Part shown: positions 1 to 64,000 of the stretch, piece after piece
Layout: every line of letters begins with the position of its first letter
Numbering within the stretch: position 1 is the first letter of the stretch
Assembly: GCA_012728095.1 (NCBI GenBank)
Contig: JAAYFU010000024.1
Span: forward strand, 1-64,000
Reading direction: 5' to 3'
DNA: 64,000 bases
DNA from: Clostridiaceae bacterium
Lineage (GTDB): Bacteria; Bacillota; Clostridia; DSM-8532
Made by a program: the position numbers and the translations under genes
Notes under the pieces: generated by a model
Seen by the model: the letters and a program-made list of their open reading frames with translations, nothing else
Database searches by the model: none
Told to the model about the DNA's origin: nothing

Positions 1-2
1 AA

Positions 3-185
3 GCGACACCGGACATCAATGAAGACGGAATAATTGATGTGGCTGATTTGGGGTTTGTGGCCTACTACTATGGCAAGGAATGCACGGGAACAGAATGGCT
101 GGTTGCCAAAGCGGCCGATATGAACGGCGACGGTAAGATCGACATAGAAGACCTTGCTTATGTGGCGATAAGGATTGAGGATTAA
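3..185 (+). CDS. C-terminal end of a dockerin-like EF-hand protein (partial)
   Basis: The reading frame is open from the left edge and gives the last 60 residues of a longer protein. It holds two calcium-loop repeats, one around DINEDGIID and one around DMNGDGKID, separated by about 40 residues. Each loop is followed by a hydrophobic helix start (VADLGFV, IEDLAYV). Duplicated loops of this kind at the extreme C-terminus are typical of type I dockerins, which anchor enzymes to cohesins, and of related calcium-binding tails. The repeats do not match the best-known dockerins residue for residue, so dockerin-like is safer. The catalytic part lies outside the window. A strong terminator follows 15 bases after the stop. 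Confidence 0.7.
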   Translation, partial: ATPDINEDGIIDVADLGFVAYYYGKECTGTEWLVAKAADMNGDGKIDIEDLAYVAIRIED

Positions 186-200
186 CCACACAGAAAGCTG

Positions 201-229
201 AGGAGGGGAAATATACCCCTCCTTTTTTT
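201..229 (+). terminator. Intrinsic terminator of the dockerin-like gene
   Basis: Perfect 8-bp stem (AGGAGGGG with CCCCTCCT), 7-nt loop, followed by a run of T. It ends transcription after the dockerin-like gene. Confidence 0.9.
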
Positions 230-342
230 ATTTCATTCCCTACATTCGTTGTCTCAGAAGAAAAGGATAATCTACAAAATATTACAAAAAAATTTACAAT
301 AACTTGTTAAACGATAAGGGGATTGTGGTATGATAATACTAT

Positions 343-369
343 AACAAATAGTAAATGCTATTTGTTTTT
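343..369 (+). promoter_or_regulatory. Hairpin with T-tail in the chemoreceptor leader region
   Basis: A perfect 9-bp inverted repeat (AACAAATAG and CTATTTGTT, 6-nt loop) followed by TTT lies about 170 bases upstream of the chemoreceptor start. It could be an operator or a weak attenuator. The rest of 230-541 is A+T-rich and shows no gene. A possible -10 (TATGAT) lies near 329. Confidence 0.45.
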
Positions 370-541
370 CTGTTATTTCTAAAGGGGGATTTTTCGTGGT
401 TTTTATTATATTCCGTAAACTCTAAACATCGTGGGGAGAGAGTATCTATAACGCAATATTTATTTCCAAATTTTTGTATGATATAGTTTTAGCTGAAAAA
501 ATAATTCCGCATTGTTGCACTTCTTTTTATGGAGGTTACAA

Positions 542-2692
542 ATGGGACCGTTAAAGTTATCCGGGAAAAAAGGTGACAAACCTAAAACAAAAATCGTTAA
601 AACCAGGACTCCTAAAACAAAATCCCACAATAATGAAACTATTATGGCAAAAATAAGACAAAGTTTTCGAAAGATACGTTTTAAACTTATAGGGGCATTT
701 ATAGTGCCTGTAGGTCTTATGATACTGCTTGGCATCATATCATACTCAAAAGCATCGACGGGAATAATAAAGGATTTCGAGAGCGCGAGCGAAACAACTC
801 TAAATATGCTAAGCCAGTACTACAATCTCGGTCTGGAATCCTTATATGTAAAAGCTACACAAATAAATTCCAATGAAAAGGTAAAAAAGTATTTTTCGGG
901 TATTCGTTATGATGAAACCACAAATGAAGAGATAACCTTTAACGAAGTGCAATCCCTTGTTACATCAATTGCCATGACCGATAAAATGCTGAACAGCGTA
1001 TTTGTGATTCCTAAAAACGGAGAGGGGATCTCAAATTACAAAGTACTCCCGGCAGATACATATCAGCGGTTCCTGGAATCTGATGAGGGAAAGAAACTTC
1101 CCAATTTGGGCCTGGTAAACTATTGGGCCGGCTACCATAAATATTTGGACAGGGTTGTGTCAGTTGGCGAAAATCATTATTGTATGTCCCTTTATAAAAA
1201 TCTTTATGATAAGAACTACAATGTAATTGGCTATATAATTTTGGATGTCAAAATGGATTTTGTGAAGGAAGCCCTGAACCAGCTTAATCTGGGAGAAGGT
1301 ACCATTACGGCATTTGTTACAGATGACGGACGTGAGATTTACACCAAAGCTCCGGAGGGAGATTTCTCTTTCACTTCCCAGGAATACTATCAAATTTCAA
1401 AATCAGGTGAAGAATTAAGCGGACACAGCTATGAAACTTATAACGGCAAGGAGTATCTGTATCTGTATTCAAAAGTAAAAAGCGGAAATGCAATGATATG
1501 CTCGCTTATCCCCAAAGATATGATAATAAAACAAGCCGAAGATGTTAAAATGGTAACATTAATAGTGGTTATAATTGCATGTATTATTGCTATTATGACC
1601 GGTTCCATTATTTCATCCGGTATAAGCAAAACCATAAATAATATAAACAGCGGCTTGTCCAAAGCTGCTACGGGTGATTTGACGGCAATAGTGAAGACTA
1701 ACAGGAAAGACGAATTTTTGGCCCTGACGACGAGTATAAATAATATGATAGCCGCGATGAGGTCGTTGATTACAAAAATGGCAGGAGTAAGCGAAAATGT
1801 CGCATCCTCCGCCGTAGAGGTATCAAAAAACTCCGGGCTTTTCCTGGAGGCTGTTAAACAGATTACTAATTCCATAAACATTATAGATCAGGGTCTATCA
1901 CAACAGGCCGCCGATTCAGAGGTTTGCCTGAATCAGATGGAAGGTCTGTCCAATCAAATAGACAGGTTGACTGAAAAAACCTCTGATATGAACAACATTG
2001 CCAATTTAACAAAGGAGGTTGTAAACTCAGGTATTGGAATAGTAGACGATCTGAATCGTAAATCGAAAGATACCGTTAACATTACTCAATCGGTTATCGA
2101 AGATATACAGCGCCTTGAAGCCGAATCGTCAACGATAAGCAATATCGTGGCTACTATCGACAATATTTCAAGGCAGACAAACCTGCTTTCACTGAATGCC
2201 TCCATAGAAGCTGCAAGAGCAGGAGATGCAGGTACCGGATTTGCTGTTGTGGCGGATGAAATACGCAAGCTTGCCGAACAATCCGCAGCCTCTGCTAAAC
2301 AAATCGGCTTGATTATTAAGAATATTGAAGCTCAGACAGAAAAAACGGTATTAACGGCTAAAAAAGCAGAAAGTATTGTATCTTCCCAGGAAAAAGCATT
2401 GCAGAAAACCATAGAGATATTCTCGGATATCAATAAACAAGTAGAGAGTCTTGTGGAAAGCATTGATGTGATACTGGACGGAATCGGTAAAATTGAAGTA
2501 GCGAAGAAAGATACTTTATATGCGATAGAAAGCATATCAGCGGCGTCCGAAGAGGCTACTGCTACTTCAGGAGAATTAAAAATGACAGCCGATAATCAAC
2601 TGAGTACGGTTGAACTCCTGAATAAGGCTGCAGAAAGACTTAAAGCAGATGCTAAGAACCTGGAAGAAACCGTTCACATTTTCAAGATGTAA
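542..2692 (+). CDS. Methyl-accepting chemotaxis protein
   Basis: Membrane chemoreceptor of 716 aa that would signal to CheA/CheW. After a lysine-rich cytoplasmic tail of about 45 residues comes a first membrane helix (about 49-67). A periplasmic sensor region of roughly 270 residues follows, then a second helix near 335-358, a HAMP segment, and a long coiled-coil signalling domain. That domain contains the family hairpin tip ([18 protein letters not shown] and the following [13 protein letters not shown]). The start at 542 is chosen because GGAGG lies 6 bases upstream; an ATG 30 bases earlier has no ribosome site. It sits just upstream of a sugar-binding protein of the ChvE type, a class known to work with chemoreceptors, so a sugar ligand is a reasonable inference. 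Confidence 0.93.
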
Positions 2693-2716
2693 TTTGATTT
2701 AAGATTTAAGGATGGT

Positions 2717-2810
2717 AATAGCACTTTTTTTACAGAAAAAATATTGCTATACAGTATATTAAACACATTCAAAAGGAAAAAATTTATAGCATTTAATAAA
2801 CAATTGCTAT
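2717..2810 (+). promoter_or_regulatory. Paired ATAGCA/TGCTAT motifs upstream of the sugar-binding protein
   Basis: Two inverted pairs occur here: ATAGCA at 2718 with TGCTAT at 2745, and ATAGCA at 2786 with TGCTAT at 2805. They lie between the chemoreceptor and the binding-protein gene and could be operator half-sites. The regulator is not known from the sequence. Confidence 0.3.
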
Positions 2811-2867
2811 TGCCTTCATGTTATAGTTTGTACAGAAGAAATTAAAATAATCAGGAGGGAAAAATCA

Positions 2868-4025
2868 ATGAAAAATCTGAAAAGACTGTTGTCAATCGCT
2901 TTGGTACTGGTTATGGTTATAGCATTGGCCGCTTGTGGTAGTCAGCAGACTCCAGATAGTACAACGACTCCTTCAGCTCCAGCTGAGCAGCCCAGCCAGG
3001 CTCCTGCAGAGCAGCCGCAGACTGGTGCTGGTAAGAAAGTTGGCGTTACAATGCCCACAAAATCACTCCAGAGATGGAATGAAGACGGTGCCAACGTAAA
3101 GGCAGCACTTGAGGCAAAAGGATACACAGTAGATCTTCAATATGCTGATAACAAACAGGATGTTCAGAACAGCCAGATCGAGAACCAGATCACAATGGGA
3201 TGCGATGTTCTCGTAATCGCTTCAATTGACGGTGGCGCACTGGGCGGCGTTCTCCAGCAGGCAAAAGCTGCGAACATCCCCGTAATAGCATACGACAGAC
3301 TTTTGACAAATACAGATAAATGCGATTACTACGCTACATTTGATAACTATGGCGTTGGTAAAATGCAGGGCGAATTCATAGAGCAAGCTCTTGGCCTTGA
3401 CAAAGGCGCAAAAGGCCCGTTCAATTTGGAATGCTTCGGCGGAGACCCGGGTGATAATAATGCTTACTTATTCAACCAGGGTGCAATGGACGTTCTGCAG
3501 AAATACATAGACAGTGGTGTTCTGGTTGTAAAATCTGGCCAGACCAAGTTCCCGGATCAGATAGCTATTACCAACTGGGATTCCAAGGCTGCTCAGGACA
3601 GAATGGATAACCTCTTAACCGCTTACTATGCTGACGATATTGTTCACGTTGTATTGTCTCCTAACGACAGCCTTGCACAAGGTATCGTAGCTTCCTTGAA
3701 GTCAGCAGGATATGGCTCAGCAGGCAAACCCTACCCGGTTCTCACAGGTCAAGACTGCGACAAGATCAATGTAGGCCAGATTATCCGCGGCGAGCAGTCC
3801 ATGTCAATATTCAAGGATACCAGAGTACTTGCAAATCAGGTTATTGCTATGACAGATGCGATCCTTGCAGGACAGCAGGTACCTACAAACGCTACATATA
3901 ACAACGGTGTAATTGATGTTCCTTCATACAACTGCGAGATTAAGTTCGCAGACAAGAACAACTGGAAAGAATTGCTGGTTGACAGCGGTTACTATCAGTT
4001 GTCTGATATTCCGGACGCACAATAA
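2868..4025 (+). CDS. chvE: Monosaccharide ABC transporter substrate-binding lipoprotein (ChvE/XylF type)
   Basis: Extracellular sugar-binding lipoprotein of 385 aa. The signal peptide ends in the lipobox LAAC (lipidated Cys23), followed by a Pro/Gln/Ala linker. The mature part is a type I periplasmic-binding fold beginning KVGVTMPTKSLQRWNEDG and containing YDRLL and SPNDSLAQG segments, typical of the ChvE/XylF group of pentose and hexose binders. AGGAGGG lies 8 bases before the ATG. It is followed by an ATPase and a permease of the same system, with a hairpin in between. The exact sugar cannot be read from sequence; xylose, glucose, galactose and arabinose are all seen in the group. Confidence 0.9.
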   Translation: MKNLKRLLSIALVLVMVIALAACGSQQTPDSTTTPSAPAEQPSQAPAEQPQTGAGKKVGVTMPTKSLQRWNEDGANVKAALEAKGYTVDLQYADNKQDVQNSQIENQITMGCDVLVIASIDGGALGGVLQQAKAANIPVIAYDRLLTNTDKCDYYATFDNYGVGKMQGEFIEQALGLDKGAKGPFNLECFGGDPGDNNAYLFNQGAMDVLQKYIDSGVLVVKSGQTKFPDQIAITNWDSKAAQDRMDNLLTAYYADDIVHVVLSPNDSLAQGIVASLKSAGYGSAGKPYPVLTGQDCDKINVGQIIRGEQSMSIFKDTRVLANQVIAMTDAILAGQQVPTNATYNNGVIDVPSYNCEIKFADKNNWKELLVDSGYYQLSDIPDAQ

Positions 4026-4053
4026 TAGATGAACAATAACAGATGTTTTAAGG

Positions 4054-4076
4054 AGGCGGCAGCATAGCTGCCGCCT
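4054..4076 (+). terminator. Hairpin between the binding-protein and ATPase genes
   Basis: Perfect 10-bp stem AGGCGGCAGC/GCTGCCGCCT with a 3-nt loop and only TTT after it. It probably stabilises the upstream message or stops part of the transcripts, favouring the binding protein. A second weaker inverted repeat (CATATGG/CCATATG) lies at 4156-4186. Confidence 0.6.
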
Positions 4077-4229
4077 TTCAAGTATGAAATCAGATTCAAT
4101 TGAAATAATATAGCTTACCAATAAAACTGGCGCTAAGGCCGCCTCGTTTAGACTGCATATGGTCAGGAAGTCTTTTTATCCATATGAAAGATTTCCAATA
4201 TAAACCTATGCATAAAGAAGGAGCTGACA

Positions 4230-5765
4230 ATGTCGGAATATATTCTTGAAATGAGAAATATAACCAAGGAATTCCCTGGCGTCACCGCTCTGAGTAATGT
4301 TACTTTTAAAGTTAAGAAGGGTGAGATTCATGCCCTCGTTGGAGAAAATGGGGCAGGCAAATCTACACTGATGAATGTATTAAGTGGTATTTATCCTTAC
4401 GGCTCATATAGTGGTGACATTATTTATAAGGGACAAGAGTGCAGATTTAGGACTATTCGTGATAGTGAAGCAGTGGGAATTGCTATAATCCATCAGGAAC
4501 TGGCTCTTAGTCCTTACTTGACTATCGCTGAAAATATTTTTCTAGGGAATGAAAGGGCTAAACACGGTATAATAGACTGGGATGAGACCAATAAAGAAGC
4601 CACCGAGTTGTTAAAGACGGTCGGACTGAACGAGAAATGCTCCACGCAGGTAAGGAATATAGGTGTTGGCAAGCAGCAGCTTGTTGAGATAGCAAAGGCA
4701 CTCGGTAAAAAGTGTGAACTGTTGATACTGGACGAGCCGACAGCTGCCCTGAACGATGATGATTCAGAGCATCTTCTTAATCTTTTGAAGAGGTTAAATA
4801 AAGAGCAGGGCCTGACATGTATCATGATTTCCCACAAGCTACACGAAGTTTTAAGCATTGCCAACAGCATTACCGTACTGAGGGACGGGAAAACAATTGA
4901 GACCCTTGATAATTCGGTCCCTGTTAGTGAGAACCGTATAATTAAAGGAATGGTTGGACGTGAACTTACGGACCGTTTCCCGAAGCATACCCCGAAAATT
5001 GGTGAGGTAGGCTTTGAAATAAGGAATTGGACTGTATATGATCCTCTCAATGAGGAAAGGATTGTTATTGATAATGTAAACATGAAATTCCGAAAAGGTG
5101 AAATAGTAGGACTTGCCGGGCTTATGGGTGCCGGAAGAACCGAGCTTGCTATGAGTGTTTTCGGAAGAGCATACGGCACAAAGATAAGCGGAACCCTTAT
5201 CAAGGATGGCAAGGAGATAGTACTGCATAATGTAGAACAGGCAATAGAAAATGGAATTGCCTATGTTACTGAAGACAGAAAGCAAGCCGGATTAATACAC
5301 ATACAAGATATTAAATCCAATATAACACTGGCCAATTTGAAACAAATCACAAACGGTTTCGTTGTAAATGAAGATGAAGAAATTGTTATAGGTAAGGAAT
5401 ACAGGGAACGGTTCAATATAAAGTCAACAAGTGTATTCCAAAAAGTAGGTAATCTTTCTGGAGGAAACCAGCAGAAAGTTGTATTAAGCAAATGGATATT
5501 TGCCGCACCCGATGTGTTGATTCTTGATGAACCTACCAGAGGAATTGACGTTGGTGCCAAATATGAGATATACAAGATAATCTTACAGTTGGCGGATGCC
5601 GGAAAATGTGTTATTGTGATTTCTTCCGAACTGGTTGAGATACTGGGTATCACAGATCGCCTGTATATTATGAATGAGGGACGTGTAGTAGGCGAAATGA
5701 AGACTAGCGAAGCGACCCAGGAAGAAATCATGTCCATAATAATCAGGAGTTCTGCTGGGCGATAG
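4230..5765 (+). CDS. mmsA: Monosaccharide ABC transporter ATP-binding protein (MmsA/GguA type)
   Basis: Cytoplasmic ATPase of 511 aa with two fused nucleotide-binding domains, as usual for sugar importers of the RbsA/XylG/GguA class. Domain 1 has Walker [10 protein letters not shown] near residue 38, a Walker [11 protein letters not shown] and an HKLHE switch. Its signature is degenerate (RNIGVGKQQ). Domain 2 has a degenerate Walker A region (GLMGAGRTE), the signature LSGGNQQK and [11 protein letters not shown]. The pairing of one degenerate and one canonical half is the family pattern. AAGGAG precedes the ATG by 7 bases. It is followed by its permease 11 bases later. Confidence 0.93.
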
Positions 5766-5776
5766 GGGGAAGATGT

Positions 5777-7000
5777 ATGAAGAAAATGAAGGAATTTATA
5801 AACTCTAATATTCGGCAATATGGAATGATTTTTGCCCTGGTTGTAATTATGATTTTGTTCATAATCATAACCGGAGGCAAGCTCATATGGCCAAGAAACG
5901 TGTCAATGCTGGTACGGCAGAACGCTTACGTGTTGATACTTGCCATAGGAATGATGTTTTGTATTCTGACAGGCGGCAATGTCGACCTTTCGGTTGGTTC
6001 TATCGTAGCCCTGGTCAGTGCTATGTCGGGTATGTTGACCACAACCATGGGTCTACCCAGTTGGTTTGCAATTCTTATAAGTCTTATAACCGGTCTTTTG
6101 GCAGGGATATGGCAAGGTTTTTGGATCGCTTTTGTTAAAGTTCCGCCGTTCATAACCACCCTTTCAGGTATGCTTATTTTCCGCGGTATTGACAACTTGA
6201 TACTGAACGGTCAAACATTACCACTTTCTGGTTTGTATGTAACAATCGGTACAGGTTCAGTACCCGATATTTTACCCAATACTATACCTGAATTTTTGCG
6301 TGTTGGTGATTTTCTGAAACTTCAGAATAAACCCGAGTATCTTAATGCGACAATGCTTTTTGTAGGGTTTATTCTGTCCATAGTATACGTGTTTGTCGTT
6401 TTCTTAACCAGGAAAAGTAAAAAGGCAAGGGGATATGAAGTTCCTTCCATGCAATCAGTTATTGCAAAAGTAATTGCATTCTTTATCATTATAAACATAT
6501 TCTCATACTGGCTTGCCATGGATGAAGGTTTACCCATCATGCTGATATTACTGGTAGCCTTATATGCAATCTATACCTTTATAGCTACAAAAACCATACC
6601 GGGGCGGCACGTGTATGCAATGGGTGGAAATCTTAAAGCGGCAGAGCTTTCCGGCGTCAATACCAAGAAGATGATGTTCCTTGTATATTCGAATATGGGA
6701 CTGTTAGCCGGTGTTGCAGGTATAGTTACTGCCGGAAGATTGATGGCTGCATCACCTAATGTCGGTCAAAGTTTTGAGCTTGACGCCATTGGCGCATGCT
6801 TTATAGGAGGCGCTTCTGCAACTGGCGGCGTAGGAACGATATGGGGAGCAGTTGTAGGTGCCTTTATCATGGGCGTTATGAACAATGGTATGTCCATCAT
6901 TGGATTGAACGTATTCTGGCAGTCTATAGCAAAAGGTATGGTAGTATTGCTGGCCGTTGCATTCGACATGTACTCAAAATCAAAGTCAAGACTTGGCTGA
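5777..7000 (+). CDS. mmsB: Monosaccharide ABC transporter permease (MmsB/GguB type)
   Basis: Integral membrane permease of 407 aa with about ten hydrophobic segments. It carries the sugar-permease signatures GNVDLSVGS early and GGNLKAAELSGVN late, where the cytoplasmic loop contacts the ATPase. The glycine-rich segment IGGASATGGVGTIWGAVVG is typical of the RbsC/XylH/GguB family. It is longer than RbsC because of an extra loop and helix pair around residues 170-260, as in GguB/XylH. GGGGGAAG sits 5 bases before the ATG. It is the last gene of the operon; a terminator follows at 7037. Confidence 0.92.
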   Translation: MKKMKEFINSNIRQYGMIFALVVIMILFIIITGGKLIWPRNVSMLVRQNAYVLILAIGMMFCILTGGNVDLSVGSIVALVSAMSGMLTTTMGLPSWFAILISLITGLLAGIWQGFWIAFVKVPPFITTLSGMLIFRGIDNLILNGQTLPLSGLYVTIGTGSVPDILPNTIPEFLRVGDFLKLQNKPEYLNATMLFVGFILSIVYVFVVFLTRKSKKARGYEVPSMQSVIAKVIAFFIIINIFSYWLAMDEGLPIMLILLVALYAIYTFIATKTIPGRHVYAMGGNLKAAELSGVNTKKMMFLVYSNMGLLAGVAGIVTAGRLMAASPNVGQSFELDAIGACFIGGASATGGVGTIWGAVVGAFIMGVMNNGMSIIGLNVFWQSIAKGMVVLLAVAFDMYSKSKSRLG

Positions 7001-7036
7001 TTGCTATAAGTAAACTAAGATTTTCAGAAGTTAAAG

Positions 7037-7088
7037 AAAGACAACCGAGCTTTACGTAACGATATAAGTGTCGGTTGTCTTTTATTTG
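7037..7088 (+). terminator. Intrinsic terminator of the first sugar transporter operon
   Basis: Perfect 12-bp stem AAAGACAACCGA/TCGGTTGTCTTT with a 22-nt loop and a T-rich tail (TTATTT). Confidence 0.85.
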
Positions 7089-7150
7089 GTTTTATGAACC
7101 TATGATATTATATGATATTATTAAATCTCCGGAAGGATTGCGAATGGTAT

Positions 7151-7179
7151 GCAACATGGCAAAATACTTGCCATGTTGC
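7151..7179. terminator. Perfect hairpin at the 3' end of the ammonium transporter gene
   Basis: 12-bp perfect stem GCAACATGGCAA/TTGCCATGTTGC with a 5-nt loop, 4 bases beyond the stop of the leftward ammonium transporter gene. There is no clear U-run in that direction, so it may act as a 3'-protecting structure or a weak bidirectional terminator. Confidence 0.55.
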
Positions 7180-7182
7180 TTC

Positions 7183-8943
7183 TTATTCGTATTCCTTGTC
7201 CTGCAGCGCGTCATATCCTTCTTCACCGGTGCTTATTCTTATGACATTTTCAACATCGTAAATAAAGATTTTTCCATCTCCCATATTGCCGGTATATAAT
7301 GCTTTCTTAACCGTATCAACCAGCACCTGGGTGGGTATCTTACACACAACAATGTCTACCTGAACTTTAGGAAGAAGCCTTGTTTTTACCGGCACGCCGC
7401 GGTAATATTCGGTATGTCCTTTTTGCATTCCATAACCAAGCACATTGGTAACAGTAAGTCCTGTAATGCCTATTCTATCAAGAGCAGCCTGCAAACCAGG
7501 GAACTTCTCCTGGTTTGTGATGATGGTAACCTTTGTCATCTTTGCCCCGGGACGTGCCTTATTGACAACAGGAATGGCAGCTTCAGGGGACACAGTGCCG
7601 GGAGAAGGTTCAAACGCTTCAACAGTACTTATTGACGCAGCCTTGTCTACAGTGCCGTTACCTGTAGCCATTATTGGGGCTACGATGGCAAAATCGGGAT
7701 AAGCCGAGTTGCCGTGCTCGCCGATATCAAGACCTTGGATTTCTTCTTCAAGGCTGACACGAATTCCGATTGTCTCTTTAATCAGATACCATACCAAAGA
7801 AGACGAAGCAAATGTGAATATGCCTACCGCGATTATACCAATGATTTCTACTCCCAGCAGTGAGAAACCGCCGCCAAAGAATAATCCGTTAACCGTGGAG
7901 AGACTGGTAACCCCTTCCTGGGCGAAGAGCCCGACGCAGATTGTCCCGAAAACTCCGCAAACCAGGTGAACCGAAGTTGCGCCAACCGGATCATCAACTT
8001 TTATCCGGTCAAAAAACAGTACTGCAAATACTACGATAATGCCGGCTATTGCGCCTATAACAAGAGAACTTGCGACACTCACATAAGCGCAGCTTCCGGT
8101 GATGCCCACAAGACCCGCCAGACAACCGTTAATGGTCATGCCAAGATCCGGCTTTCCAATGAAGATCCATGACGTAGCGGTGGCGGTAAGTACAGCAGCA
8201 ATTGCTGCGGTATTGGTTGTTACAAGGATATGCACAACATCTCCAGGGTTTTGAAAACTCATGGTAGACCCGGGATTAAAACCGAACCATCCGAGCCACA
8301 GAATGAAAAGACCTAAAAATGCCAAAGACATGCTATGACCGGGAATGGCCTTCGGTTTACCGTCTTTATCATATTTTCCGTAACGCGGACCAAGTATAAT
8401 GGCTCCGGCCAAAGCTGCCCAGCCGCCTACAGAGTGGACCACGGTATCTCCGGCAAAATCCAGAAATCCAAGGTTGGCCAGCCAGCCCCCTCCCCAAATC
8501 CAGTGCCCTACAATAGGGTAAATGACAAGGGTCAATATAAAGGAAAACACAATGAAGGAAATGTACTTAACCCGCTCTGCAACTGCTCCAGATACAATGG
8601 TTGCCGCGGTGCCGCAGAAAACCAGCTGGAAAAAGAATTTTCCCCAGAATGGTACATTTGATGTGAGAGTATCCTTGTAAAAATCCAAATTGGAATTATC
8701 CAGGATAAACAATTCCTTTGTCCCGACAATCGGGTTGTCTCCACCAAACATCAATCCCCAGCCCAGAAGCATGAATCCAAGAGAAGAGACCGCAAATACG
8801 ATAAAGTTTTTTGACAGGATATTGACCGTGTTTTTTGATCTTGCAAATCCGGATTCGACCGCCCCGAAACCGAGATTCATAAAGAAAACCAATACGGCTG
8901 CCAACAGTACCCAAAGGGTATCAACGATCATTGTAACATTCAT
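7183..8943 (-). CDS. amt: Ammonium transporter with fused C-terminal P-II domain
   Basis: Membrane ammonium channel of 586 aa. Residues 1 to about 400 give an 11-helix Amt/MEP/Rh channel with the family motifs GHWIWGGGWL, DFAGDTVVHSVGGWAALAG and GFNPGSTM. A flexible Pro/Ala/Thr linker of about 70 residues leads to a complete P-II signalling domain. That domain has the T-loop (GHTEYYRGV), LPKVQVDIVV, GDGKIFIYDVE and RISTGEEG. P-II proteins normally bind Amt in trans and block it; here the regulator is tethered. The T-loop position that is uridylylated in enteric GlnB is not a tyrosine (GVPVKT in place of GAEYMV), so regulation by ATP/ADP/2-oxoglutarate is more likely. AGGAGG lies 9 bases before the ATG. 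Confidence 0.93.
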   Translation of the reverse strand: MNVTMIVDTLWVLLAAVLVFFMNLGFGAVESGFARSKNTVNILSKNFIVFAVSSLGFMLLGWGLMFGGDNPIVGTKELFILDNSNLDFYKDTLTSNVPFWGKFFFQLVFCGTAATIVSGAVAERVKYISFIVFSFILTLVIYPIVGHWIWGGGWLANLGFLDFAGDTVVHSVGGWAALAGAIILGPRYGKYDKDGKPKAIPGHSMSLAFLGLFILWLGWFGFNPGSTMSFQNPGDVVHILVTTNTAAIAAVLTATATSWIFIGKPDLGMTINGCLAGLVGITGSCAYVSVASSLVIGAIAGIIVVFAVLFFDRIKVDDPVGATSVHLVCGVFGTICVGLFAQEGVTSLSTVNGLFFGGGFSLLGVEIIGIIAVGIFTFASSSLVWYLIKETIGIRVSLEEEIQGLDIGEHGNSAYPDFAIVAPIMATGNGTVDKAASISTVEAFEPSPGTVSPEAAIPVVNKARPGAKMTKVTIITNQEKFPGLQAALDRIGITGLTVTNVLGYGMQKGHTEYYRGVPVKTRLLPKVQVDIVVCKIPTQVLVDTVKKALYTGNMGDGKIFIYDVENVIRISTGEEGYDALQDKEYE

Positions 8944-8976
8944 GAATAAGGACCTCCTTAAAATAAATTAAGGCAT

Positions 8977-9016
8977 GTATTTCATTACTGCATCCGAAGA
9001 TGCAAATAATAAATAC
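8977..9016 (-). promoter_or_regulatory. Leader hairpin with UUCG tetraloop upstream of amt
   Basis: On the minus strand a TGCATC-TTCG-GATGCA tetraloop hairpin is extended by ATTA/TAAT and GTATTT/AAATAC pairing with one bulge and a small internal loop. It lies about 30 bases before the amt start, close to the ribosome site, so it could affect translation or mRNA stability. Confidence 0.6.
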
Positions 9017-9190
9017 ACGCCTTTGTGCGCATTCAGTTTTGAACATGAATTATCTTGCCAGGCTTCAGTATTCAATCGGTAAATTATTAATATTAGTCGG
9101 TAAAAGGCGGAACCTCACGCATATTACCACGTATTTGAAAAGGAACAGTCATATCACTCAATAATCCTCACCCTTTCTCCATAAAATAAT

Positions 9191-9229
9191 AGCAAGGGCG
9201 CTTGGGTTTGTACCCACAGCGCCCTTGCT
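9191..9229 (-). promoter_or_regulatory. Strong 5' hairpin at the start of the amt leader RNA
   Basis: Perfect 11-bp stem AGCAAGGGCGC/GCGCCCTTGCT enclosing a second TGGGT/ACCCA stem. On the amt strand it is followed by ATTATTTTAT, so it resembles a terminator or attenuator. It begins only a few bases downstream of the predicted transcription start, about 250 bases before the gene. Between it and the next hairpin (9017-9190) I recognise no known riboswitch. Confidence 0.65.
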
Positions 9230-9239
9230 GTTGTGGTAT

Positions 9240-9268
9240 ATTATAACTCGGGTTGATTTCTTTGTCAA
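9240..9268 (-). promoter_or_regulatory. Consensus sigma-A promoter for amt
   Basis: On the minus strand TTGACA and TATAAT match the consensus exactly with a 17-bp spacer. Transcription would start near 9233 and run left toward amt, giving a leader of about 290 nt. The rest of the intergenic region up to 9456 contains no gene that I can see. Confidence 0.85.
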
Positions 9269-9456
9269 TAGAAACCAATTAGTTTATATTTAAAAAGAAT
9301 ATGAATCCATTGAAAAAACATGTTCTTGCTCGATTGATTGAATCGTATCCGATACGCACCGAACGGGAAAAAATAGGGCTTTAGTAAGTCTGGACTACAT
9401 TTCACCTTTATGGTACAATGGCTTTTACCTGCCAAAGACGCAATGGAGGATCAAAT

Positions 9457-10929
9457 ATGAAACAACCCGCATCAACAGGAGCTTTTAGACGTTTGAAGAA
9501 CACATTTATTGGTGATCGCAGTTTTTATGCAACAGTATTCATGCTGGTATTGCCGATAATTGTTCAGAATGCCATTTCACATTTTGTTAACCTTTTGGAT
9601 AACATCATGATAGGACAGGTAGGCACATCCCAGATGTCGGGGGTGGCTATTGCCAACCAGCTGATATTTGTATTTAACCTGACAATTTTCGGTGGCCTTT
9701 CGGGTGCGGGGATATTCAGTGCGCAGTTTTTTGGTGCGAAAGATAATGATGGTTTGCGTTATACAGTACGATTCAAGCTATGGACTGTCGCTGTTATTTT
9801 TGTGGCCGCAATTACCATTTTACTGACTTTCGGAGACCGGTTAATCTCTCTGTATCTAACCGGAGAAGGGGATGCTGCCGAAAGAGAAGCTATGTTCCGG
9901 TATAGCATCAGTTACCTCCGCATAATGCTATGTGGACTTTTACCGTTTGCCTTGTCACAGGTTTACGGGAGCACACTCCGGGAGACAGGAGAAACCATGC
10001 TTCCCATGAAAGCAAGTATGGCAGGTATAGTTACAAATCTTTGCCTGAATTACATATTGATATACGGAAAGCTTGGATTCCCTGCTTTAGGTGTTGAGGG
10101 GGCAGCCATGGCAACGGTCATTTCACGTTTTGTGGAACTTGCCATTATTATCGTGTATACCCACAGACATACAGGTACATTTCAGTTTATTGAAGGCCTT
10201 TATCGCTCAACAAGAATACCCAAAGATCTTACTTTCACAATTATCAAAAAAGGAATGCCGCTCCTTGTAAACGAGCTGTTATGGTCATTGGGTGTGACTA
10301 CATTGACGCAGGTTTTCTCAACACGAGGGTTAAATGTTGTTGCGAGTCTGAATATAACAGGTACCGTTACCAATCTGTTCAATGTGGTGATGTTTTCCAT
10401 GGGTTCAGCTGTTGCTGTCATGGTGGGTCAGGCTCTCGGAGCCGATGATATTCCGCGAGCTAAGCAAATTGCATGGAGACTTATATTTTTCAATGTCTGT
10501 ATCTGCATTGTAATAGGCAGTATACTTGCTGTACTGTCGCCCGTCATTCCGTACATATACAAAACTACCGATGATGTACGCAAGCTGGCTGCCCATTTTA
10601 TGAGGACGAGTGCCTTTTACATGTGTTTTAATGCCGTAACCCATTGTGCGTATTTTACCATAAGATCAGGAGGGAAAACATTCGCAACGTTCCTCTTTGA
10701 CAGCGTTTACACATGGGTAGTCTTTGTTCCTTTTGCTTATGTACTCACACATTATACAACCATGGATATTATGACGCTTTATCCGGTTTGCTATTTGGCA
10801 GACGTCTTAAAATGCATAATTGGGGTGATAGTTGTCAAATCCGGATATTGGGCGCAAAATATGGTCTCGGTTACTACTTCCGGCAAATTGAATGAATCCG
10901 ATGTTAATAAAATTGTGAAAATAGGATAA
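9457..10929 (+). CDS. MATE family efflux transporter
   Basis: Inner-membrane protein of 490 aa with about 12 hydrophobic helices in two homologous halves. The first half has LVLPIIVQNAISHFVNLLDNI and the MIGQVGTSQMSGVAIANQ region; the second has the matching KGMPLLVNELLWSLG. These are multidrug/MATE hallmarks, and the proteins exchange Na+ or H+ for cationic drugs. The start at 9457 is chosen because GGAGGA lies 6 bases upstream. The substrate is unknown. It is followed by a terminator, so it is probably a single-gene unit. Confidence 0.9.
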   Translation: MKQPASTGAFRRLKNTFIGDRSFYATVFMLVLPIIVQNAISHFVNLLDNIMIGQVGTSQMSGVAIANQLIFVFNLTIFGGLSGAGIFSAQFFGAKDNDGLRYTVRFKLWTVAVIFVAAITILLTFGDRLISLYLTGEGDAAEREAMFRYSISYLRIMLCGLLPFALSQVYGSTLRETGETMLPMKASMAGIVTNLCLNYILIYGKLGFPALGVEGAAMATVISRFVELAIIIVYTHRHTGTFQFIEGLYRSTRIPKDLTFTIIKKGMPLLVNELLWSLGVTTLTQVFSTRGLNVVASLNITGTVTNLFNVVMFSMGSAVAVMVGQALGADDIPRAKQIAWRLIFFNVCICIVIGSILAVLSPVIPYIYKTTDDVRKLAAHFMRTSAFYMCFNAVTHCAYFTIRSGGKTFATFLFDSVYTWVVFVPFAYVLTHYTTMDIMTLYPVCYLADVLKCIIGVIVVKSGYWAQNMVSVTTSGKLNESDVNKIVKIG

Positions 10930-10976
10930 TACAATAAAAAAACTATTCTGATTTTGTTAATCAAGCGAATCTTCAG

Positions 10977-11010
10977 AAATTACTCACTCCATAAAGGGTG
11001 GGTAATTTTT
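10977..11010 (+). terminator. Intrinsic terminator of the MATE gene
   Basis: 13-bp stem with two G-T pairs (AAATTACTCACTC against GGGTGGGTAATTT), 6-nt loop, T tail. Confidence 0.85.
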
Positions 11011-11088
11011 ACTATTGCCCATGAGAATTAATTTTCAAATATTTTAAAGGTTTTTAATGAACGAGCTCTTAGAAAAGTGGTGGTACTT

Positions 11089-11607
11089 ATGAATGATGAT
11101 AATATGAAATCCATTGCAGCAATATGTGAGAATACCTGGGAACCTTTATATCGCTACATTTATTATAGGGTTCAAAACAGGGAAGAAGCTGAGGACATAA
11201 CCCAGGAAACATACGTAAAGTCGCTGTCTTATTCTAAATTCAACGAGATTGAGCCTGACCGGTATATGGCCTTTTTAAAAACCGTAGCCATCAATATAAT
11301 CAGAGATCGCTGGCGAAAGAGTAAAACCATGGGAACAAATACCAATATAGATTCTGTTCCTGAAATTGAAGCTTCAACCGAAGATATGGAGGAGATGGCA
11401 AACAGGCAATTGTTTATTAAACGCTCATTGAGCAAGTTGAATGAGGACCAGCGGAAAGTTATAGAACTAAGAATTATTAATGGGTACTCAGTATCTGAAA
11501 CTGCCCGAATAATGGGTATTAAACCGGGAAATGTCCGTGTTTTGCAATATAGGGCACTGAAGAACCTGGTAGTAATTATGAATGAAAAGGAGGATTACCA
11601 TGAGTAA
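11089..11607 (+). CDS. ECF-type RNA polymerase sigma factor
   Basis: Small sigma factor of 172 aa with only regions 2 and 4, which is the ECF layout. Region 2 includes LYRYIYYRVQNREEAEDITQ, the usual -10 recognition helix neighbourhood. Region 4 includes LNEDQRKVIELRIINGYS and a helix-turn-helix (SETARIMGIKPGNVRVLQYR). ATG at 11089 is preferred, with GGTGG 5 bases ahead; a GTG 12 bases earlier is possible. The stop overlaps the start of the next gene, a membrane protein, by 8 bases. This is the classic sigma/anti-sigma arrangement, implying response to an envelope signal. Confidence 0.9.
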   Translation: MNDDNMKSIAAICENTWEPLYRYIYYRVQNREEAEDITQETYVKSLSYSKFNEIEPDRYMAFLKTVAINIIRDRWRKSKTMGTNTNIDSVPEIEASTEDMEEMANRQLFIKRSLSKLNEDQRKVIELRIINGYSVSETARIMGIKPGNVRVLQYRALKNLVVIMNEKEDYHE

Positions 11608-12826
11608 TGATGCGAAAAAACTCTCGGCTTATATAGACAGCTTGAATAATGAAAAAAAACCTGTCATCAGAGCTGATTCAGAAGAATTAAACAGGATGTT
11701 TGTTGCGGTACGTCAAATAAAAAGCTTAAAGCCGCCGGTTATGCCGGATGGTGGTTTTTCAGATAAGATTGTTCAAAATCTTACCGAAAAAAAGAAAAAA
11801 TCGATAAAAAACAGAAGGCAAGCGTTAATTGGCGGAATGGCAGGCATAGCTGCAATATTGGTTTTAGCTTTATTCATTGCAAATATGATAAGGAACAGAG
11901 ACATTGTTTATGCCATGGAACAGGCTTATGGCAAAGTAAAGGCTTATCACGGCATATTGGAAGTAATATTTAATAATGAAGCCGGAGAAACTCATACACA
12001 GTCTCTTCTGGATGTTTGGGTTGATAAAAAAGGCAATTATTATATTGAGGTGCTGGAAGGCTCGTATCAGGGTTTAAAAACAGTCAGAAAAGAAGGTAAG
12101 GTATGGCAATATTCAATTGATAAAACTGTGTTTCCCGTTTTTTCCGAAACTTATGAATTCATATTTGAATTGGGAAATGAAATCTACAAGTTAAAAAATG
12201 CCGAATCCGTCAGGATTATCGGTGACGATAGTGTAGCCGGCAGACATGCTTATATTATGGAAGTAACGCCAAAAGGAGGGTTGCCCTATAAATTATGGAT
12301 TGATAAGGAAACAAAGACCCCTTTGAAAAAACAGGGAGCAATGACCAAAGCAATACAGTATATTACCGTATACACTGATATAGAATTTGTGGATTCTATA
12401 CCGGAAGAACTGACAACAATTGTTCCGGATGCCGGTTTTAAAGAAGCGGATTTTGATACCGACAAAAAGGAAGATACAATTGATAATGATGATCCTGTAA
12501 GGTTCACACCGGAATTTAAAGTGGATGTGGACATGGAAGTTGAAAAAGCGGAACAAATATCGGCTGATTCAGGCAGTTCTCCATGGAAACTTGACCCGGT
12601 ATATGTGGCGCAGGTATTTGTGAGCTTGCAGATTTCACCGGAAGGTATTGTCGGGGATTACCCTGTGGATTATGATGATCTTGTAATATCTGAAAAATAT
12701 GCCAATAGCGTAAAAATCCGTGTTAACAATGAAAAGACAAATATAAAAACCGTATACTTGGAAAGGCTAATCAGACAGGATGATACGGGAATCTGGACAG
12801 TAACAGGCTATGATGTTTCCGAATAA
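11600..12826 (+). CDS. Putative membrane anti-sigma factor with LolA-like outer domain
   Basis: Protein of 408 aa with a cytoplasmic N-terminal part of about 75 residues that would bind the sigma factor. One membrane helix follows (GGMAGIAAILVLALFIANMI), then an extracellular domain of about 300 residues. That domain contains an outer-membrane-lipoprotein-sorting (LolA/RseB-like) pattern: LLDVWVDKKGNYYIEV, VAGRHAYIMEV, LPYKLWIDKETKTPLKK. A similar fold senses lipids or misfolded envelope components in RseB. AAGGAGG is 6 bases before the ATG and the gene overlaps the sigma-factor gene, suggesting translational coupling. The anti-sigma role is inferred from context and topology; no zinc-binding HxxxCxxC motif is evident. 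Confidence 0.75.
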   Translation: MSNDAKKLSAYIDSLNNEKKPVIRADSEELNRMFVAVRQIKSLKPPVMPDGGFSDKIVQNLTEKKKKSIKNRRQALIGGMAGIAAILVLALFIANMIRNRDIVYAMEQAYGKVKAYHGILEVIFNNEAGETHTQSLLDVWVDKKGNYYIEVLEGSYQGLKTVRKEGKVWQYSIDKTVFPVFSETYEFIFELGNEIYKLKNAESVRIIGDDSVAGRHAYIMEVTPKGGLPYKLWIDKETKTPLKKQGAMTKAIQYITVYTDIEFVDSIPEELTTIVPDAGFKEADFDTDKKEDTIDNDDPVRFTPEFKVDVDMEVEKAEQISADSGSSPWKLDPVYVAQVFVSLQISPEGIVGDYPVDYDDLVISEKYANSVKIRVNNEKTNIKTVYLERLIRQDDTGIWTVTGYDVSE

Positions 12827-12959
12827 CCGTGCGCATATCATCCGACATAAATACCGCAACCTTCATGCTGACGCAACTTCACGCCTAATAAAAACGGGAT
12901 GGCGCGGAAAGCTTCTTTTGGCAGACATGGATTATTGAAAGATTATATACATAATAATA

Positions 12960-13023
12960 CAGGGCTTTTCGGTATCTCCACGTTGGAAGCCGATTTTACC
13001 GCGGGGCAATGCCGAAAGCCCTG
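12960..13023. other. Structured element, possible terminator or small RNA
   Basis: A 15-bp stem with one bulged T joins 12960-12975 and 13009-13023. It encloses 33 bases that can fold further: TCCA-CGT-TGGA, then GCC...GGC. A T-rich stretch (TCTTTCTTTT) follows on the plus strand. It sits between the anti-sigma gene and a convergent small gene, so a bidirectional terminator is the simplest reading, but the branched interior is unusual. Confidence 0.5.
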
Positions 13024-13076
13024 TGTCTTTCTTTTCATTTCTGTTTCGGAAGTTTAAGAATCGATACCTATTCTTT

Positions 13077-13271
13077 TTATCTACCTACAATACTTTCAAA
13101 AACAACCTTAAAATTTCTGCCCCTGCCTAAAGTATAATATTTATTCGCAGTATATCGGGCCTTTCTATTTTTAAGTCTGTTCACATGCTTAATCTTTACA
13201 GAATCACTCAGTATTGTTTCGTCCCTGGGAAAAGTCATATCATCTTGTTTCATGAAATAGTAATTGTCCAT
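13077..13271 (-). CDS. Small hypothetical protein, 64 aa
   Basis: Leftward gene with a good ribosome site (AGGAGG, 7 bases before ATG), which is why I accept it. The product is hydrophilic and basic in its C-terminal half (KNRKARYTANKYYTLGRGRNFKVVFE), with no membrane helix and no cysteine. It contains short strand-like segments and no motif I recognise. It converges on the anti-sigma gene across the structured element at 12960. Confidence 0.65.
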   Translation of the reverse strand: MDNYYFMKQDDMTFPRDETILSDSVKIKHVNRLKNRKARYTANKYYTLGRGRNFKVVFESIVGR

Positions 13272-13486
13272 ATTAAGGCCTCCTGGTGAAATATTCGCTT
13301 TATATATTATGATAACGAAACTTTTAAAATTTAATTATCAAATAAAAGATTTCACGATTTTTACATTTTGCCTGACGAGTAAATTCATACACTAAGAAAG
13401 ATTCAATTTTACTTAAAGGCTCTTTTCTTCATAAAATCTCCACAAAAATGTGATTAAACTTAATATAAAAAAAGGTCGTCCGTAAC

Positions 13487-13522
13487 TTGCCGGGAAAACC
13501 GGCATGTTGTAATAACCGGCAA
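13487..13522 (+). promoter_or_regulatory. Two mutually exclusive hairpins upstream of the HMA gene remnant
   Basis: GCCGG at 13489 can pair with CCGGC at 13499, or TTGCCGG at 13487 can pair with CCGGCAA at 13516, so only one can form at a time. This may be a remnant of a switchable leader for the metal gene downstream. The rest of 13272-13632 is A+T-rich and shows nothing else. Confidence 0.35.
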
Positions 13523-13632
13523 TTGAAAATAAAAGAAGTTCGGAATGGATATTCCTGATTGTTGCAGGTTAAACCGGATGGGCAGCGGTAAAAGCCGGAA
13601 AATGTAAGCCATCAATGTAAAGGGGGTATGGT

Positions 13633-14332
13633 ATGGAACAGCGATTAATCCGAAAAGTGCTCCAAATAGACGGTATGACTTGTACCGGTTGCGAAATGAG
13701 AATTGAGAATGCTCTCAAAAAGCTCGAAGGGGTAGTTGAAGTTAAAGCGGCTTTCATAAACTCCAATGTTTACATTACTTTCAATGAGAATATTATTAGA
13801 CTGGAACAGATTATTCAGGCAATAGAAAAGCTGGATTACAAGGTTAGGAATAAACCAGGAACTGCATTTGTTACAAAAACAAATGTTAAGGAAGAGGCCG
13901 GTGATAAAATGCCAATCAGCCGGCTTTTGGGTATAGGAATCATATTGCTTGCTCTATTTGTCATTATTGGAAACACGGGGTCTAACTTTATACCGGAGAT
14001 CAACCAGTCAATGGGATATGGAATTTTGTTTCTTGTCGGATTGCTTACTTCGCTTCATTATTAATGGCGTTAAGTTGAACGACAGTAACAGTACATTGAT
14101 ATTCCCGGCTTATAACGCACAAATAAATATGTTTAAAGGTGAGAACAAATTTTTATTGGTTCCTAATACCGATTTTGATTTCTGTACTGCTGACGGCGCA
14201 TTTTTCGGATATGTAAAAGTTGTTGACGATATTAACCAAATTGAACTCGATGCTATAAAGAATGAAGTAAGGCAATACATTCCGATATTGCAGGAGATTA
14301 TAGATTACAGCAGACTGCCTTCATGTCATTAA
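13633..14332 (+). pseudogene. HMA-TauE-cupredoxin gene with its central part deleted and a frameshift
   Basis: The 5' part encodes an intact heavy-metal-associated domain (GMTCTGCEMRIENALKKLEG, CxxC metal site). A linker and one membrane helix follow, then the start of a TauE/SafE-like exporter up to the family motif GLLTSLH, where the frame stops at 14064. Directly after it, in another frame, comes a tail beginning NGVKLNDSNSTLIFPAYNAQ. This tail runs on to FLLVPNTDFDFCTADGAFFG and YVKVVDDINQIELDAI, matching the cupredoxin-like end that such exporters often carry. The roughly 180-200 residues of transporter core expected between the two are missing. The parts are in the expected order, so an internal deletion with loss of frame is the best reading. 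The gene is not expected to export metal any more; a free HMA protein could still be made. Confidence 0.7.
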
Positions 14333-14491
14333 ATGCATTATTAATTGAATAATTTGGCTTCTTTATAAAAACGGATATAATACATTTAATTATTGAAACA
14401 AATGAGTCGAAAGGTATCGCCGGGCAGTATTAAGAAAAAAACATTGATGAGGGGGATACGATATGTATAATTAATATATACGAAATATACG

Positions 14492-14523
14492 AAAAAATCC
14501 CCTTTTTCATAAGGGGGTTTTTT
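14492..14523 (+). terminator. Intrinsic terminator after the HMA gene remnant
   Basis: Stem AAAAAATCCCCTT with AAGGGGGTTTTTT, 6-nt loop, ending in a T run. I see no gene between 14333 and it. Confidence 0.85.
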
Positions 14524-14571
14524 GGCATTCCCGATAATTTTCATTATTTTATCCAAAACAAGAGGTTTAGT

Positions 14572-14673
14572 ATGAACAATGCGCCCAGAAAAATACTGGT
14601 AGTGGATGACGAGATAAAAATAGTAGAGGTTGTAAAATCATATCTTGAAAACAGTGGATATTCAGATATTTAG
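14572..14673 (+). pseudogene. Truncated response regulator, first 33 codons only
   Basis: The product begins MNNAPRKILVVDDEIKIVEV, exactly like the start of an OmpR-family receiver domain with its acidic pair (DDE), and continues VKSYLENSGY. It then stops where the phosphorylated aspartate, the rest of the receiver and a DNA-binding domain should follow. Response-regulator and kinase genes often sit upstream of HtrA proteases in clostridia, so the rest of that pair has probably been lost. This lies only 240 bases from the deleted HMA-TauE gene. Confidence 0.7.
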
Positions 14674-14675
14674 CA

Positions 14676-14703
14676 TATTAATATTTAACACTATTAATAT
14701 TTA
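14676..14703 (+). repeat. Short direct repeat at the truncation point
   Basis: TATTAATATTTA occurs twice, at 14676-14687 and 14692-14703, separated by ACAC. It begins 2 bases after the stop of the truncated response regulator and may mark a deletion junction or be simple A+T-rich duplication. Confidence 0.6.
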
Positions 14704-14715
14704 GAGGTGTAAGAT

Positions 14716-16014
14716 ATGAATGAATACTTTGATTTAGGTGAAAACAATGAGACCAGCAAGACTGAACGGGCTGATGCTTCTTTACAGGAATTTCAAGCAA
14801 AAACAAAGAATAAATCTAGTTTAAAAACATATATAGCGCTTGTTCTGGCAAGTTCTTTAATCAGCAGCACGGCAGTCGGAGGAGCTTTGTATTCAAAATT
14901 TTCAAAGGAATTAAAAAAACAGGAGGCGTTGATACAGAAGGCAGATAATGATTTTACCATTGATAATTCAGGCAATTACTCCGGCAAGAACTCCGACAAT
15001 AATTCCGCCAATAGTTCCAAGGACGAAGACAGGGTTATAAAAACTGCTCTTTTTGAAGGCTCTGCAGTTACCGAAATAGCAAAAAAAGTAGGACCTTCGG
15101 TTGTTGGTATCAGAATGACTGTAGCCAATCCTCAAAGCCAATTTTTCGGAATAGACCTGGGACAGTCTGAAGCAGAAGGTTCAGGTGTCATCATAAGCAG
15201 CGACGGATATATAATGACAAACTATCACGTGGTCGAATACGCGGATCCTAAAAATAGTACAAGCAGGAACACTACACTGGAGGTATTTCTTCCGGATGAT
15301 AGGCAGACAAAAGCAATATTTATAGGCGGCGACAGCAAAACCGACCTTGCCGTGATAAAGATTGATCTGGATAACCTTCCCGTAGCTGAACTTGGCGATT
15401 CGTCCCAGTTGCAGGTAGGAGAATTGGCGGTCGCAATCGGCAATCCACTGGGATTGGAGTTCGCGGGGTCTGTAACTGCCGGAGTAATCAGCGCACTGGA
15501 CAGAAAGGTTACAACAGATGATAAAATCCTTAACCTTATTCAGACAGATGCGGCAATTAATCCCGGAAACAGCGGCGGAGCGCTTGTAAATTCAAGTGGC
15601 CAGGTAATAGGAATTAACACTATAAAGATTTCTGTTACCGGAGTTGAAGGCCTGGGATTTGCAATCCCCATTAATGACGCGAAACCGATTATTGACCAGT
15701 TAATAATGTTTGGCTATGTTAAAGGAAGACCTTTCATAGGTATTACAGGCAGGGAGATTACAGAGATTATATCAAAGCAATACGGAGTGCCTGTAGGAAT
15801 ATTCGTGATGGATGTGACATCCGGAAGCGGAGCGGATAAAGCGGGAATAAGACCGGGGGATATAATTGTAAGTCTTGCTGACAGGAATGTTAAGACAATG
15901 AAAGACTTGGATGAGATAAAGAAGAACTATAAAGCAGGGGATATGGTAAATGTTGTTGTTGTGAGAGAAGGGACAAGACTAACCCTGGACCTGGTATTCT
16001 CTGAAGAAAGATAA
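14716..16014 (+). CDS. htrA: HtrA/DegP-like membrane-anchored serine protease with PDZ domain
   Basis: Envelope quality-control protease of 432 aa. A cytoplasmic stretch of about 37 residues is followed by one membrane helix (near 40-58) and a Ser/Asn-rich linker. The trypsin-like domain has catalytic His171 (NYHVVEY), Asp210 (TDLAVIKI) and Ser286 (GNSGGALVN). A C-terminal PDZ domain follows, including RPFIGITG and AGIRPGDIIVSL. All triad residues are present, so the enzyme should be active. AGAGGTG precedes the ATG by 6 bases. The two-component genes expected upstream are reduced to a stub, so its control may be altered in this strain. Confidence 0.94.
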   Translation: MNEYFDLGENNETSKTERADASLQEFQAKTKNKSSLKTYIALVLASSLISSTAVGGALYSKFSKELKKQEALIQKADNDFTIDNSGNYSGKNSDNNSANSSKDEDRVIKTALFEGSAVTEIAKKVGPSVVGIRMTVANPQSQFFGIDLGQSEAEGSGVIISSDGYIMTNYHVVEYADPKNSTSRNTTLEVFLPDDRQTKAIFIGGDSKTDLAVIKIDLDNLPVAELGDSSQLQVGELAVAIGNPLGLEFAGSVTAGVISALDRKVTTDDKILNLIQTDAAINPGNSGGALVNSSGQVIGINTIKISVTGVEGLGFAIPINDAKPIIDQLIMFGYVKGRPFIGITGREITEIISKQYGVPVGIFVMDVTSGSGADKAGIRPGDIIVSLADRNVKTMKDLDEIKKNYKAGDMVNVVVVREGTRLTLDLVFSEER

Positions 16015-16319
16015 AATGGTGGATGGTTATATTTTTTTTATTTTGCGGCATTTATTTATATGCATTTAACCCGCCTGAATTGCCGATATTTTACTAATAA
16101 AACTTGGATCCATGTCAGAAGATTTTGTTACAGTAAGGGTCAATATGGGGTAATATAAAGACAAATATGTTAAGTTCATTAAGAGTATAATTACAATTCG
16201 GAGAAAATGCATGGAAGGCAGCATACGCATTGTTAGATTTTAGCGGCCAACTGGTTTATAATGTTTATAATTATAATATAAATGCTTAAATTAAAGCAGG
16301 ACGATATGGTGAGAGAATT
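16015..16319. other. Intergenic stretch without a recognisable gene
   Basis: A+T-rich, no open frame with a ribosome site. Near 16255-16285 there is a run of TTATAAT-like units that could be a promoter or a PerR-like site for the next gene, but no match is convincing. Confidence 0.4.
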
Positions 16320-16628
16320 ATGAAAAAGATCTCAATTACAGTAATGAAGCAAGTCGTCCACCAGGATTTGATAGACAAATACGAAAATCCCATACAACAT
16401 GCTTGCGATATGAAAGTAGGGCAGGTTTTTATCGCTGACGGATGGAAAAAACCCGAGGGTTTGTGCGACAGCGCATGGGAAAGCATGTCCCCCTTTGTTA
16501 TGACACTTGCGCATGGCGGTGAGGATATTTATAACGGCTGGATGAAGAATAAAAAATCCGCCATGATTTCCTGTAATGACGGTTTCCGCCCGGTAAGCTT
16601 TTATATTGAAGTAATGGAGGACGAGTAA
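16320..16628 (+). CDS. TIGR04076 family protein
   Basis: Conserved protein of 102 aa. It matches the family layout: an N-terminal strand (KKISITVMKQ), an early cysteine (HACDMKVGQVF), the DGWKKPEGLCDSAW segment, a central helix (FVMTLAHGGEDIYNGW) and a second cysteine-containing strand (AMISCNDGFRPVSF). The family is common in anaerobes and its function is unknown. No signal peptide or membrane helix is seen. The ribosome site is weak (GAGAG). Confidence 0.8.
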   Translation: MKKISITVMKQVVHQDLIDKYENPIQHACDMKVGQVFIADGWKKPEGLCDSAWESMSPFVMTLAHGGEDIYNGWMKNKKSAMISCNDGFRPVSFYIEVMEDE

Positions 16629-16696
16629 AACACAAGACCTCGCCCTTGCGCTTATTGGTAGTTAACAGGTTTATAAAAACGAGGTGATAATTCTAT

Positions 16697-16831
16697 ATGA
16701 AACCGAGAATATTTTCGATGGCATTTTCAAAAGTTTATAATGACCCACTTATGCAGAAAATTCGCTGGCTGGACAAACTGGTCGACGAACTGGCAAAAGG
16801 CAAGAAGATGGAAAAGATTTTGAGAAGCTAA
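16697..16831 (+). CDS. Small ORF, 44 aa, possible gene remnant
   Basis: AGGTG lies 9 bases before the ATG. The product starts [14 protein letters not shown], loosely recalling the start of DUF2200-type proteins. It then diverges into a charged helix ([19 protein letters not shown]) and stops early. It may be a real small protein or a truncated remnant. It ends 21 bases before the convergent stop of the next gene. Confidence 0.4.
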
Positions 16832-16851
16832 GTAAAAAGTTTTACTTCTTT

Positions 16852-17280
16852 TCATTTCTTAAAAATAATAATTCCTGCAATCATGAGGGCTACACCAATC
16901 AGTTTAGTCCATTCAAAACCTATTTTCTCGGTTCCGAAAATTCCAAATACTTCGATTAGAAAAGAAACCACAAGCTGCGCTAACAGAATCAGCATTGTCG
17001 CATATGCCGGACCTAATCCGGAAATACTTTTTATTACAGTAAACGTAATAAAAGCACCGATTACACCGCCAAGCAAGTAAATTTTATTATCTACATTGAA
17101 TACCGAAAACAAATTTTCTCTGTCCGCAAAAAACCATATACTTATGCTAACGGCAAAAGCCGTCAATTGTACCCAGCAGTTTGTGGCCCACATACTGGAC
17201 TCATCCATTACGCGGGTATTGAAAACGCCCTGGACACTCATTAACAATCCGGCTAGCAATGCAAATAAAATACCAACCAA
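16852..17280 (-). CDS. DMT-type transporter, DUF606/YdcZ family
   Basis: Small membrane protein of 142 aa with five hydrophobic segments. It starts VGILFALLAGLLMSVQGVFN and contains LGGVIGAFITFTVIKSISGLGPAYATMLILLAQL, the layout of the DUF606 (YdcZ) half-size drug/metabolite transporters. These usually work as dimers or pairs; only one copy is present here. The start is a TTG with GGAGGA 6-7 bases upstream; no better ATG exists. Substrate unknown. Confidence 0.85.
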   Translation of the reverse strand: MVGILFALLAGLLMSVQGVFNTRVMDESSMWATNCWVQLTAFAVSISIWFFADRENLFSVFNVDNKIYLLGGVIGAFITFTVIKSISGLGPAYATMLILLAQLVVSFLIEVFGIFGTEKIGFEWTKLIGVALMIAGIIIFKK

Positions 17281-17509
17281 CGAATCTCCTCCTGTTCAAT
17301 AATGATATTAGTATCCTCAAAAAATTTTTTATTATTACTGGCAGAAATAATAGTATATATTCAAAATTTATATAATCGCCTTGAAGAAAGACTAAGATAA
17401 TAAGAAAGTTTGAAGCAAATTGAAATTATGATTTGAATCACTTTAGTCACTTTAAATACTTGTTAGAATGAGAGCAAATAAATAAAAATTTGTAAAGAGG
17501 GAGAAAAAT

Positions 17510-17812
17510 ATGTCAGTACGGTTACCATTTAATGAAGTGAAGGAAAAGTATTTCAGAACTCTGGCACAGTATGTGCCGATCGTTGCTAGAGTTCACGGTG
17601 TGAGCCATCCGGAATTCCATGAAGTTCGTAAATATTTTGACTTGATCGTTTTGAAAACGGCTGATGCAGGAGAGGGAAAGCCGGAACTGAATGAAGAATT
17701 TTCAAAATTGCGTGAAATTACAAATAACTATACGGTTCCGGATGACGTATGCGAAAGTTATGAGGCGGTATATAACATATTGTCCGAATTGGACAAAGCA
17801 TACTATTCTTAG
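17510..17812 (+). CDS. Conserved hypothetical protein, 100 aa
   Basis: Cytoplasmic, mostly helical protein with a good ribosome site (GAGGGAG, 9 bases before ATG). Visible features are VPIVARVHGVSHPEFHEVRKYFD, where two histidines and a glutamate could bind metal, and an acidic C-terminal helix. It is followed by a P1B ATPase and an HMA protein, so a link to metal or redox chemistry is possible but unproved. I do not recognise a named family with confidence. Confidence 0.75.
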   Translation: MSVRLPFNEVKEKYFRTLAQYVPIVARVHGVSHPEFHEVRKYFDLIVLKTADAGEGKPELNEEFSKLREITNNYTVPDDVCESYEAVYNILSELDKAYYS

Positions 17813-17831
17813 CGAAAGAATCGCATAAAAC

Positions 17832-17859
17832 CTCGGTATTGATATCTCGGTATTGATAT
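17832..17859 (+). repeat. Perfect 14-bp tandem duplication
   Basis: CTCGGTATTGATAT occurs twice head to tail between the hypothetical gene and the P-type ATPase gene. Confidence 0.85.
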
Positions 17860-17990
17860 TATAAATAAACCTGTTTGCTTAAAAGCGTTCGAAATGATAA
17901 CCTCACACCAATTCTTTAATAAAAGATCTTTCGCTGACACACAGGCTAAATACGAGAGTATGGAGGCAAGGCTTCTTGGAGGTTGATATT

Positions 17991-19844
17991 ATGCAAAGGT
18001 TTATAATAAATAAAAAAAATCACATAATGATATTGAGTGCAGTTTTAATATCATCTGCATTTCTAAGCAAATGGACTGCACAAAATATGGAAATATTTGT
18101 TTGGTTCATGGCGGCTGCCTCGGTATTAGGTGTTTTACCTATTGCTATTCAGGCTTATCAGGCGTTAAGAGTAAAAGTTGTCAGTATTGAACTATTGGTT
18201 ACTATCGCTGTTGCCGGAGCATTTGCTATAAAAAACTTTGAAGAATCAGCGATCGTTACATTCCTGTTCTTATTCGGAGCTTATCTGGAACAGCGCACAC
18301 TGAACAAAACACGTTCCGCAATAAAAGAGCTTGTGGAAATGGCGCCTGAAAGCGCTTTAAAACTAATGGATAACGGAGAATTCGAAGAAGTGGATATAGA
18401 GGAAGTTGATGCAGGTGATATCCTGCTCGTAAAAACCGGTGCCAAAATTCCGGTAGACGGTACTGTTTTGTCAGGAGAAGGGTATGTTAACGAAGCCGGT
18501 ATTACCGGTGAATCCCTTCCGGTAAGCAAACAGAAAGACTCCAAGGTATATGCCGGTACAATTCTGGAAAACGGAACCATACAAATAATGGCTGAGCGAG
18601 TAGGTGAAGATACCACTTTCGGCAGAATCATCGAGCTGGTGGAAGAAGCTCAGGACTCTAAATCGGAGGTTGAACGTTTTATTGACAAATTCTCAAAATA
18701 TTACACACCGGCTGTTTTGGTTCTTTCGGCGATTGTATTGTTCTTATCGCGGAATATAGAGCTTGCGATCACAATACTGGTCCTGGGATGCCCTGGAGCG
18801 TTGGTAATAGGTGTACCTGTTTCAAACGTTGCGGGTATCGGCAATGGCGCGAGGTACGGTGTTCTGCTGAAAGGAAGTGAAGTCATTAACGATTTCAGCA
18901 GGGTGGATACAATGGTGTTTGACAAAACCGGCACACTGACGATTGGTAACCCTAAAGTAGCAGATATGGAGTTTTATACTGAAAATCCCGATGAAATATC
19001 AGGTTACCTTGCAAGTGTCGAAAAGGAGTCAGATCATCCTTTGGCGAAGGCAGTTTTGGAATACATCGGGGATACAAGGCTATATACAGTGGAAAAAACC
19101 GATGTTGTTAAAGGCAGTGGAATTATTGCATTGGTAAACGGGCATAGAATTGCGGTTGGTAATAAAGCGCTGATGGAACGGGAAAATGTAAATCTGGATG
19201 AAAAAGTCCGGACTGATATTGCAAGGTTCCAGCAAAAAGGCAATTCAATTGTTTTAACGGCGGTCGATGGAAAAATTGAGATGCTTATGGGCATTCGCGA
19301 CCGGATTCGCCCTGGAGTAAAAGAGGACCTTAAGAAACTTAAAGAATTGGGAGTAAAAAATTTAACAGTTCTTTCAGGCGACAACCAGGGAACGGTAGAC
19401 CTGGTGGCACGGGAACTTGATTTGACAGAAGCTCACGGACATATGCTGCCGGAGGATAAAGCCGCATACATTAAAGAGTTGCAGGAAAAAGGCAGAATTG
19501 TCGCATTCGTCGGAGACGGAGTAAATGACAGTCCTTCAATTGCCCTGGCCCAAATAGGTATCGCCATGGGGGGCGGTACGGATGTAGCCATTGAAACTTC
19601 GGATGTAGTATTAATGAATTCCGATTTCAGCCGTTTGCCCCACGCGCTGGGTCTGGCAAAAGCGACAGCCAGGAATATGCGACAGAACATTATTATCGCG
19701 GTGGGAGTTGTACTGGTTTTGCTTGCCGGTGTTTTCTTAAGTGAATGGATGAACATGTCGATAGGTATGCTAGTACATGAAGCAAGTATACTTGCTGTAA
19801 TACTCAATGGTATGAGACTTCTTCGGTATAGTTTGAAGACTTAG
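17991..19844 (+). CDS. Heavy-metal P1B-type ATPase with CPG transmembrane motif
   Basis: Membrane cation pump of 617 aa. It has the actuator TGES loop (ITGESLPVS), the phosphorylation motif DKTGTLT (Asp311), SDHPLA in the nucleotide domain, and GDGVNDSPSIALAQIG in the hinge. The ion-site motif in the sixth helix reads CPG (Cys267-Pro268-Gly269, GCPGALVIGVPVSN), where copper and zinc pumps have CPC. There is no N-terminal metal-binding domain; a separate HMA gene follows 99 bases later. ATG 17991 is chosen because GGAGG lies 8 bases upstream. The metal cannot be called from the usual motif table. Confidence 0.92.
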   Translation: MQRFIINKKNHIMILSAVLISSAFLSKWTAQNMEIFVWFMAAASVLGVLPIAIQAYQALRVKVVSIELLVTIAVAGAFAIKNFEESAIVTFLFLFGAYLEQRTLNKTRSAIKELVEMAPESALKLMDNGEFEEVDIEEVDAGDILLVKTGAKIPVDGTVLSGEGYVNEAGITGESLPVSKQKDSKVYAGTILENGTIQIMAERVGEDTTFGRIIELVEEAQDSKSEVERFIDKFSKYYTPAVLVLSAIVLFLSRNIELAITILVLGCPGALVIGVPVSNVAGIGNGARYGVLLKGSEVINDFSRVDTMVFDKTGTLTIGNPKVADMEFYTENPDEISGYLASVEKESDHPLAKAVLEYIGDTRLYTVEKTDVVKGSGIIALVNGHRIAVGNKALMERENVNLDEKVRTDIARFQQKGNSIVLTAVDGKIEMLMGIRDRIRPGVKEDLKKLKELGVKNLTVLSGDNQGTVDLVARELDLTEAHGHMLPEDKAAYIKELQEKGRIVAFVGDGVNDSPSIALAQIGIAMGGGTDVAIETSDVVLMNSDFSRLPHALGLAKATARNMRQNIIIAVGVVLVLLAGVFLSEWMNMSIGMLVHEASILAVILNGMRLLRYSLKT

Positions 19845-19943
19845 TAAGTCCGGTCAGTCTTGTAATGACAAAAGATTCTTTGGTGCAGCAAAACAAAATA
19901 TAGTGATACTTTAAAATAATATAAAACAAAGGGAGATGAAAAT

Positions 19944-20177
19944 ATGCAGAAAGCGACTATTCAATTGGAACCATTGGTTTGTCCGTCGTGTATACAAAAA
20001 ATAGAAGGCGCCGTAAAATCATTGGATGGTGTGGATAAAGAAAGCGTAAACATATCTTTTAACTCCAGCAAAGTAAAGCTTAATTTTAACGATGAAAAAA
20101 TATCGATACAGGACATTGAAAATGCCATCGGTAAAATAGGATACAAAGTAATAAAATCCCAATCAAAAGCAATATAG
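19944..20177 (+). CDS. Free-standing HMA metal-binding protein
   Basis: 77-aa single-domain protein of the heavy-metal-associated fold with the CxxC site CPSC at residues 14-17, in the expected loop after the first strand (IQLEPLVCPSC). The usual GMTC is replaced by PLVC. GGGAG precedes the ATG by 9 bases. It probably serves as a metallochaperone or detached metal-binding domain for the upstream P1B ATPase, which lacks one. This is inferred from adjacency. Confidence 0.88.
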   Translation: MQKATIQLEPLVCPSCIQKIEGAVKSLDGVDKESVNISFNSSKVKLNFNDEKISIQDIENAIGKIGYKVIKSQSKAI

Positions 20178-20411
20178 TAATGCAGTTTATGAATCAGTCT
20201 CAATGCTTAAAACCGGATCAGGAATGAGGCTAATTTTTTACTTTACTATTATGGTAATATTTTTTGATCATTGTCGATGTCCAAAATATATGGTTATGGG
20301 TTTATTATTTATAAAAATGTCGCAAAATAGTAAAAGGCATGAACTCGTAATATGGGGACATATTTTTTATGTTTTTATGTTATTTTTATTGATTTATAAG
20401 GAGGTCTTTTT

Positions 20412-21779
20412 ATGACTGGTATTTCTTTAGTAATTGCATTTGTACTTGCAATTGTGATAATGATTATTGCTATTTCGAGATTCAAGATTCATCCGTTTCT
20501 GTCTATTATGGCTGTGTCCTTGATTTTTGCAATTGTTGCGGGAATTCCGATAACAGATATCCCCAATGTAATCGGTACAGGGTTCAGCAACACCTTTAAA
20601 AGCATAGGTATTGTAATTATTTTCGGCGCACTGATCGGTACATTGCTTGAAAAATCCGGTGCTGCACTGAAAATGGCTGACAGTGTTGTTAAGCTTGTCG
20701 GTAGAAGAAATCCGGAGCTCGCCATGATGATAATGGGCTGGATTGTTTCCATACCGGTTTTCTGCGATAGTGGGTTTGTAATACTTAGTCCAATCAGAAA
20801 AGCACTGGTAAGGCGTACCGGTAAATCATCAGTAGCGTGCACCATTGCTCTTTCTTTGGGACTTTATATATCCCACTGCATTATTCCTCCCACACCGGGC
20901 CCTATAGCAGCAGCCAATACCTTATATGAGCAAGGATTAAATCAGGATACAAACTTATTATTTGTTATAATTCTGGGTATTGTCTGTTCTATTCTGCCGC
21001 TGATAGCCGGCTATGCTTTCGCAAAATACATTGGCGGGAAAGTAAAGGATCGTGAAGAAGCAGGTGAAAATACCGATGAAGTAGTTTGTTCGTATGAAGA
21101 GCTGATTGCCGAATACGGCAAATTACCCGGTGCCGGTATGTCTTTTGCTCCCATAGTAGTTCCCATTTTACTGATGGGGCTTTCATCAGCTCTTCAAATG
21201 GCAGGTACAGCAATTCCAATAATTACTTTCCTGGGAACACCTATGATAGCCATTTCGGTGGGAGTATTATTGGCAATCATACCTCTGGCAAAACAAAATA
21301 TGTTGAAGGATTTTTATGAGCTTACAAATGACACCCTCAAAGTTGCCGGTCCTATCCTTTTTATCACGGCAGCAGGAGGAGTGCTTGGCAATGTGATTGC
21401 ATCTTCCACATTAGTTGACTATATCAAAGCAAATTCAGCGGTACTTTCATCATTAGGGCTGTTATTCCCGTTCTTATTATCAGCAATATTGAAAACTTCC
21501 CAGGGTTCTTCCACAGTCGCTATCACCACAACAGCAGGTATAATTGCGCCTATGCTGGCGGCCCTGGGACTTAATACTCCTATGCTGACCGCATTGACGG
21601 TAATAGCGATCGGCGCCGGAGCAATGACCGTTTCCCATGCCAATGACAGTTATTTCTGGGTTGTAACCAACTTCGGAAACATGAAGGTTGAAGACGGATA
21701 CAAAACACAGACAATGGGTACGCTTGTGGTAGGCATTGCTGCGATTATTAATGTATTAATTGTTTCTCTCTTCATGTAA
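20412..21779 (+). CDS. GntP family permease
   Basis: Proton-coupled organic-acid transporter of 455 aa with about 12 helices. It contains the GntP hallmarks FGALIGTLLEKSGAA, IPVFCDSGFVILSP, LYISHCIIPPTPGPIAAA near the middle, and AMTVSHANDSYFWVV near the end. Members carry gluconate, other sugar acids or glycerate. AAGGAGGT lies 7 bases before the ATG. The next gene is a glycerate kinase, which suggests glycerate or a close relative as substrate. Confidence 0.92.
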   Translation: MTGISLVIAFVLAIVIMIIAISRFKIHPFLSIMAVSLIFAIVAGIPITDIPNVIGTGFSNTFKSIGIVIIFGALIGTLLEKSGAALKMADSVVKLVGRRNPELAMMIMGWIVSIPVFCDSGFVILSPIRKALVRRTGKSSVACTIALSLGLYISHCIIPPTPGPIAAANTLYEQGLNQDTNLLFVIILGIVCSILPLIAGYAFAKYIGGKVKDREEAGENTDEVVCSYEELIAEYGKLPGAGMSFAPIVVPILLMGLSSALQMAGTAIPIITFLGTPMIAISVGVLLAIIPLAKQNMLKDFYELTNDTLKVAGPILFITAAGGVLGNVIASSTLVDYIKANSAVLSSLGLLFPFLLSAILKTSQGSSTVAITTTAGIIAPMLAALGLNTPMLTALTVIAIGAGAMTVSHANDSYFWVVTNFGNMKVEDGYKTQTMGTLVVGIAAIINVLIVSLFM

Positions 21780-21837
21780 TATCAAAGGATTAGGGAAAAC
21801 ATATATAATTTTGTTATATATTATCAGTACGATTTCG

Positions 21838-21859
21838 CGCCGAAGTATAAACTTCGGCG
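21838..21859 (+). promoter_or_regulatory. Inverted repeat between gntP-like and glycerate kinase genes
   Basis: Perfect 9-bp arms CGCCGAAGT/ACTTCGGCG with a 4-nt loop and no T tail. It could be an operator or an mRNA-processing hairpin. Confidence 0.55.
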
Positions 21860-21945
21860 TCTCATGTGTTAGAGAACATAAGGTGTTGGTAAAACTTAAT
21901 CGTGCTTTATTATATTATACTATTAAGAGTCAGGTGATAGTCTTT

Positions 21946-23178
21946 ATGAGCTTAAGGGATGATTCAAACAGGATAATAGAATCTGCTATTAAAGCGGCAT
22001 TACCCGATACGGCGGTGAAAACGGCTTTGCAGGATGAGGATTTTTCCGGTGGGAGATTACTGCTGATTTCCATAGGCAAAGCGGCCTGGTCAATGGCCAG
22101 GGCTGCTTGCGACATCCTGGGCAGCCGGATTGACGAGGGTATAGTAATAACAAAATACGGCCACTCAAAGGGAAGTTTACCGAATGTCAGAATTATGGAG
22201 GCGGGGCATCCCATTCCCGATACCAATTCTTTCCTGGCAACGGAAGAAGCGATTAAAATGGTTACAGGCCTGTCTTCCAATGACAAGATACTGTTCCTTA
22301 TTTCAGGCGGAGGTTCAGCGTTGTTTGAAAAGCCCTTAATAGATGAAAATGAGCTTACAAGTCTTACAGAGCAGCTTTTGGCTTCCGGCGCTGATATTAC
22401 TGAAATAAACACCATCAGAAAACGGCTGTCTGCCGTAAAGGGAGGAAAATTCGCGAAACTATGCGAACCGGCCCAGGTTATATCCGTAGTATTATCCGAC
22501 ATAATCGGAGACCCATTGGACATGATAGCATCCGGACCTGCATATCCCGACTCGTCAACCTCGGAGCAGGCTATTGAGATAATACACAAATACGGAATTA
22601 CCGTGTCCGCGCAAACGTTGGACTTGTTAAAAAAGGAGACATCCAAGGAACTGAGTAATGTCAGGACCAAAATTACAGGCAGCGTTACCCAGCTTTGTGC
22701 AGCAGCAGAACGTACATGCCGTGAACTTGGGTATGAGCCGACAGTATTGACTGCAAGTTTAAGATGCCAGGCCAGGGAAGCCGGCAGTTTTTTGGCTTCA
22801 ATTGCGCAATATTATAATTCAACCCAAAAATCCCTTGCTTTTATAGCAGGAGGAGAAACGGTTGTTCATCTTAAAGGCAAAGGCAAGGGGGGCAGAAATC
22901 AGGAACTTGCCCTGGCAGCGGCTGAACATATTTCGAATCTCTATAATGTCGCAGTTTTCTCGGTAGGATCTGATGGTACGGACGGACCGACCGATGCAGC
23001 AGGGGGATATGTGGATACAGATACAAAGAGAATCTTATCCCAAAAAGGTATTGATATTTTTGAAACGTTGGAAAACAACGATGCATATCATGCGCTCCAG
23101 GCCAGTGGCGGACTTATTATTACCGGTCCCACTGGAACAAACGTGAACGATCTGACAGTACTGCTTATAAAAAGATAA
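21946..23178 (+). CDS. Glycerate kinase, type-2 (GckA/TtuD, MOFRL) family
   Basis: Cytoplasmic kinase of 410 aa that makes 2-phosphoglycerate from D-glycerate in this family. The N-terminal DUF4147 domain carries GKAAWSMARAA, AGHPIPD, LISGGGSALFE and VLSDIIGDPLDMIASGP. The C-terminal MOFRL domain carries GGETVVHLKGKGKGGRNQE and VGSDGTDGPTDAAGG. ATG 21946 has AGGTGA 8 bases upstream; the frame stays open further upstream but into the permease gene. It probably forms a glycerate uptake and phosphorylation pair with the permease. Confidence 0.92.
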   Translation: MSLRDDSNRIIESAIKAALPDTAVKTALQDEDFSGGRLLLISIGKAAWSMARAACDILGSRIDEGIVITKYGHSKGSLPNVRIMEAGHPIPDTNSFLATEEAIKMVTGLSSNDKILFLISGGGSALFEKPLIDENELTSLTEQLLASGADITEINTIRKRLSAVKGGKFAKLCEPAQVISVVLSDIIGDPLDMIASGPAYPDSSTSEQAIEIIHKYGITVSAQTLDLLKKETSKELSNVRTKITGSVTQLCAAAERTCRELGYEPTVLTASLRCQAREAGSFLASIAQYYNSTQKSLAFIAGGETVVHLKGKGKGGRNQELALAAAEHISNLYNVAVFSVGSDGTDGPTDAAGGYVDTDTKRILSQKGIDIFETLENNDAYHALQASGGLIITGPTGTNVNDLTVLLIKR

Positions 23179-23247
23179 AAAATAATTGCCTGTTTTGTGC
23201 AAGTTATATGGAGGCAGGGCTTATACTGGGATAGCATATAGGCATTG

Positions 23248-23277
23248 TTGACAATGCGCTTTTCAAGATGCTATCAT
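23248..23277 (+). promoter_or_regulatory. Candidate sigma-A promoter for the sugar-sensing operon
   Basis: TTGACA and TATCAT with an 18-bp spacer, about 105 bases before the response-regulator start. Confidence 0.6.
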
Positions 23278-23383
23278 TAATATAATCGTTCAATTTCTAT
23301 AATTTGTTATAAAATCTGTAATAATGACCATGCCAATGCAATCCATGATGAGTACAACCATTCATCAGAAAGGAAGATACAGG

Positions 23384-25012
23384 ATGTTTAAGGTCTTTCT
23401 TGTCGAGGACGAAAATGTGGTACGCGAAGGCATACGCAAAAACATCCTCTGGGAACAATATGGCTTTCATTATACCGGGGATGCTTCGGACGGCGAGCTT
23501 GCGCTGCCCATGATTCGCAAAATACAGCCTGATCTTCTTATTACTGATATCAAGATGCCATTCATGGATGGGCTTTCATTGATTGAACTGGTACGTAAAG
23601 AACTTCCAAAGACAAAAATTGTCATAATCAGCGGATACGATGATTTTTTATATGCCCAGCAGGCTATTCGCATGGGTGTGGATCAATATTTGCTTAAGCC
23701 GATTATTAAGGAAAAATTAGTTGAAATATTGATAGGGCTTCATGAAAAAATGCTGGAAGAGCGAAGACAGCAGGAGTACATAGAAAGCTTCAAACGGGAA
23801 GCCCAGGAATACGAGAATTTTTCACGCAGAAGATTTTTTGAACAAATTGTAACCGGCGGCATGAGTGTGTCAGAAATCTCAGAGACTGCCAAGAACCTGA
23901 ATATCGATATTAACGCTCCGTTCTATAATATTGTCCTTTTTTCACTCAGCAGCGCCGAATACGATGGAAGCGTGCCGGAGACTTATACTGAAAACCTTGT
24001 AAAAGTGCAGGAAGATGTTACTAATTATATCATTGATCACCCGGATTTAATTTTTTTCAGATGGAATATCACTACTTATGCCGTTTTAGTTAAGGGTTCA
24101 AATGAAGATATAGTCGAACGTAATACCAGGGACTGCATAGAAAATATCAAAAATCGTTGTATTTCAGCCGGACAGGATATAGGATGGTATATCGCATCCG
24201 GGACACCTGTATCACGGCTGGGCGCCATCCCGGCATGTTTTTCGGAAGCCAGCCGTATATTGTCTTATCGCTATTTGTGCCCTGAGGAGCATATACTTTC
24301 AGAAGCCAGCATAATGAATCTGCGGAAAAGAAGTAACAGTACAAAGACAGGTGAAGGAAATAAGGAAATTGACCCGGCTCATGTTCGAAAGTTTTTAAGC
24401 AGTGGAACCGAAAAAGAAATTGATGACTTTGTTGAGCAGATATTGCAGAATTCGGGCAACGAATTCGCTTCGCTTTCTATGTTTTACAGATACTTGAAGA
24501 TGACAGTATATTTTGCGGCAATAGAATATCTTGATTCAATAGGATGTCGTGTGGACAGTTTATTGTCAACCGAATACCGACCGGATGACAGCGCATCGAC
24601 AATTGATGATGCCCGCCAGTATATGTACCAGGTTATCAGACAGACCATTGAATTGCGGGATCGTGAAAGTGCAAAGCAACAGCATGATATTTTAAGAAAG
24701 GCTATTGATTTTATTGATAACTGTTATTCAGATGCGGGCATTTCACTTGATAAAGTCGCAAAAAATGTGAATATAAGCCCCAATTATCTGTCAGCGATAT
24801 TTAGTCAGGAAGTAGGTCAAACCTTAACCGAATACATTACCTATAAACGAATTGACGAGGCCAAACGCTTGCTCCGCCAAACAGACAAGCGTTTAAGCGA
24901 AATCGCGGCTGAAGTCGGGTACAAGGATCCGCGTTATTTCAGTTTTGTATTCAGGAAAGTAACTGGTTGTACACCAAGTGATTATCGAAGAGGAATGAAC
25001 AGTGAACGTTAA
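23384..25012 (+). CDS. YesN-type response regulator with AraC DNA-binding domain
   Basis: Transcription regulator of 542 aa. The N-terminal receiver domain has acidic residues (LVEDE), the phosphorylated aspartate in LLITDIKMPFMDG, and the lysine in LLKPI. A middle region of about 250 residues has no domain I recognise. The C-terminal AraC-type domain carries two helix-turn-helix motifs (SLDKVAKNVNISPNYLSAIF and LSEIAAEVGYKDPRYFSFVF). ATG 23384 follows AAGGAAG. It overlaps the kinase gene by 11 bases. It likely activates the transporter genes downstream. Confidence 0.93.
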   Translation: MFKVFLVEDENVVREGIRKNILWEQYGFHYTGDASDGELALPMIRKIQPDLLITDIKMPFMDGLSLIELVRKELPKTKIVIISGYDDFLYAQQAIRMGVDQYLLKPIIKEKLVEILIGLHEKMLEERRQQEYIESFKREAQEYENFSRRRFFEQIVTGGMSVSEISETAKNLNIDINAPFYNIVLFSLSSAEYDGSVPETYTENLVKVQEDVTNYIIDHPDLIFFRWNITTYAVLVKGSNEDIVERNTRDCIENIKNRCISAGQDIGWYIASGTPVSRLGAIPACFSEASRILSYRYLCPEEHILSEASIMNLRKRSNSTKTGEGNKEIDPAHVRKFLSSGTEKEIDDFVEQILQNSGNEFASLSMFYRYLKMTVYFAAIEYLDSIGCRVDSLLSTEYRPDDSASTIDDARQYMYQVIRQTIELRDRESAKQQHDILRKAIDFIDNCYSDAGISLDKVAKNVNISPNYLSAIFSQEVGQTLTEYITYKRIDEAKRLLRQTDKRLSEIAAEVGYKDPRYFSFVFRKVTGCTPSDYRRGMNSER

Positions 25013-26444
25013 ATTCAGAAGAAGAGAAAAAAAAATAAAAATGCAGAGCAGGCTATGGAATATGATTATTATCGTAGCGCTGCCGCTGATGATTGTTATT
25101 TTTGCGCTTGCAATTGTAGGGATTGCGTACGCGTTTCGTTATAATGCCATTTTAAACAATGTTACAACGGCTTCCGAATTTAATCAGAATTTTAAAGATG
25201 ATGTTGATTTAAAAATGTATTATTATGTGATTGACAGCCAATACTCGGAAGGCTTGCCGCTTGATGAGGTAAAATCGGCAAAAGAGATTGCACAAAAGTT
25301 AAGCGAGACTACAACGAAAAAGGACAGTATCCGGGCAATCAGCAGCGTGTTAAGCCTATGCAATAATCTTGAGCAGAAGATGCAGCATATAGCCGCGACA
25401 AAAGAATACGATTCCCGTGTTGACCAGTTGGAAAAGAATATCTATATCCTGACAGATCTGATTCAAAGATTCATGTATACCTATCTTTATTACGAATCAG
25501 CATATCTGAACAGCCTGCAGTCCGACATGATAACAAATATGATTGTTCTTATGGTTATTGTTGTATTCTTTTCGCTGCTGCTGCTTTATGTCCTTCTTGC
25601 AAGTTCAAGGAAACTAAGCCGCAAGATTGTTGATCCGATAGATATGATTTGTGAGCGCCTGGAGGTCATCGGCAAAGGCAGTCTGACGGTTCGTGAGCCT
25701 ATACAGGCCGATATAGAGGAAATACAACTTCTTTCCAACGGGATTGAAAACATGGTGGAGCGCCTGATAAAGCAGATTGAAAAGAACACCGAACAGGAAA
25801 AACAGCGCAGACGTGCTGAATTCGCGCTGCTGCAGGCCCAGATAAATCCGCATTTCCTTTATAACACGCTTGATACCATCGTATGGCTGATTGAGTCCGA
25901 AGAAATCAGCGAAGCGGTTAAAATGGTTGCAAGTCTCTCGAACTATTTCCGTTTTACATTAAGCCGGGGAAAAAACGTTATTACTATTGAAGAGGAAGAA
26001 CAGCATGTCAGAAGTTACCTTGAAATCCAGCAGATGCGTTATCGTGATTTAATGGATTATGAAATCGACATTCCTGAACAGCTGAAAAAATATATCCTGC
26101 CCAAGCTGACTCTTCAGCCCCTGGTGGAAAATGCACTGTATCACGGTATAAAAAACAGGCGGCGAAAGGGTTTTATCCGATTAACCGGCAGGGCGGAGAA
26201 TGGACGTATAATCCTGGAAGTAACCGACGAAGGACGTGGTATGACAGAGGAACGCCTGGAAGAGGTCAGAGCTTCTCTCACCGAAGGTACCAATGAAGGA
26301 TTCGGATTAAGAACCGTACACCAAAGGATACAGATACTGTTTGGACCGGAATATGGTTTATCATTAGAAAGCACGCTGGATGTAGGAACAAAGGTTATTG
26401 TGACCATTCCCATGAAGACCAGCGATAAGGAGATGGCTATATGA
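25002..26444 (+). CDS. YesM/LytS-like sensor histidine kinase
   Basis: Membrane kinase of 480 aa with a first helix near residues 20-45 and an extracellular helical region of about 130 residues. A second helix lies near 182-202, followed by a HAMP segment. The His_kinase domain has the motif NPHFLYNTLDTI and an HATPase_c domain (LVENALYHGIK, DEGRGM). The GTG start overlaps the regulator gene and has AGAGGA upstream. The next gene, a sugar-binding-like lipoprotein, overlaps by four bases, so the three are likely coexpressed. The kinase probably reads the lipoprotein's ligand state, as in the XylFII-LytS system of clostridia. Confidence 0.92.
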   Translation: MNVKFRRREKKIKMQSRLWNMIIIVALPLMIVIFALAIVGIAYAFRYNAILNNVTTASEFNQNFKDDVDLKMYYYVIDSQYSEGLPLDEVKSAKEIAQKLSETTTKKDSIRAISSVLSLCNNLEQKMQHIAATKEYDSRVDQLEKNIYILTDLIQRFMYTYLYYESAYLNSLQSDMITNMIVLMVIVVFFSLLLLYVLLASSRKLSRKIVDPIDMICERLEVIGKGSLTVREPIQADIEEIQLLSNGIENMVERLIKQIEKNTEQEKQRRRAEFALLQAQINPHFLYNTLDTIVWLIESEEISEAVKMVASLSNYFRFTLSRGKNVITIEEEEQHVRSYLEIQQMRYRDLMDYEIDIPEQLKKYILPKLTLQPLVENALYHGIKNRRRKGFIRLTGRAENGRIILEVTDEGRGMTEERLEEVRASLTEGTNEGFGLRTVHQRIQILFGPEYGLSLESTLDVGTKVIVTIPMKTSDKEMAI

Positions 26445-27442
26445 AAAAACTTATTGCAGTGTGTTTTTGCCTGACCATATTATTCAGTATAGGTTGTTCA
26501 AAGGAAGAGCAGCCTGAGCCTGTATTGGGAAATATGGAAGATAAGCTGATCGTTGTTGGTTTTTCGCAGGTGGGAGCCGAATCTGAGTGGCGGGTAACAA
26601 ATACTGAGAATGTGAAATCAACTTTATCCGAAGAAAACGGATATGTTTTGTTTTTTGATGATGCCAGACAGGAACAGGAAAACCAGATTCGCGCCATCAG
26701 GATGTTTATTCAGCAGGATGTGGATTATATCGTTTTTTCTCCGAAAGTTGAAACAGGATGGAATTCCATTTTAATGGAAGCAAAGGAAGCCAATATACCT
26801 GTTATTGTCATTGACAGGTATATTGAACAACAGGATGAGGAATTGTATACGGCATATATAGGTTCGGATTTTTATAAAGAAGGCGAGATAGCAGTTAAAT
26901 GGCTGACAGATTTTTTGAGAAAACGGGGGAGAGAGGATGAGCATATAAGGATTGTTCATATCCAGGGCACAATAGGTTCCACTCCCCAGCTTGGCAGAAC
27001 TGCCGCGCTTGAGGCAGCAGTCAAACAGAATCCCAACTGGGAATTGGTAGCGCAGGAATGCGGTGATTTTACCAAGGCCAAGGCATACGAAGTCATGGGT
27101 TCAGTTTTGAAGCAGACAAAGGATATAGACGTAGTTTATTGCGAAAACGACGGTGAAGCGCTGGGTGCCATCGCCGCGATGGAAGAGGCCGGATTGAAAT
27201 GTGATCCCAATTATGGTGTTATAGTTATTTCATTTGACGCAACCAGGCTTGGACTCGAATACTGTCTGTCAGGCAAAATAGCCTTGAATGTGGAATGTAA
27301 CCCCCTGCAGGGACCATATATTGACCGAATTATCAAAAAGCTGGAGCGGGGTGAGCCGATAGAAAAGATTAATTATATTGATGAAACTTATTTTGACTTT
27401 TCTACGATTACAAGAGAAATAATTGACAAGAGAGATTACTGA
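26441..27442 (+). CDS. Sugar-binding lipoprotein, probable sensor subunit of the kinase
   Basis: Lipoprotein of 333 aa (lipobox SIGC, Cys19) with a type I periplasmic-binding fold close to YtfQ: VGFSQVGAESEWR, FSPKVETGWNSIL, HIQGTIGSTPQLGRT, ENDGEALGAIAAMEEAG and CNPLQGP. It overlaps the kinase gene (ATGA) and precedes a second, transport-type binding protein with the same motifs. A dedicated sensing copy and a transport copy in one operon fit a three-component sugar sensor. It is shorter in its linker than the transport copy. Confidence 0.88.
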   Translation: MKKLIAVCFCLTILFSIGCSKEEQPEPVLGNMEDKLIVVGFSQVGAESEWRVTNTENVKSTLSEENGYVLFFDDARQEQENQIRAIRMFIQQDVDYIVFSPKVETGWNSILMEAKEANIPVIVIDRYIEQQDEELYTAYIGSDFYKEGEIAVKWLTDFLRKRGREDEHIRIVHIQGTIGSTPQLGRTAALEAAVKQNPNWELVAQECGDFTKAKAYEVMGSVLKQTKDIDVVYCENDGEALGAIAAMEEAGLKCDPNYGVIVISFDATRLGLEYCLSGKIALNVECNPLQGPYIDRIIKKLERGEPIEKINYIDETYFDFSTITREIIDKRDY

Positions 27443-27642
27443 GGTTTGTTATTTTAATATAAATGATTGAAATATTACGATAGGTTTTTAATATAAATAG
27501 TACAAAGAAATACTTTGTTTGCTTTTTCACTGAGTTGGTTGAAAATTTTACGAACTTGTTAAGAAGAACTTGTTTTTTACCGGTAAAAAGTTATATGCTT
27601 GAAGCAAAGAAAACAAAAAAATTTGAAAGGGGAATAAGAAAA

Positions 27643-28683
27643 ATGAAGAGAATCTTAGCCTTAGTCTTAGTAGCAGTACTAACATTGGGATTAGCAGCAT
27701 GTGGTTCACAACCTGCGGCTCCGGCTCAACCATCGGCTCCCGCTGCATCCAATGATGCACCTGCAGCACCTGCAGCTCCTTCCGGCGATGGTCTCATCAA
27801 GGTTGGTATCGTTAACAACCCGCCTTCAGAGTCCGGATATCGCGCTGCAAACGTTGCAGACTTTGAGAAAGTCTTCACAGAGGCAAACGGATACAAGACA
27901 TCCACATTCTACAGCCTGAAGAACGATGAGCAATTGAACGCTGCTCAGCAGTTCATCACTGACGGCGTGGATTACCTCCTCATCTCAGCTGCTGCAACAG
28001 ACGGCTGGACCACTGTTCTTGAAAATGCAAAACAGGCCGGTATTAAAGTATTCCTGTTCGACCGTATGATGAACGTAGACGAGAGCTTATTTGAAGCTGC
28101 TGTTATCTCCGACATGAGAAAACAGGGCGAAATGGCTGTTAAATGGTTGCTGGATCTGAATCTGCCTGAATACAATGTTGTACATATTCAGGGCGCAATG
28201 GGCAGCGATGCTCAGATTGGTCGTACAGGTCCGTTAGATGAGCAATTTGCAAGCGGCAAGATGAAATGTGTTGTTCAGCAGACCGCTACATGGGACGAAG
28301 CAACAGCTAAGCAGATTGTTGAATCAGTTATCAACTCTGGCGAAAAATTCAATGTAGTATATGCTGAGAATGACGGTATGGCTAAGGGTGCAGTTGCAGC
28401 TTTGGACGAAGCCGGAATTACTCATGGAATTAATCCAGACGGTTCACCCAAGGAAGTTATTATCATAGGTTTCGACTGCAATACCTGGGCTCTCGAAGAA
28501 CTCAAGAAAGGCAACTGGAACCTTGATGTTCAGTGCAGCCCCTTCCAGGCAGCTGTAATCGATTCCATGATTAAGGATCTCGAAGCCGGTAAGACACTGC
28601 CTGAAAAGATCGTTATTAACGAAGAAACATTCTTCGATGCAAGAACAATTACACAGGAAGATATTGACAAGTACGGTATCTAA
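27643..28683 (+). CDS. YtfQ-like sugar ABC transporter substrate-binding lipoprotein
   Basis: Binding lipoprotein of 346 aa with lipobox LAAC (Cys20), an Ala/Pro-rich linker and a type I binding fold. Segments shared with YtfQ-type galactofuranose binders are GYRAANVADFEKVF, AATDGWTTVL, HIQGAMGSDAQIGRTG, AENDGMAKGAVAALDEAG and CSPFQAA. ATG 27643 is chosen because AAAGGGG lies about 10 bases ahead. It belongs with the ATPase and two permeases downstream. Galactofuranose or a related pentose/furanose is the family-based guess for the ligand. Confidence 0.9.
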   Translation: MKRILALVLVAVLTLGLAACGSQPAAPAQPSAPAASNDAPAAPAAPSGDGLIKVGIVNNPPSESGYRAANVADFEKVFTEANGYKTSTFYSLKNDEQLNAAQQFITDGVDYLLISAAATDGWTTVLENAKQAGIKVFLFDRMMNVDESLFEAAVISDMRKQGEMAVKWLLDLNLPEYNVVHIQGAMGSDAQIGRTGPLDEQFASGKMKCVVQQTATWDEATAKQIVESVINSGEKFNVVYAENDGMAKGAVAALDEAGITHGINPDGSPKEVIIIGFDCNTWALEELKKGNWNLDVQCSPFQAAVIDSMIKDLEAGKTLPEKIVINEETFFDARTITQEDIDKYGI

Positions 28684-28752
28684 TAATAACAGATTCCGGT
28701 GTTAATAACGGCTATTTCACCTTTCTAAAGGAAAAAGCTTTATTGAATTATG

Positions 28753-28791
28753 CGATGTGGAGTATGCGGATATTTCCGCATACTTACATCG
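28753..28791 (+). terminator. Hairpin between the YtfQ-like and ATPase genes
   Basis: 10-bp stem AGTATGCGGA/TCCGCATACT with a 4-nt loop, extended after a small internal loop by CGATGT/ACATCG. There is no T run, so it looks like a message-stabilising or partial-stop hairpin. Confidence 0.6.
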
Positions 28792-28926
28792 TTATTATAA
28801 TGAGATTTGCCTAATCTATTTCCCATATCGAGTTTCAACTATTCGGAACACGTCCGAAAACTTTAATTTCGGTCACGGGCGATGTCGTTCAAAAGAGAGA
28901 GTGATAATGCTTTAAGGATGGTAGCT

Positions 28927-30453
28927 ATGCAAAACGACAATGTTTTATCAATGAGAAAAATAAATAAATCGTTTCCGGGTGTTCAAGCACTGAAAAATGT
29001 AGATTTTAATCTTAGAAAAGGCGAGATTCATGCCCTGATGGGCGAGAACGGAGCCGGAAAATCAACTCTGATTAAAATTTTGACAGGGGTATACCCAAAG
29101 GATTCAGGTCAAATTTTCATAAATTTTGATGGCACTGTTAAGGAAATAAATGTTAAGTCTCCATATGATGCTCAAAATATGGGCATAAGTACTGTTTACC
29201 AGGAGATTACTTTATGTCCCAACCTTACTGTTGCCGAGAATATGTTTATCGGCCGCGGCAATTACCGTATGGTAAACTGGCGCGCAATGAAAAAGAAAAC
29301 GACGGAAATACTGAACAAACTAAATATTCCTGCAAGAGCCACTCAACAGCTTGGTACCTGTTCAATAGCCGTACAGCAAATGGTTGCAATTGCCCGTTCG
29401 GTTGATATGGACTGTAAAGTGCTTATCCTGGACGAGCCGACATCTTCACTGGATGAACAGGAAGTTGATAAGCTTTTCTCCCTGATGCGTGATCTTAAGT
29501 CACGAGGGGTCAGCATTATCTATATTACGCACTTCCTTGATGAAGTTTATGAGATATGCGACAGAATAACCGTTCTGAGAAACGGAGAACTGGTCGGGGA
29601 GTATGAAATAAAGGATTTACCGCGTGTACAGCTTATTTCCAAGATGATGGGCAAAGATCTCGACGATATTTCATCCCTGCAGAATAAAAAGCAAATAGAG
29701 GAAAAGCCGGATGCCGTACCTGTATATGAGGCAGAAGAACTATCCAGTCTGGAGTGTCCCAATCCGTTTAATTTCAAAATCCATAAAGGCGAAGTAAACG
29801 GTTTTACCGGGTTGCTTGGTTCCGGCCGTAGTGAAAGCGTTCGGGCTATTTTTGCTGCTGACAAGATTACCGGCGGCAAAATTAAGGTAAACGGAAAAAC
29901 CGTTAAAATAAAAAAGCCCAGGGATGCTATGATGCATGGTATCGGGTATTTGCCCGAAGACAGGAAACGGGACGGTATTGTTGAGGATTTGTCAGTACGT
30001 GAAAATATCATACTTGCCCTGCAGGTTATGAAAGGATTTTTCAAACCGTTTTCCAAAGCTGAGGCCGAAGCTTTTGCAGATAAGTATATAAAATTGTTAG
30101 GAATAAAAACCGCTTCAATGGATACACCAATAAAATCGCTTTCAGGCGGAAATCAGCAAAAGGCAATTTTAGCGCGCTGGTTGCTTACAAATCCGCAATA
30201 TCTCATACTGGATGAACCAACGCGTGGTATTGATGTAGGTACAAAGGTCGAAATACAGAAACTTGTACTTAAACTGGCTGAGGAAGGCGTCAGTGTTACA
30301 TTTATCTCATCTGAAATAGAGGAAATGCTTCGTACCTGTTCACGGCTCATTGTAATGCGAGATCGCAGGATAGTCGGAGAATTAAAAGGAGAAGAAATGA
30401 CACAAGCAAACATTATGCATACAATAGCGGGGGAGGCAGTACAGAATGGGTAA
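28927..30453 (+). CDS. YtfR-like sugar ABC transporter ATP-binding protein
   Basis: ATPase of 508 aa with two fused nucleotide-binding domains. Domain 1 has [22 protein letters not shown] and THFLDE. Domain 2 has [26 protein letters not shown] and [11 protein letters not shown], the pattern of RbsA/YtfR sugar importers. ATG 28927 is preferred because AAGGA lies about 8 bases upstream; an ATG 45 bases earlier has no clear ribosome site. It overlaps the next permease gene by 8 bases. Confidence 0.92.
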   Translation: MQNDNVLSMRKINKSFPGVQALKNVDFNLRKGEIHALMGENGAGKSTLIKILTGVYPKDSGQIFINFDGTVKEINVKSPYDAQNMGISTVYQEITLCPNLTVAENMFIGRGNYRMVNWRAMKKKTTEILNKLNIPARATQQLGTCSIAVQQMVAIARSVDMDCKVLILDEPTSSLDEQEVDKLFSLMRDLKSRGVSIIYITHFLDEVYEICDRITVLRNGELVGEYEIKDLPRVQLISKMMGKDLDDISSLQNKKQIEEKPDAVPVYEAEELSSLECPNPFNFKIHKGEVNGFTGLLGSGRSESVRAIFAADKITGGKIKVNGKTVKIKKPRDAMMHGIGYLPEDRKRDGIVEDLSVRENIILALQVMKGFFKPFSKAEAEAFADKYIKLLGIKTASMDTPIKSLSGGNQQKAILARWLLTNPQYLILDEPTRGIDVGTKVEIQKLVLKLAEEGVSVTFISSEIEEMLRTCSRLIVMRDRRIVGELKGEEMTQANIMHTIAGEAVQNG

Positions 30454-31516
30454 CGGTTTGAAAAAAATTGCGAGATCTCAATTGATAATTCCTTTGATTG
30501 CACTTTTATTACTGATAGTGTTTAACCTGATCAGGGATATTGAGTTCTTCTCAATAACCGTAAAAACTGACAATTCAGGAAATTCCGTTCTCTCAGGGAA
30601 TCTGATCAGTATATTAAATGGCGCATCGGCAGTTGCTATTATGTCAATCGGTATGACATTGATAACATCATCCTGTAAAGGACAAGATATCAGCGTAGCT
30701 GCCCTGGCAGCAATAGCAGGCAGCGTATTTGTCAGTGTGCTTCGTTCAAATGAAATAACGATACCGGTAATTATTATAGCGTTTTTGTTTTGCACTGTTA
30801 TCGCAGTTCTTTTCAGTTTATTTAACGGGGTACTTGTTGCCGTATTTAAAATACAACCGATGATTGCAACATTAATATTGTTTTCTGCCGGCCGATCCAT
30901 TGCCTATTGGATAAACGGAGGGGCAACACCCACTGTTCAAAGCCCGCTGTTAGCCAGTATCGGCGGTTTTATTCCGGGTATTCCAATACCCACTCCCATT
31001 ATAATTATGGTAATATTCCTGATATTGATTTCACTTGTTTTAAGGTTTACCAATCTCGGTTTATATACACAGGTAGTGGGAATTAACGAAGGAACTGCCC
31101 ACTTAAATGGAATCAATCCTGTCTGGATCAAACTGATTGCATTTATAATATCGGGAATATGTGTTGCCACTGCAGGTTGTATTACCGTATGCAGAATAGG
31201 CCTTATCAACCATGAAACTCTGCTGCTGGACGCGGAGATGGATGTAATTTTATCTGTCGCCATCGGCGGAACTGCACTAAGTGGAGGAAAATTCAATTTA
31301 TATGGTTCGGTACTTGGAGCATACGTAATACAGGCTTTAACGGTTACGCTTTATGCAATGAAGGTTCCTTCGGCGGCGGTAAAATCCTATAAAGCAATTG
31401 TCATTATACTTATTGTTTTAATTAGTTCGCCGGTTGTAAGGTCATTTACCGTTAAAGCATACAAAAAACTGTTTAAAAAGCAGGAAGCAAAGGAAATTCC
31501 GGTTAAGGCTTCCTGA
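30446..31516 (+). CDS. YtfT-like sugar ABC transporter permease
   Basis: Membrane permease of 356 aa with 8-10 helices and the family segments GMTLITSSCKGQDISVAALAA, VGINEGTAHLNGIN and VAIGGTALSGGKFN. GGGGGAGG lies 7 bases before the ATG, inside the ATPase gene. YtfT normally pairs with YjfF to form a heterodimeric channel, and a second permease follows. Confidence 0.9.
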   Translation: MGNGLKKIARSQLIIPLIALLLLIVFNLIRDIEFFSITVKTDNSGNSVLSGNLISILNGASAVAIMSIGMTLITSSCKGQDISVAALAAIAGSVFVSVLRSNEITIPVIIIAFLFCTVIAVLFSLFNGVLVAVFKIQPMIATLILFSAGRSIAYWINGGATPTVQSPLLASIGGFIPGIPIPTPIIIMVIFLILISLVLRFTNLGLYTQVVGINEGTAHLNGINPVWIKLIAFIISGICVATAGCITVCRIGLINHETLLLDAEMDVILSVAIGGTALSGGKFNLYGSVLGAYVIQALTVTLYAMKVPSAAVKSYKAIVIILIVLISSPVVRSFTVKAYKKLFKKQEAKEIPVKAS

Positions 31517-31626
31517 CCAGTGGGTTAACAGCCTTGAAAAAGCAGCCGGTATAAGATTAACATAACTCGTTCGCCATTTAATTCTAAAATTGCGCGAAAA
31601 ACCGACGGAGTAATGGAGAATCAGAT

Positions 31627-32730
31627 ATGAAAAATGGTAAGGATTTATTAACTGTAAAACCTGAAAAAAGACGCAGAGAGCCTATTTCAAATACTAATTT
31701 ACTCATGTCAATAACCGTTTGTACCTTCATCGGTATGTACGTGCTTGCCATGATTGTTTGGAAGGGCGGTTTCTTAAATCCCCAGCAATTCCTCGATCTT
31801 TTCAATAACAATGCTTTCTTGCTCATAATTGCGTGTGGGTTGACTATGGTTATGATATCAGGCGGTATCGATATTTCCGGAGGAGGAATAACAGCGCTTG
31901 TGACCATGGCCTGCGTTGTTTACCTGGAGGATCGCGGCGGCACCGTTATTGGTTCGATGTTGCTAGCTTTGGTTATAGGCATAGGTTTCGGACTGGTTCA
32001 TGGCATTTTAATAGCATACATGGACATACAGCCATTTATAGTTACGTTGGCAGGTATGTTCTTTGCCAGAGGTATGGTAACCATAGTGAGTATTGCTCCG
32101 CGAACAGCAACACATGCGGATTTTATGAAAATTAAGCAAATGCGCATTACATTGCCTGGGATAGGTTATTACGGAAAGACCGGGAATTTTATCCCCGCCC
32201 AAATTGAACCGGGTGTTATTGTAGCTGTTACTATAGTAATAATAATAGCTGTGGTTTTAAAATGGACGCGATTCGGGCGCAACCTCTATGCCATAGGCGG
32301 ACACAGCAGCAGCGCATTGATGCTTGGAATAAATGTAAAGCGCACCAGGTTTTTTGCATATCTCATAGCAGGAATACTTTCAGGAATTGCCGGATATGTT
32401 TATTTGATGCATACTGGAGCAGGAGATGCCGCCAATGCTACACAGGCTGAAATGCAGGCTATTGCTTCCAATATTATAGGGGGAACATTATTGACCGGCG
32501 GTGTTGGAAATGTAATCGGAACACTTTTTGGTATGCTTTCTTTAAAGACAATTACCAATATCGTAATTGCTTCGGGTCTTACAAAACCATATTATCAGAG
32601 CATTACCACCGGTCTGATGTTATGCTTCTTTATCCTATTGCAGAGTGTTATTCTTGCAATTCGTGAAAGAGGCTCCATAAAGCTGTTACTGCCGGAATGG
32701 ATGAGAACCGGTAAGTCAAAGAAAAAATAA
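31627..32730 (+). CDS. YjfF-like sugar ABC transporter permease
   Basis: Second permease of 367 aa. The segments GLTMVMISGGIDISGGG, AIGGHSSSALMLGINVKR and IASNIIGGTLLTGGVGN match the YjfF/RbsC family. TGGAG lies 9 bases before the ATG. It starts 110 bases after the first permease. It completes a binding protein, ATPase and two-permease importer. Confidence 0.9.
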   Translation: MKNGKDLLTVKPEKRRREPISNTNLLMSITVCTFIGMYVLAMIVWKGGFLNPQQFLDLFNNNAFLLIIACGLTMVMISGGIDISGGGITALVTMACVVYLEDRGGTVIGSMLLALVIGIGFGLVHGILIAYMDIQPFIVTLAGMFFARGMVTIVSIAPRTATHADFMKIKQMRITLPGIGYYGKTGNFIPAQIEPGVIVAVTIVIIIAVVLKWTRFGRNLYAIGGHSSSALMLGINVKRTRFFAYLIAGILSGIAGYVYLMHTGAGDAANATQAEMQAIASNIIGGTLLTGGVGNVIGTLFGMLSLKTITNIVIASGLTKPYYQSITTGLMLCFFILLQSVILAIRERGSIKLLLPEWMRTGKSKKK

Positions 32731-32801
32731 TAAGTTATAAAAAGTTATTAAATATATTGAGCAAATTCGGGGTAATAAATTATTAGATATAAGGGGAAAT
32801 G

Positions 32802-32843
32802 ATATCTGATGCATGGAGAGTTATTTACTCATGCATCAGATAT
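32802..32843 (+). promoter_or_regulatory. Perfect 14-bp inverted repeat in front of the second chemoreceptor
   Basis: ATATCTGATGCATG and CATGCATCAGATAT flank a 14-base loop. It ends 21 bases before the preferred TTG start and covers an alternative upstream ATG at 32813. It may be an operator, an attenuating hairpin, or a device that controls initiation. Confidence 0.75.
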
Positions 32844-32863
32844 ATATATCGGGGGGTGGCATC

Positions 32864-34879
32864 TTGAGATTCATTAATTCACTAAAATTCAGACTTATCT
32901 TAACACTTTTGATTGTGGCGCTTATTCCTCTTCTTGCACTGGCATCATTCCAATTGTCTCAGTATATGACAGAGATTACTGAGAATATAAAAAATCAGGA
33001 GATTGAGATTGCGAGTTCAAATGCCAAGTTAATTGATTCATGGGTCAATTCCAAGACTATGCAGTTGGTTGAGCTATACAAAGCTCATCCGGAATTTAAC
33101 AACATGGACATGAAAGAAATAATGCTGACATTAAGAATAATAAACCAGGCTGACATCGATGTTGAAACATCATTAGTCGCGGACAGATACGGTAATTGCA
33201 TGGTTGATAATTTCAGCACACGGCCCAATATGGCGGATCAGGAACACTTTATTAGGGCGATGGAGACAAAGAAACCTGTAGTGAGCGATATTATGAACAG
33301 CGAAAGGACGGGCGCCAGGATCATTGCCGTTGCAGTGCCTCTTCTGGATAGTTCCGGAAAATTTTTGGGCATAATACAGAGTAATGTGGTTGTTAAAGCT
33401 CTGGAAAATAACATTGGTACCGTTAGTATTTTTGATAACGGATATGCTTATTTAATGTCAGATACCGGTAATATAATCTTTCACAGGGAATGGCAAAGAA
33501 TAGGCAAGAATTATAAAGATTTTCCAATTGACGATAGTAAGATAAAAGCTTTCGATGAAGGCGTATTGGTTAATGACAGCGGTTTTATGCACTACATGGA
33601 AGAAGACCTGCAAAATAATAAGATAGAAATGGTCGGAGCATATGCAACCGTTCCGACTACCGGCTGGAAAGTAATAGTTACAGCACCTGCAAATGATGTT
33701 TATAAACGTGCCACTACTGCAAATCTTATCTCAGTTATATTAATTGTTTCAGTGGCGGTTGTGGTGGTAGGAATATCAGTTTTTACGGCAAACCGTATAT
33801 CAAAGCCGATAAAAATTGCCGCCGACCATCTCAATACATTAGCCAAGGCCGATTTTACGAAGGATCTGCCTGATGATTATTCCAAGAGGAATGATGAAAT
33901 TGGCGTTCTGATGAAATCGGTAAATGTTATGAGTAAATCCATAAGAAGCGTAATTAATGAAGTCATTAGCGAGATTGCAAACGTCAAGAATAATATAATG
34001 ATATCATCTGACAATCTGGCGGAATTATCTGAGAGAATAAAGGAAGTATCAAATACAACCCAGGAAATGTCTGCTGTTACACAGGAAACAGCGGCCTCTA
34101 CCGAGCAAATGAATGCGACATCAATAGAGATTGAAAGCGCGGTTCGGTCTATTGCGGAAAAAGCGCAAAACGGCGCAGAGGTGGCCAATAAGATAAGCCA
34201 ACGTGCCCAGGATTTAAAAGAAAATGCAACCAAATCTCAAGTTGCGGCCAATGATATACGTCATGCTATAGAAACAGAAATGAAGAAGGCACTGGAGCAA
34301 TCCAAAGCGGTTAAGAGCATTGATGTTCTTACAGAGTCAATTCTTCAGTTAACCGAACAGACAAATTTACTCTCGCTGAACGCTTCAATTGAAGCCGCCA
34401 GGGCAGGGGAGGCCGGAAAAGGGTTTGCTGTTGTAGCCAATGAGATACGTAATCTTGCCGAAGACTCCAAGGAGGCAGTGAATAAGATTCAAAGCGTCAC
34501 CATGGAAGTAATAAAATCGGTGGAAAATCTGGCCTCAAGTTCGGAAAAGGCTTTGCAATTCATTGATACACAAGTTATCGGCGATTACAAAACAATGGTG
34601 CAAATCGGGGAACAGTATTACAAGGATGCGGCAGCTTTCAATGAGCTTGTGACCGATTTTTCAAGAACTGCCGATGATCTGCTTGTAGCGATACAAAGTA
34701 TGGTCAAAGCTATTAACGAAGTGACCATTTCCAATAATGAGGAAGCACTGGGAACGCAGAACATCTCTCAGAAAGCTTTAGAGGTGTCTGAGAAAGCAGC
34801 CAGGGTGATGGAATTAATGAATGCGACAAAGCAAAGTTCCGAGAGCCTGACTGAGAGTATTTCGAGGTTTAAAGTATAA
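32864..34879 (+). CDS. Methyl-accepting chemotaxis protein with Cache-type sensor
   Basis: Chemoreceptor of 671 aa. It has an N-terminal membrane helix ([21 protein letters not shown]) and an extracellular domain of about 260 residues. That domain holds Cache features: [37 protein letters not shown] and [10 protein letters not shown] second helix ([20 protein letters not shown]), HAMP and the signalling tip ([18 protein letters not shown]) follow. The start is probably TTG 32864, with GGGGGGTGG 4 bases upstream; an in-frame ATG at 32813 lies inside an inverted repeat and has a poorer site. Adjacent to the YtfQ-type transporter, so it probably responds to the same sugar class. Confidence 0.92.
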
Positions 34880-34903
34880 TAACTTTATAATTATTTGAAA
34901 GAG

Positions 34904-34979
34904 TAAGGGCTGCATTATGGTCGGGAGTCTATCTGCAGTATAAGAATGGTTCCATATCATAAGGAGCCCTTATTTTTCT
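34904..34979 (+). terminator. Terminator candidate after the second chemoreceptor
   Basis: TAAGGGCT pairs with AGCCCTTA across a loop of about 50 bases and is followed by TTTTT. Confidence 0.55.
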
Positions 34980-35197
34980 AATATTTTCCTCATTTTATAT
35001 ATTCACCAGTAATCTATGCTGTAAAGCAAATAAAAGAAAACGGATTTAAACAAAAATACTCGTATTGACTGAATCTCGGAAAATAAAAATGCCGTAAGGA
35101 AGAAAAACAGTGAAGAACGAACATATTGCCTGTTTTGGGGCTTTACTTTTATTTGAATCTCGTTTAAAATTTATTTTAATTGCATAATACAAAAGCT

Positions 35198-35445
35198 ATG
35201 AAGAGAAGAAGTAGATCAGAGCGTTGTCATTCAGAGAGCATCCGGTTGGTGAAAGGATGTTGATAGCCTGATTCGAATACATCTCGGAGCTGCTGCCTGA
35301 AAATTACAGTAGGGTAAGATGGGGGCGCCCAATACAGCGCATGAGTGTGTTTGCACTTATTGAGGGAAATTCTGCGAAGAATTTCCGAACCAGAGGTGGT
35401 ACCGCAATCTTTTGCCCTCTGTTCCTATTGGAACAGGGGTTTTTT
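35198..35445 (+). promoter_or_regulatory. Tyrosine T-box leader
   Basis: tRNA-sensing leader in front of tyrS. Visible parts are the AGTA element near 35210, a stem I with the specifier loop (GAATAC, codon TAC for tyrosine at 35278-35280), and the conserved T-box AGAGGTGGTACCGC at 35392-35405. A terminator follows (CTCTGTTCC/GGAACAGGG plus T run, 35417-35445). The UGGU bulge would pair with an uncharged ACCA end. Uncharged tRNA-Tyr should favour the antiterminator and turn on tyrS. Confidence 0.93.
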
Positions 35446-35478
35446 GATATACTAGCATATATGAGAGGAGTTGTTGTG

Positions 35479-36705
35479 ATGACAATTTATGATGAACTGA
35501 TTGCCCGAGGCCTTATTGCGCAGGTCACCGATGAAGAAAAAATCAAAGAGCTTGTAAATAACGGTAAGGCAATATTCTATATTGGGTTTGATCCGACAGC
35601 CGACTCTTTGCATGTTGGTCATTTCATGGCATTATGCCTGATGAAACGTCTGCAAATGGCAGGGAACAAACCGATTGTACTTATAGGCGGAGGTACCGCG
35701 TATATAGGAGATCCATCGGGCAGAACGGATATGCGTTCCATGATGACATCCGAAACAATCCGGTATAACAGCGAATGTTTCAAGAGGCAGATGGAAAAGT
35801 TCATTGAGTTCGGCGATGACAAGGCAATTATGGTAAATAACGCGGATTGGCTTTTGAAACTGAATTATGTTGACGTGCTCAGAGAAGTCGGAACTCATTT
35901 TTCGGTAAATAATATGCTCCGGGCCGAGTGTTATAAGCAGAGAATGGAAAGAGGCCTTTCCTTCCTGGAATTGAATTATATGATTATGCAAGCCTATGAT
36001 TTTTATTACCTGTTCCAGAATTATGGCTGCAATATGCAGTTCGGTGGCGATGATCAGTGGTCAAACATGCTGGCCGGACGAGAGTTGATACGCCGTATAT
36101 TAGGCAAGGATTCATATGCCATGACAATAACACTATTAATGAATTCGGAAGGCAAAAAGATGGGGAAAACAGCCAAAGGCGCCGTATGGCTCGATCCCAA
36201 CAAAACTTCTCCTTTTGAATTCTATCAGTATTGGAGGAACGTAGACGACGCGGATGTTATAAAATGCCTGAAAATGCTTACTTTCCTGTCTCTTGAGGAG
36301 ATTAATGAAATGGAAAGTTGGGAAGGCAGCCAACTGAATAAGGCCAAGGAAATCTTAGCTTTTGAACTGACCAGGCTTGTTCATGGCCAGGAAGAGGCTG
36401 TAAAGGCAAGGGATGCCGCTCGCGCGCTCTTTGAAGGAGGCTCGGATGACGCCGACATGCCGTCCACCGAAATTAAGGCAGAATTATTGACTGACAATGC
36501 AATCAGCGCTATTGATTTACTCGTTGCATGCAGATTGGTGCCTTCAAAGAGCGAAGCCAGACGTCTGATACAACAGGGAGGACTGTTTATTGACGATGAA
36601 AAGGTTGAGTCCATTGATTATGCCGTTTCTGCTGAACAGTTGATGAAAGGCGTTAAAATACGAAAAGGGAAGAAAACGTTCCACAAGGCATATATCAGCA
36701 AATAA
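35479..36705 (+). CDS. tyrS: Tyrosine--tRNA ligase
   Basis: Cytoplasmic class I synthetase of 408 aa that charges tRNA-Tyr. The HIGH-type motif is HVGHF in YIGFDPTADSLHVGH, the KMSKS loop is KMGKT, and the tyrosine-binding segment includes QAYDFYYLF and FGGDDQWSNM. The C-terminal S4 domain is present (VPSKSEARRLIQQGGLFID). ATG 35479 is chosen because GAGAGGAG lies 8 bases upstream and it follows the T-box terminator. The frame is open further upstream but that covers the leader RNA. Confidence 0.97.
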   Translation: MTIYDELIARGLIAQVTDEEKIKELVNNGKAIFYIGFDPTADSLHVGHFMALCLMKRLQMAGNKPIVLIGGGTAYIGDPSGRTDMRSMMTSETIRYNSECFKRQMEKFIEFGDDKAIMVNNADWLLKLNYVDVLREVGTHFSVNNMLRAECYKQRMERGLSFLELNYMIMQAYDFYYLFQNYGCNMQFGGDDQWSNMLAGRELIRRILGKDSYAMTITLLMNSEGKKMGKTAKGAVWLDPNKTSPFEFYQYWRNVDDADVIKCLKMLTFLSLEEINEMESWEGSQLNKAKEILAFELTRLVHGQEEAVKARDAARALFEGGSDDADMPSTEIKAELLTDNAISAIDLLVACRLVPSKSEARRLIQQGGLFIDDEKVESIDYAVSAEQLMKGVKIRKGKKTFHKAYISK

Positions 36706-36716
36706 AAAGGTGATAC

Positions 36717-36747
36717 GCGCGGGATTAAATATGGCCCGCGCTTTTTT
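36717..36747 (+). terminator. Intrinsic terminator of tyrS
   Basis: GCGCGGG/CCCGCGC stem, 11-nt loop, six T. Confidence 0.92.
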
Positions 36748-36783
36748 GTTTTATGCCTGTAAAGAAGCTTCTGGAATACTTGC

Positions 36784-36898
36784 TGTCAATCTGAGCATTA
36801 GCGAAGAACCTGTCAGATTTGTCTTTCTGAGCTAAGAATCTTTTGCGATAACTTTTTATAGATCCTTCGACTCCGCTAACGTTCCGCTCAGGATGACA
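36784..36898. repeat. Dispersed palindromic repeat, copy 1
   Basis: Imperfect long inverted repeat: the left end TGTCAATCTGAGC with GCGAAGAA and the right end GATCCTTCG with GCTCAGGATGACA, plus an internal TTTCTGAGC. A related copy lies at 61268-61372. It resembles non-coding palindromes scattered between genes in many bacteria and carries no gene. The rest of 36748-37082 contains no other feature I can support. Confidence 0.75.
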
Positions 36899-37082
36899 AT
36901 ACCGGCGGGTGCAAGGTTTCTCAGCGAGATAAGCCGATCCGCTTCGGAGGAAAGACCGCCAAATGGTAATCTTCCACTACAAAAGACCTATGACACGGTA
37001 GGTCCATATGTGCAGTGTGATAGTTATATTGGTTGATACAAGATAAGTGTGCATTGATGCTAAAATTTGCTTAGGTGATAAT

Positions 37083-38006
37083 ATGCATATTTTATCTGAG
37101 AAATTAAAAGGTAAGAACGGCTCGGTTATCGTTTTCTTTGCATTCTGTATTACCGTGCTGACGGGAGTTTGCGCCCTTGTAATCGATTACGGCTTGCTTG
37201 TCCATAAAAGAATCAGTTTAAGTAACGCCGTAGACGCAGCGGCTCTTGCCGGAGCACAGGAACTTATTTTTGACAGCGGCAATGCCGTAGCAGTGGCTAA
37301 AAGCTACCTGGAAGCTAATGGGGTGAATCCATCCGATGCAGAAGTGATTATTTATGATTCGGATACAAAAATCAGAGTGACGGCAAAAAGTGAAGTAAAC
37401 TATTATTTTGCACGAATCCTTGGTTTTGAACAAGGAAAAGTTGAAGCTACCGCCACCGCGATGTGCGGACCGATAATCGGCATATATGAAGGGATAAGAC
37501 CATTCGCAATAGAAAAACAGCCTTTGGAATTTGGCGAACAATACGTATTAAAAGAAGGCGGCGGGGAAGGATCCAATGGCAATTACGGAGCCCTGGCCTT
37601 AAGCGGCAGAGGAGGAAGCACCTATGTAAACAATATTATTAACGGATATAACGGGCATCTTCGCGTAGGAGACTATGTGGAAACTGAACCCGGAAATATG
37701 AGCGGCCCTACCTTGCAGGGAATCAATACGCTTATAAGCCGGTGCGATCATGTACCCGAATGTACTTACGATAACTATAATTCAAAATGCCCCCGCATTA
37801 TAACAGTGATTATGGTGGATTCTCTGGATGTAAACGGCAGAAGCAATGTCAGAATTGCAGGATTCGCAAGGTTTTTCCTGGAAGGAGTCGCGGGTCATGG
37901 AAATCAATCCATTGTAACCGGAAGATTCTTGCAGGCTGTTTTGTCAGGCGAACTTGGGGATATCCAGGAAGATTTCGGACTTAAGGGTGTGAAACTGATC
38001 CAATAG
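37083..38006 (+). CDS. TadG-like pilus-assembly/Tad domain protein
   Basis: Protein of 307 aa with an N-terminal membrane helix (VIVFFAFCITVLTGVCALVIDYG) followed by the Tad N-terminal pattern SNAVDAAALAGAQEL, as in TadE/TadG minor pilins and secreted Tad proteins. The exported remainder is Gly/Asn-rich with four cysteines, two of them in CDHVPEC. It probably faces the cell surface. AGGTGATA precedes ATG 37083. No other tad/flp genes are nearby, so it is an orphan and its partner machinery is elsewhere or absent. Confidence 0.82.
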   Translation: MHILSEKLKGKNGSVIVFFAFCITVLTGVCALVIDYGLLVHKRISLSNAVDAAALAGAQELIFDSGNAVAVAKSYLEANGVNPSDAEVIIYDSDTKIRVTAKSEVNYYFARILGFEQGKVEATATAMCGPIIGIYEGIRPFAIEKQPLEFGEQYVLKEGGGEGSNGNYGALALSGRGGSTYVNNIINGYNGHLRVGDYVETEPGNMSGPTLQGINTLISRCDHVPECTYDNYNSKCPRIITVIMVDSLDVNGRSNVRIAGFARFFLEGVAGHGNQSIVTGRFLQAVLSGELGDIQEDFGLKGVKLIQ

Positions 38007-38050
38007 ATTTTCCCGCAGGATTTCCGGATGCAACAGGAATAAGTATGCAT

Positions 38051-38070
38051 AATACCATATTGGTATTTTC
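38051..38070. terminator. Possible bidirectional terminator hairpin
   Basis: AATACCA/TGGTATT stem with a 3-nt loop between two convergent genes; short T run on the plus strand. Confidence 0.4.
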
Positions 38071-38107
38071 CCTGAGTTCAACAAGATTATTATCGAGAAA
38101 AAAATAA

Positions 38108-39028
38108 TTATTTATCCGGGCTATAACGCTCTTCCACACGACTAAACAGCAGAGAGGATATCATACCAAGGATAAACATGATTACTACCAGGATCAGTGC
38201 GGGAATGAATGTAAGGCCTGATTCGAGCAAGCCCTCATATGTCAGCCCCGGAGCCACCACTGTTGGGAAAATGGCCAGGGAAGAGCCTAATACGGTACCC
38301 AGGATTATATGATACATAATTTCATACTTTTTTTCGAAAAGTATGCTCACAATTTTGGCAAAAGCCAGTATTGCAATCACTACTCCCAACATCAACGGTA
38401 TAATAACCGAAAAGTCCAGGTTGGAAATACCGTCCGACATTTTTTTGTACATTCCAAAATATATTAGGAAATTTGAAGGGGATAGACCGGGCACTATAAA
38501 TCCCAAACCTACTAAAATTCCTCCGGATATCCATATAATGAAGTTTGGCTCTATGGACGTAAGCTGATTTTCTCCATACAGCATAAGAATGAAAATCAAT
38601 ATTGCTGCCAAAGTTAAAGCAATATATCCTTTTTTGCCTCGTCCTTTTAACCCGGCGGTTTTCCATATGGAAGGCACCGTGCCGGCGACGAAACCGATGA
38701 AAAGACTGACAAACTGTGGAGCGTACTTGCCGAAAGCCGCCGAAACCAAACCCGCAAAGAGAAGGATACCTAAAATACCACCTATTCCTACCGGAAGAAA
38801 GAAGAAGAAATACTTTTTAAAATTCTTTGGGAAATTTCCCAAGAAAGAAATTACATGATCGTAGATTCCGAAAACCACCATTAACACTCCGCCTGACAAA
38901 CCGGGCAAAATAGCTCCTATGCCGATTAAGGCGCCTTTAATCACGCGAATCAGCCAGGACAGGGGTGTTTCATGAATATGTTCTATGCTTGTGATGCTGT
39001 CGTTCGAATTATCAGATTTTTTAAACAT
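38108..39028 (-). CDS. DUF368 family membrane protein
   Basis: Integral membrane protein of 306 aa with 8-9 helices. It carries the two DUF368 repeat signatures: IGIGAILPGLSGGVLMVVFGIYD near the start and LVGLGFIVPGLSPSNFLIYFGMY in the second half. Recent work on DUF368/PopT proteins links the family to undecaprenyl phosphate recycling at the membrane, together with DedA proteins. In this gene that is a family inference. The start at 39028 has TGAGGTG just upstream; earlier starts are possible. Confidence 0.88.
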   Translation of the reverse strand: MFKKSDNSNDSITSIEHIHETPLSWLIRVIKGALIGIGAILPGLSGGVLMVVFGIYDHVISFLGNFPKNFKKYFFFFLPVGIGGILGILLFAGLVSAAFGKYAPQFVSLFIGFVAGTVPSIWKTAGLKGRGKKGYIALTLAAILIFILMLYGENQLTSIEPNFIIWISGGILVGLGFIVPGLSPSNFLIYFGMYKKMSDGISNLDFSVIIPLMLGVVIAILAFAKIVSILFEKKYEIMYHIILGTVLGSSLAIFPTVVAPGLTYEGLLESGLTFIPALILVVIMFILGMISSLLFSRVEERYSPDK

Positions 39029-39520
39029 GGACACCTCAACCATTACACAACAGCCCATACGGACTGCCAATTATTTTTCTATGTAATTTTATAAATATTT
39101 TACCGTTACATTTTATTATCTTGCAGACCAGAAGTCAATTATTTGTAGGTTAAATCGTTGGAAGACATGCTTTACTTTGTATATTGTATTTTATTCGGAA
39201 TTTTTTGAATATATATCATTGACTTTGGACCGGTCGTAATAGATATTTTGACACTTTTCTTTGAAACTCCTCTTGATAAGGGCGGGCAAACCAAAGAACT
39301 GGAAAAACAGTTGAGAGGGAGTTCAAATCAAAAATCAGTATTACTTCAGTTGCCAAAGCCGTCGGTATGTTTGAACTGCCCCGCAGTGAAAAGAAGTCAA
39401 CCAGAATATTTGACAACCGGTATTAGGGGAAAATACTCCAGGCAGGAGTTCAGCCCTATTTTCAAATTCGAAGAACAGGGCTGAACAGGACCGATAAGGA
39501 GGTGTTTTTGTTTACCTGGC
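39029..39520. other. Intergenic stretch with a hairpin and a possible coding remnant
   Basis: A perfect 10-bp inverted repeat (GTTCAGCCCT/AGGGCTGAAC) lies at 39448-39486 with no T run. Between about 39265 and 39414 the plus strand reads like broken coding sequence in two frames (TPLDKGGQTKELEKQL, then ISITSVAKAVGMFELPRSEK), ending at a stop. No family is recognised and no ribosome site supports it. Confidence 0.3.
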
Positions 39521-40450
39521 TTACTGCAAGGTGGAGTGGCATTTTATCACCTCAGGCAATAACACTTCAAGCTCACTTAAGAACTTGTCCGCTTCACGCC
39601 TGATATGATCCAGTAATAACGGGGTTGAAACAATACTTAGAAGTTCGCATAATATGGTCAGTTCAAAAGCGGCGGCTTTGAAGTCTCGCAGTTGAGTCGT
39701 GTTTCTTACTACATCCTGGGTAAAGCGTATAACCGTATTAAAGTTCTTTGGCCTGACCTCATTCATGGATAAAAGGTCCCGGGCTGTTTCAAGCAATCGG
39801 GAAAAAGTCTTTCTGAATGCCTCGGCCTGCTCAATAAGTTCTCTCTCGGATGGATCCAGAAGGTGTATGACAAACTCTATATGCTCCTTCATTATGCGAA
39901 GCCAGAACGCCTCCTGCTCCAAAAGTAATTCCAGGGAATCCTGGGGAACCGGTTTTTGCAGGAGACTCAAAAAGCGTTCGGCTTCTCTTCTGATATGATC
40001 CAAAAGGAGAGGATAATTGCTTCCGGGTGCTTTCCTGCACTCGATATTATGTCTTAAAAGTTCTGCTTTAAATTCAATTATTGCTTTAACTGCCTCAATA
40101 AGATCACGGAGCAAATCGCCTTCAAGCTTGCAGGCTTCATCCAGCCGTTTTCTCAGACCGCTGAACAGATTAATAAAGAACTTTGCTTTTTCTCGATGTT
40201 TTGACTGGTCGCAAGGCAAACCCAGCAGGATAAAAAGCGCATGTTCTTCCATTATTCTGGACCAAAAACGCGCTTCTTCAAGGCGGTTGTATTGACATAA
40301 ACATTCTTTGCAACCTGGACTATCAGGGTCCTTGCAAACATTCGTCAGGACGACGTTATTCACTTGGAAACCTGATGATTCAATGTCATCTACAGGTATA
40401 TAATTATCCTGATTATCAGGCTTCTCCTTCGTGTCATTGAATTCCTTCAT
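39521..40450 (-). CDS. DUF2935 domain protein
   Basis: Predicted cytoplasmic helical protein of 309 aa with two related halves. Each half has an EARFWSRIMEEHALFI or EAFWLRIMKEHIEFV helix and an LLLDHIRREAxxFL helix. The repeated histidines and glutamates resemble a ferritin/hemerythrin-like helical bundle, and metal binding is possible. An N-terminal stretch of about 60 residues precedes the repeats and holds a cysteine cluster (CKDPDSPGCKECLC). ATG 40450 has AAAGGGAG upstream. Related proteins occur in many clostridia and bacilli without a settled function. Confidence 0.88.
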   Translation of the reverse strand: MKEFNDTKEKPDNQDNYIPVDDIESSGFQVNNVVLTNVCKDPDSPGCKECLCQYNRLEEARFWSRIMEEHALFILLGLPCDQSKHREKAKFFINLFSGLRKRLDEACKLEGDLLRDLIEAVKAIIEFKAELLRHNIECRKAPGSNYPLLLDHIRREAERFLSLLQKPVPQDSLELLLEQEAFWLRIMKEHIEFVIHLLDPSERELIEQAEAFRKTFSRLLETARDLLSMNEVRPKNFNTVIRFTQDVVRNTTQLRDFKAAAFELTILCELLSIVSTPLLLDHIRREADKFLSELEVLLPEVIKCHSTLQ

Positions 40451-40757
40451 CTTGAAACTCCCTTTATGCTCTTTTCTATGCCAATATTCTCCTGATATAT
40501 AATATAGATTCAAGTCGAAATATGTTACTAAATAACAGAAATAATCTGCCAGCAGGCTTTTTTTATATGTTTGAAAGCCATGATCGGGAGCCGGGAAACG
40601 ATCTGAAGAATTGATGCAGAATTAATCTATATTTATCGTTTTATTGGGAAATATATGGTATTATGTAGTTTAGATGATATGTCAAACCACTTCATTGTTT
40701 AATGCATCCCGGGAGCGGATAAAACTATGCAAACAAAAAGCAGGGTTGAGTTTTCTT

Positions 40758-41597
40758 ATGGGGGATATTGAAAGAATTATTTTTATATATTCTGCAGGTT
40801 TAGCCCTTGTCGGCATATTCGACTGGTATAAGAGGATAAAAGAGGTCAGGGAAATACGGCTGAATAAAACGGCTATATTAATTCTTTCTTTCCTGCCCGT
40901 TTTAGCTTCCCTGATCATTCTGTATATCCTGAGGAATCAGGCATCATTTGATGTCGTGGATAACTTTATTTATATAGTGTTTTATTTATCCATAGGCCTG
41001 GTCTGGATTAGACTTGGTTTAGTACTTATATTCTTGTTTTTTGATCTATCATGGATTGACGATGTTCTGAACAATAATAACAAAGCGGCCTTATTCGCAA
41101 TCTCCGGAGCATATATCGGAACAGCTTTGATATATTCCGGAGCCAATATTGGAGACGGCCCAGGCTGGTGGTGCGTCTTATTTGCCGGTGGTTTGGGATT
41201 AACAGCATGGATTCTTCTGGGTATTCTTATTGATAAGGTTACACAGGTTTTCGAGCGAATAACGGTAAGACGGGACATTAATTGCGGGATCCGCACGGGA
41301 TTTTATTTCCTTGCAAGCGGAGTAATATTGGGAAGGGCATCGGCAGGCGACTGGACATCATTTTCCATGACAATACTGGAATTTTCAGCAGGGTGGCCTG
41401 TTTTAATCCTGGCTTTGCTTACAATCATAATTGAACGCTATTATATGAAAGTGTCCCGGAGTCAGGAAGATGAACATAATTATCTTTTCAACTCAGTATT
41501 CTTGGGCGTTTTATATATCATATTGGCAGTATTCAGCGTAGTAATTCAGCCGTTTCCTGAGAATCCGTCCTATGGCAGCGGTCTGAAGCCTTATTGA
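40758..41597 (+). CDS. DUF350-like integral membrane protein
   Basis: Membrane protein of 279 aa with 7-8 helices. It contains the DUF350-like run SWIDDVLNNNNKAALFAISGAYIGTALIYSGA in the middle and a second similar unit (RRDINCGIRTGFYFLASGVILG). The start is uncertain; ATG 40758 (MGDIERIIF) begins just before the first helix, while an ATG 84 bases earlier has no ribosome site. DUF350 proteins are known neighbours of glutathionylspermidine-synthase-like ATP-grasp enzymes, and such a gene follows 9 bases later. The function of the pair is unknown. Confidence 0.72.
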   Translation: MGDIERIIFIYSAGLALVGIFDWYKRIKEVREIRLNKTAILILSFLPVLASLIILYILRNQASFDVVDNFIYIVFYLSIGLVWIRLGLVLIFLFFDLSWIDDVLNNNNKAALFAISGAYIGTALIYSGANIGDGPGWWCVLFAGGLGLTAWILLGILIDKVTQVFERITVRRDINCGIRTGFYFLASGVILGRASAGDWTSFSMTILEFSAGWPVLILALLTIIIERYYMKVSRSQEDEHNYLFNSVFLGVLYIILAVFSVVIQPFPENPSYGSGLKPY

Positions 41598-41606
41598 GGT
41601 ACCGGT

Positions 41607-42836
41607 ATGAAATCGACGATTAAACTTAAATCAATACCCGATGACAAATACTCGGATTACCGTTATGAAGTGATATTCAATGCATATAAATGGGATCCAC
41701 AGGTAGGGGATCATAATACCATTGCCAAACAGGTTATCATGATGGGAGAAGAGACAGCCCAACAATTGGAAAAATGGGCTGAAAAATTATCAGAAGAAAC
41801 CATGCTGATGGAGGAAGCACTGGTTCATAAGCCGGTTTTGGCCAAAAAACTGGGACTCCCGAAACAAATCCTGAAAGATCTTGACAGGCTTTCGTGTTAT
41901 GACAGAAATAAAAATATCCGGTTAATGAGATTTGATTTTCATCCTATAACAGACGGATGGGCATTGTCGGAGGTAAACAGCGACGTGCCCGGTGGGCTTG
42001 CGGAGGCATCGGTTTTGCCTGAAATAGCATGTAAATATATAGATGGAGGCAAACCCCGCAAGCATATTGGAAAATGCATTCTCCAGGCGTTTTATGAGAA
42101 ACTGGAAGAGGATAGTACTGTTGCATTTATTCATGCGACTTCATATTCTGATGACCGGCAGGTTATGGAATTCTTAAGCGACTACTTTCAGGCACATGGC
42201 TATCAAACTGTCCTAGCGGCTCCTGACCATATAAAATGGGAAAACAGAAAAGCAATTTGTATATTAAAGGGCAAAGAAGGTCCAATTGACGGTATTGTAC
42301 GCTTCTTTCCCCTGGAATGGATGATTAAGCTTCCCCGATAATCAGGCTGGAAGGGGTATTTTGATTGTCAGGTTCCCTCCTGTAATCATCCTGTTGCAAT
42401 ACTTACCCAGTCAAAACGATTGCCTCTTATATGGGACGAATTGGGAGTCGATATATCCGCATGGAAAGAATTATTGCCTGAAACAAAGGATCCTAAAGTC
42501 ATAAAGCCGGGAGATGATGACTGGATATTTAAACCGGCTTTTGGAAGAGTAGGAGGAGGCATATCAATTAAGGAGGCAATTACAGAGAAAGAGCGATTAC
42601 AGATAACAAAGGCGGTGCGAAGAAACCCTGCCGGATGGGTAGCCCAACGAAAGTTTACAAGTTTGCCGTTAACCGATACCAAGGGCGAATCTTTTCACTT
42701 ATGTGTCGGCGTATTCACCGTCAACGGCAGAAGCGCGGGCTTTTATGGAAGAATAAGCCCATTACCCAGAATTGACGACAGGGCTGAAGATATACCGGTA
42801 TTGGTTTTTAAGGGAGGAAATCAAAATGAACGATAA
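41607..42836 (+). pseudogene. Glutathionylspermidine-synthase-like ATP-grasp gene with an in-frame stop
   Basis: One continuous frame of 410 codons interrupted by a single TAA at 42339-42341 (codon 245). The text before it ends EWMIKLPR and the text after it resumes SGWKGYFDCQVPSCNHP without any shift, so only one base is at fault. The N-terminal part has FDFHPITDGWALSEVNSDVPGG and the C-terminal part DDWIFKPAFGRVGGGISI, the ATP-grasp nucleotide site. Both match the GSP_synth family, which ligates amines to peptides or glycine-like substrates. GAGGT precedes the ATG. Translation would give a 244-aa product lacking the ATP-grasp half unless the stop is read through or is a sequencing error. 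Confidence 0.78.
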
Positions 42837-43575
42837 CATTGAAATATTCAAAATATGGGCGCCGGATGACGCATTATGGACCCAGTGGGCAAAACCGGTT
42901 TTATTCATTCACAGACCAAATATAATATGTAACCGGCTTGATATACCCGAATTAGAATGGATACAGGAAATGAATAAAAACACCATGATCATTTTAGACT
43001 TACCGGGAAAAAGCGGTGTCACGGAAAGCCTGGCTCTGGCACGTATTGGCTACCGGCCGGTGCCACTCTATAACGGAGTGAATTCTGTATCCGGCTCGGC
43101 CCTGATTGATGTCAGTGATCTGGCGGCAGCCCTGTTTCGTGGCGCAGAGGTACTGAAGAAACTTCATATAAAACCGGATGCTCCTCCCGTATTCATGCTG
43201 GATTCAAGAAGAATGAAAGGAATTGGAAGACGTTCCGGTACATTTGATAACAGATGGTGTGTTTTCCCTCAGGATATGCCTTCAGCCATGTTCCTGTACA
43301 AAAACGGGATATATAAGGTAATAATCCGTTCTGAATCGATACAAAATGATTTGGCTCATATTTTGCGCCGCTATCAGGAGGAAGGAATCAGAATTTACCA
43401 ATGTAACGGGAAAGAAATAAAAAATATACCCGTTGTAAAACCCTCACTATACAAGAGCTTATCTTATCGTTTCTTTACGATTCTAGGACTGAAAAGAAAC
43501 GCAGCCGGCGGTTTTGGCAAAATGGTACCGGAAGCTGCTGACAGTGCAGCCGGTGGATATTACAGGTTCGGATAA
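42826..43575 (+). CDS. Conserved hypothetical protein linked to the GSP-synthase-like gene
   Basis: Cytoplasmic protein of 249 aa starting at ATG 42826, with GGGAGGAA 7 bases upstream. It overlaps the end of the preceding frame by 11 bases, so it is translationally coupled to a gene that now contains a stop codon. It has an alpha/beta look (TMIILDLPGKSGVTESLALARIGYRPVPLYNGVN, VFMLDSRRMKGIG). Its C-terminal Gly/Ala-rich tail ends in YYRFG. I do not recognise a named family; context suggests it acts with the DUF350 and ATP-grasp proteins. Confidence 0.8.
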   Translation: MNDNIEIFKIWAPDDALWTQWAKPVLFIHRPNIICNRLDIPELEWIQEMNKNTMIILDLPGKSGVTESLALARIGYRPVPLYNGVNSVSGSALIDVSDLAAALFRGAEVLKKLHIKPDAPPVFMLDSRRMKGIGRRSGTFDNRWCVFPQDMPSAMFLYKNGIYKVIIRSESIQNDLAHILRRYQEEGIRIYQCNGKEIKNIPVVKPSLYKSLSYRFFTILGLKRNAAGGFGKMVPEAADSAAGGYYRFG

Positions 43576-43657
43576 AATAAATATATATTATTGAAATTTG
43601 CCTGGTAAGTATTAAACCGTAATGTCTTTGAAACAATAATGTCGGAGGTGTTGCAGC

Positions 43658-44437
43658 ATGATATCGCGCAGAACGGTAATCACTTTCGGCATGGTGGCTA
43701 TTCCAATTGCAATGTACACAGCTACCCAGGATAATGATATCCACTTTAATCAGCTTCACAAGGAAGACAACAGCCGCATACGGTATAAAAAAACCTGTGT
43801 CCATTGTGGCAAGGAATTAAAGCCCGAAGATATCGTAAGGGGCTACGAATATGACGATGGCAAGTATGTAGTAATCACTGATGAGGAAATTGAAAAGATC
43901 AAAACCGAAAAAGAAAAATCAATTCAAATTCTGCACTTCGCCCAGTTAAACCAGATTTCTCCGGTCTACTATAATAAGACATATCAGGCCGTACCCGAAC
44001 CCGGAGGGGAAAAGGCTTTTGAATTGCTTCGTTCTGCGCTGATGGCCGAACAGAAGATAGCCATCGGCAAAGCGGTTATAGGGACAAGAGATACGCTCAT
44101 GGCAATAATTCCCCGGGAAGACGGCATTATTATTGCCACCATGTTTTATGCAGATGAGATAAAAGAACTCCAAAAGCCGTATTCAAAACCAAAAGTATCC
44201 GAGCAGGAAAGCAAGATGGCAAGATTACTGATAAATTCCATGGACGTTCCTTTTGACCCGGCAATGTACAAGGATGAATACCAGGAGAAGCTTAAGATGC
44301 TGATAGAAAGCAAAATTTCCGGCAAGGAAGTTGTAGCGGCGAAAACTGAAGGCCCGACCAAAGTAATAGACCTCATGGAGGCTCTCAAGGCAAGTGTTGA
44401 AAAGGCTAAAAAAGAGAAAGAAAAGGCAATAGTATGA
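43658..44437 (+). CDS. ku: Ku DNA end-binding protein (NHEJ)
   Basis: Protein of 259 aa that forms a ring around broken DNA ends and recruits LigD. It shows the bacterial Ku core: SRRTVITFGMVAIPIAMY at the start, YKKTCVHCGKELKPEDIVRGYEYDDGKYVVITDEE, and ALMAEQKIAIGKAVIGTRD. A basic C-terminal tail (EKAKKEKEKA) ends the protein. CxxC in CVHCG is common in clostridial Ku. GGAGG lies 9 bases before the ATG. The ligD gene starts 3 bases after the stop. Confidence 0.96.
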   Translation: MISRRTVITFGMVAIPIAMYTATQDNDIHFNQLHKEDNSRIRYKKTCVHCGKELKPEDIVRGYEYDDGKYVVITDEEIEKIKTEKEKSIQILHFAQLNQISPVYYNKTYQAVPEPGGEKAFELLRSALMAEQKIAIGKAVIGTRDTLMAIIPREDGIIIATMFYADEIKELQKPYSKPKVSEQESKMARLLINSMDVPFDPAMYKDEYQEKLKMLIESKISGKEVVAAKTEGPTKVIDLMEALKASVEKAKKEKEKAIV

Positions 44438-44440
44438 TAT

Positions 44441-46861
44441 ATGAAAGAAAGACTTAGTGAATACAACCAAAAAAGGAATTTTGAAAAAACTGCCGAACCG
44501 GAAGGTATTCAGGCAAGTTCGGATGGCCAGTTAAGATTCGTAGTCCAGCACCATATTGCCAGCAGGGATCATTTCGATTTTCGTCTGGAATGGAATGGCG
44601 TCCTTTTAAGCTGGGCGGTTCCCAAAGGTCCTTCCTATAACCCGAGAGAAAAGAGACTGGCGGTAAAGGTAGAGGATCATCCGCTGGAGTACAGGAATTT
44701 CGAAGGTACTATCCCAAAGGGCGAATACGGAGGCGGTACAGTAATGCTTTGGGACGAAGGTACCTGGGAACCCTACGGAAATGTGGAAGAAGGTCTGAAC
44801 GAAGGTGTATTGAAGTTTGAACTGAAAGGAAGACGCCTTAAGGGGAAATGGGCTTTAATAAGACTGAAAGGCAAAGCAGGCGAATCAAAGGATAACTGGC
44901 TTTTATTAAAAGAAAAAGACGAATTTGCAAAAACCGAAGCCGGGATATCTGAATTTACTACCAGCGTCAGGACAGGACGGACCATGGCCGAAATCGAGGC
45001 AGGTAAAGATGAAAACTTCATAAGGAATCCTTTTGACATTACAGATGTACAGCTTGCAAAACCGGTAAGCAGGATTCCTGACGGTGATGACTGGATTTTT
45101 GAAATGAAATATGACGGCTACAGGATATTGGCATTTGTGGAGGGCAATAACGTCAGACTGGTTTCCAGGAACGGAAATGATTATACCGAGCGGTTCTTTG
45201 CTGTTAGCAACTCACTGATAGAATTTGCGAGCGGGAAAAGCATGGTTTTGGACGGTGAAATGACGGTTATTGATGAGACAGGCAAGACTGATTTCCAGTC
45301 CCTGCAAAACTATTTGAAAAATCCGGGAGGACAAAAACTGACATATATAGTTTTTGATTTACTGGCACTTGACGGTGAAGATCTTAGGAATAAGCCTCTT
45401 ATAAAAAGGAAAGAGATATTGGAAGAACTGATGAAGGATGCCCCCGGGAATCTGTATTACAGCCGCCATGTGAAAGGAAACGGAAAGGTATGTTTTATTG
45501 CAGCATGTGATGCAGGTATGGAGGGCATAATAGGTAAAAAAGCAGATTCGGTATACAGCGGCGGCCGCAATGGCGACTGGATCAAGTTAAAATGTGATAA
45601 ACGTCAGGAGTTTGTCATCGGGGGGTATACGGTTTCAGATAAAAAAGCCAGGGGCATTAGTTCAATCCTTCTGGGTATATATGAAGGAAACGACTTAATA
45701 TATGTAGGGCGTGCCGGGACAGGTTTTAACAAACGAAACACTGAACAGCTGCTTACAAAGTTTGGTCCTTTAACAATCAAGGATCCGGTTTTTATGAATC
45801 CGCCCAGGGAAAGATCAAATGAAAAAATTATCTGGCTGGAACCAAAACTGGCGGCAGAAATCAAATTTGCTGAATGGACGGAGGATAACCAGTTGAGACA
45901 GGCCAGTTTTAAGGGTTTAAGAGAAGATAAAAATCCAAAGGACATAAGAAGGGAATTTACAGCCGGAGAATCGGAAAAACATGTGGAATACAATGAAAAC
46001 AACGGCAACCTGATTATCGGGGGTGTTAATATTTCCAACCCCGATAAAGTAATATTTGACGACCCCAGAATTACGAAAGAAGACGTTGTCAGGTATTATG
46101 AAAAGGTATCGGAACGTATGCTGCCTTATGTGGAACGCAGGCTCTTAAGCATTGTGCGCTGTCCGAAAGGAGTAGCGCAAACATGTTTTTATAAGAAGCA
46201 TCCGGGTCCCGGCAGTAGGGGAATCATTACCATGCCTGTTTTCAATGGAACCGGTGAAACAGAAGAATATTTTTATATTGCCGATAAAACCGGACTTATT
46301 TCAGAAGCCCAGATGGGAACACTTGAATTTCATACATGGGGAAGCCGGGTCGATCAGCTTGAAAAGCCTGATATGATGGTATTCGATTTGGATCCTGATG
46401 AAGGTATGGATATAGAGAAAGTACGCCAGGGCGTCAGGGATTTAAAAAGTATCCTGTCCGAGCTTTCCCTGGTTTCATACCTTAAAACCAGCGGAGGAAA
46501 AGGTTATCACGTGGTTGTTCCTTTGAAGCCTTCGGTTAGCTGGGATACTTTTCATGATTTTGCGAGAAAGGTGGCAGAAGTAATGGAACAGAAATGGCCT
46601 GACCGCTATACCAGTAATGTCAGAAAAACCAAAAGGTCCGGCAAAATATTTATCGACTGGATAAGAAATGTCAGAGGAGCCACCAGTATAGCACCCTATT
46701 CGCTGAGGGCCAGAAAAGGAGCAATGGTTTCCATGCCCATCTCCTGGGATGAGCTTGATACGATAGCTCCGGATGATATTGACATGGAAAAAGCGCTTAT
46801 GAGAATTCATGACAATGATCCGTGGAAGGACTTCTTTAACGTTGAACAGATGCTAAAATAA
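44441..46861 (+). CDS. ligD: ATP-dependent DNA ligase LigD (phosphoesterase-ligase-polymerase)
   Basis: Three-domain end-joining enzyme of 806 aa. The N-terminal 3'-phosphoesterase has His38, His44 and Asp46 (HIASRDHFDFRLE). The ligase domain follows, with adenylated Lys223 in EMKYDGYR and the partner motif VLDGEMTV. The C-terminal primase/polymerase domain has the metal-binding pair Asp649/Asp651 (FDLDPDEG) and the SGGKGYHVVVPL segment. The order phosphoesterase-ligase-polymerase differs from mycobacterial LigD, where the polymerase is first. All catalytic motifs are intact. It is coupled to ku and should allow error-prone repair of double-strand breaks, for example in spores. Confidence 0.96.
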   Translation: MKERLSEYNQKRNFEKTAEPEGIQASSDGQLRFVVQHHIASRDHFDFRLEWNGVLLSWAVPKGPSYNPREKRLAVKVEDHPLEYRNFEGTIPKGEYGGGTVMLWDEGTWEPYGNVEEGLNEGVLKFELKGRRLKGKWALIRLKGKAGESKDNWLLLKEKDEFAKTEAGISEFTTSVRTGRTMAEIEAGKDENFIRNPFDITDVQLAKPVSRIPDGDDWIFEMKYDGYRILAFVEGNNVRLVSRNGNDYTERFFAVSNSLIEFASGKSMVLDGEMTVIDETGKTDFQSLQNYLKNPGGQKLTYIVFDLLALDGEDLRNKPLIKRKEILEELMKDAPGNLYYSRHVKGNGKVCFIAACDAGMEGIIGKKADSVYSGGRNGDWIKLKCDKRQEFVIGGYTVSDKKARGISSILLGIYEGNDLIYVGRAGTGFNKRNTEQLLTKFGPLTIKDPVFMNPPRERSNEKIIWLEPKLAAEIKFAEWTEDNQLRQASFKGLREDKNPKDIRREFTAGESEKHVEYNENNGNLIIGGVNISNPDKVIFDDPRITKEDVVRYYEKVSERMLPYVERRLLSIVRCPKGVAQTCFYKKHPGPGSRGIITMPVFNGTGETEEYFYIADKTGLISEAQMGTLEFHTWGSRVDQLEKPDMMVFDLDPDEGMDIEKVRQGVRDLKSILSELSLVSYLKTSGGKGYHVVVPLKPSVSWDTFHDFARKVAEVMEQKWPDRYTSNVRKTKRSGKIFIDWIRNVRGATSIAPYSLRARKGAMVSMPISWDELDTIAPDDIDMEKALMRIHDNDPWKDFFNVEQMLK

Positions 46862-47089
46862 TAATAGACCTTTGAAGATCTCTTTACTGAACATTTATTA
46901 TAAATTTTTGATAATTATTTTTGATACAAATAAAATAAATGTATTATAATGTATAATAATATAGTCAAAAATCAATACTTAATTATTTCTTAATGGTACA
47001 TAATTATAAACAGCTGTTAAGCCTGCAAACATTCATATTACATCCTTTAGTTTATTTTATTAAAAAAATAAAAGAAAGGAGAGGTTTTT

Positions 47090-47707
47090 ATGAATGAAAG
47101 AGTGACAATAGCTGTAGAAAAAAGAGAAAAAGTAAGCAGCAGGGACAGCAGAAGGCTCAGAAGGATTGGTTATGTACCCGGATCTATCAGCAGAAAAGGT
47201 AAGAGCTCCATTTCGGTAAAAGTAAAACAGGATGAATTGTTAAGAAAACTGTCCGAATACGGCAGAAATCATATTTTTAATCTTCAGCTGGACGGAAATG
47301 AAAATATACCCGCAATAGTCAAAGAATTGTATTATTCTCCGATAAGCAGAGAATTAATAACCGTTGATTTCCAGCAAATATCATTTACAGAAGCAATAAG
47401 AGTTAACGTGGAGGTCAAACTGATCGGTAAGGAAGCGCTTGAATTCAGAAAGCTTTTGGTCCTTCAGCAAATGGATGAAATCCCTGTAAAGGGACTTCCC
47501 CAGAATATACCTGCTTTTATCGAAATTGATGTTACCGATCTAAATTTAGATGATAAAATTACCGTTGGAGATGTCAAATATCCGGACGGCATAGAGCCTG
47601 ATATTGACGCCGATAAAATAGTATTGACAATAATCAAGCCCAAGACGATAGATCTGGATGCTGCCGAAGAGCCGGAGGAAGAAGAGCCGCAGGCAAAAGC
47701 GGGATAA
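47090..47707 (+). CDS. rplY: Ribosomal protein L25/Ctc family
   Basis: 205-aa protein of the long Ctc type. An N-terminal 5S-rRNA-binding L25 domain (RDSRRLRRIGYVPGSI, VKELYYSPISRELITVDF) is followed by a beta-rich C-terminal domain and an acidic tail (EEPEEEEPQAKAG). The L25 part normally opens with a strand and a Lys-rich loop as seen here. GAAAGGAG precedes the ATG by about 10 bases. In bacilli Ctc is a general stress protein. A monocistronic unit is likely, with a terminator downstream. Confidence 0.93.
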   Translation: MNERVTIAVEKREKVSSRDSRRLRRIGYVPGSISRKGKSSISVKVKQDELLRKLSEYGRNHIFNLQLDGNENIPAIVKELYYSPISRELITVDFQQISFTEAIRVNVEVKLIGKEALEFRKLLVLQQMDEIPVKGLPQNIPAFIEIDVTDLNLDDKITVGDVKYPDGIEPDIDADKIVLTIIKPKTIDLDAAEEPEEEEPQAKAG

Positions 47708-47733
47708 TAAACCGGTAATAATCCTGGACAAGA

Positions 47734-47837
47734 AGAGGGGTTGTCTCGGAACAGACTGTCATTTTGAATATTTTTTGGTCATTATATGACTTTTTAATGG
47801 TATGTTATTTATTCTGAGACATACCCTCTTTTTATTT
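47734..47837 (+). terminator. Terminator-like inverted repeat after L25/Ctc
   Basis: AGAGGG..GTCTC near 47734-47747 pairs with GAGAC..CCCTCT at 47816-47829 with small mismatches. A long loop of about 68 bases separates them and a T-rich tail follows. Confidence 0.5.
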
Positions 47838-47952
47838 TTATCTATAAATCTTCCGTGAGCTGTTCCGGTAATTTGTTTCTTTATTTCGGATAAAAGTGTG
47901 ATATATTATGAATGAAAATTAATATTTGAATGTTAAAGCAAAGGAATAATAT

Positions 47953-49188
47953 ATGAAAAAGCGGATTATTGTTGTAGGCGGAGGAGCGGCGGGAATGACA
48001 GCCGCTATTTCTGCCGGCCGATTTGGCACAGATGTTACAATACTGGAAAAAAACCCGCGGGTGGGCAAAAAAATTCTGGCCACCGGTAACGGAAGATGCA
48101 ACTTTACCAATGTAAACGCCGATATCAGCTGCTATAACGGAAATAACCCGAAATTCGCCTTAAGCGCGTTATCGGGTTTTTCAGCCGATGATACGATTAG
48201 ATTTTTTGAAGAACTGGGGATTGAGCATAAGGTGGAAGAATCGGGCAAGGTATTTCCCATGTCGGATCAGGCTTCAAGTATCCTGGATGTTCTTTTATAC
48301 GAGCTTAACAGTATCGGAGTAAATATAATTTGCGACACAAATGTAAAAGATATTTTAAAGAGGGATAATAAGTTTATTATCCGCGCTGATGGCGGTAAGG
48401 AATATACAGCCGACAAGGTTATACTGGCCCCCGGCGGGAAAGCCATGCCTTCCAGCGGTTCTGACGGGTCAGGTTATGAGCTGGCGAAAAAGCTGGGGCA
48501 CACAATAACCGATATTTTTCCTGCTTTAGTGCAGATTATGCTGGAAGGACAATACTTTAAGCGCATAGATGGGGTTAAATTTGTCGGAACCGCTGAAATA
48601 ATCCAAAACAATAAGTCCGTAGCCAAAGACAGGGGAGATATTTTATTTACGAATTACGGAGTGTCGGGACCTCCGATACTGCAAATAAGCAGAAAAGCGG
48701 GAGAACTCTTAAACCAGGGTAAAGAGGTTTATGTAAAACTTGATATAATGGACAATATGTCTTTGGATGAAGTTAAATCCATCATAAATAAACGATTTGG
48801 GTATAACCCCGAAAAATCCGTGGAATTCAGTTTCGTTGGACTGATAAATAAAAGGCTGATACCGGTAATTTTGGCCGAATCCGGGATAGATGACATTAAA
48901 CGTCCGGTTTCAACCGTATCTGCCAAGGAATTGGAGAATATAGCGCGACTACTTAAAGACTGGAGGTTCAAAATCCGGGGAACCAAAAGCTGGCCCAGCG
49001 CCCAAGTTACGGCCGGAGGAGTTGTAACTGATGAAATAGATCCTAAAACCATGGAATCGAAGTTAGTTAAGGGCTTATATTTTGCCGGCGAGATCATGGA
49101 TATTGACGGCCTGTGCGGAGGGTTTAACCTGCAGTGGGCCTGGTCATCGGGATTTATTGCCGGTAAAAGTGCCGCATTATCACTTTAA
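47953..49188 (+). CDS. NAD(P)/FAD-dependent oxidoreductase, HI0933/BaiN family
   Basis: Flavoprotein of 411 aa. The N-terminal dinucleotide-binding motif is VVGGGAAGMTAAISAGRFG, followed by the family-specific GKKILATGNGRCNFTN. The C-terminal FAD site reads LYFAGEIMDIDGLCGGFNLQWAWSSG. Length and motifs fit the HI0933-like family (COG2081). The physiological substrate of most members is unknown, though one clade (BaiN) acts on bile acids. It begins 28 bases before another FAD protein. Confidence 0.92.
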   Translation: MKKRIIVVGGGAAGMTAAISAGRFGTDVTILEKNPRVGKKILATGNGRCNFTNVNADISCYNGNNPKFALSALSGFSADDTIRFFEELGIEHKVEESGKVFPMSDQASSILDVLLYELNSIGVNIICDTNVKDILKRDNKFIIRADGGKEYTADKVILAPGGKAMPSSGSDGSGYELAKKLGHTITDIFPALVQIMLEGQYFKRIDGVKFVGTAEIIQNNKSVAKDRGDILFTNYGVSGPPILQISRKAGELLNQGKEVYVKLDIMDNMSLDEVKSIINKRFGYNPEKSVEFSFVGLINKRLIPVILAESGIDDIKRPVSTVSAKELENIARLLKDWRFKIRGTKSWPSAQVTAGGVVTDEIDPKTMESKLVKGLYFAGEIMDIDGLCGGFNLQWAWSSGFIAGKSAALSL

Positions 49189-49215
49189 AACTTAAGAGAA
49201 GGGAAAACGACCCGT

Positions 49216-50835
49216 ATGGTAAGGCTTTCGAATATAAAAATCAGGATTACTAAGGCGAAAGATCAAGATGAGGAAAGACAGGCGCTGAAAAGCATTATTT
49301 TATCAGAGTTGAAAATAAAAGAACAGGAACTTGTAGACTTTATTATATTTAAAAAGTCGGTTGATGCCAGGAAAAAGAGTGATATTTATTATGTTTACAC
49401 GCTTGATGTAAAAGTCAGGAACGAAAAAGCGCTTCTGAAAAAATCGGGCAAAGGCATAATTCCAACCCCTGTTTTAGTCAAAAGAAGTATAAGTTTCGGA
49501 ACAGAAAAATTACATGAGCGTCCTGTTATAGTAGGTACGGGCCCTGCCGGATTATTTGCGGGATTGTTTCTCTCAAGAAACGGGTACAAGCCCATTATCC
49601 TGGAAAGAGGGGAAGACGTCGAATCCAGGACCCGGAAAATTAATGAATTCTGGGAAAAGGGACTGTTGAATACCGAATGTAATGTCCAATTCGGGGAGGG
49701 AGGAGCAGGGACCTTTTCCGACGGCAAGCTTACAACATTGATAAATGACGAACGGTGTCGCCTGGTCCTGGAAGAGTTTGTGAAAGCAGGAGCTCCCTCC
49801 GATATACTTTATAAAAATAAGCCGCATATAGGGACTGATTTGCTCAAAACAACGGTAAAAAAGATAAGGCAGGAGATTATTGCCCATGGCGGGGAAGTAA
49901 GGTTTAATGCGAAAGTTACAGATATTATTGTTAAAAACGGTGAAATATCAGAACTGGTCATTAATGACACAGAGCGGCTCGGATGCAGGGTGGTTATACT
50001 GGCTATAGGCCACAGCGCCCGTGATACATTGGAAATGCTGTATAACCGGGGCATAGAGATGAAACAAAAGGCTTTTTCAATAGGCCTAAGAATTGAGCAT
50101 CCGCAGGCGTTCATAGACAAGGCGCAATACGGAGATTTCGCAGGATATCCGGGACTGGGAGCGGCTGATTATAAGCTTTCTTATCACAGCCGCAGCGGGA
50201 GATCGGCTTATACTTTTTGCATGTGCCCGGGCGGTTATGTTGTGGCTGCGGCATCTGAAAAAAACCATCTGGTCACGAACGGCATGAGCGAATATAAAAG
50301 AGACGGAAGAAATGCAAATTCTGCCCTGCTGGTCGGAGTTACCCCTGCCGATTTCCCCGGCGGGCATCCACTAGCCGGTATAGAATTCCAGAGGAAATGG
50401 GAGCGTTTAGCTTTCGAACTGGGAGGAGGAAATTACAAAGCGCCGGTACAACTAACCGGAGATTTTTTATCGGACCGGTCAAGCACCGGTTGGGGTAGTA
50501 TCGAGCCGACTTACAAACCGGGAGTTGTTTTTGCCCATTTAAAAGACTGCCTGCCTATTTATGTAACAGAGACTCTTAAAGAAGCAATCCTGGATTTTGA
50601 CAGAAAAATCAGGGGTTTTGCGATGCCGGACAGTATTCTGACCGGTGTTGAAACAAGAAGTTCTTCACCTGTCAGGATAATCCGGGATAATAATTTCACT
50701 TCCAATATAAACGGAATATATCCTGCAGGAGAAGGGGCCGGCTATGCCGGCGGCATAATGTCTTCGGCGGTTGACGGTATTAAGGTGGCGGAAAAAATCA
50801 TGGAAAGATTCGCGCCTATATCCGGCATATCGTGA
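49216..50835 (+). CDS. FAD-dependent oxidoreductase, COG2509 type
   Basis: Flavoprotein of 539 aa. An N-terminal extension of about 95 residues rich in basic and acidic residues precedes the FAD motif VIVGTGPAGLFAGLFLSRNG. It continues with the family segments QFGEGGAGTFSDGKLTT and AIGHSARDTLEML, and ends in IYPAGEGAGYAGGIMSSAVDGI. It follows the HI0933-like gene closely and the pair may be cotranscribed. Function uncharacterised; cytoplasmic. Confidence 0.9.
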   Translation: MVRLSNIKIRITKAKDQDEERQALKSIILSELKIKEQELVDFIIFKKSVDARKKSDIYYVYTLDVKVRNEKALLKKSGKGIIPTPVLVKRSISFGTEKLHERPVIVGTGPAGLFAGLFLSRNGYKPIILERGEDVESRTRKINEFWEKGLLNTECNVQFGEGGAGTFSDGKLTTLINDERCRLVLEEFVKAGAPSDILYKNKPHIGTDLLKTTVKKIRQEIIAHGGEVRFNAKVTDIIVKNGEISELVINDTERLGCRVVILAIGHSARDTLEMLYNRGIEMKQKAFSIGLRIEHPQAFIDKAQYGDFAGYPGLGAADYKLSYHSRSGRSAYTFCMCPGGYVVAAASEKNHLVTNGMSEYKRDGRNANSALLVGVTPADFPGGHPLAGIEFQRKWERLAFELGGGNYKAPVQLTGDFLSDRSSTGWGSIEPTYKPGVVFAHLKDCLPIYVTETLKEAILDFDRKIRGFAMPDSILTGVETRSSSPVRIIRDNNFTSNINGIYPAGEGAGYAGGIMSSAVDGIKVAEKIMERFAPISGIS

Positions 50836-50889
50836 AAATATCTATAAAATATACATAAGGATTCCTGACTCTGTGAATAATTTCTGGCC

Positions 50890-50922
50890 GTACCCGCACA
50901 AACCATGTGACGGGTACTTTTT
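50890..50922 (+). terminator. Intrinsic terminator of the flavoprotein pair
   Basis: GTACCCGCACA pairs with TGTGACGGGTAC with one bulged base, followed by five T. Confidence 0.85.
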
Positions 50923-51016
50923 ATGAATTAAGATCCCGGTATTACTTAGTGTTATTTTACATTAAAAATTTAAAAATTACGCTTGCATTAATTTATTTTT
51001 TGTGTTATATATTAAA

Positions 51017-51048
51017 TTGTAATAATTACAAACTTGTAATAATTACAT
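51017..51048 (+). promoter_or_regulatory. Tandem PerR/Fur-type operators
   Basis: TTGTAATAATTACAA (51017-51031) is a perfect 7-1-7 palindrome and is repeated with one change at 51034-51048. The spacing of 17 bases places them nearly two helical turns apart. They lie 27 bases before the regulator gene and match the geometry of PerR boxes, suggesting autoregulation and control of the rubrerythrin downstream. Confidence 0.75.
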
Positions 51049-51074
51049 ATTGTAAAAATGAGGTTGCAAAACGA

Positions 51075-51479
51075 ATGATGTTCGAGAGTTTAAAAAAAGA
51101 ATTAAAAAAAAGGAATATCAATCTTTCATATCAACGGCTGAAAATTCTGGAATACCTTGCCCAAAATCAGTGTCACCCAACGGTTGATCAGATATATACC
51201 GATATCCAGAAAAGCATACCTACCTTATCAAAAACAACAGTCTATAATACATTGAAAAAACTGGTGGAAGAAGGTTTGGTCAGGGTGATCAATATTGAGG
51301 ACACCGAATCAAGATATGACATAAATATAGAGGACCATGGTCATTTTAAATGCGAAAACTGCGGGAATATTTTTGACTTCAGTATAAATATGGATTCATT
51401 AGTCTGCAATGGACTGGACAATTTCAGGATTTTCGACAGACATGTTTATTTCAAGGGAATTTGTCCGCAATGCTCTTAG
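51075..51479 (+). CDS. perR: Fur/PerR-family transcriptional regulator
   Basis: Metal-dependent repressor of 134 aa. The winged-helix DNA-binding part has the recognition helix region TLSKTTVYNTLKKLVEEG. The dimer domain has the regulatory metal ligands around HPTVDQ and DINIEDHGHFKC, and two CxxC structural zinc pairs (CENC and CPQC). The DxxxEDHGHF pattern and the oxidative-stress neighbour favour PerR over Fur or Zur, but this is an inference. ATG 51075 is chosen with GAGG about 10 bases upstream; the next codon is also ATG. It is followed 54 bases later by rubrerythrin. Confidence 0.87.
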   Translation: MMFESLKKELKKRNINLSYQRLKILEYLAQNQCHPTVDQIYTDIQKSIPTLSKTTVYNTLKKLVEEGLVRVINIEDTESRYDINIEDHGHFKCENCGNIFDFSINMDSLVCNGLDNFRIFDRHVYFKGICPQCS

Positions 51480-51533
51480 TTAAAATTTTTAATTAACATA
51501 TATTATAAAAAATATAATGTGGAGGAGAAGAAT

Positions 51534-52196
51534 ATGAAAAAGTATCGTTGCACAGTATGTGGTTACATCCATGAAGGAGATTTACCGGAAAATTTTGTAT
51601 GTCCAAGATGTAAGAAGCCGGCTTCGTTCTTTGAGTTAATTGAAGAAAAGAACGTAAAGACTAACAAGTATGCCGGCACCAAAACAGAAAAGAACCTTAA
51701 AGAAGCTTTTGCCGGTGAGAGCCAGGCAAGAAACAAGTACACATATTTTGCCCAGATAGCTCAGAGGGAAGGTTATGAACAGCTGGCGGAAATCTTCCTG
51801 AAAACGGCAAGAAACGAACAGGAACATGCACGCTTATGGTTTGAAGAACTTGGCGGTCTGGGAAACACAGCCGAGAATCTGCTGGCTGCTGCAGAAGGGG
51901 AAAATTACGAATGGACAGATATGTACGACAGATTTGCAAAAGATGCCGAAGAAGAAGGCTTTACAGAACTGGCAGAGCTTTTCCGCAAGGTTGCGGCCAT
52001 TGAGAAGACCCATGAAGAGCGTTATCGTAAATTGCTTAACAATGTAGAAATGCAGCAGGTATTTGAAAAAGGTGATCAGGCAATTTGGGAATGCCGCGTT
52101 TGCGGGCACCTGGTAATGGGCAAGAAAGCTCCGGATGTATGCCCTGTTTGCAAATATTCGAAGTCCTTCTTTGAACTCAGATGTGAGAATTATTAA
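51534..52196 (+). CDS. rbr: Rubrerythrin with rubredoxin domains at both ends
   Basis: Peroxide-reducing protein of 220 aa. An N-terminal rubredoxin iron site ([10 protein letters not shown] and CPRCKKP) is followed by the four-helix di-iron domain with ExxR/ExxH ligands ([47 protein letters not shown]). A second rubredoxin site ends the protein (CRVCGHL and [12 protein letters not shown]). Classical rubrerythrin has one rubredoxin at the C-terminus and the reverse form has it at the N-terminus; this one has both. GGAGGAG lies 7 bases before ATG 51534. It should scavenge H2O2 using NADH-linked electron donors and probably belongs to the PerR regulon. Confidence 0.94.
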
Positions 52197-52250
52197 TTGT
52201 TTATAGCTAAATGAACTATAGTTACATAAAAATGTACTGTTGATACGGTA

Positions 52251-52284
52251 AAAGGCGGATGAGGAACAGGTTATCCGCCTTTTT
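52251..52284 (+). terminator. Intrinsic terminator of the rubrerythrin gene
   Basis: AAAGGCGGAT/ATCCGCCTTT, 12-nt loop, T run. Confidence 0.92.
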
Positions 52285-52458
52285 GTATGCTTTTGATAAA
52301 ATTGGATACATTTCTTTAAAAATTTTACATTTTATCATGATTTTGTGGTATAATAAAAATACAGTTTAAATACTGCGGACGCAGATATTAGAGCTCTATT
52401 TTTTTATGCCTTTGAATTATAGTCAAATAACTCTCAATAATGGATAAAGGAGGTAATG

Positions 52459-52953
52459 ATGTTCAAGATTAATGACCATATTATTTACAATAATATGGGA
52501 GTATACAGGATTGTCGATATACGAAAGGAAAAGGATATAAATAACAACGAAACTGATTATTATATATTAAAGCCTGTCTACGGGAATAATCTAACAATTA
52601 AAACACCGGTAAACTGTAAAAAAGTATTTATGAGGAAGATTATGAAAAAGGAGGACGTTTTGTCCCTGATTGAGTCTTTGCCTGGGCAGAAAACAATGTG
52701 GATAGAAGATAATAAGAAAAGAAACGAGCTTTTCAAGGCCACCCTGAAAAAAGGAGAACCCATAGGATGGGCAAATTTGTTAAGAACATTATACTTGGAA
52801 AAGAAAGAAAAGACAGCGGTAGGAAAAAAGCTGATGAAAATTGATGAAGATATTATGAAGGCAGCTGAAAAGAACTTATATGAGGAATTCGCGGCAGCAT
52901 TAAATATTACGCCGGAGGAAGTTCTTCCGTTTATTATGAACATTGTGTCGTAA
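52459..52953 (+). CDS. CarD family transcriptional regulator
   Basis: 164-aa protein with the CarD/CdnL layout. An N-terminal Tudor-like RNA-polymerase-interacting domain (KINDHIIYNNMGVYRIVDI, YYILKPVYGNNLTIKTPV) is followed by a helical DNA-binding domain (WANLLRTLYLEKKEKT, MKAAEKNLYEEFAAAL). CarD proteins bind RNA polymerase beta and steady the open complex at promoters. AAAGGAGG fits ATG 52459 (5 bases) better than the adjacent ATG 52456. A single-gene unit with its own terminator. Confidence 0.92.
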   Translation: MFKINDHIIYNNMGVYRIVDIRKEKDINNNETDYYILKPVYGNNLTIKTPVNCKKVFMRKIMKKEDVLSLIESLPGQKTMWIEDNKKRNELFKATLKKGEPIGWANLLRTLYLEKKEKTAVGKKLMKIDEDIMKAAEKNLYEEFAAALNITPEEVLPFIMNIVS

Positions 52954-52978
52954 TACCACATTAAAAGACCAATCAGGT

Positions 52979-53020
52979 AACGGCTTAAGTACTGTAAGAG
53001 GCTTATGCCGTTTTTGTTTT
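52979..53020 (+). terminator. Intrinsic terminator of the CarD gene
   Basis: AACGGCTTAAG pairs with CTTATGCCGTT with one mismatch, followed by TTTTTGTTTT. Confidence 0.8.
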
Positions 53021-53063
53021 TCCGGACTGATAAAGCGCGCCCCCTTAAAATGCATAAAACATA

Positions 53064-53092
53064 TTGACAAACATACAAGAATAGGATAATGT
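53064..53092 (+). promoter_or_regulatory. Sigma-A promoter for the amino-acid transporter
   Basis: TTGACA, 17-bp spacer, TAATGT. It lies about 60 bases before the binding-protein start, which also argues against a start codon at 53089 inside the -10. Confidence 0.8.
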
Positions 53093-53154
53093 ATATTTAT
53101 ACAAAAAAATTGTCTAATATGTATAAGTATTCAATAACTGAGGAGGATATAAAA

Positions 53155-54018
53155 ATGAAAAAAACTATCGCAATTACTTTAATTATGGTTATGTTAATAT
53201 CGATGTTCGCCGGATGCGGCCGTATAGCGCCTAATTCAGGAGCATCAAGCAAAAAAGTAAAGGTTATTGATATCCCGCTGACACAGGAAGAATACGCTTT
53301 CGGTGTTGACAAGAATCAGCCCGAACTGCTTGAAAAGGTTAATGAATTCATTGCCAAGATTAAGGAAGACGGTACATTTGATGCAATTCTTGATAAGTAT
53401 TTCGGCGATGGAACCCCTGAGCCTGTTATGTCGGCAGAACTTGACAGCAGCAAAGATCAGCTTGTTGTAGCTACAAATGCCGGGTTTGAGCCTTTTGAAT
53501 ACACCGAAGGCGACAAATACCTGGGTATTGATATGGAAATCGCTAAACTTCTTGCTGATTATCTTGGGAAAGAACTGGTTATAAGCAATATGGATTTCGA
53601 CGCTGTTTGTCTTTCGGTAGGACAGGGCAAGGCTGATATAGCGATGGCAGGTCTTACCATAAAAGAAGACAGAAAAGCATATGTAAATTTCTCGGACAAA
53701 TACTATGACGCTGCGCAGAAGCTGATAGTTATGGCAGACGATACGACCTTCGACAATGCAAAAACGGCGGAGGACGTAGAGGCTATTCTTTCAAAGTTTG
53801 ACAGCAGTGTCAAGATTGGCGTACAAAATGGTACTACAGGCCAATTCTATGTCGAGGGCGTTGAAGATTGGGGCTTCCCCGGTTTCAAGACCCAGTGTAT
53901 CGGTTATAAATCAGGCTCATTGGCGGTTCAGGACATGATTAACGGAAATATTAACTACGTTATCATAGACGAAGCTCCTGCCCACTTTATTGCTGAAGCA
54001 ATTAACGAACTCAATTAA
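53155..54018 (+). CDS. Polar amino-acid ABC transporter binding lipoprotein, apparently circularly permuted
   Basis: Lipoprotein of 287 aa (lipobox FAGC, Cys21) of the type II solute-binding family 3. Residues 33-85 carry the stretch that normally ends such proteins (VIDIPLTQEEYAFGV, LLEKVNEFIAKIKEDGTFD, ILDKYFGDG). After a linker (86-100) comes the normal beginning (QLVVATNAGFEPFEY). The remainder (YLGIDMEIAKLL, AGLTIKEDRKAYVNFSD, VQNGTTGQFY) ends at VIIDEAPAHFIAEAINELN, exactly where the displaced stretch would usually follow. The fold can still close because both original ends lie in the same lobe. ATG 53155 has GAGGAGG 9 bases upstream. It lies upstream of its permease and ATPase. Confidence 0.88.
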   Translation: MKKTIAITLIMVMLISMFAGCGRIAPNSGASSKKVKVIDIPLTQEEYAFGVDKNQPELLEKVNEFIAKIKEDGTFDAILDKYFGDGTPEPVMSAELDSSKDQLVVATNAGFEPFEYTEGDKYLGIDMEIAKLLADYLGKELVISNMDFDAVCLSVGQGKADIAMAGLTIKEDRKAYVNFSDKYYDAAQKLIVMADDTTFDNAKTAEDVEAILSKFDSSVKIGVQNGTTGQFYVEGVEDWGFPGFKTQCIGYKSGSLAVQDMINGNINYVIIDEAPAHFIAEAINELN

Positions 54019-54062
54019 TTGAAAAAGGGCTGTTCATATAAATAATTATAGATTAAATATTG

Positions 54063-54194
54063 GAGGCTAACTCAGATAAAACCGTCATACTGGAATGAAT
54101 GTTATTCTTTGTGCAGAGAAAGGATATACATACCAGATCGAGATATCATTTAACATGTTTCATTCCAGGATGACAAACCGCTTGAGCTAGCCTC
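54063..54194. repeat. 132-bp long inverted repeat inside the amino-acid transporter locus
   Basis: Outer arms GAGGCTA/TAGCCTC and inner arms GTCATACTGGAATGAA/TTCATTCCAGGATGAC (one mismatch) surround a centre of about 60 bases. It has no coding capacity. It looks like a miniature palindromic element or a large RNA hairpin. It occupies much of the 310-base gap between the binding-protein and permease genes. The remaining bases to 54328 are A+T-rich. Confidence 0.78.
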
Positions 54195-54328
54195 TTCTGA
54201 TATGTTTTAAGATATTTTAAAGTATGTTCCATATAATATATGTTGTATAAAATAAAATCTTTTCATATATGTTATTATTTTGATATTATTATTGTATAAT
54301 CATAGGAAGAGTTTTAAAGGAATGCGAT

Positions 54329-55039
54329 ATGGGTAATTTTGGTAAGAAGATTGAAGTATTCTGGAAAATGTTTTATGAGTCCAATGGCTATACGAAAGTT
54401 CTCACCGGATTGCAGAATACTATGTATATAGCCACGGTCGGATTAGCCATCGGAATTGTAATCGGTACGATAATTGCTATTATTGCGGTTATTCCGAAAT
54501 ATAAGCGTCTACCCAGGATACTGGACAGATTTTGTAAGTTTTATGTAGGGTTATTCCGAGGCACACCGGTTGTCGTACAGCTTTTAGTGTTTTATTATGT
54601 AGTTTTTCCGCTGATGGGAGTAAAAATGCCGTCTGTTAATGTCTGTGTCCTGGTATTTGGTCTGAACAGCGGCGCGTATGTATCGGAAATTATGCGAAGC
54701 GGCATCATGTCGGTTGATCCGGGGCAATTGGAAGCAGCCCGCGCGGTAGGCTTAAGCTTTGGAGTATCCATGATGAAGGTTGTGGTTCCCCAGGCAGTCA
54801 AAAATATATTGCCGACACTGGGAAACGAGTTTATTGCGCTGATAAAGGAAACCTCGGTAGTAAGCTTTGTGGGAGCCGCCGATTTATATGTCGCATTTAA
54901 TTACATAGGTACCAACAGTTATGAATTCATGGTTCCATATCTTGTAATGGCATTGATTTATATTGTCCTGGTAATGGCAATAGCGCTGCTTGTAAGAATC
55001 ATGGAAAGGAGCCTAAGAAAAAGTGATAGACATAATTGA
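54329..55039 (+). CDS. Polar amino-acid ABC transporter permease
   Basis: Membrane permease of 236 aa of the HisMQ/GlnP type with five helices. It has the N-terminal TM/GLxNTM signature ([19 protein letters not shown]), the middle segment [19 protein letters not shown] and the EAA loop [28 protein letters not shown], which docks to the ATPase. Only one permease is present, so it would act as a homodimer. The weak ribosome site AAAGGAA is 7 bases upstream. It overlaps the ATPase gene by 17 bases. Confidence 0.93.
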
Positions 55040-55847
55040 TTTAAGAAAGCGATATGGCAACCTGGAAGTACTTAAAGGGATTACGAATACTATTCACGAA
55101 GGCGAAAAAGTCGCTATTATAGGCCCTTCCGGAAGCGGTAAAAGCACTTTTCTCCGTTGTCTTAACTGCCTGGAAGATCCCACAAGCGGGCAAATTATTT
55201 TTGAAGGCGTTAATATCGCAGATATGAAGGTTGATATAAATATCCACCGCCGTCATATAGGCATGGTTTTTCAGCAGTTCAATCTATTTAACAATAAAAC
55301 CGTAATAGATAACATAATGCTGGCGCCTTTGCATATCAAAATATCCGAACTTCGTAAAAAGAAAATTAAAAATTTTTTCATTAAGCTGCGGAATGTATTT
55401 ACCCCCGACAAAAAGCCTTTGTATGAGATAAATACCACCAAAGCACAGATCAAAGAAGAAGTAAGAGCTAATGCCATGCGTCTGCTAAAAAGAATAGGAC
55501 TAGAAGACAAGGCCAATGCTTTCCCTTCCACGCTTTCAGGCGGACAGAAGCAAAGGATAGCCATAATCCGGGCCCTGGCAATGAATCCTAAAGTGATGCT
55601 GTTCGACGAGCCTACATCCGCCCTGGACCCTGAAATGGTAGGAGAAGTGTTGGATTTAATCAAACAATTGGCTGATGAAGGGATGACCATGGTTATCGTA
55701 ACCCATGAAATGGGTTTTGCAAGGGAAGTGGCTACCAGGGTATTGTTTATGGATGAAGGCATGATTGTTGAAGAAAACACTCCGGAAGAAATCTTTAACA
55801 ATCCCCGTAATCCCAGGACTAAAGAGTTTTTATCCAAAGTCCTGTAG
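55023..55847 (+). CDS. Polar amino-acid ABC transporter ATP-binding protein
   Basis: ATPase of 274 aa with Walker [11 protein letters not shown]-loop VFQQFNLF, signature LSGGQKQR, Walker [13 protein letters not shown] and switch VTHEMGFA. Compared with GlnQ/HisP-type proteins of about 240 aa it carries an extra basic segment of about 35 residues ([18 protein letters not shown] and following) between the Q-loop and the signature. The GTG start is supported by AAAGGAG about 12 bases upstream and by overlap with the permease gene. Likely uptake of glutamine, histidine, arginine or a similar amino acid. Confidence 0.93.
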
Positions 55848-55978
55848 CAGACTTTGAAATTATCCGAAGGTCAGCATTACTTCCTTTGAGAATGTTTAAA
55901 GGCATTCCTGTTGCAAGAATAACACATAGCTTTCTGAGAAGATGGTATATAACGTTGATGCAAGTAAAGGATGGTTTT

Positions 55979-56011
55979 CCTTCACAGTTAAATGCCTGTG
56001 AAGGATTTTTT
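55979..56011 (+). terminator. Intrinsic terminator of the amino-acid transporter operon
   Basis: CCTTCACAG/CTGTGAAGG, 8-nt loop, followed by A and six T. The rest of the 55848-56243 gap shows no convincing gene. Confidence 0.88.
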
Positions 56012-56243
56012 ATGTTGTTTTCAGCTGTTTGTTTACAAAATTTTTGTCGTCGTGCAAGAAGTGTGCCGAAATTTATGCAAATTGCTGTATAAATAATATG
56101 AAAAAAAGTTAAAAAATCTTGATAAAAAAACATGATAAGAATTGTATTTAATGGGAAAATGGAGTACAATGACTAATAAACGTGCTTCTTTTATGGCTTC
56201 TATGAAGCGGGTAATTTTTTAATTTCGAGGAGGTTTTCAAGGA

Positions 56244-57422
56244 ATGAAGAGAGCTATAACAATAATTTTGGCTGTTTGTATGGTAATCATGATGCTTTCC
56301 GGCTGCGGTGGAGGTGCGTCCGGGAACGTAATCAAGATTGGTGTCTATGAACCGTCTTCCGGCGATAATGGTGCCGGCGGGAAACAGGAAGTTCTCGGGA
56401 TTGAATATGCCAATACTGTTCTGAACACAGTGGAAATCGATGGTAAGAAGTATGATTTAAAACTTGAGATCGTCGATAACGAATCTTCCAATGACAAAGG
56501 CCCGTCCGCGGCTGCGAAACTGGTTAGCGCCAAATGTTCCGTTGTTATCGGTTCATATGGTTCCAGTGTTTCCATAGCTGCAAGTGATGTTTTTAAGAAT
56601 GCTGGAATCCCCGTAATAGGCGCCTCTTGTACAAACCCGCAGGTCACGGCAGGAAACACTCACTATTTCCGTATTTGTTATCTTGATCCGTTCCAGGGTA
56701 CGGTTCTTGCAAATTTTGCAGTTGATGAATTCAATGCTAAAAAAGCTTACATTTTAACAAAACTTGGAGACGACTATTCCGCAGGTCTTGGCAACTACTT
56801 CAAGGAAGCATTCCAGAAACTTGGCGGAACGGTTGTTGAGGAAACATTCCAGGAAGGCAACAGTGATTTTACAGCATACCTGACTACAGCTGTTAACGAA
56901 AAAGTTGATGTTATATTTGCTCCTACTTCAACAGAAGCCGCTTCTCTGATTATAGGACAAGCTATATCCCAGGGTGTAAATATTCCTTTCCTGGCCGGAG
57001 ATACATGGGACAGCTCGGTGATTTTGGATGCTGCCAAGGGATCCGACAAGAAGATTTTCGTATCCACCTTCTTTGATGAAGGCGATGACTCGGCTCTCGG
57101 TTCGAAATTTGTTCGCGACTTCAAAAAGTGGCTGAACGATAATCCCGAGAAGTTAAAGAATAATGGCGGCAACGACATCGTAGCGGCTGTTTCGGCATTG
57201 GGTTACGATGCTTACATGGTTGCTGTTGAAGCCATAAAGGCTGCCGGAAGCCCGGATCCCAAGAAAATCAATGAGGCTCTGTGGGATGTAAAGTATACCG
57301 GAGTTACCGGTGATATAGCTTTTGATGAAATTGGCGACGCTATTCGTAATGTAGCTTATATAAAGAGTGTCAACACTTCTGACGGTTCATGGAACTTTGT
57401 AGCAATTCAGAGTGTTAAATAG
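56244..57422 (+). CDS. livJ: Branched-chain amino-acid ABC transporter binding lipoprotein (LivJ/LivK type)
   Basis: Binding lipoprotein of 392 aa (lipobox LSGC, Cys21). It has the Leu/Ile/Val-binding fold: IKIGVYEPSSGDNGAGG, VIGSYGSSVSIAASDVFKNAGIPVIGASCTNP, and YILTKLGDDYSAGLGNYFKEAF. The end includes the typical IAFDEIGDAIRN segment. GAGGAGG precedes the ATG by about 12 bases. It heads a complete liv operon of two permeases and two ATPases. Ligand choice among branched-chain or other amino acids is not readable. Confidence 0.93.
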   Translation: MKRAITIILAVCMVIMMLSGCGGGASGNVIKIGVYEPSSGDNGAGGKQEVLGIEYANTVLNTVEIDGKKYDLKLEIVDNESSNDKGPSAAAKLVSAKCSVVIGSYGSSVSIAASDVFKNAGIPVIGASCTNPQVTAGNTHYFRICYLDPFQGTVLANFAVDEFNAKKAYILTKLGDDYSAGLGNYFKEAFQKLGGTVVEETFQEGNSDFTAYLTTAVNEKVDVIFAPTSTEAASLIIGQAISQGVNIPFLAGDTWDSSVILDAAKGSDKKIFVSTFFDEGDDSALGSKFVRDFKKWLNDNPEKLKNNGGNDIVAAVSALGYDAYMVAVEAIKAAGSPDPKKINEALWDVKYTGVTGDIAFDEIGDAIRNVAYIKSVNTSDGSWNFVAIQSVK

Positions 57423-57468
57423 ATTTAAACGAAAATATCATTTATAATATTATTTAAAGAATAATGAA

Positions 57469-57489
57469 GCGGGGGGATTATACCCCCGC
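57469..57489 (+). terminator. Hairpin between the livJ-like and livH genes
   Basis: GCGGGGG/CCCCCGC stem with a 7-nt loop and a modest T-rich tail further on. Probably a partial stop or stabilising hairpin after the binding-protein gene. Confidence 0.6.
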
Positions 57490-57592
57490 CCGTACCTTTT
57501 ATTGCTGAAGGAAATATTAATTTAACTGCCTGTAAGAAATGGCAGCTTATGTTGAGCATTTCTTTTGAAAGAGCTTCAAAACGGAGGTCCTG

Positions 57593-58477
57593 ATGGAATT
57601 CATAAACACAAATCTGCCTTATATATTAGCAGGTATATCGGTAGGAGGGCAGTATGCCCTGATATCCATTGGCTACACCATGGTATATGGAATACTCAGG
57701 CTGATAAATTTTGCCCATGGTGATATTTTTATGGTTGCGGGTTTTGCAATGGTATATCTTTCTGCAACTTCACCACTGTATATATCTATACCATTTACAA
57801 TTATAATCACTGTACTGCTGGGATTCGTGGTGGAACGTGTGGCATATAAGCCCCTTCGTTCAGCGCCGCGTATGTCAATCATGATCAGCGCTATCGGAGT
57901 ATCATACTTTCTGCAAAACTGTGCATGGTATGTAACCAGCGGTTTGGCAAAGCAATACCCTAAAATACCATGGATTGGCGATTCTATTTCCATAGGTTCC
58001 GCAACAACGAAAATAGTTACGGTCATAACGCCGATTTTGACTTTTATCCTGGTAATAGCTTTGGTTTTGTTGATTAAATATACGAAGATCGGCATGGCGA
58101 TGCGTGCAATGGCAAAAGATTTTGAAACCAGCCAGCTTATGGGAGTAAAAATAAACTCGGTAATAAGTTTTACATTTATTATAGGATCATTCCTTGCGGC
58201 CATAGGTTCTTTACTCTACTTTACGAACTATACCACGGTCACGCCGATTGCCGGAGCGATGCCTGGGTTAAAAGCCTTTGTAGCTGCAGTGTTCGGCGGC
58301 ATCGGAAGTATACCCGGAGCTGTTATCGGTGCGTTTATCATAGGTATTTGTGAAAACATTATAAAGGGACTTGGTTGGACAACATTCTCGGATGCCTTTA
58401 CTTTTGCATTGCTGATAATCATTCTTGTCGCAAAGCCGACCGGGCTATTCGGTGAGAAATCAACAGATAAGGTATAG
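57593..58477 (+). CDS. livH: Branched-chain amino-acid ABC transporter permease LivH
   Basis: Membrane permease of 294 aa with about eight helices. The LivH pattern is clear: ISVGGQYALISIGYTMVYGILRLINFAHGDIFM at the start, and AVFGGIGSIPGAVIGAFIIGICEN late. GGAGG precedes the ATG by 7 bases. It is followed closely by livM. Confidence 0.95.
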   Translation: MEFINTNLPYILAGISVGGQYALISIGYTMVYGILRLINFAHGDIFMVAGFAMVYLSATSPLYISIPFTIIITVLLGFVVERVAYKPLRSAPRMSIMISAIGVSYFLQNCAWYVTSGLAKQYPKIPWIGDSISIGSATTKIVTVITPILTFILVIALVLLIKYTKIGMAMRAMAKDFETSQLMGVKINSVISFTFIIGSFLAAIGSLLYFTNYTTVTPIAGAMPGLKAFVAAVFGGIGSIPGAVIGAFIIGICENIIKGLGWTTFSDAFTFALLIIILVAKPTGLFGEKSTDKV

Positions 58478-58486
58478 GTGAGTGAT

Positions 58487-59632
58487 ATGAGCGAAAAAAA
58501 CAGAAGTCTGAATGGAGTAATCACTCCCCAACGAAAAAATGAATTTTTTAAATCTGTTTTAGGATTTATAAGGAAAAACTGGGTTGGGTTCGCGCTTATA
58601 GCCGCGATGTTCGCAGTCATATTTATTCTGGAGCAGATATTGCCGTCTTCATCAATGCTTTTTGTGGTATTGAAAAAGGGAGCAATTTACGCTCTGGTTG
58701 CGGTTTCCATGAACCTGTTAAACGGCTTTACCGGTCTTTTTTCATTGGGACAGGCAGGATTCATGCTGATAGGTTCATACACCTACGCGATTTTTACAAT
58801 TCCTTTGGAAGCAAGAGATGCAGTATACCAGTATTTTAACGGCGGAATTATCAAGTTTACGGTCCCTGTTCCGGTAGCCCTCATAATGGCCGGGTTGGCT
58901 GCGGCAATATTCGCTTACCTCATAGGACTTCCTGTCCTGAGACTGAAAAGCGATTATCTGGCTATTGCAACGTTAGGCTTTGCGGAGATTATCCGGGCTG
59001 TTTTTCAGTGGGATAAACTGGGGCCTGTAACCAACGGGTCAAACCTGTTGAAAAGATTTCCATCTTTCTCTTCTACATTATATCCATTTTTTGTGTCCGG
59101 CATATGCATAACAATAATAGTATTGCTTATTAATTCTTCATATGGCCGGGCGTTTAAGGCAATACGGGACGACGAGATTGCTGCCGAAGCTATGGGAATA
59201 AACCTGGCAAAGCATAAGCAATTGTCATTTACAATAAGCTCATTCTTTGCAGGAGTTGGAGGCGCTCTTCTGGCCATGTATCAGACAACGGTACAGGCTG
59301 CTGCTTTCAAATCGTCGATGACGTATGAGATTCTCCTTATTGTTGTCATAGGAGGAATTGGCTCAGTTACCGGAAGCATTTTATCTTCATTTTTGTTCAT
59401 TGCTTCAAGCGAATGGTGGCTGAGATTTTTAGACGATGAAACATACATCGGCAGTTTCAGAGTGCCGCTTCTGGCATCAGGTTTCAGAAAAGTCGTATTC
59501 TCCATTGTAATTATGATTGTCGTTCTGTTTTACAGGCAGGGAATCATGGGTACAAAAGAGATTTCTGTCGATGCCATACTCCGATTCTTCAGAAAGCTGT
59601 TTGGAAAAGAGAGCAGGGAGGAGGCGGCGTAA
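58487..59632 (+). CDS. livM: Branched-chain amino-acid ABC transporter permease LivM
   Basis: Membrane permease of 381 aa with the LivM signatures VAVSMNLLNGFTGLFSLGQAGFMLIG, SDYLAIATLGFAEIIR and AIRDDEIAAEAMGINLAKHK. ATG 58487 is chosen because AGGTGA sits 6 bases upstream; a GTG 9 bases earlier is possible. The livG start codon follows directly after its stop. Confidence 0.95.
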   Translation: MSEKNRSLNGVITPQRKNEFFKSVLGFIRKNWVGFALIAAMFAVIFILEQILPSSSMLFVVLKKGAIYALVAVSMNLLNGFTGLFSLGQAGFMLIGSYTYAIFTIPLEARDAVYQYFNGGIIKFTVPVPVALIMAGLAAAIFAYLIGLPVLRLKSDYLAIATLGFAEIIRAVFQWDKLGPVTNGSNLLKRFPSFSSTLYPFFVSGICITIIVLLINSSYGRAFKAIRDDEIAAEAMGINLAKHKQLSFTISSFFAGVGGALLAMYQTTVQAAAFKSSMTYEILLIVVIGGIGSVTGSILSSFLFIASSEWWLRFLDDETYIGSFRVPLLASGFRKVVFSIVIMIVVLFYRQGIMGTKEISVDAILRFFRKLFGKESREEAA

Positions 59633-60475
59633 ATGACGGAAAATATTTTGCATACCGAAAAATTAACAATGCAGTTCGGCGGTGTAGTTGCTTTATATAA
59701 CCTCACAATTGATGTCAACAAAGGCGAGATAGTCGCTTTAATAGGGCCTAACGGAGCAGGCAAGACAACAGCTTTCAACTGTATAACCGGTGTGTATGAA
59801 CCCACATACGGAAGTGTCACTTTCTGCGGGGAAACAATAGTATCCAACCATCCGCAGGGAAAAATGAAAAAGATGTATCTTGGGGAAAAGGACAGCGAGA
59901 AATTAAAGGTCATAAGGCCTACACCCGATAAGATTACGAAACTTGGTATTGCCCGCACATTCCAGAACATCAGACTGTTCAACAGCCTTACTGTATTTGA
60001 AAATGTGCTTGTAGCAAAACATATGAGAGCAAAGCAGAATGTGCTTACAGCAACCTTAAGGCTTAACTGGCGTGAGGAAAAGCGGGCGAGAGAAGAAAGC
60101 CTGGCTCTCCTGGAGGAGCAAGGTCTGCTTCAATACAAGGATGAATTGGCCAGCAGTCTGCCATATGGATTGCAGCGACGCCTTGAAATATCAAGAGCTT
60201 TGGCAACAGAGCCGAAACTTTTGCTTCTGGATGAGCCGGCTGCAGGCATGAATCCTCAGGAGACACAGGAGTTGGCGGAGTTTATAGTAAAGATTAAGAA
60301 TAAATATGACCTCACGATTCTCATGATAGAGCATCACATGGACCTGGTCATGAAGATTTCCAACAGGATCTATGTTCTGGACTTTGGAAAGCTGATTGCT
60401 CACGGCACACCTGCTGAGGTACAGAAGAATCAACGAGTTATCGACGCATATCTGGGGGTGGCCGAAGATGCTTAG
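59633..60475 (+). CDS. livG: Branched-chain amino-acid ABC transporter ATP-binding protein LivG
   Basis: ATPase of 280 aa with GPNGAGKTT (Walker A), FQNIRLFNSLTVFENV (Q-loop region), LPYGLQRRLEISRAL (LivG-type signature) and LLLLDEPAAGMNP (Walker B). It ends with the LivG tail HGTPAEVQ. An internal extension after residue 70 (KMKKMYLGEKDSEKLK) makes it slightly longer than E. coli LivG. GGAGG precedes the ATG. It overlaps livF by 8 bases. Confidence 0.95.
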   Translation: MTENILHTEKLTMQFGGVVALYNLTIDVNKGEIVALIGPNGAGKTTAFNCITGVYEPTYGSVTFCGETIVSNHPQGKMKKMYLGEKDSEKLKVIRPTPDKITKLGIARTFQNIRLFNSLTVFENVLVAKHMRAKQNVLTATLRLNWREEKRAREESLALLEEQGLLQYKDELASSLPYGLQRRLEISRALATEPKLLLLDEPAAGMNPQETQELAEFIVKIKNKYDLTILMIEHHMDLVMKISNRIYVLDFGKLIAHGTPAEVQKNQRVIDAYLGVAEDA

Positions 60476-61166
60476 AATTACAGATTTAAAAGTTAATTAC
60501 GGCGGAATCGAGGCGGTAAAAGGTATATCATTTACAGTTCCCGAAAAGAGTATTGTAACTCTGATTGGAGCGAACGGAGCGGGAAAGAGCACTACCTTGA
60601 GAACCATTGCAGGTCTTGTTAAGCCTAGGAGCGGGAAAATAGAGTTTATGGGCGAGGATATTACAGGAAAAGGTCCTGAAGATATTGTAGCCCGCAAGAT
60701 TACCCTAGTTCCTGAGGGAAGAAAAATCTTCCCTGATCTGACTGTGCTGGAGAACCTGAAAATTGGCGCCTATCTTCGAAAAGATGATATTACCGATGAC
60801 CTTAACTATGTATTTGATCTTTTCCCGCGCCTGAAAGAAAGATCCTGGCAGCTTGGCGGGACGCTCTCAGGAGGAGAGCAGCAAATGTTGGCGGTGGGAA
60901 GGGCGCTTATGAGCCGTCCCAAGCTGATGATGATGGATGAACCGTCCTTGGGACTTGCGCCGCTTGTAGTTCGGAATATTTTCGAAATAATAAATGAAAT
61001 AAACAAGCAGGGCGTTACCATTCTGTTGATAGAGCAAAATGCAAATATGGCCTTAAAAGTGGCCGACATGGGTTATGTACTTGAAACAGGGCGCATTACC
61101 CTTTCGGGTACCGGAGCAGAGCTTCTGGAAAACGAAGGGGTCAAGGCGGCATACCTGGGTACCTGA
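60468..61166 (+). CDS. livF: Branched-chain amino-acid ABC transporter ATP-binding protein LivF
   Basis: ATPase of 232 aa with GANGAGKST, the LivF-typical VPEGRKIFPDLTVLENL, LSGGEQQMLAVGRALMSRP and LMMMDEPSLGLAP. ATG 60468 is chosen because GGGGGTGG lies 6 bases upstream and the length matches other LivF proteins. It pairs with LivG on the cytoplasmic side of LivHM. Confidence 0.95.
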   Translation: MLRITDLKVNYGGIEAVKGISFTVPEKSIVTLIGANGAGKSTTLRTIAGLVKPRSGKIEFMGEDITGKGPEDIVARKITLVPEGRKIFPDLTVLENLKIGAYLRKDDITDDLNYVFDLFPRLKERSWQLGGTLSGGEQQMLAVGRALMSRPKLMMMDEPSLGLAPLVVRNIFEIINEINKQGVTILLIEQNANMALKVADMGYVLETGRITLSGTGAELLENEGVKAAYLGT

Positions 61167-61205
61167 TCGAAATTATATATATGTTTTATTTATGCTCCTT
61201 TTCAA

Positions 61206-61243
61206 AAGCTCCGGTTGATGTTAAAGAAAGTCATCCGGAGCTT
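61206..61243 (+). terminator. Hairpin at the end of the liv operon
   Basis: AAGCTCCGG/CCGGAGCTT stem with a 20-nt loop and no clear T run; likely end of the operon. Confidence 0.5.
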
Positions 61244-61267
61244 AATCATTAATGAGCGTTAACCATC

Positions 61268-61372
61268 TGTCATTCTGAGCGCCAGCGAAGAATCTTATGT
61301 GGACGTAACAGATCCTTCGGTTCCGCTCAGGATGACACAAAGGGGGTATGCTTTGCTCCGCTCAGAATGACA
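61268..61372. repeat. Dispersed palindromic repeat, copy 2
   Basis: TGTCATTCTGAGC with GCGAAGAATCTT on the left pairs with GATCCTTCGG and GCTCAGGATGACA on the right. A third inverted copy of the end (CCGCTCAGAATGACA) follows at 61358-61372. Related to the element at 36784-36898; no coding capacity. Confidence 0.8.
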
Positions 61373-61448
61373 TCAGCAGGCGGGCGCGGCTTTCATTTCC
61401 CACATTAAACAATAAGTGTTATAATATAGCCGAAGGGAGATGAAAAAA

Positions 61449-62174
61449 TTGGATGTCGATACCTTTAAAAAACTGATAGACAATTCAGATAATATCGTAT
61501 TTTTCGGCGGCGCCGGAGTGTCAACCGAAAGCAATATACCCGATTTCAGGAGTGCAAACGGTCTGTACAACGAAAAACTTAAGAGCATCTACACTCCCGA
61601 GGAAATCCTGTCCCATGACTTCTTTATTCATCATACCGACGAATTTTATAAGTATTACAAAAGCAAGATGATTTATAAAGACGCGAAGCCTAACCCGGCG
61701 CACATCGCATTGGCCGAACTTGAAAAGGCCGGAAAGCTGAAAGCGGTAATAACTCAGAATATTGACGGATTACACCAAATGGCGGGAAGTAAAAACGTCC
61801 TGGAACTTCATGGCTCGGTACATAGAAATTATTGCATGAAATGCGGAAGTTTCTACGATTTAGATTATATTATAGAGTCGGAGAACATTCCCTTGTGCAA
61901 AAAATGCAATGGTATTGTAAAACCCGATGTTGTTCTGTACCAGGAAGCTTTGGACAGCCAAATCCTCGAAGATGCCGTAAACTACATAATGAATTCGGAT
62001 GTTTTTATTATTGGCGGTACTTCATTATCGGTTTATCCATCTGCGGGACTGGTGAACTACTACAGAGGCGATAAGCTGGTTCTGATAAACAAGACCAAAA
62101 CTCCTTATGATTATAGGGCAAATTATGTTTACTACGGCAATATAGGCGAGCTGTTCAGCAGACTAATCAACTGA
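61449..62174 (+). CDS. NAD-dependent protein deacetylase (sirtuin, Sir2 family)
   Basis: Cytoplasmic NAD+-dependent deacylase of 241 aa. The Rossmann motif GGAGVSTESNIPDFRS, the catalytic ITQNIDGLHQMAG and HGSVHRNYC, and a four-cysteine zinc site (CMKCG, CKKC) are all present. The GTSLSVYPSAGL segment also fits. The start is probably TTG 61449, since AAGGGAG ends 9 bases before it. The in-frame ATG at 61440 directly abuts that ribosome site and would initiate poorly. The 3' end overlaps the convergent nuclease gene by 12 bases. Confidence 0.93.
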   Translation: MDVDTFKKLIDNSDNIVFFGGAGVSTESNIPDFRSANGLYNEKLKSIYTPEEILSHDFFIHHTDEFYKYYKSKMIYKDAKPNPAHIALAELEKAGKLKAVITQNIDGLHQMAGSKNVLELHGSVHRNYCMKCGSFYDLDYIIESENIPLCKKCNGIVKPDVVLYQEALDSQILEDAVNYIMNSDVFIIGGTSLSVYPSAGLVNYYRGDKLVLINKTKTPYDYRANYVYYGNIGELFSRLIN

Positions 62175-63824
62175 ACCGCCCGCTTTCAGGGACATTATCG
62201 CGCCCAGGGTGTAGGTATTCTTTTCAAGGCTGATTAAAATATTATTAATCTCGGTTATTTGTTCCGGCGTAAGGTTTGAACTCATTGCCAGATGGGTGTT
62301 ATACAAAATATATTCAAGGGCGTTATGTACTGATGCGATATTCTTCTTAATCTCGAATATGGTCTCCGGGGATACGAGCTCTTTTTTCATCTCATCAATA
62401 CTCACAACATCATGCTTGGTGAGTGTGAATTCGGTATCTCCCTCAACAATAGTGCAGTCGTATCCCAAAACGGATTTAACTTCTTTGGCGAATTCCTGCT
62501 TTGCGTCTTCCTCCCCGTGGACAAGGAAAACTTGTTTCGGCGGTTGTTTAAATCCTGCAAGCCAGTCCAATAAACCGTTTTTATCGGCATGGCCTGAAAA
62601 GCCTTCCAAGTTGTGAATCTCAGCTTCCACATGGATCTTTTCGCCAAAGATGGTTACTTTCTTATCTCCGTTCAATATTGAGTATCCCAGGGTTCCTCTT
62701 GCCTGGTAGCCGACAAATACGATACTGGATTTCGGATTCCACAGGTTATGTTTTAAATGATGTTTAATCCTGCCGGCTTCACACATGCCGCTGGAAGAAA
62801 TAATCACCTTGGGAGTGGGATCCGTATTAAGCATGACAGATTCCTCGGCAGTTCTTGTGAATACCAGATTCGGAAAATCCAGAGGATGGTCGCCCCGCAG
62901 GATATATTCCCGTGTTTCATCATCAAATACCTGGGCGTGCCTTCTGAATATTTCCGTTGCGGAAATGGCCATGGGACTGTCCACGTAAACCATTATATCC
63001 TTAAGTTCATCCTTATACTCGGAGTGTTCCATGAAAAACCGGTTGAACTGGTAAATCAATTCCTGGGTCCTGCCTACGGCAAAAGAAGGGATAATAACAT
63101 TACCGCCTCTGCGGATTGTTTTTAAAACTATATCAATGAGTCTCTCAATACTGTCCGAGTTTTTTTCATGGACGCGGTTTCCGTAAGTGGTTTCCATAAT
63201 AACGTAATCCGCTTTTTTAATTATTGTGGGATCACGTAAAATGGGTCTTCCCGTCATGCCCAGATCACCGGAATATACAATTTTTGATACCTCATCGTTC
63301 TCTGTTATAAAAAGTTCAACTATTGAGGAACCCAGGATATGCCCTGCATCGTTGAATACAACCTTAACAGATTCATTCAGTTCAATCAGCTGATTATAAA
63401 GAACAGGTGTAACCTGGCTCAGTGCAGCTTCGGCGTCTTCCATGGTATAAAGAGGCTCAACAAGAGGTTTTCCTGCCCGCTGATTTTTCCGGTTTTTCCA
63501 TTCGGTTTCTCTTTCATGTATTGAAGCGCTGTCTTTAAGCATAATGGCCAGTAGATCGGCAGTTGCATCGGTACAATATATTTTGCCCTTAAAACCTCTT
63601 TTTACAAGTAAGGGAATCCTTCCACTATGGTCTATATGCGCGTGACTCAATATCAAGAATTCTATTTCAGCAGGATCAAAATCAAATTCCCTGGCATTTA
63701 ATTCGTCTACATCGTCACTGCCCTGAAACTGCCCGCAATCCAGCAAAAATTTATGATTAGCGGTTGTAATCAGGTGGCATGACCCCGTAACAGATGTACT
63801 TGCTCCCAAAAAACGTACTTTCAT
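62163..63824 (-). CDS. MBL-fold RNA metallohydrolase with beta-CASP domain
   Basis: Predicted RNA-processing nuclease of 553 aa (CPSF73/Ysh1-like). The zinc-binding metallo-beta-lactamase core shows SHAHIDHSGRIP (HxHxDH), DAGHILGSSI and YSGDLG. The beta-CASP insertion and later motifs follow (ETTYGNRVH, IIPSFAVGRTQE, SSSGMCEAGRIKHHL, EGFSGHADKNGL, FLVHGEE). The C-terminal 90 residues are a helical extension with no known motif. GAAGGTG precedes the ATG by about 7 bases. It converges on and overlaps the sirtuin gene. Confidence 0.93.
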   Translation of the reverse strand: MKVRFLGASTSVTGSCHLITTANHKFLLDCGQFQGSDDVDELNAREFDFDPAEIEFLILSHAHIDHSGRIPLLVKRGFKGKIYCTDATADLLAIMLKDSASIHERETEWKNRKNQRAGKPLVEPLYTMEDAEAALSQVTPVLYNQLIELNESVKVVFNDAGHILGSSIVELFITENDEVSKIVYSGDLGMTGRPILRDPTIIKKADYVIMETTYGNRVHEKNSDSIERLIDIVLKTIRRGGNVIIPSFAVGRTQELIYQFNRFFMEHSEYKDELKDIMVYVDSPMAISATEIFRRHAQVFDDETREYILRGDHPLDFPNLVFTRTAEESVMLNTDPTPKVIISSSGMCEAGRIKHHLKHNLWNPKSSIVFVGYQARGTLGYSILNGDKKVTIFGEKIHVEAEIHNLEGFSGHADKNGLLDWLAGFKQPPKQVFLVHGEEDAKQEFAKEVKSVLGYDCTIVEGDTEFTLTKHDVVSIDEMKKELVSPETIFEIKKNIASVHNALEYILYNTHLAMSSNLTPEQITEINNILISLEKNTYTLGAIMSLKAGGSVD

Positions 63825-64000
63825 AGCTTACACCTTCAAAATACATATATATTAATATATTATCATATTTCGATAAATATCGTCTTGTTTCTACTGTATT
63901 GAGATATAAAGTTTACGTGTAATTGAGAGATTTCTGGTTATAATAGCCAAATACCACAAATGGCAAGTTGCAAAACATTTTTAAGAGGATATTGGTAACT

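Follow-up and report, generated by a model that had tools for sequence, protein, structure and literature searches.

Nitrate or amide is the signal in two of the described ANTAR systems, those of NasR and AmiR. The RNA targets of ANTAR proteins, as described in the available parts of two papers, are hairpins with a hexaloop bearing A at position 1 (A1) and G at position 4 (G4), the hairpin overlapping an intrinsic terminator (PMC3369931; PMC8934654). In the eut system one terminator is governed by two hexaloops lying 5–12 nt apart, and a longer linker abolishes antitermination (the same parts of PMC3369931 and PMC8934654). The nasF and amiE leaders, read by NasR and AmiR, are likewise hexaloop antiterminators, with dual hairpins and from Proteobacteria (PMC3369931, in part). 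A single hexaloop with G4 on a stem was proposed from structure as the minimal binding motif in PMC8934654, which was the only paper found in the accessible portion of the literature on ANTAR with a single hexaloop. ANTAR RNAs have also been predicted before nitrogen genes, ammonium transporters included (Ramesh et al. 2012, PMC3369931, in part), and Clostridium NitR is an ANTAR protein of a GS-GOGAT cluster that is thought to be an antiterminator (PMC4676874, in part). The passage on NitR in the latter paper names no RNA target before amt, and no description of the amt leader analysed here was found in the accessible portion of the literature on ANTAR, glnA, nitR and nif in Clostridium.

The leader lies on the minus strand of the window (the whole stretch of 64,000 nucleotides analysed, from an uncultured member of the Clostridia), upstream of a gene encoding Amt (PF00909) fused to PII (PF00543), with its ATG start codon at 8943. 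A preliminary description, made from the sequence alone, had reported an exact TTGACA-17-TATAAT promoter and, about 4 nt past the expected start, a strong hairpin with an inner stem. Both were recovered: TTGACA occupies 9268-9263 and TATAAT 9245-9240, with 17 bp between them, this being the sole 12/12 sigma-70-type match within the 5 kb scanned, and the hairpin was found at 9229-9191 with a minimum free energy of −31.7 kcal/mol (z −7.39; as good in 0 of 200 shuffles). It is directly followed by ATTATTTTAT at 9190-9181, again as described. Folding against shuffled sequences gave z −6.17 for the entire 293-nt leader and −31.8 (z −5.45) for its last 92 nt. The UUCG-capped hairpin placed by the same description before the ribosome site is present, about 165 bases from the first hairpin, but the UUCG (8998-8995, on the inner stem) is merely the top of a longer terminator-like hairpin, which is followed by AATTTATTTT, AAGGAGG and the ATG. 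The observed promoter, hairpins and leader are confirmed as real, and the layout is as follows.

9240..9268, minus strand: sigma-A promoter TTGACA-17-TATAAT (sequence scan; similar hexaloop spacing in relatives)
9216..9231, minus strand: antiterminator hairpin 1, ACAGC[AAGGGC]GCTGT, ANTAR-type hexaloop 9226-9221 (−5.4 kcal/mol)
9181..9229, minus strand: terminator-like hairpin 1 (9229-9191) with T-rich tail (9190-9181) (folding, match to model R1)
9015..9028, minus strand: antiterminator hairpin 2, GCAC[AAAGGC]GTGT, hexaloop 9024-9019 (−2.4 kcal/mol)
8960..9023, minus strand: terminator-like hairpin 2 (about 9023-8970, UUCG-capped) with T-rich tail (8967-8960) (folding, match to model R1)
8953..8959, minus strand: Shine-Dalgarno sequence AAGGAGG of amt (read directly from the sequence)
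7183..8943, minus strand: gene under control of the leader, an amt-PII fusion of 586 aa (Pfam PF00909 and PF00543)

Both long hairpins are versions of the same module, a small C-G-closed hexaloop hairpin overlapping the 5′ arm of a terminator-like hairpin. The two hexaloops, AAGGGC on a 5 bp stem and AAAGGC on a 4 bp stem, carry A1 and G4 on stems of at least 3 bp, and by sequence the single-hexaloop minimal motif, in the form given in the available part of PMC8934654, thus occurs twice in the window. With R1, a covariance model of the module, the first module matched at G000:C76:9182-9233 (E 7.6e-8, the module itself being among the model rows) and the second at 8957-9031 (E 0.0093). The likeness to the EutV targets of Enterococcus faecalis eut, as far as PMC3369931 and PMC8934654 were available, lies in the A1/G4 hexaloop, the short stem and the overlap with the terminator 5′ arm, and the earlier 13-nt eut consensus AGCAANGRRGCUY closely resembles AGCAAAGGCGCTG of the window. 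Unlike eut, where paired hexaloops serve one terminator, there is one hexaloop per terminator here and two terminators stand in series; no partner hexaloop was found 15–40 nt upstream of either module of the window. At −5.4 and −2.4 kcal/mol the antiterminator hairpins are weak compared with the terminator at −31.7 kcal/mol, so that they would need a bound protein to persist.

The amt loci compared came from three sources, namely 32 family genomes, relatives found by leader DNA, and named genomes; the last provided 80 loci, of which the leaders of 15, those from Clostridia, were examined. The module was present in 21 of the 27 amt leaders examined, and 14 of these 21 contained two. In the resulting 35 modules, all with a C-G-closed hexaloop carrying A1 and G4, the closing C-G pair and A at position 2 were invariant (35/35), neither having been used as a selection criterion. 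Loop positions 3, 5 and 6 varied (AAAGGC, AAGGGC, AATGGC, AACGAT), and the 3′ arm of the terminator changed in step. The stem covariation score was 0.706 as against 0.250 in shuffled sets (0/500), and versions slid along the alignment gave at most 0.228; the covarying stem pairs were AGC/GCT, AAC/GTT, GGC/GCC and CAC/GTG. The rows of the aligned set had been selected for A1, G4 and a stem of at least 3 bp, which inflates the percentage of paired cells but not the variety of pairs. Position was conserved as well: the hexaloop lay within 45 nt of the best −10 box in 17 of the 27 leaders (shuffles: mean 0.72, maximum 6), mostly 11–16 nt past it, with distances of 20 in L027 and 37 in L032. The alignment of relatives' leaders proposed in the preliminary description thus yielded both stem covariation and positional conservation.

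The remaining six of the 27 amt leaders had no A1/G4 module near amt. Three of them (L020, L023, L024) showed a G1 variant of the loop after the promoter, and in L030 a GAAGGC loop was seen by eye. In L021 the module stands before the upstream glnN, the first gene of the operon, and in L026 no module was seen in the amt leader.

An A..G.. hexaloop partner 15–40 nt upstream was absent from 34 of the 35 modules, with one weak candidate in the remaining one; where the hexaloop lies close behind the −10 box, the RNA starts almost at its hairpin, with no room for such a partner. Among 92 module-like matches in the loci examined, which are not leaders alone and include some reverse readings of the same palindromic hairpin, eight C-G-closed upstream partners were counted against 1.2 expected by chance. 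This excess arises partly from the tandem modules of G003 and G013, whose spacing is 55–60 nt; close C-G-closed partners (18–24 nt) were seen at three loci only (L056, L240, L245), and the canonical dual-hexaloop form may exist elsewhere. The loops of tandem modules are 55 to more than 200 nt apart, as against the 5–12 nt of the eut hexaloops in the available descriptions. The RNAs predicted by Ramesh et al. (2012), in the part of that paper at hand, share with the modules the nitrogen-gene theme and the overlap with a terminator hairpin, but the search model used there needs two adjacent hairpins, which the modules here lack, and the dual-hairpin nasF and amiE leaders differ in the same way from these single-hexaloop modules. 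With no close partner and two modules in series, the amt leader is not a member of the class by the dual-hairpin definition. That it fits the single-hexaloop minimal motif and would work like an ANTAR target appears to be the best explanation of its sequence.

The module is not confined to amt. R1 was searched in 21 genomes and matched at E ≤ 0.05 in 19. In the window's own genome (G000) a second module, GAAAC[AAAGGC]GTTTC with a terminator, precedes glnN, identified as GSIII by Pfam (G000:C8:9089-9140, E 8.9e-5; locus L194, 4897-7141, minus strand). In relatives R1 located the module before asnA-glnN, before a glutamate-synthase-like (gltB-like) operon and before nifH followed by PII genes; the other loci read added gdhA, glnA, asnB and glnN, and in further families the module was found before amt, glnN and asnA. 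Gene names were assigned by Pfam for examples and otherwise by reading the beginning of each translated protein. The genes carrying the module are genes of ammonium assimilation. In one relative (G003:C34; L212, 2382-3775, minus strand) the module stands before nifH and PII-like genes, which suggests that nitrogen fixation genes could also be under ANTAR control there. Three R1 matches were set aside as chance-like or unexplained: one with the loop AGGTGT (G000:C47), one whose loop begins with T (G013:C16) and one with no nitrogen gene recognised nearby (G019:C6). Two loci, L196 (G001:C18) and L197 (G011:C148), have identical module sites and nearly identical neighbouring gene starts, which may reflect mixed bins or very close strains.

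A NitR-like ANTAR protein was detected in 17 of the 32 family genomes, namely in 12 of 13 with amt and in 5 of 19 without it (p 3e-4). It was present in all 12 amt-containing family genomes other than the window's own, and in G004, one of the five genomes with ANTAR and no amt, the leader and the amt start lie at a contig end. Among the named Clostridia with this Amt an ANTAR protein above the Pfam cut-off was found in 15/15, compared with 2/10 genomes of other phyla. At class level R1 matched at E ≤ 1e-4 in 26 of 62 genomes with ANTAR and in 4 of 56 without (p 1.3e-5), a comparison (n = 118) that takes the ANTAR and R1 searches as covering the same genomes according to their labels, with genomes lacking matches not all listed and one of the 62 (G079) below the Pfam cut-off. 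R1 matches at this threshold without ANTAR occurred in three further class genomes (G043, G070, G103), two of them before amt.

In most loci read the ANTAR gene is directly downstream of glnA, so that the relatives show a glnA-nitR arrangement comparable with the GS-GOGAT cluster of Clostridium NitR (PMC4676874, in part); in G016 the gene adjoins amt and diverges from it. The receiver of EutV is phosphorylated, according to the partial sources at hand, whereas Asn is aligned with the phosphorylated Asp in five of five NitR-like proteins of the relatives (L130, L131, L133, L134, L135), and the receiver domain of one such protein scored 27.1, below the Pfam cut-off of 30.2. The Asn and the weak receiver score suggest that the NitR-like protein would sense a signal other than phosphorylation.

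Taken with the A1/G4 hexaloops, the covariation, the terminators, the nitrogen regulon and the ANTAR co-occurrence, the attenuation by an ANTAR-type antiterminator suggested in the preliminary description is well supported, and the leader very probably consists of two serial transcription attenuators of the ANTAR type, each with a single hexaloop.

The regulator was sought in the window's own genome, as that description had proposed, with a negative outcome: no ANTAR domain was found at E ≤ 1e-3 (best 14 bits, E 0.1), nor was NitR found by a full-length search, so that the genome shows no counterpart of the Clostridium protein of PMC4676874 (in part). Its neighbours in relatives, glnA of the GSI type, a GXGXG glutamate-synthase-like protein and dapF, are also missing from the assembly, which comprises 82 contigs at 99.87% completeness. 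Either the assembly has a gap where the ANTAR gene lies, or the leader has become an orphan: its modules would have evolved as ANTAR targets, the regulator would have been lost, and the leader would now be decaying or leaky, with constant terminator read-through. We consider the orphan reading rather unlikely, though it is the strongest rival. The joint absence of ANTAR, glnA-GSI and dapF at such completeness speaks for it, as does the absence of dapF from six others of the 12 genomes searched (98–99% completeness), which makes a lineage-wide loss plausible; a true loss of the regulator gene block may have taken place in some lineages. The seven genomes without dapF (G000, G001, G002, G005, G012, G024, G030) are all at least 98% complete, and a lysine or cell-wall pathway difference is a possible reason for this absence.

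The leader itself gives mixed signs of decay. Loop 1 (AAGGGC) departs from the AAAGGY of other family leaders, and the T-tail of its terminator scores 3.39 against 4.91 in the nearest relative; yet the T-tail scores of the window terminators fall within the range of relatives with ANTAR, loop 1 keeps A1, G4 and the A at position 2, both switches can still fold, the promoter is perfect, and 82 contigs leave room for a gap. The change in loop 1 is matched in the 3′ arm of the terminator and the glnN leader of the same genome is intact; both speak for a leader that is in use now or was so until recently.

If the terminators were controlled by a riboswitch responding to a small molecule such as glutamine or ammonium, this would account for the length of the leader (about 290 nt) and for the short stretches between the modules (9035-9185, minus strand), GGTGAGGAT, GATATGCC and GGAGCTTCGC, that are conserved in the genus. 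This second mechanism of the preliminary description, a small-molecule-sensing RNA, is very improbable. The Rfam covariance-model search that it had called for matched no family: no riboswitch or T-box model of Rfam 15 reached the gathering score in the leader or in the relatives' leaders, and the sub-threshold matches were to microRNA and sRNA models, chance-like and typical of any long hairpin. By alignment and RNAalifold the stretches between the modules showed no clear protein frame and no clear fold, RNAalifold giving just five weak pairs, and in G052 this region is nearly absent with both modules kept. The sole gathering-score Rfam match in the window was a T-box leader at 35189-35422 on the plus strand (RF00230, 125 bits).

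Even less probable is peptide-coupled attenuation, in which an upstream reading frame of about 19–22 codons, with a TTG or ATG start near 9161-9150, would drive terminator 2. The ribosome-site-like GGTGAGG before the frame, and a similar frame start seen by eye in G011 and G009, agree with it, but G031 and G019 have not kept the frame and G052 lacks it, and lying after terminator 1 it cannot act on that terminator. It was rejected as coding, not being conserved as a protein. That the promoter is simply constitutive, with a stabilising hairpin at the 5′ end that looks like an ANTAR site by chance, is just as improbable, for common as terminator-like hairpins are (82 of 915 had some A..G.. hexaloop, the closing pair disregarded), positional conservation, covariation, regulon and ANTAR co-occurrence stand against it.

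For the serial ANTAR-type attenuators, the promoter, terminators, hexaloops, covariation, regulon and co-occurrence come from sequence and genome comparison, and from these we infer that a protein binds, in which direction the system responds to nitrogen, and that the organism has the regulator. Polymerase would start at the consensus promoter, and the first approximately 16 nt of RNA could fold as the AAGGGC hexaloop hairpin. Left without protein, the RNA would be drawn into the terminator (−31.7 versus −5.4 kcal/mol) and transcription would stop about 50 nt in; a NitR-like ANTAR protein holding the hexaloop hairpin would block formation of the terminator. Polymerase would then meet the second copy of the switch (AAAGGC), immediately ahead of the ribosome site of amt, so that production of Amt would require an active ANTAR protein, presumably at times of nitrogen limitation. 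Glutamine synthetase III, whose leader in the same genome has the module as well, would be made along with Amt.

The new elements, for which this is the best explanation of the sequences, are that the UUCG hairpin would be a second attenuator and that the single-hexaloop form of the module is probably spread over Clostridia. The leaders suggest that ammonium uptake in these bacteria may be controlled after transcription initiation, by nitrogen status. More tentatively, and with less than even confidence, a nitrogen regulon of Clostridia (amt, glutamine synthetases, asnA/B, glutamate synthase, gdhA, nifH) could be governed by attenuators with one hexaloop each, often arranged in series, which would be read by an ANTAR protein that lacks the receiver phosphorylation site and senses nitrogen otherwise, e.g. 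through PII, the Amt-PII fusion or glutamine synthetase. If this were true, a single hexaloop would be a design that nature uses for antitermination, in contrast to eut with its requirement for two loops. R1 offers a search model for sites likely to escape dual-hairpin models, and the modules would constitute a concrete set of RNA targets for the NitR-like ANTAR proteins encoded beside glutamine synthetase in many Clostridia. They would also provide a natural test of whether one hexaloop suffices for antitermination, as structural work proposed for binding and as eut does not use.

Follow-up and report, generated by a model that had tools for sequence, protein, structure and literature searches.

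Evidence for a circularly permuted amino-acid receptor lipoprotein in a clostridial ABC importer, and for recurrent changes of segment order in Clostridia

The 64,000-nucleotide stretch of contig JAAYFU010000024.1 analysed here (referred to as the window) carries, at positions 53155 to 55847, what is with a probability of roughly 0.9 an amino-acid ABC importer with a circularly permuted receptor, and the changes of segment order of which this receptor is an example have recurred in Clostridia. Conventional receptors of this family carry their three segments in the order N-M-C, with the C segment at the C terminus. Judged from its sequence, the window receptor is a type II receptor of the SBP_bac_3 family in the variant order C-N-M. 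It departs from the family in this order and has the features that define a permutant, since the old termini are joined, the new termini lie elsewhere, and every segment is present once. The initial annotation had proposed a circular permutation, and the sequence, an AlphaFold2 model, and homologues of the same order all support it.

The receptor gene (53155 to 54018, forward strand) was identified by its open reading frame, a match to Pfam SBP_bac_3, and matches to proteins in the PDB in swapped order. The reading frame spans 53155 to 54015 and encodes 287 amino acids, with the stop codon at 54016 to 54018. It begins with a lipoprotein signal peptide (53155 to 53217) ending in the lipobox FAGC, whose cysteine (Cys21, 53215 to 53217) is kept in at least 90% of 60 homologues. 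The C segment follows (residues 34 to 86, 53254 to 53412) and was delimited by PDB matches to the C termini of chains and by the predicted secondary structure. It consists of the edge strand of the small lobe (VKVI), hinge 2 (residues 43 to 47), and the strand and two helices by which the large lobe is closed. A linker placed by homologue alignments (residues 87 to 98, 53413 to 53448) leads from the old C terminus to the old N terminus. Behind it lies the N segment (residues 99 to 195, 53449 to 53739), which begins the large lobe and extends through hinge 1 (residues 183 to 187); it is covered by the Pfam match and by a segment HMM and maps to residues 4 to 94 of the glutamine-binding protein GlnBP. 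The M segment (residues 196 to 287, 53740 to 54015), which forms the small lobe according to the mapping onto GlnBP and the AlphaFold2 model, ends the chain with its last helix. The swapped PDB matches uphold the earlier observation that a C-terminal family-3 segment lies behind the lipobox and ahead of the usual first strand. Its boundaries, however, needed correction: a 12-residue linker separates the lipobox cysteine from the segment, which had been described as following directly, and the segment starts at residue 34 instead of about 41, because the short strand ahead of the hinge belongs to it.

Residues 34 to 85 alone matched the ends of chains in the PDB, namely AncCDT-1 (residues 198 to 245 of 247, E value 5.8e-8), AncQR (183 to 233 of 233, 7.6e-8), GlnP (413 to 456 of 460, 3.8e-8), and Escherichia coli GlnBP (177 to 222 of 226, 0.003). 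Residues 102 to 276 matched the same receptors in their N-terminal and middle regions (AncQR 11 to 171). The Pfam match (PF00497) has an E value of 3.3e-33 and 114.7 bits against a cut-off of 26.4, with its best stretch starting at residue 103. The C terminus, VIIDEAPAHFIAEAINELN, lies exactly where a conventional protein would continue with VKVIDIPLTQEEYAFGV; the latter is absent behind it, so that the protein does end where the moved segment should start, as had been claimed.

The AlphaFold2 model of the receptor, built with 60 homologues, has a mean pLDDT of 89.1 and a pTM of 0.77. The moved segment is predicted to form strand, strand, helix, and helix (residues 35 to 38, 45 to 52, 56 to 71, and 74 to 83), with block mean pLDDT values of 87 to 98. 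Foldseek, a sequential aligner that is blind to permutation, gave a best TM of 0.4 to 0.5 against the PDB; it returned partial sequential matches only, and no solved permuted relative was evident by this search. The two-lobed fold of the unpermuted type is inferred from homology, without a permutation-aware superposition.

In GlnBP, the large domain comprises residues 5 to 84 and 186 to 224, the small domain residues 90 to 180, and the hinge residues 85 to 89 and 181 to 185 (PMC7400645). By alignment, the two hinge stretches correspond to residues 183 to 187 (hinge 1) and 43 to 47 (hinge 2) of the window receptor. The new N terminus is inferred to enter through a small-lobe strand about nine residues ahead of hinge 2, and the C terminus to be the last small-lobe helix. 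Because the leading strand belongs to the small lobe, both hinge crossings would remain, and the idea of a single crossing in the permuted chain was dropped after the mapping. By homology, the receptor would fold into an ordinary two-lobed Venus flytrap with the linker bridging its old termini, and the lipid anchor, like the new termini, would sit in the small lobe next to hinge 2, a new place for it, as the initial annotation had supposed. The receptor would then close on an α-amino acid and hand it to the adjoining permease as usual.

The positions of Phe13, Phe50, Gly68, Thr70, Arg75, and Asp157 of GlnBP are taken in the window receptor by F111, F148, G166, T168, R173, and D272. Arg75 is invariant across all orders and the other five contacts are nearly so; the window protein thus has, in R173, D272, T168, and G166, the contacts expected for an α-amino acid. 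Asp10, Lys115, and His156 of GlnBP, which we take to be side-chain contacts, correspond to Asn, Gln, and Ile, and the ligand therefore need not be glutamine.

Downstream on the same strand lie a permease of the polar-amino-acid type (54329 to 55039; TIGR01726, HEQRo_perm_3TM, above cut-off) and a GlnQ-like ATPase (55023 to 55847; GlnQ model, 3.4e-89, below the equivalog cut-off). Both adjoin the receptor gene in nearly all loci of the window clade, and the exceptions are mostly loci truncated by one end of their own sequence. With a permease of the His/Glu/Gln class and an ATPase beside it, the receptor is, by inference from homology and gene order, part of an amino-acid importer; uptake and ligand are likewise inferred, without substrate data. 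No riboswitch was found near the window gene, and riboswitches in 16 related loci gave no clue to the substrate, the only elements there being a c-di-GMP riboswitch and CRISPR repeats. Between its Q-loop and signature motif, the ATPase carries an extra stretch of about 34 residues (approximately 55338 to 55436), recognised by a spacing of 91 to 93 in most members of the window clade (loci L014 to L093) versus 57 in nearly all others. This insertion was rejected as a general companion of permutation, as other permuted clades lack it. In a draft genome of Acetivibrio straminisolvens, the permease is split into two overlapping reading frames, possibly by a sequencing frameshift (L034, positions 4921 to 5630), and the same locus has CRISPR repeats at 8483 to 8802. 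Two contigs of one assembly (L043 and L044, positions 6579 to 8084 in each) carry the permuted operon and, behind it, a fusion of a conventional receptor with a permease.

E. coli GlnBP (GlnH) and other type II members of SBP_bac_3 (1GGG, AncQR, and AncCDT-1) share the segments, the α-amino-acid contacts, and the type of importer operon with the window receptor, but have the order N-M-C and their termini in the large lobe, whereas in the window receptor the order is C-N-M and, by homology, both termini belong to the small lobe. Among natural proteins, the closest precedent is TpMglB-2 (Tp0684) of Treponema pallidum, a permuted type I receptor for which the name "Type Ic" was proposed; it still binds glucose and undergoes a change of shape, and its topology has been reported in many Gram-positive bacteria (PMC4990184). 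Both are natural circular permutations of a lipid-anchored ABC receptor, but TpMglB-2 is a sugar receptor with a fold of a different class, and there it is the first strands of one lobe that have moved to the C-terminal part. The window receptor does not qualify as Type Ic, its sequence and Foldseek matches being type II amino-acid receptors. No natural permutation within SBP_bac_3 was found described in the open-licence literature, a scope that includes no bioRxiv preprints and few subscription papers; within it, and apart from the type I precedent, the initial statement that no case was known in this transporter class holds. Ancestral sensor proteins have reportedly been subjected to circular permutation, judging by the title of a work that PMC7683729 cites as its reference 53; these are laboratory designs rather than natural proteins, and that they belong to the same receptor class is an assumption.

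For 164 loci the order of segments was called with one HMM per segment (C, N, and M), which gave 114 C-N-M, 22 M-C-N, 26 N-M-C, 3 M-C-N-M, and 1 M-C-N-M-C-N. Clostridia hold all three cyclic rotations (N-M-C, C-N-M, and M-C-N) and a fourth form that is cut within the small lobe; proteins that begin with the small lobe turned up in a class-wide search. The three M-C-N-M receptors (L139, L140, and L141), cut within the small lobe, form one clade beside an M-C-N protein (L138). Three loci (L125, L126, and L127) encode an M-C-N receptor fused to the permease in a single reading frame of 501 to 537 residues, and in these the last strand of the permuted receptor continues into the membrane domain. 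The M-C-N-M-C-N case is a 779-residue reading frame (L164, positions 1454 to 3790) with two tandem M-C-N domains and a permease. Two families, f17 (L116, L108, and L161) and f65 (L105, L125, and L149), each contain N-M-C, C-N-M, and M-C-N receptors. Full-length matches to the C-N junction were found in about 58 of the 391 sampled Clostridia genomes among the matches listed, with 17 in the family of the window and a few elsewhere in the phylum; the order was confirmed on the DNA for most, though not all, of them. The search queries favoured adjoining C and N segments, hence cuts in the small lobe, so that cuts within the large lobe could have escaped. No M-C-N relative was found in viral contigs.

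A tree was built from the segments restored to one common order (about 220 alignment columns), and the order label requires nine changes on it. AU tests reject a single clade for C-N-M (p = 1e-10), for M-C-N (p = 1.6e-4), and for all permuted forms together (p = 2e-59), and one ancient permutation inherited by all is rejected accordingly. The tested clades were chosen after the orders had been seen, and these p values overstate the certainty of the deep branches, because the alignment is short. The window receptor is one of several independent permutations in the SBP_bac_3 family. Values of dN/dS are 0.06 to 0.11 in permuted copies, close to those of conventional copies (with dS near saturation in places), and the permuted receptors are maintained under purifying selection.

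A recent permutation was found in one genus of family f42, whose species have either a normal or a rotated receptor at one and the same position in the chromosome. Of this genus, 59 genomes were searched and gave 56 matches, and among the species with a classified locus 17 have the order C-N-M and 31 the order N-M-C, the former being one clade (99/94) nested among the latter. The shared upstream gene was found next to the receptor in 15 of the 17 permuted species and in 23 of the 31 conventional ones, and the permease and ATPase follow in all except L186; in some loci the available sequence does not reach far enough to include all neighbours. When the DNA of a permuted locus (L115) and a conventional one (L153) is compared, the upstream region and signal peptide are in register at 69% identity. 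The C segment (81%) then stands ahead of the N-M part of about 530 bases (83%) rather than behind it, and the downstream terminator and the permease-ATPase pair are again in register. The permuted C-N junction carries the motif FTTVE.GKL, which in the nearest conventional relatives stands after the lipoprotein linker. Its retention fits a route in which the mature domain was duplicated and the outer parts were then lost.

An origin by tandem duplication and trimming, put forward in the initial annotation, remains the likeliest route and agrees with these junctions; it is an inference, and no duplicated intermediate for C-N-M was seen among the loci examined. The mature domain would first have been duplicated in frame and in tandem, after which N-M would have been lost from the first copy and C from the second. 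Changes of order have taken place several times in Clostridia and produced the C-N-M, M-C-N, and small-lobe-cut forms. The tandem receptor of Lactococcus GlnP (6H30), in which the end of domain 1 running into domain 2 is collinear with the permuted receptor, gives a picture of how C and N can come to adjoin, although its two domains are complete and conventional. The absence of the intermediate leaves room for a cut-and-paste transfer of the DNA of the C segment without duplication and deletion, whose end product would look alike. However, a conventional FTTVE.GKL at the junction is what a second mature domain placed behind the first would be expected to leave, and tandem receptor domains do exist, as in L164; cut-and-paste is thus rather unlikely.

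A broader reading, which can be held only tentatively, is that SBP_bac_3 in Clostridia is a hot spot of permutation, where all rotations have arisen, some of them repeatedly, and where the anchor in the small lobe is recurrent and maybe selected. That the permutation is adaptive, the anchor in the small lobe helping the receptor to close, dock, or fold at the cell surface and thereby explaining the recurrence, is more doubtful still. By homology all permuted orders found do put the termini in the small lobe, the permuted receptors are under the purifying selection described above, and a benefit of tethering was proposed for TpMglB-2 (PMC4990184). Yet the queries were biased toward just these orders, both orders coexist in one genus under similar constraint, and there is no functional measurement.

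Instead of being permuted, the receptor could have acquired an extra N-terminal piece, since fusion can supply a spare segment, and have lost its own C-terminal closure, of which the bare C terminus might be a sign. This is very improbable, because nothing is missing from the moved segment, which is also strongly conserved and confidently predicted, and because in the young sister case the front segment has the 81% DNA identity to the C segment of its relatives while a C-terminal copy is absent.

Homologues with the same order, which the initial annotation had asked for, are present in many genomes. The C-N-M receptor is full length in 12 of the 14 genomes of the genus, the source genome included, and in all 80 public loci kept from a scan that took a single genome for each species, among them loci of named strains such as Acetivibrio mesophilus, A. 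straminisolvens, Thermoclostridium caenicola, and Thermobacillus xylanilyticus; it also occurs in three single-contig genomes (G203, G231, and G353). A collapsed or chimeric assembly of an ordinary tandem pair of receptor genes, a worry raised at the outset, to which the origin of the contig in an 82-contig assembly and the ability of chimeras to mimic permutation lend some weight, is set aside by these independent assemblies with hardly any doubt left.

The permuted receptor of the window is thus part of a set that models of the Pfam SBP_bac_3 type hide, such proteins passing as ordinary matches with a missing end. Circular permutations in nature are mostly inferred by comparing distant homologues, which makes their origin hard to see. 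With one genus holding both orders at one locus in alignable DNA, the path from N-M-C to C-N-M becomes open to study in orthologous pairs. These pairs are also natural templates for permuted biosensors and offer a test of whether the position of the membrane anchor matters. If Clostridia are indeed a hot spot of permutation for this family, an anchor in the small lobe may be favoured by selection for altering how the tethered receptor meets its permease.
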